IMG/VR virus record: IMGVR_UViG_3300034062_007842 | Coordinates: 1 to 24,599 of that record | Strand: one strand, 5' to 3' | DNA length: 24,599 nucleotides | Source: a virus | Part shown: in pieces, positions 1-24,599 of the stretch | How the letters are laid out: every line of letters begins with the position of its first letter | Numbering within the stretch: position 1 is the first letter of the stretch | Notes under the pieces: generated by a model | Seen by the model: the letters and a program-made list of their open reading frames with translations, nothing else | Told to the model about the DNA's origin: nothing | Database searches by the model: none | Translations under genes and position numbers: made by a program

Positions 1-2
1 AA

Positions 3-746
3 TCCATGGAAATTTACGATAGAAACTTCCTGGACAAACCAACAAAGTTTTTATTAGATAATTCATCCGATTTATCAACGACTGAAAAATACTCTGAACT
101 CTGTGTTAAATATAATTTTGAACACATCAAAAAAGACAATTTGGGTATTTGTGGTGGTAGACAATGGATTGCTGAACACGCTCAAGAAAACAAATTTGAT
201 TTTTATTGGTTTTTTGAGGATGACATGTTCTTCTATAATGGTGCTGATGCTGTTTGTAAAAATGGATTTGTTAGAGAAATTCCGGACCTTTATAACAAAG
301 TAATGCAGATTGCCTCTAGAGATTCTTTAGACTTTTTAAAGTTAAATTTTACTGAATTTTATGGTGATAATGGAACTCAATGGTCTTGGTATAATGTCCC
401 ACAAAGTGTTCGTGAGGAATATTGGCCCGAAAAATCGACGTTACCAGTACAAGGTTTGGACCCAAATGCTCCAAGAACCAAATTTACTGAAGTAAGGTCA
501 TATAAAGGTTTGGCTTATGGAATTGGTGAGGTTTATTATTGTAACTGGCCACAAGTGGTTTCAAGATACGGAAATGAAAAAATGTTTTTGACTACGAAAT
601 GGGACCGTCCGTTTGAACAAACCTGGATGTCATACATCTACCAGGAAATAAAAAAGGATAATATTAAACCAGCTTTGTTGTTTGCAACACCCACTGAACA
701 CGACAGATTTGAATTCTACGATGGTAAACTAAGAAAAGAGTCCTAA
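3..746 (+). CDS. Glycosyltransferase-like protein, 5' end cut by window edge
   Basis: The frame is open from the first bases of the window; the first ATG is at 6. Counting from that ATG (246 residues), the protein has an NSS segment near residue 19 and an N-x-G-x-x-GGR-x-W stretch around residues 45-54. An FEDDMFF acidic motif follows near residues 70-76. This order resembles the GT-A fold of family 2 glycosyltransferases, where the acidic motif binds metal and nucleotide sugar. In that fold, one beta strand and the nucleotide-binding loop normally precede the NSS segment. They are missing here, so I infer that the true start lies upstream and that the ATG at 6 is internal. Its role could be glycosylation of phage DNA, of virion proteins or of host surface; the sequence does not say which. 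The next gene begins 18 bases after the stop. The family assignment rests on motif pattern only. Confidence 0.6.
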   Translation, partial: SMEIYDRNFLDKPTKFLLDNSSDLSTTEKYSELCVKYNFEHIKKDNLGICGGRQWIAEHAQENKFDFYWFFEDDMFFYNGADAVCKNGFVREIPDLYNKVMQIASRDSLDFLKLNFTEFYGDNGTQWSWYNVPQSVREEYWPEKSTLPVQGLDPNAPRTKFTEVRSYKGLAYGIGEVYYCNWPQVVSRYGNEKMFLTTKWDRPFEQTWMSYIYQEIKKDNIKPALLFATPTEHDRFEFYDGKLRKES

Positions 747-751
747 CAAAG

Positions 752-759
752 TATTTATC
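752..759 (+). promoter_or_regulatory. Late-promoter-like motif TATTTATC
   Basis: TATTTATC lies in the 18-base gap before the gene at 765, ending 5 bases before its ATG. If it behaves like the T4 late -10 element, transcription would start at or next to the A of the ATG, giving an almost leaderless message. It is one copy of a motif that recurs upstream of ten genes here. Confidence 0.5.
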
Positions 760-764
760 TTTGT

Positions 765-1163
765 ATGGAATTCTTTATTAGAAAAAACGCTACACTACCG
801 GTCCTTAAAATGCAAGTTGTGCAGGATGGGCGCAGTAGTTACGGTGATACTATGGAGTTTTTGGAGCTCTCAACAATTTATTTTTCAATGGTAAACGTTC
901 AAACAGGAATTCCTAGAATTGTTGGTGCTCCTTGTTCTATTGTAAGTTTGATTCCAAATGAGCCAGGAGCCCCAATAGAGTATTATATTTATTACCAATT
1001 CACTTCTAGACAAACAGACACTCCCGGAAGATACCAGGGTCAGTTCCTAATCAAGAATAGTGGATTGTTAGGTACACAGGCAGGAAGTTTAATTGTTCCA
1101 ATTAGAGAAGAACTTTATATCAATATCGAAGACAGCTTTATTTCTGAACAAGCTTGTTGCTAG
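765..1163 (+). CDS. Small beta-rich protein, probable virion component
   Basis: A 132-residue protein of unknown function. It has no signal peptide or membrane segment. Alternating polar and hydrophobic stretches suggest a beta sandwich. An early segment around residues 4-22 (IRKNATLPVLKMQVVQDGR) and a later YYIYYQFTSRQTDTPGRYQG stretch near residues 75-94 recall N-terminal beta-sandwich domains of phage baseplate proteins such as the BppU N-terminal domain. I cannot confirm that without a profile search. It ends in two cysteines. The start at 765 is chosen because the conserved-looking sequence begins directly there and a late-promoter-like motif ends 5 bases upstream. It lies between a glycosyltransferase-like gene and the DNA polymerase. 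Virion function is an inference from fold character and promoter type. Confidence 0.6.
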   Translation: MEFFIRKNATLPVLKMQVVQDGRSSYGDTMEFLELSTIYFSMVNVQTGIPRIVGAPCSIVSLIPNEPGAPIEYYIYYQFTSRQTDTPGRYQGQFLIKNSGLLGTQAGSLIVPIREELYINIEDSFISEQACC

Positions 1164-1189
1164 ATTGACCGGTTGATTTCACTTGATTA

Positions 1190-1197
1190 TATTTATT
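1190..1197 (+). promoter_or_regulatory. TATTTATT motif upstream of DNA polymerase
   Basis: A TATTTATT copy, within TATATTTATT, lies 69 bases before the polymerase ATG. The last base differs from the commoner A or C. It would give a leader of about 65 bases containing a mini-ORF and a hairpin. This is weaker evidence than for the structural genes because AT-rich spacers contain such words by chance. Confidence 0.3.
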
Positions 1198-1202
1198 GAA
1201 GA

Positions 1203-1263
1203 ATGAGAAAGACAAACTTCACCATTTGGTGAAAGCTAATGAGTCGCTCGGTAATACTTTAAT
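1203..1263 (+). promoter_or_regulatory. Polymerase leader: mini-ORF and hairpin
   Basis: The 103-base gap before the polymerase holds a 9-codon ORF (1203-1232, peptide MRKTNFTIW). A perfect 6-bp stem follows, TTCACC (1218-1223) with GGTGAA (1228-1233) around a four-base ATTT loop. There is no T-tract, so it is not an intrinsic terminator. In T4, gp43 represses its own translation by binding a hairpin near its start codon. This hairpin lies in the analogous leader but ends about 33 bases before the ATG, farther upstream than in T4. Its role as an operator is a guess. Confidence 0.35.
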
Positions 1264-1266
1264 AAA

Positions 1267-4068
1267 ATGATTGATTCAGAAATCATCAAATCCTTCCTCG
1301 AGGGTAATGACCCTGAGGAGTTTATTGTTGCTTGTGAATTTGACTACGTGTCGGATTCAATTTACAAAATCAAAGAAATTCCTGGTAAAGGGAAAGAAAT
1401 TCGCAAAGATACTTTTATCCCGTTCTGTTGGGTTGGTGACCTACATAATATGGGTTTTTATCAAAACTCAAAAGGTCTGCAGAAGGAAGCAATGACCAAG
1501 CATGGGATTGTTATTACCAAACTGGAAACCCACGGTGACCCTAGAATGGAAAAGGGTTTAACTTTTATGGTAAAATCTCTAAAGGGATATAGAAGTTTAA
1601 TTCAATTCTTCCGTGAGGGTGGTGCCGACCCATGGGGTGAAAAGTTCAGAGAGAAAATTTTACTTCTTCCCCCCGTCGAACAGTACTTTATTTCAAAGGA
1701 AAAACGATTGTTCAAAGGATTTGAAGATTATGAAGATGTAACCCGATTGGTATTTGACTTGGAGACCACATCTCTTGAGCCGAAGGACGGTAGGATTTTC
1801 ATGATTGGTATTAGAACCAACAAGGGTTACAATAAGATTATTGAATGTATTAACGAGGAAGACGAAGCTAGAGGTTTAAGAGAGTTCTTTGATATTATCA
1901 ACGAGCTAAAGCCAAGTATTATTGGGGGGTATAACTCAGCAAACTTTGACTGGTATTGGATTTTTGAGCGTTGTAAAATTCTTAAAGTTGATATCAGAAA
2001 GATTGTTAAATCATTGCATCCACAACATTCTATTTCCCAACGAAAGAATATGTTGAAGCTTGCTAATGAGGTGGAAGAGTTTCAACAAACATCCATTTGG
2101 GGATACAACAACATTGATATTATCCACGCAGTCCGTAGAGCTCAAGCTATTAATTCATCAATTAAGAGTGCGGGGCTTAAATACATTTCTGAGTTCATCG
2201 GTGCTAAAGAAGCGGACCGAGTTTACATCGGTCACGAGAACATTGGTAAGATGTATACTGACAACCACGAATATTGGCTAAACCTTAAAAATGGTGAATA
2301 CCGCAAAAAGGGAGATTTTATGGACTTGGATAAGAAATTCCCTGAAACTTATTTTCTTACAACTGGAAGTGATATTGTCGAGCGGTATCTTCAGGATGAC
2401 TTGGAAGAAACTTTAAAAGTTGATAAGGAATTTAACCAAGCATCGTTTCTTCTAGCTTCGATGATTCCAACGACTTATGAGCGTGTATCCACTATGGGAA
2501 CCGCAACTCTTTGGAAGATGCTTATGTTGGCTTGGAGTTATAAGAATAACTTGGCTGTTCCGGCTCGTCAGGGTAAAACTGAATTTGTGGGTGGATTGTC
2601 TAGATTGTTAAAGGTGGGGTATTCCAAGGATGTTCTTAAACTTGACTTCTCTTCGCTGTATCCGTCCATTCAGCTTGTGCATGATGTATTCCCAGCTTGT
2701 GATGTTACCGGAGCTATGAAAGGTATGCTCAAATACTTCCGGGATGCTCGTATCAAATACAAGCAGCTTGCTGAGGAGTATTACGAGATTGACCGCAAGA
2801 AGTCTGAATCATATGGAAACAAGCAGTTACCTATTAAAATCTTTATTAACTCCATGTTTGGTGCGTTGTCAGCTCCTCAGGTTTTTCCATGGGGTGACAT
2901 GTATATGGGGGAACAAATTACTTGTACAGGTCGTCAGTATCTGCGTCAGATGATTAAGTTTTTCATGTCCCGTGGATATACCCCCCTTGTAATGGATACG
3001 GACGGTGTAAACTTCTCACTGCCCGATGGTGCAAAGGATAGAAAGTATGTTGGTCGTGGTCTTAACTGGAAAGTCAAAGAGGGTAAAGTTTACGAAGGTG
3101 CTGAGGCCGATGTTGCCGAATATAACGATATTTTTATGAGGGGGGAAATGGCTCTTGATACGGATGGTGTTTGGCCATCATGTATTAACCTCGCTCGTAA
3201 AAACTATGCGGTTATGGATTACAAGGGTAAGATTAAACTTACTGGTAACTCCATCAAATCCAAAAAGCTTCCAGGTTATATTGAGAAGTTCTTGGACAAG
3301 GGTATTAAGATGCTTTTGGAGGGTAAAGGAAAAGAATTTGTTGATTACTACTATGAGTATATCGAAAAGATTTACAATCAGCAGGTTCCTTTGGCTCAGA
3401 TTGCACAAAAAGCGAAAGTTAAGCAGACCCTTGAGGATTACAAAGTTCGTTGCACACAGACCACAAAAGCGGGGTCTCTGATGTCACGTCAAGCTCACAT
3501 GGAACTCGCAATTCAACACAAGATGAATGTGAACCTGGGGGATGTTATTCTTTACGTCAACAACGGAGAAAAAGCTTCTCACGGTGATGTTCAAAAAGTT
3601 CCTGCAAAAAAATATTCTGAGCTTCAAAAGAAAAAGCATTTTGATAAAACTGGTGAAGTTCTTCAGGACGTTGCCTCTTATATTAATTTGAATTGCTACA
3701 TTTTGGATAATGATGAGCTAGAAAACAATCCTGAGATGACAGGAGATTATAATGTTGCTCGTGCTATTACCACATTTAACAAGCGAATCGAACCTCTTTT
3801 GGTTTGTTTCAAGGATGATGTACGAAATGCTTTACTTGTGAATAATCCTGAAGACATGGGGATTTTCACAGCTATTCAGTGTGAGCTAATCAACGGATAT
3901 CCAATGGGTCCGGGTGACCAGGATGAACTTGAGGAGGTTATGGCTTTGTCAGATGGCGAGGTAAAATACTGGGAAAAACGAGGTCTTTCAGAAAATTATA
4001 TCTATGATTTGGCTGAAGAAGGTTGGGCGTCGTATATTTACAGTCATGAAACTGAAGCACATTGTTAA
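1267..4068 (+). CDS. 43: Family B DNA polymerase with 3'-5' exonuclease (T4 gp43-like)
   Basis: This is the replicative DNA polymerase of the phage, at 933 residues (T4 gp43 is about 900). The proofreading exonuclease domain is visible: Exo I FDLETT with D164 and E166, Exo II with N223 and D228 in a GYNSANFDW stretch, and Exo III as Y374-x3-D378. The polymerase domain has motif A (DFSSLYP, D460-P466), motif B (K519 and K524 leading to NSMFG at 528-532) and motif C (DTDG, D577 and D579, in VMDTDGVNF). All catalytic acids are therefore present. Motif C carries G instead of the usual S, as in many archaeal family B enzymes, so this does not imply inactivity. No intein or split is seen. The ATG at 1267 follows an A-rich TTTAATAAA stretch without a Shine-Dalgarno sequence. 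The leader contains a hairpin that may be regulatory. The 3' end overlaps the next gene. Confidence 0.97.
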   Translation: MIDSEIIKSFLEGNDPEEFIVACEFDYVSDSIYKIKEIPGKGKEIRKDTFIPFCWVGDLHNMGFYQNSKGLQKEAMTKHGIVITKLETHGDPRMEKGLTFMVKSLKGYRSLIQFFREGGADPWGEKFREKILLLPPVEQYFISKEKRLFKGFEDYEDVTRLVFDLETTSLEPKDGRIFMIGIRTNKGYNKIIECINEEDEARGLREFFDIINELKPSIIGGYNSANFDWYWIFERCKILKVDIRKIVKSLHPQHSISQRKNMLKLANEVEEFQQTSIWGYNNIDIIHAVRRAQAINSSIKSAGLKYISEFIGAKEADRVYIGHENIGKMYTDNHEYWLNLKNGEYRKKGDFMDLDKKFPETYFLTTGSDIVERYLQDDLEETLKVDKEFNQASFLLASMIPTTYERVSTMGTATLWKMLMLAWSYKNNLAVPARQGKTEFVGGLSRLLKVGYSKDVLKLDFSSLYPSIQLVHDVFPACDVTGAMKGMLKYFRDARIKYKQLAEEYYEIDRKKSESYGNKQLPIKIFINSMFGALSAPQVFPWGDMYMGEQITCTGRQYLRQMIKFFMSRGYTPLVMDTDGVNFSLPDGAKDRKYVGRGLNWKVKEGKVYEGAEADVAEYNDIFMRGEMALDTDGVWPSCINLARKNYAVMDYKGKIKLTGNSIKSKKLPGYIEKFLDKGIKMLLEGKGKEFVDYYYEYIEKIYNQQVPLAQIAQKAKVKQTLEDYKVRCTQTTKAGSLMSRQAHMELAIQHKMNVNLGDVILYVNNGEKASHGDVQKVPAKKYSELQKKKHFDKTGEVLQDVASYINLNCYILDNDELENNPEMTGDYNVARAITTFNKRIEPLLVCFKDDVRNALLVNNPEDMGIFTAIQCELINGYPMGPGDQDELEEVMALSDGEVKYWEKRGLSENYIYDLAEEGWASYIYSHETEAHC

Positions 4069-4333
4069 TCTGAGCCTTGACAACCCAGGAGCAGACTTTT
4101 GGATTGTTCGTCGTGGTAATGCCAACCAAGTTGGTCGTCCAACTCGTGAATACTCTCCTGAACACATCGGAGTAAGTGTAACCCGTCCAGACTTGATTCT
4201 GGCTGATTATCTTTTCTACGTGTTTGAATTTATGGCGAACAACGGAGTATTCACTCAATTGGCACAAGGAACTACTGGTCTGAAAAGTATAAGTGTAAAA
4301 GATTTGAAAAATATTCCTCTTAAGACATCTTAA
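4046..4333 (+). CDS. Small HsdS-like (type I restriction specificity domain) protein
   Basis: A 95-residue protein starting at the ATG at 4046, inside the last codons of the polymerase gene (23-base overlap). The frame is open 14 codons further up to 4004, but those codons overlap the polymerase more deeply and look unconserved. The C-terminal half contains ILADYLFYVFEFM, then a LAQGTTGLKSISVKDLKNIPL-type segment (split here as LAQGTTGLKSIS plus VKDLKNIPL). That order, a helix, then GTT, then an IS-x-KDLKNI segment, is typical of the end of a target-recognition domain in type I restriction S subunits (Methylase_S family). Only one such half-domain is present and no HsdM or HsdR lies nearby. 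I infer a stand-alone DNA-binding or decoy protein rather than a working specificity subunit. It converges on and overlaps the minus-strand gene at 4320 by 14 bases. Confidence 0.6.
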   Translation: MKLKHIVNLSLDNPGADFWIVRRGNANQVGRPTREYSPEHIGVSVTRPDLILADYLFYVFEFMANNGVFTQLAQGTTGLKSISVKDLKNIPLKTS

Positions 4334-4655
4334 GTCCGTCAGAGGATATAATATACCAAACACCTGCGCAGAATCTGAATTCTACGCAAGCTCCCTTGTC
4401 GATTAAAATTTCATCATATTCCTCATCGATTTTACCGATGTCTGGGATGATGAGCACTTTTGTCATTGCTTTGATTACAGTGTGGTCTGTAGATATACTA
4501 TCAAGCCTTACTTTTGCTTGAGGTACACCTCTTATCACAACGCAAGCCTCACCATGGGTTTCGTAAAAGACTTCGGAAACGACAGACACCTCTGAGGTGT
4601 GTATTACTTTTCCGTTTATAATTCTTTGTGAGGGTACATTTTTTAAAACAGCCAT
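4320..4655 (-). CDS. Unknown small protein, possible virion component
   Basis: A 111-residue protein I do not recognise. It is rich in valine and isoleucine in alternating patterns, suggesting beta structure. It closes with a GACVEFRFCAGVWYIISSDG-like stretch, a composition common at the ends of phage structural proteins. It begins 2 bases after the stop of the upstream neck-like gene, so the two are almost certainly co-transcribed and perhaps translationally coupled; no separate promoter motif is visible. Its first four residues (MAVL) equal those of the upstream neighbour, probably by chance. The start is fixed by the upstream stop. Its 3' end overlaps the convergent HsdS-like gene. Confidence 0.55.
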   Translation of the reverse strand: MAVLKNVPSQRIINGKVIHTSEVSVVSEVFYETHGEACVVIRGVPQAKVRLDSISTDHTVIKAMTKVLIIPDIGKIDEEYDEILIDKGACVEFRFCAGVWYIISSDGLKMS

Positions 4656-4657
4656 TT

Positions 4658-5776
4658 TTATATTACATAAATTTGTCTGGGCATAGCTCTATACTTCATT
4701 TGCTTGTTAAGGTTTTCAGCAAGCAAAGCTTCTTTTTCCATTTGTTTTTCTGGGCGAAGTCTTTCGAGACGAAGTTTGAGTTCTTCTTCCAATTTAGCTT
4801 TTTCATCCTTTGATTCTGTCTGCAAGGATGTATAATCCATTTGCAATTCAGAATCAGGAGTTTTAAGGTTACCAGAGAACTTACCCCTTACTCTTGCTAA
4901 AGTTTCTTTAGCATAAGCGGTAAACCACTTTCTAACCCATTGTTGGGCAGGGACGTTTAAATCCTCCCAACTTAGCTGTTCAACTGGCACGTCCGATGGT
5001 AACTTGATAATGTCTGGGTTGTCCTTCAAACATTTTGCTCTGCTGTCACCATCAACATCGTAATACCAATACCAAACAGCTTTACCTGTGTATTGTGAAT
5101 AGTTACTCCAGGAGAAATTTGACCCAGGGGCATTATACAGGGTCACCAATCTTTTACCGTCTGGTAACCCTGTAATTTTATATGTTAATTGACCACCCAA
5201 GATTCGGTTAAGAATGTTTGCTTCTTGAGCTCGTAGCAAATAGTCAAAACCGCTAAGCATGAAATAGGAACCTGCATTACCTATTTGTGCATAACCAGCT
5301 TGGTTTGCACCTAAACCTAGACCACCGAAACCATAATCGGTAGTTCCAAATAATGCTAAGTTTTGGAATGGTTGGTTTGAAAACCAAAGAAGTTCGTTGA
5401 TTTCACGACCAGCAGGTATTTCGTAGGATTGTGTATTGGCACTTAAAACAAAGTAATCTTTCTTTATAACATATGGTCCAGTAGTTTGCAATCCAACAAT
5501 TTTTGAATATGCGTATGTAAATTGGTCTTCAAGGTTGAATGTTCTAGTAGTCAATGCTCTTGCTACAGATTTTTCACTCATGTTTAAATTGACCAAGTTT
5601 ACCCAGTTTGATTCAATAAGCCAATCAAGAGTATATTGCTCGTAATCTTCTATGGAAAGTTCCATTAAGGAATCAAGCATTTCATCCTCTAATTCAACTG
5701 CTCTAAGTGGTGCACCTAACTGGTGACGGAGCCTAGTATAAATTCTACTTCTTTCGGGTTCTGGTAATACTGCCAT
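4658..5776 (-). CDS. Neck or head-completion-like virion protein (gp13-like candidate)
   Basis: A 372-residue protein. The N-terminus (residues 8-45, RSRIYTRLRHQLGAP, then VELEDEMLDSLMELSIEDYEQYTLDWL) resembles the start of T4-type neck proteins, where a GAP-x5-VEL-x-(D/E) helix-turn segment precedes long helices. The middle (about 125-245) is rich in Gly, Tyr, Asn and Trp. A short charged region at about 320-360 (KDEKAKLEEELKLRLERLR) is a likely coiled coil. No enzyme motif is present. A TATTTATT motif ends 3 bases before the ATG, leaving essentially no leader. It lies downstream of the SOD fusion gene and directly upstream of a small unknown gene. The neck assignment rests on the N-terminal pattern and on other virion genes in the window; a different head or connector role is equally possible. 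Confidence 0.45.
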   Translation of the reverse strand: MAVLPEPERSRIYTRLRHQLGAPLRAVELEDEMLDSLMELSIEDYEQYTLDWLIESNWVNLVNLNMSEKSVARALTTRTFNLEDQFTYAYSKIVGLQTTGPYVIKKDYFVLSANTQSYEIPAGREINELLWFSNQPFQNLALFGTTDYGFGGLGLGANQAGYAQIGNAGSYFMLSGFDYLLRAQEANILNRILGGQLTYKITGLPDGKRLVTLYNAPGSNFSWSNYSQYTGKAVWYWYYDVDGDSRAKCLKDNPDIIKLPSDVPVEQLSWEDLNVPAQQWVRKWFTAYAKETLARVRGKFSGNLKTPDSELQMDYTSLQTESKDEKAKLEEELKLRLERLRPEKQMEKEALLAENLNKQMKYRAMPRQIYVI

Positions 5777-5779
5777 ACC

Positions 5780-5787
5780 AATAAATA
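5780..5787 (-). promoter_or_regulatory. Late-promoter-like motif TATTTATT (minus strand)
   Basis: On the minus strand, TATTTATT sits 3 bases before the ATG of the neck-like gene, in the 17-base gap after the SOD fusion gene. If it is a -10 element, transcription would begin inside or beside the start codon. It may therefore act for downstream starts or be coincidental. Confidence 0.35.
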
Positions 5788-5793
5788 CCTCGC

Positions 5794-7320
5794 TTATCTT
5801 AAATCGTATAGAAGAGATTTTTTCTCGAAAACATAATTACCCATCACAATTTCACCGTTGTTTTCAAAAACAGCAACCTTGTTGCCCTTTACAAATACCA
5901 TAAGGTCAACATTGTATTTTGCAACCTCACCAGTTTTAGTTACGATAAGCTTTCCGTTTTGTTCCAAAATTTCCGCAAACCCTTTAATTTGAGCAGTTTT
6001 TTTCACCCCCTCAATGACAATGTGAGCATCGATTTTCTTCTCTGCATCAATAGCTTTACCAGCACCAGACACTCCGATAACTTTGACATCAGGCAAACTT
6101 TCTTTCAAAGTTCTCAGCGCAGATTTTTCTCTTCTTGAACCAACTTTATCTTTTTCAGTCAGAATTTGCATAACCGCTTGGAACGTTTTGCCATCAGTAT
6201 TGAAGATACCTTTACCAAACTTTTCAATCCAGTTACCAAATCTTTTCATTTCAACAACTTGCTCTCCAGGTGGTTTGTCCGAGAAACTAATTGGCTCCTC
6301 ACCCTCTATCTCCGCAAGTCTTTGATTTACATCCTTCATAATCATACAAAAAGTCGAGTAGTTGGTATTCAAAAAGTTGATTACACTTCTACCCGGTTTT
6401 TCCAAATAATAAATTCCTGGGATTTCACCATTTTCTTTTTTATCGTGATACTTGTCCGGGAAAACTTTTTTCAAAGTCCCGTTAATTGTATTTTTGTAGA
6501 TGTTTCTTGCAGGAACATTCACATTGAAAAGATTTCTAAAGAATTCAATATCAGCTCTACTGCAGTGCTCCGCTTTTGTCTCTTTGAGCACAAGCCCAAC
6601 TTGTTTTGATTCAAGAAGCTTGGTTTCAGTTTTGAGTTCAAACATCTTTTGCACAAAGTCCCAGTTTACTACCGTCCAGAAGTTTTTGATATATTCATCC
6701 CTTTTGTTTTTGTATTTAAGGTAGTAGGCATGCTCCCATAAATCCAAACCAAGAAGTGGGTAACCACCCCCTTCGATGATGTTCATTAGTGGATTGTCTT
6801 GGTTGGGGGTAGACATAATTTTCAGCGTCCCTTTGTTTGTTAGAACGAGCCATACCCATCCGGAACCAAATCTTTGACGAGCCACATCCTCAAAACTTTT
6901 TTTGAACTTTTCATAAGAACCAAAATCTTTTTTAATTTTAATGATGAGCTCTTTGCTTGGTCTTTGTTGAGTGGGGGAAAGCATGTTCCAGAATAGTGCA
7001 TGGTTGAATGCTCCACCTGCGTTGTCTCTAACCCCTTTTGGGTAGCGTGAGATGTTTTTAATTATTTTTTCTAAGTCGTGGTCGCCTTTTCTTTTTTTTA
7101 GCATGGCGTTGAGCTTATCCACATAACCTTTGTAGTGTTTGTTGTAGTGAACATTCATAGTTTCTGAATCTATGAATCTCTTTACGGCTGAGTAACTGTA
7201 AGGGAGTTTTTCTATTCCTATTTTTTTTCCTTCTTGAAGAAGCTCTCTTACTTGTTCTTTCTTTTGTTCGTGAATAATTTGCTCTTGTATTTTATTGACT
7301 TGCTCTTGTATATGTTCCAT
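5794..7320 (-). CDS. Mn-type superoxide dismutase fused to a probable PD-(D/E)XK-like domain
   Basis: A 508-residue protein with three parts. Residues 1-36 are Gln/Glu/Lys-rich and probably coiled coil. Residues about 37-235 are a complete Fe/Mn superoxide dismutase domain. The four metal ligands are present as H58 (HYNKHYKGY), H107 (NHALFW), D193 and H197 (DLWEHAYY). The GSGWVWL segment is at 152-158, and Q174 in NQDNPL is placed as in Mn-type enzymes. Residues about 240-508 are a second region not found in ordinary SODs (about 200 residues). Its last 110 residues show E398, a glycine-rich GAGKAID segment with D425 and D431, then Q444-I-K446 at the end of a beta strand. This arrangement resembles PD-(D/E)XK nucleases with a QxK motif, such as Mrr-like enzymes. 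SOD activity is well supported; the nuclease call is inference. A TATTTATA late-type motif lies 16 bases before the start. Confidence 0.85.
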   Translation of the reverse strand: MEHIQEQVNKIQEQIIHEQKKEQVRELLQEGKKIGIEKLPYSYSAVKRFIDSETMNVHYNKHYKGYVDKLNAMLKKRKGDHDLEKIIKNISRYPKGVRDNAGGAFNHALFWNMLSPTQQRPSKELIIKIKKDFGSYEKFKKSFEDVARQRFGSGWVWLVLTNKGTLKIMSTPNQDNPLMNIIEGGGYPLLGLDLWEHAYYLKYKNKRDEYIKNFWTVVNWDFVQKMFELKTETKLLESKQVGLVLKETKAEHCSRADIEFFRNLFNVNVPARNIYKNTINGTLKKVFPDKYHDKKENGEIPGIYYLEKPGRSVINFLNTNYSTFCMIMKDVNQRLAEIEGEEPISFSDKPPGEQVVEMKRFGNWIEKFGKGIFNTDGKTFQAVMQILTEKDKVGSRREKSALRTLKESLPDVKVIGVSGAGKAIDAEKKIDAHIVIEGVKKTAQIKGFAEILEQNGKLIVTKTGEVAKYNVDLMVFVKGNKVAVFENNGEIVMGNYVFEKKSLLYDLR

Positions 7321-7336
7321 GGTCTTATTGTTTTTC

Positions 7337-7344
7337 TATAAATA
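7337..7344 (-). promoter_or_regulatory. Late-promoter-like motif TATTTATA (minus strand)
   Basis: TATTTATA on the minus strand lies in the 39-base gap between the helicase stop and the SOD fusion start, 16 bases before the ATG. The leader after it is A-rich and contains AATAAG, a word also present in the sheath and tube leaders. It suggests that the SOD fusion is expressed late, separately from the helicase. Confidence 0.5.
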
Positions 7345-7359
7345 ATAGAAACCGACCGA

Positions 7360-10224
7360 TTATTTTTTCCGATTGATACTGTTTAAGATTTCTTCTACAA
7401 TATTTGTCTCGTCTTGGGCTCCATCGCCCATAACGGTGGCTATAATTTTTTTTTTATTGTTTACGATATCATAAATTATCCCTTCCAAGGTGTTTTCATA
7501 CAAAGGATAATAAACGAGAACGTTATTTTTTTGACCATATCTATATGCTCTATCTTCAGCTTGAGCCATATCTGAAGGTAAAAAAGATAAGTCATTCATA
7601 ATAACAGCTTCTGCTGCGGTTAATGTAATTCCAGTTCCAGCTGATTTTATATTACCAACAAAAACTTTAACCTTTTCATCTCCTTGGAATTTGTCCACAG
7701 CTTCTTGTCTTTGAGCTTTACTTGTAGACCCATCCAAACGAACCGCAACCTTTCCAAAGTGATTATAGATGGTCTCCAAAGAGTTTGTAAAATTGCAAAA
7801 GATAATTACCTTCTTACCTTGCTCAATGATATTTTCAGCAAGTTCAATGGTGTGCTGCGTTTTTTCATCAGCAATCAGCTGACGCACTTGAATCAGTTTG
7901 GTAAATTGAATTGAAAGGTTTTTGCTTTCCTCTGGGTTCTTTTCATACCAGTTGTAGTATTCACCCATAAGCTCCTCATAGTTTTTGGAGCGCAATCTCA
8001 AATAAACTGGGGTAATAATCTTTTCTGGTAAATCCAATACATCATCTTTTAGACGTCTAAGGATTGTTGCTCCAGTGCGGTCCCGAAGTTCTTCCAAGTT
8101 AGATGCTCCCATTACATTCCACACTTTTCTTGGACCAACTCTAAATTGGTAGCCCGCACAATATCTTATAACATAAGCCATCCAGTTTTTTGCAACTGGT
8201 GAATCAACCAACGACAAAAGATTGAAATAATTGATAGGACGTGAGGTCATAGGGGTGCCCGTCAATAACCAAAGTCTGTCAACATTTTTTACTAGGTCGT
8301 TGATAAGTTTTGTTCTTTGAGCTTGTACGTTTTGAATGTAATGTGCCTCATCAATAATCACCAAATCAAACTTTGACTTTAACATTACCGAGTTACTGTG
8401 GTCTTTGGCATCATGAAAATTTTTAATGATGTCGTAATTCATCACCACAATCTCCGCATCTTCGGAATAATTTTTTCCCTCACAAACATAACTACTCTTG
8501 TTGCTGTAGAGTTGGTATTCCCTTTGCCAGTTGATTTTCAGTGATGCTGGACAGATGATTAAAATCTTCTTGGCTCCGGTCTCTAATGATGCAATAATTG
8601 TCGATGTGGTGTTATGTGTAACAATGCAATGTTCAGTTACATATAACTTATCAGGAGAATCCACCGATATACAAACACTATCTTCAAAACCAACTTTCTC
8701 AATATTTTTAATATACCTACCTGTTGGGTATTTTTTTGGTTCAATATATTTATTTGCCTTTCTTTTTAATTTAAATGGATTCATTCCTTTTGGTAATTTA
8801 ATATTAACCCGATAGGATAACTTACCTTTCTTTTTTTCACCATTATAAGTATAAGTTGGAATACGAGTTTTTACTCTTGCAATACCACCTAATGTTTGTA
8901 CAATTTCAACAACGTCATCACATAGTTGTTTTGAAATGGTGCTAAATTCAGTTCCTAAAAACTTTCCACCACCATTAAACATACAATGACCGTCAGTGTC
9001 CATTAGTCCTTGTAGTATTGACAGTCTATTTTCAACTGATGAATATTTGTATATTTCTGGAATAAATTTGTTATGCGAACGTGTTTCGTTTAGTTTGAGT
9101 CCGTTCAACACACCCCTACCGATTAATTTATTTCCTTTTCTCTGATTTTTAATTTTTTTATTTTCATTTAAACCAAAACTATCAAATAGTTCATCATAAT
9201 CGTCACAGTGTACTGTAAAAACACAGGATGATTTATTTATGTGTCCATCCCCTAAAATCAATCCTAAAAAATAAGGATTAATCGGAAGATTGTCGTTACG
9301 TTCAAATTGAATCGGTTCTACAATAGGAATTTGCCATTTATTATTACTATTTGGTGATTTGTAATAAGTTTCAATCTCATATTCCTTATCTTTATTATAA
9401 TCAATACCTTTAACTTTAATTTTACCACCCTCATACATTTGCTTTGTCGAAAGAACTAAAGATTTTTTTCGTCTACCGTTTTTCGTGTTTTTACCATAAT
9501 TAGGTGATAAAACTGACCATAAATGTTCGTCTCCCGTTAAAATTGAAAATCCATCATTAAATGTTATTCTATAAGTTTCTTTTACACCTTGTGGAAATAC
9601 ACCAATCACATTATGAGGTTTGCCATCACTACCAATAACCTTATCCCCAACTTTAATATCCCCAATATTTTTTCTACCAAATGGGGTAAATATCCTGTTA
9701 TTTTTTGGTTCGCATTTCCCGAGTCCCATATCATCAGCAAGAATATATTTTTTGTTTTTCAACAATTCTTCAATGGCGGTCTTCTGGTGGTCAAGTGGGG
9801 GGCGATGTGAATACTTTGAATAATCCACCTCGGCAATTTCAACTTTGTTGTCCTTAATGATTGCTGCTTTTGGAATCCACAAGTCTGAAAGTTCATCGTT
9901 TTCAAAGAACTTACCCCAGATATGGTATGCTTTGTCTTTTTCTGTTAAAAGTTTTTCAATCCACATCTTTTCTGGGATGTTCATCAAAAATCTTTCATCG
10001 GCAATTTTGTTTGCAAAGTAGGTGTCAAGAACTACCCACTTCTTAGCTACCATAGGAACTTTATCGTGGTTTAATAAAATGTATTCAGCTTGACTTCTTG
10101 TCGGATAAAACTTTGAGTTTTTTTCCAGCTTGAGTTTTAAACCCAAAAGATAATTGTTTGCACCAGCATAATTTTCTAACAACAAAAGTGTTTTAGATTC
10201 AATTGGTAATTCAGGACTCATCAT
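7360..10224 (-). CDS. SNF2-family DNA helicase/translocase interrupted by an intein
   Basis: The precursor is 954 residues; the mature protein after splicing would be 586. The extein is a superfamily 2 ATPase of the SNF2 (SMARCAL1-like) type. It has motif I GLGKT split by the intein at K170/T539, motif II DEAH at 625-628, motif III LTGTP at 654-658, SAGTGITLT at 861-869 and motif VI QAEDRAYRYGQ at 888-898. Such enzymes move along or remodel DNA. In T4-like phages, SF2 helicases such as UvsW act in recombination, replication restart and fork remodelling, so a similar nuclear role is likely but not shown. Residues 1-140 are a phage-specific N-terminal region. The start overlaps the stop of the SET gene as ATGA, which indicates coupling. 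A second ATG follows immediately. Confidence 0.95.
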   Translation of the reverse strand: MMSPELPIESKTLLLLENYAGANNYLLGLKLKLEKNSKFYPTRSQAEYILLNHDKVPMVAKKWVVLDTYFANKIADERFLMNIPEKMWIEKLLTEKDKAYHIWGKFFENDELSDLWIPKAAIIKDNKVEIAEVDYSKYSHRPPLDHQKTAIEELLKNKKYILADDMGLGKCEPKNNRIFTPFGRKNIGDIKVGDKVIGSDGKPHNVIGVFPQGVKETYRITFNDGFSILTGDEHLWSVLSPNYGKNTKNGRRKKSLVLSTKQMYEGGKIKVKGIDYNKDKEYEIETYYKSPNSNNKWQIPIVEPIQFERNDNLPINPYFLGLILGDGHINKSSCVFTVHCDDYDELFDSFGLNENKKIKNQRKGNKLIGRGVLNGLKLNETRSHNKFIPEIYKYSSVENRLSILQGLMDTDGHCMFNGGGKFLGTEFSTISKQLCDDVVEIVQTLGGIARVKTRIPTYTYNGEKKKGKLSYRVNIKLPKGMNPFKLKRKANKYIEPKKYPTGRYIKNIEKVGFEDSVCISVDSPDKLYVTEHCIVTHNTTSTIIASLETGAKKILIICPASLKINWQREYQLYSNKSSYVCEGKNYSEDAEIVVMNYDIIKNFHDAKDHSNSVMLKSKFDLVIIDEAHYIQNVQAQRTKLINDLVKNVDRLWLLTGTPMTSRPINYFNLLSLVDSPVAKNWMAYVIRYCAGYQFRVGPRKVWNVMGASNLEELRDRTGATILRRLKDDVLDLPEKIITPVYLRLRSKNYEELMGEYYNWYEKNPEESKNLSIQFTKLIQVRQLIADEKTQHTIELAENIIEQGKKVIIFCNFTNSLETIYNHFGKVAVRLDGSTSKAQRQEAVDKFQGDEKVKVFVGNIKSAGTGITLTAAEAVIMNDLSFLPSDMAQAEDRAYRYGQKNNVLVYYPLYENTLEGIIYDIVNNKKKIIATVMGDGAQDETNIVEEILNSINRKK
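8611..9714 (-). mobile_element. Intein with LAGLIDADG homing endonuclease domain in the helicase Walker A motif
   Basis: The intein is 368 residues, from C171 to N538 of the helicase precursor. Splicing residues are present: C at position 1, a block B-like LTGDEHLW with T230 and H234, the C-terminal THN with H537 and N538, and T539 as the +1 extein residue. Removing it restores an unbroken DDMGLGKTTST Walker A motif. The endonuclease has two LAGLIDADG helices, FLGLILGDGH (319-328, D326) and LQGLMDTDG (404-412, D411). Both catalytic Asp are kept, so it may still be active for homing. The DNA of the intein looks more AT-rich than the flanking extein, consistent with separate acquisition. The insertion point, a catalytic loop that cannot vary, is typical of inteins. 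The boundaries are exact if splicing is canonical. Confidence 0.96.
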
Positions 10225-10607
10225 TTAACTTGAACGTATTTTCTGGAGCTCCAATACTCCTCCCCCCCGTAATCAACAAATATTTCTTCTCCCTTTTTAA
10301 TATTTTTTGTTGAAACGAAATCCACGGTAAAGGTTTTTTTATTGCTGAAAAAATAACTATTTGGTTCATTAGAATGATTATAAAATGAACCATAACCCAT
10401 TGCCATAACGTAAAACAATCTTTTTTCGTTTTCTGTCCACCAAAATCTGAAATCTGCAAAGAGTTCATTTTTTTCATCAATATCAAGCCGGAGCAAGGGA
10501 CATTTTTCAATTATTTCCCCCTGGAGAATATCCTGTGCGGCAAATACACCAAGCCCATGAATTGGACTTGGATGTACAAAAACTTTAGGTGGGTTTTTAT
10601 CAAACAT
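10221..10607 (-). CDS. SET-domain protein, putative lysine methyltransferase
   Basis: A 128-residue single-domain protein with the SET signature. It has the GxG motif in HGLGVFAA (G18, G20), the NH-x-x-x-PN motif in SFYNHSNEPNSYF (N77, H78, P82, N83), and GEEIFVDYG (107-114) with the near-invariant Asp-Tyr (D112, Y113). These residues bind S-adenosylmethionine and shape the lysine channel and the pseudoknot. The length fits minimal SET proteins of bacteria and phages; there is no pre-SET or cysteine-rich post-SET region. The target is unknown and could be a host or phage protein. Its stop overlaps the helicase start (ATGA), so the two form an operon. A candidate Bacteroidota-type promoter lies just upstream and it lacks the late-type motif in the right orientation, so it may be expressed earlier than the virion genes. 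Confidence 0.88.
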   Translation of the reverse strand: MFDKNPPKVFVHPSPIHGLGVFAAQDILQGEIIEKCPLLRLDIDEKNELFADFRFWWTENEKRLFYVMAMGYGSFYNHSNEPNSYFFSNKKTFTVDFVSTKNIKKGEEIFVDYGGEEYWSSRKYVQVK

Positions 10608-10616
10608 ACTTTATCA

Positions 10617-10647
10617 CAAATATATCACCTCAGCAGGTATTTATCAA
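10617..10647 (-). promoter_or_regulatory. Candidate Bacteroidota-type promoter for the SET-helicase operon
   Basis: On the minus strand, TATATTTG (10617-10624) matches the flavobacterial/Bacteroides -7 consensus TAnnTTTG, and a TTG (10645-10647) lies 20 bases upstream, within the expected -33 spacing. The motif ends 9 bases before the SET ATG, so the transcript leader would be very short. Both words are short and AT-rich, so a chance match is possible. Confidence 0.35.
10638..10645 (+). promoter_or_regulatory. Late-promoter-like motif TATTTATC
   Basis: TATTTATC in the 50-base divergent gap, ending 12 bases before the ATG at 10658. It faces away from the candidate SET promoter and overlaps its TTG element, so the two directions could interfere. 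Confidence 0.5.
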
Positions 10648-10657
10648 TAAATCAGTT

Positions 10658-11173
10658 ATGGCAGAGAAGTTAGTCCCAATTACTAGATTAGGTAAATTCT
10701 TCGGGGGGGAAGATTACTCCCTTGATTTATCTATGGGCCAGGAGTGGCTTGAGGGGGATATGAACTTCACCGTTATTTTGTATAGAATTGACAGATACAA
10801 AACTCGTATTGATGATGTTTACGGAGAATCTCCCGAAGGAGGTATTCAATTTTTGGCTCCCGTTGAAATTAAAGGGTTTGTTCAAATCTTGGCACCCACA
10901 GGTCAAAGGCTTGGCACTTCACGAATCGAACAGAACGAACCTGGTAATATGCGTTTTTCTGTTTACCAGTCTTACCTTGATGAATTGGGGGTTGATATCG
11001 CTTATGGTGATTATCTTGGTTACTACGAAACTGAAAGCAAAGTTCGTTACTACACTGTCTCTGATGATGGTCGTGTGGTATCTGACAATAAACACACATA
11101 TGGTGGTTACAAGCCGTTTTACAGAACTGTTATTGCTGTACCTTCATCACAAAATGAATTCTTTGGAACCTAA
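10658..11173 (+). CDS. Connector or neck-like virion protein (gp14 position)
   Basis: A 171-residue protein taken from the ATG at 10658. An in-frame ATG at 10589 would overlap the divergent SET gene and cross its promoter region, so it is rejected. The sequence is beta-rich, with segments SVYQSYLDELGVDIAYGDYL, then YYETESKVRYYTVSDDGRV (about 105-140) and an ending of VPSSQNEFFGT. The D-Y-(L/V)-x-YY-x-E-x-x-(V/I)-RYY pattern is one I associate with connector proteins of marine T4-like phages, but it is not diagnostic. The stop codon shares its last A with the next ATG (TAATG), so it is translationally coupled to the tail-completion-like gene. That position, in front of gp15-like and sheath genes, is where T4 has its neck gene 14. 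The name is by synteny. Confidence 0.5.
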   Translation: MAEKLVPITRLGKFFGGEDYSLDLSMGQEWLEGDMNFTVILYRIDRYKTRIDDVYGESPEGGIQFLAPVEIKGFVQILAPTGQRLGTSRIEQNEPGNMRFSVYQSYLDELGVDIAYGDYLGYYETESKVRYYTVSDDGRVVSDNKHTYGGYKPFYRTVIAVPSSQNEFFGT

Positions 11174-12237
11174 TGGCATTACCTAAAGTACCTATTTTCA
11201 AACAACAAGTGAAACCTAATATCAATTTGGTTCCACCAAAAATTCTTTCTGCCAGAAGAGAACAGCTTCTTCAGTTTATAAATGAAGATGGAACTTATCT
11301 TCCTCAGAGTGTATTGCATGCTGATTTAGACGGGGGAATGTTGGAATTTGTTCAAACCTCATTAAAGACTACCGTATCCGGAAAAGACATTAGTGTTGTT
11401 GATAAAATTATCACAAACCAAAGATGGTCCCAGTTTACTGAAACTTGGAATTTCGTTGACCAAGATTTCAACGTTCAGTTACCATTTATTACTGTTGTTC
11501 GTCAACCTGAGGTAAAATATGGTAGTAACCCTTCCCTTCAATATACTATTCCAGTTAGAAAACAATTTTATTATGCTAAAGTCCCTACTTGGAATGGAAA
11601 CCAAAAGGGGTACGATATTTACACCATACCTCAACCTGTTCCGGTAGATATCAATTATAGCGTGAAAATTCTTTGCAATAGAATGCGTGAGCTGAACACA
11701 TTCAACAAAAACGTATTGCAAACTTTTTCTTCTCGTCAAGCCTATACCTTCATCAAAGGACAATATGTGCCAATTATTATGAATAACATTTCTGATGAAT
11801 CTGTTATTGATGTTGATAAAAGAAACTATTACATCCAAAGTTACGAGTTTACCATGCTCGGCTATCTTATTGATGAAGAGGAATTTGAAGTAAAGCCAGC
11901 AATTTCCCGTGTTGTTCAGCTTTTTGAAGTTGATAGTCAAGTTCCTGTTGGTCGTAGAGCTGAAATAACTCCTCCTAATCCTGATGAATTTACTTATAAT
12001 TTATTTTACACCTCGGGAAATACTTCAATTCTTGACGATAAAGTTGATTATCGAATTAATTTAAGTTTGGTAAGCACTTTGAATGTCGATACCTATGATG
12101 TATACATCAATAATGATTATTATGGTCAAGATGTTTCAATTATTCAGCTTAACACTGGAGATTTATTGAGAGTAGAAATTACCAAAGAAACCCCAGGCGA
12201 AGAAGCCAATATTGAGTTTCAAGCAAAGCTTGTTTAA
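11173..12237 (+). CDS. Tail-completion/sheath-stabilising protein (gp15-like candidate)
   Basis: A 354-residue protein. Residues about 75-250 form the recognisable core: LPFITVVRQPE (103-113), YTIPVRKQFYYAKVPTWNG (124-142), YTIPQPVPVDINYSVKI (150-166), a helical NRMRELNTFNKNVLQ segment (169-183) and YEFTMLGYLIDEEEFEV (224-240). A protein of this kind caps the tail at the end next to the head in T4 (gp15, about 270 residues). Residues about 265-354 form an extra beta-rich C-terminal domain not needed for that role. The start overlaps the previous stop by one base. The convergent small gene at 12234 overlaps its 3' end by 4 bases. Position directly before the sheath gene supports the call, which otherwise rests on general family resemblance. 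Confidence 0.55.
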   Translation: MALPKVPIFKQQVKPNINLVPPKILSARREQLLQFINEDGTYLPQSVLHADLDGGMLEFVQTSLKTTVSGKDISVVDKIITNQRWSQFTETWNFVDQDFNVQLPFITVVRQPEVKYGSNPSLQYTIPVRKQFYYAKVPTWNGNQKGYDIYTIPQPVPVDINYSVKILCNRMRELNTFNKNVLQTFSSRQAYTFIKGQYVPIIMNNISDESVIDVDKRNYYIQSYEFTMLGYLIDEEEFEVKPAISRVVQLFEVDSQVPVGRRAEITPPNPDEFTYNLFYTSGNTSILDDKVDYRINLSLVSTLNVDTYDVYINNDYYGQDVSIIQLNTGDLLRVEITKETPGEEANIEFQAKLV

Positions 12238-12398
12238 TTCTCTCCATAGATATCTTTTTGCTTTTTACAATTGTCTAAAATTAATTTTTCTAGGAATTTG
12301 TAAATCTTTAATCCATGGTCATCACAATACTCTTTTAGCACTTGATGGGTGGTTTCTGAAATTTTCAGGTTCTTAATCTTCTTGGGGGCACTTTTCAT
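12234..12398 (-). CDS. Small ribbon-helix-helix-like DNA-binding protein
   Basis: A 54-residue ORF on the minus strand inside the plus-strand tail block. The protein reads as a basic start (MKSAPKKIKN), a beta-strand-like NLKISE segment (10-15), a helix TTHQVLKEYCDDHG (16-29) and a second helix starting at KIYKFLEKLILDNC (31-44). This is the order and size of ribbon-helix-helix (CopG/Arc-type) regulators, where paired N-terminal strands enter the DNA major groove. Its stop overlaps the stop of the gp15-like gene by 4 bases (convergent). Upstream of the start is a pyrimidine-rich leader made of two GCAG-plus-A-run repeats (as read on the plus strand) spaced 11 bases apart, which could be an operator. 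The small size and opposite strand make it easy to miss. Confidence 0.6.
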   Translation of the reverse strand: MKSAPKKIKNLKISETTHQVLKEYCDDHGLKIYKFLEKLILDNCKKQKDIYGEN

Positions 12399-12401
12399 AA
12401 G

Positions 12402-12432
12402 GCAGAAAAAAAGCAGAAAAAAAACATACTGC
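12402..12432. repeat. GCAG-A-run direct repeats upstream of the small RHH-like gene
   Basis: On the plus strand GCAG followed by seven A (12402-12412) is repeated as GCAG followed by eight A (12413-12424). An inverted CTGC is at 12429-12432. The 11-base period is about one helical turn. The repeats lie 3 to 34 bases upstream of the RHH-like start, so autoregulatory binding is possible but unproven. Confidence 0.35.
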
Positions 12433-12478
12433 TTACTAATACATAGATAAAAGTCAAGTTTTTTGTGTTTAAATCAAA

Positions 12479-12519
12479 TATTTATCATAAAAATAAAACC
12501 GAATAAGAAAAATTAAAAA
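12479..12519 (+). promoter_or_regulatory. Late-promoter-like motif and A-rich leader of the sheath gene
   Basis: TATTTATC (12479-12486) is followed by a 33-base leader, nearly all A and T with very few G or C, ending at the ATG. It contains AATAAGAAAA and no Shine-Dalgarno sequence. The tube gene has the same spacing and the same AATAAGAAAA word. A-rich unstructured leaders support strong translation in Bacteroidota. Confidence 0.55.
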
Positions 12520-15500
12520 ATGTTTTTTCAAGTAACATCTCAAGCAAACCAAAAAGTTTTTGTATCCCCAGGGGTTTATACATCAGAAACTGATTTATCG
12601 TTTGTTGCTCAAAGTGTTGGTGTAACAACTTTGGGTTTAGTAGGCGAAACACAAAAAGGTCCTGCCTTTGAACCAATTTTCATCACCAATTTTGATGAGT
12701 TCCAAACTTTTTTTGGTGGTACTATACCAACCAAATTTATAAACACACAAATTCCAAAGTACGAAGCTGCTTACATAGCCAAAGCTTATTTGCAACAATC
12801 TAACCAATTGTTCGTAACTCGTATTCTAGGTCTTTCCGGTTACGATGCTGGACCTTCTTGGAGTTTGCAAGCTATCGCTAATGTTGATGGCACCACTGTT
12901 GGTATTAACACAAGTGTCTCTGCAGTTACTTACACGGTAACTTTTTCGGGTAATACCTCTGGTTCTACTCTTAATTTTGGTAGTGGGTTACCTCCGGTTA
13001 TTTTTAATTCACTCCCAACACAATACACATTGAATGATGGTTCAACATCTACCTACAATGCTGACTTATTCGGATTTATGATTGATATTTCGGGGGATAC
13101 AACTATTTCTGCGACAACAGTTAATGTATATGGCTCGATTCCAACAACAGGTTATACAATTTTAGATAATGCTTTTGCAAATGTTGAAAACATTTTTGGC
13201 TGTGATAATTTAAGTCTTGATTCTGCTGATTTAACTGCTGGAACTAACGACCCTTGGTATTATGCAACATTTGATGTTACAGGTAACACTAATGGCTACT
13301 CTGGATATTCATGGTATTATGATGTTACAAACTTTGTGACGGGTGCTTCTGGTTCTTTTACCGGCACAATTACTGGTGTCTCTTACACCTACTCGGGTAC
13401 AGCTTATACCGAATGGAATAATTTAATTCTAGCTACTGTGCGTTCTCGTGGTATTTCTGTTTACAGCTCAAGTGAGCATGGACCACAATACCAAGTAACA
13501 GGTTTAACTGATTTAAATTTAATTTGTACTGGGGCTTACTCTGGTATTTCTCAAAGTCCTTTTGCTACATTCCAATTAAGTGGTGTAACATATGAAGGGA
13601 ATACGTTTACTTTTGACACATCGTTTGACTCTACTAATGCGAACTACATCACTAAAGTATTGGGTATTACTAACTTCTCTAAACCAAGACAAGAAGTTCC
13701 AATCTATGTTGAGGAATCTTATCTTGGTATGTTGAACTACGGATACAACAAAGGATATGTTCGTGGTATTAAGTGTGATATGATTGCACTTCCAGAAGCT
13801 CGTGATAAGGCTTCTACAACTTCTATTGCTTGGTTCCTTGACCAATATCAAACTCCAAAGACACCTTTCTTTGTATCAGAATTGCGTGGTAATAAAGTTT
13901 ATAACTTGTTTAGATTTGTTGCAATTAGTGATGGTAACACAGCAAATACCGAAGTTAAGGTTTCAATTGCAAACATTTCATTCAATAACGGCACATTTGA
14001 TGTGTTAGTGAGAAACTTCTTCGATACTGATGCGAATCCAGTTGTATATGAAAAATACACAAACTGTACTATGGACCCATCACAAAATAGCTTTGTTGCT
14101 AAAAAAATTGGTTCATCAGACGGTGAGTACCCTCTTAACTCAGCATACCTTATGGTTGAGCTCTCTGATGAATATCCTGTTGATGCGCTTCCTTGTGGTT
14201 TCTACGGACTAGAAGAGAGAGTATATGAAAGCGCAACGAACCCTTCTCCATTCCCTATTATCAAAACACAATACTACTTCCCTGGTGAAACAATTTATGA
14301 CCCACCATTCGGAACAAGCGCTGGTGGTGCAAATATCGTTACATCATCTGGTGACATTGTAAGAAGAACATATTTGGGAATTTCATCACAATTTGGAATT
14401 GACACAGATTTACTTCAATACAAAGGAAAGAAGAACCCCGTAGCTAACTGGGATGTTGCAACAACTTCAGAACCTTGGAACTACCAAACAAAAGGTTTTC
14501 ACATGGATTCTGGTGCAACAGTTGTGACAATTTCTAATTCCCAAGTAACTAGTGGAACTCCAGCATTTGATTGTGGTGTTGCAAGTTTTGACTCCGAACC
14601 TACTTCACAGGCTAGTCCATACTACTTCATTTACTCAAGAAAATTCACTTGTGTACTCCAAGGAGGTTTTGACGGATGGGACATCTACAGAGAATTTAGA
14701 ACAAACCAAGACAGATTTGCTCTTGGAGCTTCAGGATACTTGCAGGGTTCAACCCAAACACAACGTTACCCAACAGCTTCTGGAGATGGAACTTTCAAAA
14801 GAATTGTTGTTGAAAACAACACTCAAGACTTTGCTAACACTGACTACTACGCATATTTGTTAGGTCAATTGACATTCAATAATCCTGAATCCACGAACAT
14901 CAATGTTTTTGCTACTCCAGGTATTGACTATGTAAATAACTCAAATCTTTGTGAGTTGGCAATAGGAATGGTCGAAAATGAAAGAGCTGATGCGGTTTAC
15001 ATTGTAACTACTCCAGATTATAACATGTATATTCCTGACGGGACTTCGCAATACGAAATTATCTACCCGCAGGCAGCTGTTGACAATTTGGACGGCACAG
15101 GCATAGATTCTTCGTATACGGCAACTTACTATCCTTGGATTCTTGAAAGAGATACGGTCAACAATACTCAAATTTACATCCCACCAACTGGTCAAGTTTG
15201 TAGAAACCTTGCGCTGACTGATAACATTTCTTTCCCATGGTTTGCTTCGGCTGGTTACACGAGAGGTCTTGTTAATTCTGTTAAAGCTAGATTGAAACTA
15301 ACTCAAGAAGATAGAGATACATTGTATCAAGGTAGAATTAACCCTATTGCGACTTTCTCGGATGTTGGTACAGTAATTTGGGGTAACAAAACTCTCCAAA
15401 TCAGAGATACAGCACTTAATCGTTTGAATGTAAGAAGATTGTTATTGCAAGCTAGAAAGTTGATTTCTGCTGTTGCTGTCAGATTACTCTTCGAACAAAA

Positions 15501-15729
15501 CGATGAGATTGTAAGACAACAGTTCTTGGACTCTGTAAACCCAATCTTGGATGCTATCAGAAGAGACCGTGGTTTATATGATTTCCGTGTAACGGTTTCT
15601 TCAACTCCGGAAGACTTGGATAGAAATACTCTTACTGGTAAGATTTATCTCAAACCAACTAAGGCACTTGAATTCATTGATATTGAGTTCTTGATTACAC
15701 CTACTGGTGCGTCGTTCGAAAATATTTAA
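12520..15729 (+). CDS. 18: Tail sheath protein (gp18-like), enlarged
   Basis: This is the contractile sheath subunit. The N-terminus has the hallmark SPGVYTSETD (16-25) and a GLVGETQKGPAFEPIFITNFDEFQTFFGG stretch (39-67), given here as VGETQKGPAFEP and NFDEFQTFFGG. The C-terminal 150 residues hold the conserved sheath core: RINPIATFSDVGTVIWGNKT, then LNVRRLLLQARKLI, VRLLFEQND and a final KPTKALEFIDIEFLI segment. Those C-terminal and N-terminal arms link neighbouring subunits in other sheaths. At 1069 residues it is much longer than T4 gp18 (659). A Ser/Thr/Gly/Tyr-rich beta-type insertion of about 180 residues (roughly 120-298) interrupts the first domain, and further extra sequence lies in the middle. 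These parts are probably exposed on the tail surface. The gene has its own late-type promoter motif and is followed directly by a strong terminator. Confidence 0.95.
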   Translation: MFFQVTSQANQKVFVSPGVYTSETDLSFVAQSVGVTTLGLVGETQKGPAFEPIFITNFDEFQTFFGGTIPTKFINTQIPKYEAAYIAKAYLQQSNQLFVTRILGLSGYDAGPSWSLQAIANVDGTTVGINTSVSAVTYTVTFSGNTSGSTLNFGSGLPPVIFNSLPTQYTLNDGSTSTYNADLFGFMIDISGDTTISATTVNVYGSIPTTGYTILDNAFANVENIFGCDNLSLDSADLTAGTNDPWYYATFDVTGNTNGYSGYSWYYDVTNFVTGASGSFTGTITGVSYTYSGTAYTEWNNLILATVRSRGISVYSSSEHGPQYQVTGLTDLNLICTGAYSGISQSPFATFQLSGVTYEGNTFTFDTSFDSTNANYITKVLGITNFSKPRQEVPIYVEESYLGMLNYGYNKGYVRGIKCDMIALPEARDKASTTSIAWFLDQYQTPKTPFFVSELRGNKVYNLFRFVAISDGNTANTEVKVSIANISFNNGTFDVLVRNFFDTDANPVVYEKYTNCTMDPSQNSFVAKKIGSSDGEYPLNSAYLMVELSDEYPVDALPCGFYGLEERVYESATNPSPFPIIKTQYYFPGETIYDPPFGTSAGGANIVTSSGDIVRRTYLGISSQFGIDTDLLQYKGKKNPVANWDVATTSEPWNYQTKGFHMDSGATVVTISNSQVTSGTPAFDCGVASFDSEPTSQASPYYFIYSRKFTCVLQGGFDGWDIYREFRTNQDRFALGASGYLQGSTQTQRYPTASGDGTFKRIVVENNTQDFANTDYYAYLLGQLTFNNPESTNINVFATPGIDYVNNSNLCELAIGMVENERADAVYIVTTPDYNMYIPDGTSQYEIIYPQAAVDNLDGTGIDSSYTATYYPWILERDTVNNTQIYIPPTGQVCRNLALTDNISFPWFASAGYTRGLVNSVKARLKLTQEDRDTLYQGRINPIATFSDVGTVIWGNKTLQIRDTALNRLNVRRLLLQARKLISAVAVRLLFEQNDEIVRQQFLDSVNPILDAIRRDRGLYDFRVTVSSTPEDLDRNTLTGKIYLKPTKALEFIDIEFLITPTGASFENI

Positions 15730-15737
15730 TATCTTTG

Positions 15738-15771
15738 GGGTGGGAAAAATGACTTTCCCACCCTTTTTTTT
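15738..15771 (+). terminator. Intrinsic terminator after the sheath gene
   Basis: A perfect 10-bp stem, GGGTGGGAAA (15738-15747) with TTTCCCACCC (15754-15763), a 6-base loop and an 8-T tract. It begins 8 bases after the sheath stop and ends 11 bases before the HAD gene start. Confidence 0.92.
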
Positions 15772-15782
15772 CCTTTTCGAAA

Positions 15783-22900: not shown

Positions 22901-24599
22901 TGTAGTGGGCAAGATAGTTTGTCAAGAGATGCTCAAGTTTACACGGTGGGGGCAATGGCATGTCGAAGAACCTCAATTATTAATATAGATTACAAACCAT
23001 CACCTCCCCCAGAAGATGTGGACGTGCCTGAGGAAATTCCGTTCTTTGATGAACAAATCATCGAGCAAAGACGACCTAAACAGCCGGTAACGGAACTTGT
23101 TGAAGAAACTGTATTCCGTGACAATATTACAAAAAGAGTTCTGAGGAGTTTGCTATCTGAGTGTGATTACTTTGAGGTAATTAAACAAGACACACCAATG
23201 GTATATGACAGCTTGAGAGAAAAACTTAAATTTTTCCATCCAGCATTCCACTCTATTACACCGGAAGGATTGAACTCAAGACTTACATTCCTTCAGCAAT
23301 GTATGCGTCCAGGTGATACAATACCAACAGTTAAAGTAGACCAACAAGGTGGAAGCACTCTGCAATACAATAATGCCGTTAACACATCATTTGGTGCGCC
23401 GCCAGTTTTGATTTTAAGAGTTGGTGACTTTTTCCACTCAAAAATTATCCCAGAAAGTTTGAACCTTACTTATGAGGATTTGGATTTGAATCCTGAAGGA
23501 ATTGGAGTTCAACCGATGATTGCAAACGTTACTTTGTCTTTCCAATTTGTTGGTGGACAAGGATTGAAGGAGTCTGTTGATAAACTTCAAAATGCACTTT
23601 CGTTCAATTACTATGCTAACACAGAAATTTATGACGATAGAGCTGATGCGACAGATGATAGTTACAAAGTTATTGACCAACAATTCCTGGACCAACTTAA
23701 TCTTAAAACACCGCCACCTACAATCAATCAGGCAACCAATACACAACCTAAGAGTAACTTAGAATTTATTGGCACTGTACTGACAACTGTAAACACACCA
23801 AATGGTGATATAGGAACAATCCAGTACAAAGATTACATGACTGGTTTGGTTGCTCAAACACAAAACTATTTTACCACAATCAACAACAAAATTAGAGACC
23901 TCAATCTTCAATATAACAATGCCGTAAGACAACAGTTTAGTTTCAACAGAAGATATACAACCGGGGAAATGCTAGTTTCTGTTGGAGGTGGAGATGTTCC
24001 ACTCTTTGGTAAGCCTTCTACTTTTGAAAAAGATGTAAACGATGTTTTCTCAGGTTTTATAAGTGATATTAATAACGACACTGAAGGTTACATCACATAC
24101 TTGAATGAGGAAGTTGGGTTCTTCTCCAACAAAACTATAAGAGCAATTAAAAACAACTACAGAGATTACATCAACGACTTTAGAGGAACATTCCAAAATG
24201 CGGCAACAAGTATTTTACAAAATATTGTGGATGCTGAAACTTCTTACATTCAGTCTTTGTCAAGAGCCAATGTTATTCTATACAATGATACTAACCCAAA
24301 TTTGGGTACAGATGGATACCAAAGAACAGATGGAAATGCTGTTATAATTGATATTTCAGGTACAACGGCAATTTCAGCATCATCTGTTGGTGTGACGAAT
24401 ACTCTGCAAGAGTTAGATGCTGATTTGAATATAATAGTTTCTGCACTTACCGCATTTGAAACGGCAATCGAAAGCAACTATGAGGCAAACATTAGTGGAA
24501 AATCTTACATAGGTTTTCTAGTTACAAATTCTGGTGGTGAAGCTACTGTAAAGGCAGATGTCTTTGAACCATTTACTGATGATGATGATTTCTGGAATT
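19988..24599 (+). CDS. Giant baseplate structural protein with OmpA-like region, 3' end cut by window
   Basis: The frame is open from the ATG at 19988 to the window end, giving at least 1537 residues. Residues 651-704 contain MWFPPYGLTFNES, then a GRPEPVFTYSNSSRSGSLSWK segment (from 675) and VVDHPSVL. This FPPY then GRPEPVFTY then R-S-G-S-L order resembles baseplate proteins with LysM-type peptidoglycan-binding modules. Residues about 895-1000 resemble an OmpA C-terminal domain: a SNPQSESYNQLLSQRRMNSAV helix (904-924) with the typical LS-x-RR sequence, and ACRRTSIINIDY at the end. This domain binds cell-wall peptides in OmpA and MotB. Residues about 1139-1190 have VLILRVGDFFHSKIIPES and LNPEGIGVQPMIANVTLSF, a second repeat of the baseplate-type signature. 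The C-terminal 300 residues are mostly helical with Gln/Asn-rich coils. I infer a multi-domain baseplate hub or wedge component that may touch the cell wall. Confidence 0.8.
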   Translation, partial: MASPLDFPSSEVFRKKLVARNLMAYKKSPKLPNPPYNYETIQRDLSPVDTDDSLIDTPVLANLLYPLNQYGAEGGYKQVPYVGALQNTNSNEGEYGFQDANIIDEGYSAAQVGFPGVAPAWKPLNAYASTDQLTDSAQFFGSLEILTQNNGRSTNAQPYPNFNPSSYPLIGIMLNPDPQGSDGLLSSDSFLAKLGATTLRRQIEYNIAQQIRNNTRGRANFLNVNGGEDILAFINGRVPLLEPNWNITEGSTIVGAAAGLLNRISGSYAPFSVIPGNYFDPQINSGIPTTGQQLASAFLGANAAAGLGRFFARLNSQSNLRGSILFLENTGGGQRSQLFKNIDYNLYKPGYDRPIFDRVAGALQGRNTNNGEYYIGSVKSEPSQVFSPSGDVPVDQFGREIQAPVYGPQELAQLYEGPGRALNLGANGPTYSSGGDIVGGFTWVSPKFKGNAGKYVGLGGDAIAEDPDFRPSAYQPTESTEFQFRQGSIMDDTQRIIDSQPRGGRRLQHVGNAIDQVSKVFNDGYKEITKGSKVMRYIGEIGAEVGVEYCRIFQKDTPYLQYNDLQKTDGITTEGRRFSYSIFDKTYNLNIAPNKREGGQDSTNLIGGPNGYAKKYMFSLENLAWRSSNRPGYTVADLPVCERGPNGGRVMWFPPYGLTFNESTRASFKQTDFIGRPEPVFTYSNSSRSGSLSWKIVVDHPSVLNMLVNRVLNDTNIRQRADQILDSFFAGCRKYDLYELARKYYTVNPNDIFEIQQRLQTKNVPGEDVEYYVRTIQTGGFNTTDGGTPGGGYTPAGQNNQNSSSGFDYLKLQNYGLYFENDIPKPDLPVQNYPVYYNTYVSSTNKQIYNTKASQLGQEVQVSEFFTQVIEGNKSAIEEMLLQLSRDLENDTNATCNLVLESSASNPQSESYNQLLSQRRMNSAVQFISSIGSLNKYINSGRLTLNTGSTLGENAEVKPVGLNGKTFGTYNCSGQDSLSRDAQVYTVGAMACRRTSIINIDYKPSPPPEDVDVPEEIPFFDEQIIEQRRPKQPVTELVEETVFRDNITKRVLRSLLSECDYFEVIKQDTPMVYDSLREKLKFFHPAFHSITPEGLNSRLTFLQQCMRPGDTIPTVKVDQQGGSTLQYNNAVNTSFGAPPVLILRVGDFFHSKIIPESLNLTYEDLDLNPEGIGVQPMIANVTLSFQFVGGQGLKESVDKLQNALSFNYYANTEIYDDRADATDDSYKVIDQQFLDQLNLKTPPPTINQATNTQPKSNLEFIGTVLTTVNTPNGDIGTIQYKDYMTGLVAQTQNYFTTINNKIRDLNLQYNNAVRQQFSFNRRYTTGEMLVSVGGGDVPLFGKPSTFEKDVNDVFSGFISDINNDTEGYITYLNEEVGFFSNKTIRAIKNNYRDYINDFRGTFQNAATSILQNIVDAETSYIQSLSRANVILYNDTNPNLGTDGYQRTDGNAVIIDISGTTAISASSVGVTNTLQELDADLNIIVSALTAFETAIESNYEANISGKSYIGFLVTNSGGEATVKADVFEPFTDDDDFWN

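Follow-up and report, generated by a model that had tools for sequence, protein, structure and literature searches.

A late-type phage gene joining superoxide dismutase to a predicted PD-(D/E)XK nuclease-like domain beside the neck gene of large T4-type phages

A protein in which a complete Fe/Mn-type superoxide dismutase (SOD) precedes a domain with a predicted PD-(D/E)XK fold was found in the 24,599-nucleotide stretch analysed here (the window) and, as judged from the alignments, is no one-off: its gene is a conserved one in a widespread group of large phages. Our best explanation, put forward tentatively, is a protein that is expressed late, directed to the head and possibly split by a protease into an SOD and a nuclease. 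The features concerned, all on the minus strand, are as follows.

7360..10224 (-), SNF2-family helicase upstream, with intein (PF00176 2.7e-23; PHROG 62; synteny)
7337..7345 (-), TTATTTATA, late-promoter-like motif, containing TATTTATA at 7344-7337
5794..7320 (-), SOD-nuclease fusion gene, 508 aa, ATG start (ORF and alignments)
7216..7320 (-), N-terminal leader, residues 1-35, with the E30 site (7231-7233) at its end
6637..7215 (-), Fe/Mn-type SOD domain, residues 36-228 (profile and PDB matches, invariant residues)
6562..6636 (-), linker joining the SOD and nuclease parts, residues 229-253; its conserved E247 (6580-6582) is a proposed head-protease site
6196..6561 (-), mainly helical domain, residues 254-375 (model; S312, N315 and T319 invariant)
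5797..6195 (-), predicted PD-(D/E)XK-fold domain, residues 376-508, with E398, D425, D431, Q444-x-K446 and Y469 (conservation and model)
4658..5776 (-), gp13-like neck protein, head-tail adaptor Ad2 (PHROG 211, 6.7e-11; synteny)

The reading frame at 5794-7320 (-) is a real gene. IMG/VR was scanned with the whole protein (best 80 of 483 related stretches, of which 76 were full-length and were aligned with the window) and with C-terminal profiles (best 80 of 423, best 80 of 529 and best 80 of 402). A set of 156 distinct full-length fusions, counting in the window and excluding pieces shorter than 480 residues, was drawn from 271 fusion ORFs that included overlapping loci; the two-domain order noticed in the window is thus widely repeated in other phages, with the nuclease part missing or replaced in some relatives. 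Over three pairs the dN/dS ratio was 0.02-0.10 in the leader, in the SOD and in the nuclease; for the middle region it was 0.03 and 0.07 in two pairs and saturated in the third. The gene is under strong purifying selection.

Profile searches placed Sod_Fe_N (PF00081) at residues 36-115 (8.9e-20) and Sod_Fe_C (PF02777) at residues 121-225 (1.4e-40), and the best solved relatives of the fusion protein were SODs, mostly Mn or Mn/Fe enzymes (best E 4.7e-59). The four metal ligands and the Mn-type glutamine that the earlier note had read from the sequence (H58, H107, D193, H197 and Q174) proved to be as described and were invariant in 24/24 non-redundant relatives and 156/156 fusions, and H62, Y66, W155, W195, E196 and Y200 were likewise kept in all 156. 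By its sequence the domain is a complete Fe/Mn-type superoxide dismutase; the use of manganese is no more than suggested by Q174 and by the two glycines before H107. The nearest cellular SOD relatives were 45-56% identical to it. Of 236 cellular SOD loci the best 80 were read by record title, and 70 of these titles name Bacteroidota.

No convincing Pfam, PHROG or PDB sequence-family match was obtained for the C-terminal 280 residues, the weak Pfam matches among members being RE_EcoO109I (0.017) and DUF6602 (0.012). The pattern E398 / D425-D431 / Q444-x-K446, from which the earlier note had argued for a nuclease, was nevertheless invariant at all five positions in the 24 non-redundant relatives, in the 156 fusions and in a wider set of 70 domains with 19-81% identity to the window (set A4), so that the conservation of D431, Q444 and K446 in homologues was borne out; the five positions were also kept in a set including L239, which belongs to a 735-kb phage and is a divergent homologue. 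All five are among the eight of 118 positions in residues 391-508 that are invariant in the 156 fusions (G394, E398, G421, D425, D431, Q444, K446 and Y469), which places the motif far beyond chance. Among 50,697 phage records nothing better than E 3 was found with the window's C-terminal part, and a standalone nuclease relative used as query retrieved the same 735-kb phage in two records (E 1e-7). A profile scan of genome contigs, a weak one made with two peptide patterns only, found no cellular relatives of the nuclease.

An AlphaFold2 model of residues 230-508 was built from 70 aligned rows (pLDDT 86.5, pTM 0.80), the single-sequence AlphaFold model of the whole protein having a pLDDT of 34. 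Residues 254-375 are mostly helical in the former, and no VIA row obtained with it pointed to a clear fold for them. Two cysteines, C253 (6562-6564, -) and C325 (6346-6348, -), are invariant in the 156 fusions and might serve in redox reactions or in metal binding. Residues 378-508 form a long helix carrying E398, a strand, a strand at 432-436 following D431, a strand at 439-447 bearing Q444 and K446, and further strands; DSSP assigns no helix between core strands three and four, where one is usual. The alpha-beta-beta-beta-alpha-beta core named in the earlier note was therefore recovered in part, namely as alpha-beta-beta-beta with more strands to follow and without that helix. Foldseek against the PDB returned no match with E <0.001 for the C-terminal model, its top rank going to I-Ssp6803I (E 1.4e-3, probability 1.00) and its fifth to Hjc (0.97), and VIA gave Hjc (Z 7.9, 3.6 Å over 101 residues), I-Ssp6803I (Z 7.2, 3.2 Å over 98), NhoI (7.2), SPARDA (7.0), DpnI (5.6) and RecU (5.3). 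Every one of VIA rows 1-29 is an enzyme that we take to be PD-(D/E)XK, and the first row that we take to be unrelated has a Z of 4.3. Since a Z below 8 can reflect a common arrangement, the assignment rests on the fold together with the invariant residues: the domain is predicted to have the PD-(D/E)XK fold, with I-Ssp6803I and the Hjc resolvases as the nearest folds found. The PD-(D/E)XK part of the earlier proposal of an Mrr-type enzyme holds up in conservation and in the predicted structure. Kinship with Mrr, which may yet exist, was not found, Mrr being absent among the Pfam matches at E <=10 for the window's part and at E <=1 for 14 members, in searches whose filters drop weak matches. 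The model and the conserved residues make it likely that the domain is an active nuclease; branched or packaged DNA is a possible substrate, suggested with less assurance. No likeness to T4 gp2 or gp4 was seen when single T4 sequences were compared with the domain profile (hhalign probability 0.4 percent for gp2 and 0.2 percent for gp4); searches of nine long, possibly incomplete contigs for these head-completion genes found gp4 in one and gp2 in none, T4 being positive for both.

Among the loci listed, the gene order in the viewable fusion loci was judged to be conserved and runs SNF2 helicase, SOD-nuclease, gp13-like neck protein, small gene and convergent DNA polymerase B, the neck gene lying 17 nt downstream of the fusion gene on the same strand. 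In the window's SNF2 helicase (954 aa) the Walker A region is interrupted by an insert that resembles an intein and matches Hint and LAGLIDADG, the SNF2 gene of L002, L008, L037 and L141 encoding 585-613 aa. A small SET-domain protein (10221-10607, -; 1.3e-15) is encoded two genes upstream of the fusion, and in the 735-kb phage (L239, 5278-5817, -) a SET homologue adjoins the divergent nuclease homologue.

Because earlier loci had been fetched with the nuclease or the fusion, a scan independent of either was run with the neck protein, and its best 80 of 558 loci were taken as a sample. All 80 contained SNF2, and 46 contained the fusion, 32 an SOD without the nuclease and two the nuclease without an SOD, so that an SOD lay beside the neck gene in 78/80. 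Fifteen of the 32 loci consisted of leader and SOD (ORFs of 239-268 aa), and the other 17 (L445, L465, L471, L481 and 13 further loci) were HEXXH-leader-SOD fusions at the same locus, with about 125 extra N-terminal residues in which HExxHE is followed further on by an acidic stretch, an arrangement known from zinc peptidases; the Pfam result for this domain was a weak match to DUF6055 (0.003) alone, in two of four scanned. The SOD motifs were intact in 28 of the 32 under a strict pattern. When whole contigs were searched, a nuclease relative was absent from nine of ten SOD-only contigs (63-214 kb) and a distant one was present in the tenth; of five standalone-nuclease contigs (160-318 kb), four had no SOD elsewhere and the fifth had a 59-residue match (E 3e-4). 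These loci and contigs identify the SOD as the steadier partner and the second enzyme as the one that varies. A converse account, with a constant nuclease and an accessory SOD lost several times, was dropped after the neck-based scan as a product of ascertainment bias.

Of 80 nuclease ORFs viewed with their surroundings, 79 carried an SOD, and the remaining one, L407, reads as frame-shifted. Standalone nucleases (L141, L149 and L200, for example) fill the same slot as the fusion, many of them keeping a fusion-like leader as judged by eye, and in L195 the SOD and the nuclease are two separate genes in that slot, which indicates that the covalent joint is not indispensable. In the L197 group the first SOD residues (NEMKKIEIEKL) are fused to the post-SOD linker; as the SOD start and the linker are both retained, the SOD there was excised from a fusion. 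In a neck-protein tree (58 rows) SOD-less lineages were scattered among fused ones (five changes, with L195 and L407 treated as not fused), and two changes were needed on a tree of the nuclease (68 rows). The neck protein of L195 clusters with those of fused phages and its nuclease with standalone ones, and L195 looks like a nuclease swap. Further copies of the module occur: the fusion-bearing contig of L425 (G025, 199 kb) has two more, distant nuclease relatives at 117921-118589 (2.7e-27) and 130912-131421 (3.5e-8), and L225 (1428-2915, -), like L213, encodes a 496-aa protein that starts with a zinc-ribbon-like segment and also has a domain similar to gp82 of phage L5 (PF25735, 5.7e-29) and a divergent nuclease-module copy, two genes from the SOD fusion.

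The start of TTATTTATA was found 19-30 nt ahead of the first ATG in 43/51 SOD-bearing representatives, against a background of 0.007 per 120 nt, and the motif was found upstream of 0/62 SNF2, 0/65 neck, 0/41 polB and 0/19 standalone nuclease genes. At the corresponding place, 13/19 standalone nuclease genes have ATATTTAT and 4/19 have TAnnTTTG instead, both counted by eye, the latter being the Bacteroidota promoter. The T4 late promoter is TATAAATA, and this sequence stands upstream of the sheath gene in 33/54. The only other TATTTATA sites in the window, at 16712 and 18202 (+), immediately precede the tail tube gene and the gene at 18225. A gp55-like sigma factor was matched weakly in 5/9 long contigs (E 2.5e-5 to 6e-4; T4 control 2.5e-70). 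The late expression that the earlier note had proposed from the upstream motif and the co-directional virion genes is well supported by the motif counts and the gp55-like factor, and we regard it as highly likely. The phages are probably large T4-type phages infecting Bacteroidota, late expression in such a host being likely given the motif, the gp55-like factor and the Bacteroidota SOD relatives.

Candidate head-protease sites were found at two places in the fusion. At E247 the pattern [hydrophobic]2-x-E is present in 156/156 fusions, with A, G, S or T next in 142, and the full pattern occurs in at most 17/156 at any other position; E237 meets the looser hydrophobic-x-E-[AGST] in 135/156, so E247 is not the sole candidate of its kind, and it lies within a low-confidence stretch of the AlphaFold2 model. 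At E30, hydrophobic-hydrophobic-x-E is present in 139/156 with M next in 135, the following residue being mostly M or I in contrast to head sites. An E247-type site is kept in 19/22 distinct standalone nuclease N termini, excluding the frame-shifted L407 and the Zn-ribbon paralogues, and is missing in L190, L195 and L216. Homologues of gp17, gp20, gp21 and gp23 were present in both contigs examined whole, where gp23 reads F/YLINE|ASS, the corresponding T4 site being FLTE|AEI. Head-type sites over all N termini numbered 23 against 12.3 expected and 18 against 13.0 expected, a modest enrichment. Unrelated small proteins in G005 and G001 (behind L072 and L008) begin with a common leader such as M-K-x-h-x-LTESDLxRIIxRVIxE, in three and three genes against 0.13 and 0.07 expected for a pattern chosen after the sequences had been viewed; this leader is possibly a targeting signal. 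According to two papers on T4 (PMC9026906, PMC5694885), cargo, which can include foreign nucleases, is loaded by means of an N-terminal targeting sequence, and the cleavage by gp21 follows a glutamate.

The head genes, the E247 site and the T4 cargo route together favour a head-directed two-enzyme precursor. The TATTTATA late promoter would drive the fusion gene, probably together with the neck gene. The leader would bring the protein to the assembling head, a destination to which we give slightly less than even weight. A cut by the head protease after E247, which we hold to be somewhat less likely still, would free the SOD and the nuclease inside or beside the capsid; a cut after E30 is less sure. 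The SOD half would clear superoxide as an Mn (or Fe) enzyme and, having a dimer-forming fold, would pair the C-terminal domains, each of which would cut DNA with a metal held by D431 and Q444 and with the help of K446 and E398. The E247 site lends indirect support to packaging, and the HEXXH domain that stands ahead of the leader in 17/80 neck-sampled loci (best 80 of 558) ill suits an N-terminal targeting signal. A broader form of the head-cargo idea, which we think rather unlikely, would make the leader-SOD unit a cargo platform that takes the SOD into the capsids of large T4-type phages together with an exchangeable enzyme partner: the nuclease in one lineage, an HEXXH-type domain in a second, and no partner at all in a further one. 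Released by the head protease and delivered by the virion, these would bring to the next infection immediate protection from superoxide along with a DNA- or protein-directed attack.

The main rival is a cytoplasmic late junction resolvase or debranching enzyme that acts before packaging and replaces T4 endonuclease VII, the fused SOD being dimerising or protective and nothing being packaged. It is in keeping with Hjc as the best VIA match (Z 7.9), with the neighbouring helicase gene and with the absence of the endonuclease VII, RuvC, RusA and Hjc families from 9/9 long contigs (controls positive; contigs possibly incomplete), the Hjc profile PF01870 being found in 0/9 such contigs with a fusion gene (controls positive 4/14). 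The nuclease is, however, missing from the locus in 32/80 neck-sampled loci (best 80 of 558) and from the rest of 9/10 searched SOD-only contigs, themselves possibly incomplete, so that the group does not have it as a constant resolvase, and the E247 site is left unexplained; we find this reading doubtful.

An ordinary late anti-oxidant SOD to which a mobile (homing-type) or hitch-hiking nuclease has become fused and is carried along would accord with the homing enzyme I-Ssp6803I as the top Foldseek match, with those same 32 loci and with the resemblance of L195 to a nuclease swap. We consider it improbable, as the nuclease occupies the same slot under strong purifying selection across a wide divergence, persists as the sole product where the SOD is lost, and shows no intron in its gene. 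Least probable of all, and by our estimate very improbable, is a C-terminal domain that is nuclease-folded yet non-catalytic and binds DNA or a head protein to anchor the SOD: a Q where an acidic residue is usual and the missing second core helix in the model would fit, but none of the five catalytic positions varies in the 156 fusions or in A4, and QxK occurs in active enzymes such as I-Ssp6803I. The head-directed precursor is accordingly kept as the preferred, tentative reading.

It is usual to class phage SODs among the metabolic helper genes, and superoxide dismutases are named among the anti-oxidant genes of freshwater phages by Kavagutti 2019 (PMC6802176), in whose main text the word 'fusion' is absent. 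Here the SOD is nearly fixed beside the neck gene, with a late-type motif and exchangeable enzyme partners, and if it is head cargo the removal of superoxide would belong to the assembly of the particle or to the onset of infection. The fusion also adds a QxK nuclease-like family that was unmatched here by Pfam, PHROGs and PDB sequences. The earlier note had known of no described phage protein joining the two activities, and searches of papers, with subscription papers and preprints outside their scope, agreed in finding no description of an SOD-nuclease fusion.

Compared with known systems, the fusion has the whole domain, the ligands and the second shell of bacterial Mn and Mn/Fe SODs (e.g. 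PDB 3tjt), to which it adds a leader in front and 280 residues behind. Stand-alone Fe/Mn SODs like that of the fusion are carried in the large genomes of PA5oct-like Pseudomonas phages and Vibrio phage 2.275.O, with 27-29% identity and an alignment limited to residues 24-241. I-Ssp6803I is an active QxK variant and an intron-borne homing endonuclease that is not fused; its structure (PDB 2ost) has the PD-(D/E)XK fold predicted for the C-terminal domain, a likeness not accompanied by sequence similarity in PDB sequence searches. The archaeal Holliday junction resolvase Hjc (PDB 2wcw) likewise has that predicted fold, the fusion differing in the helical domain and SOD ahead of its nuclease. Internal head proteins of T4 that bear a capsid targeting sequence are comparable in the proposed route and in the type of the candidate cut site, the fusion's leader being of other sequence and length and its packaging being putative. 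Closest in architecture is UniProt A0A6J5L953 (501 aa, uncultured Caudovirales phage), found in BFVD, whose predicted structure matches the entire C-terminal model with a query-based TM of 0.86 at 27% identity and which is almost certainly the same fusion; it is deposited as 'superoxide dismutase', a name covering the SOD alone, under which other such fusions can hide.
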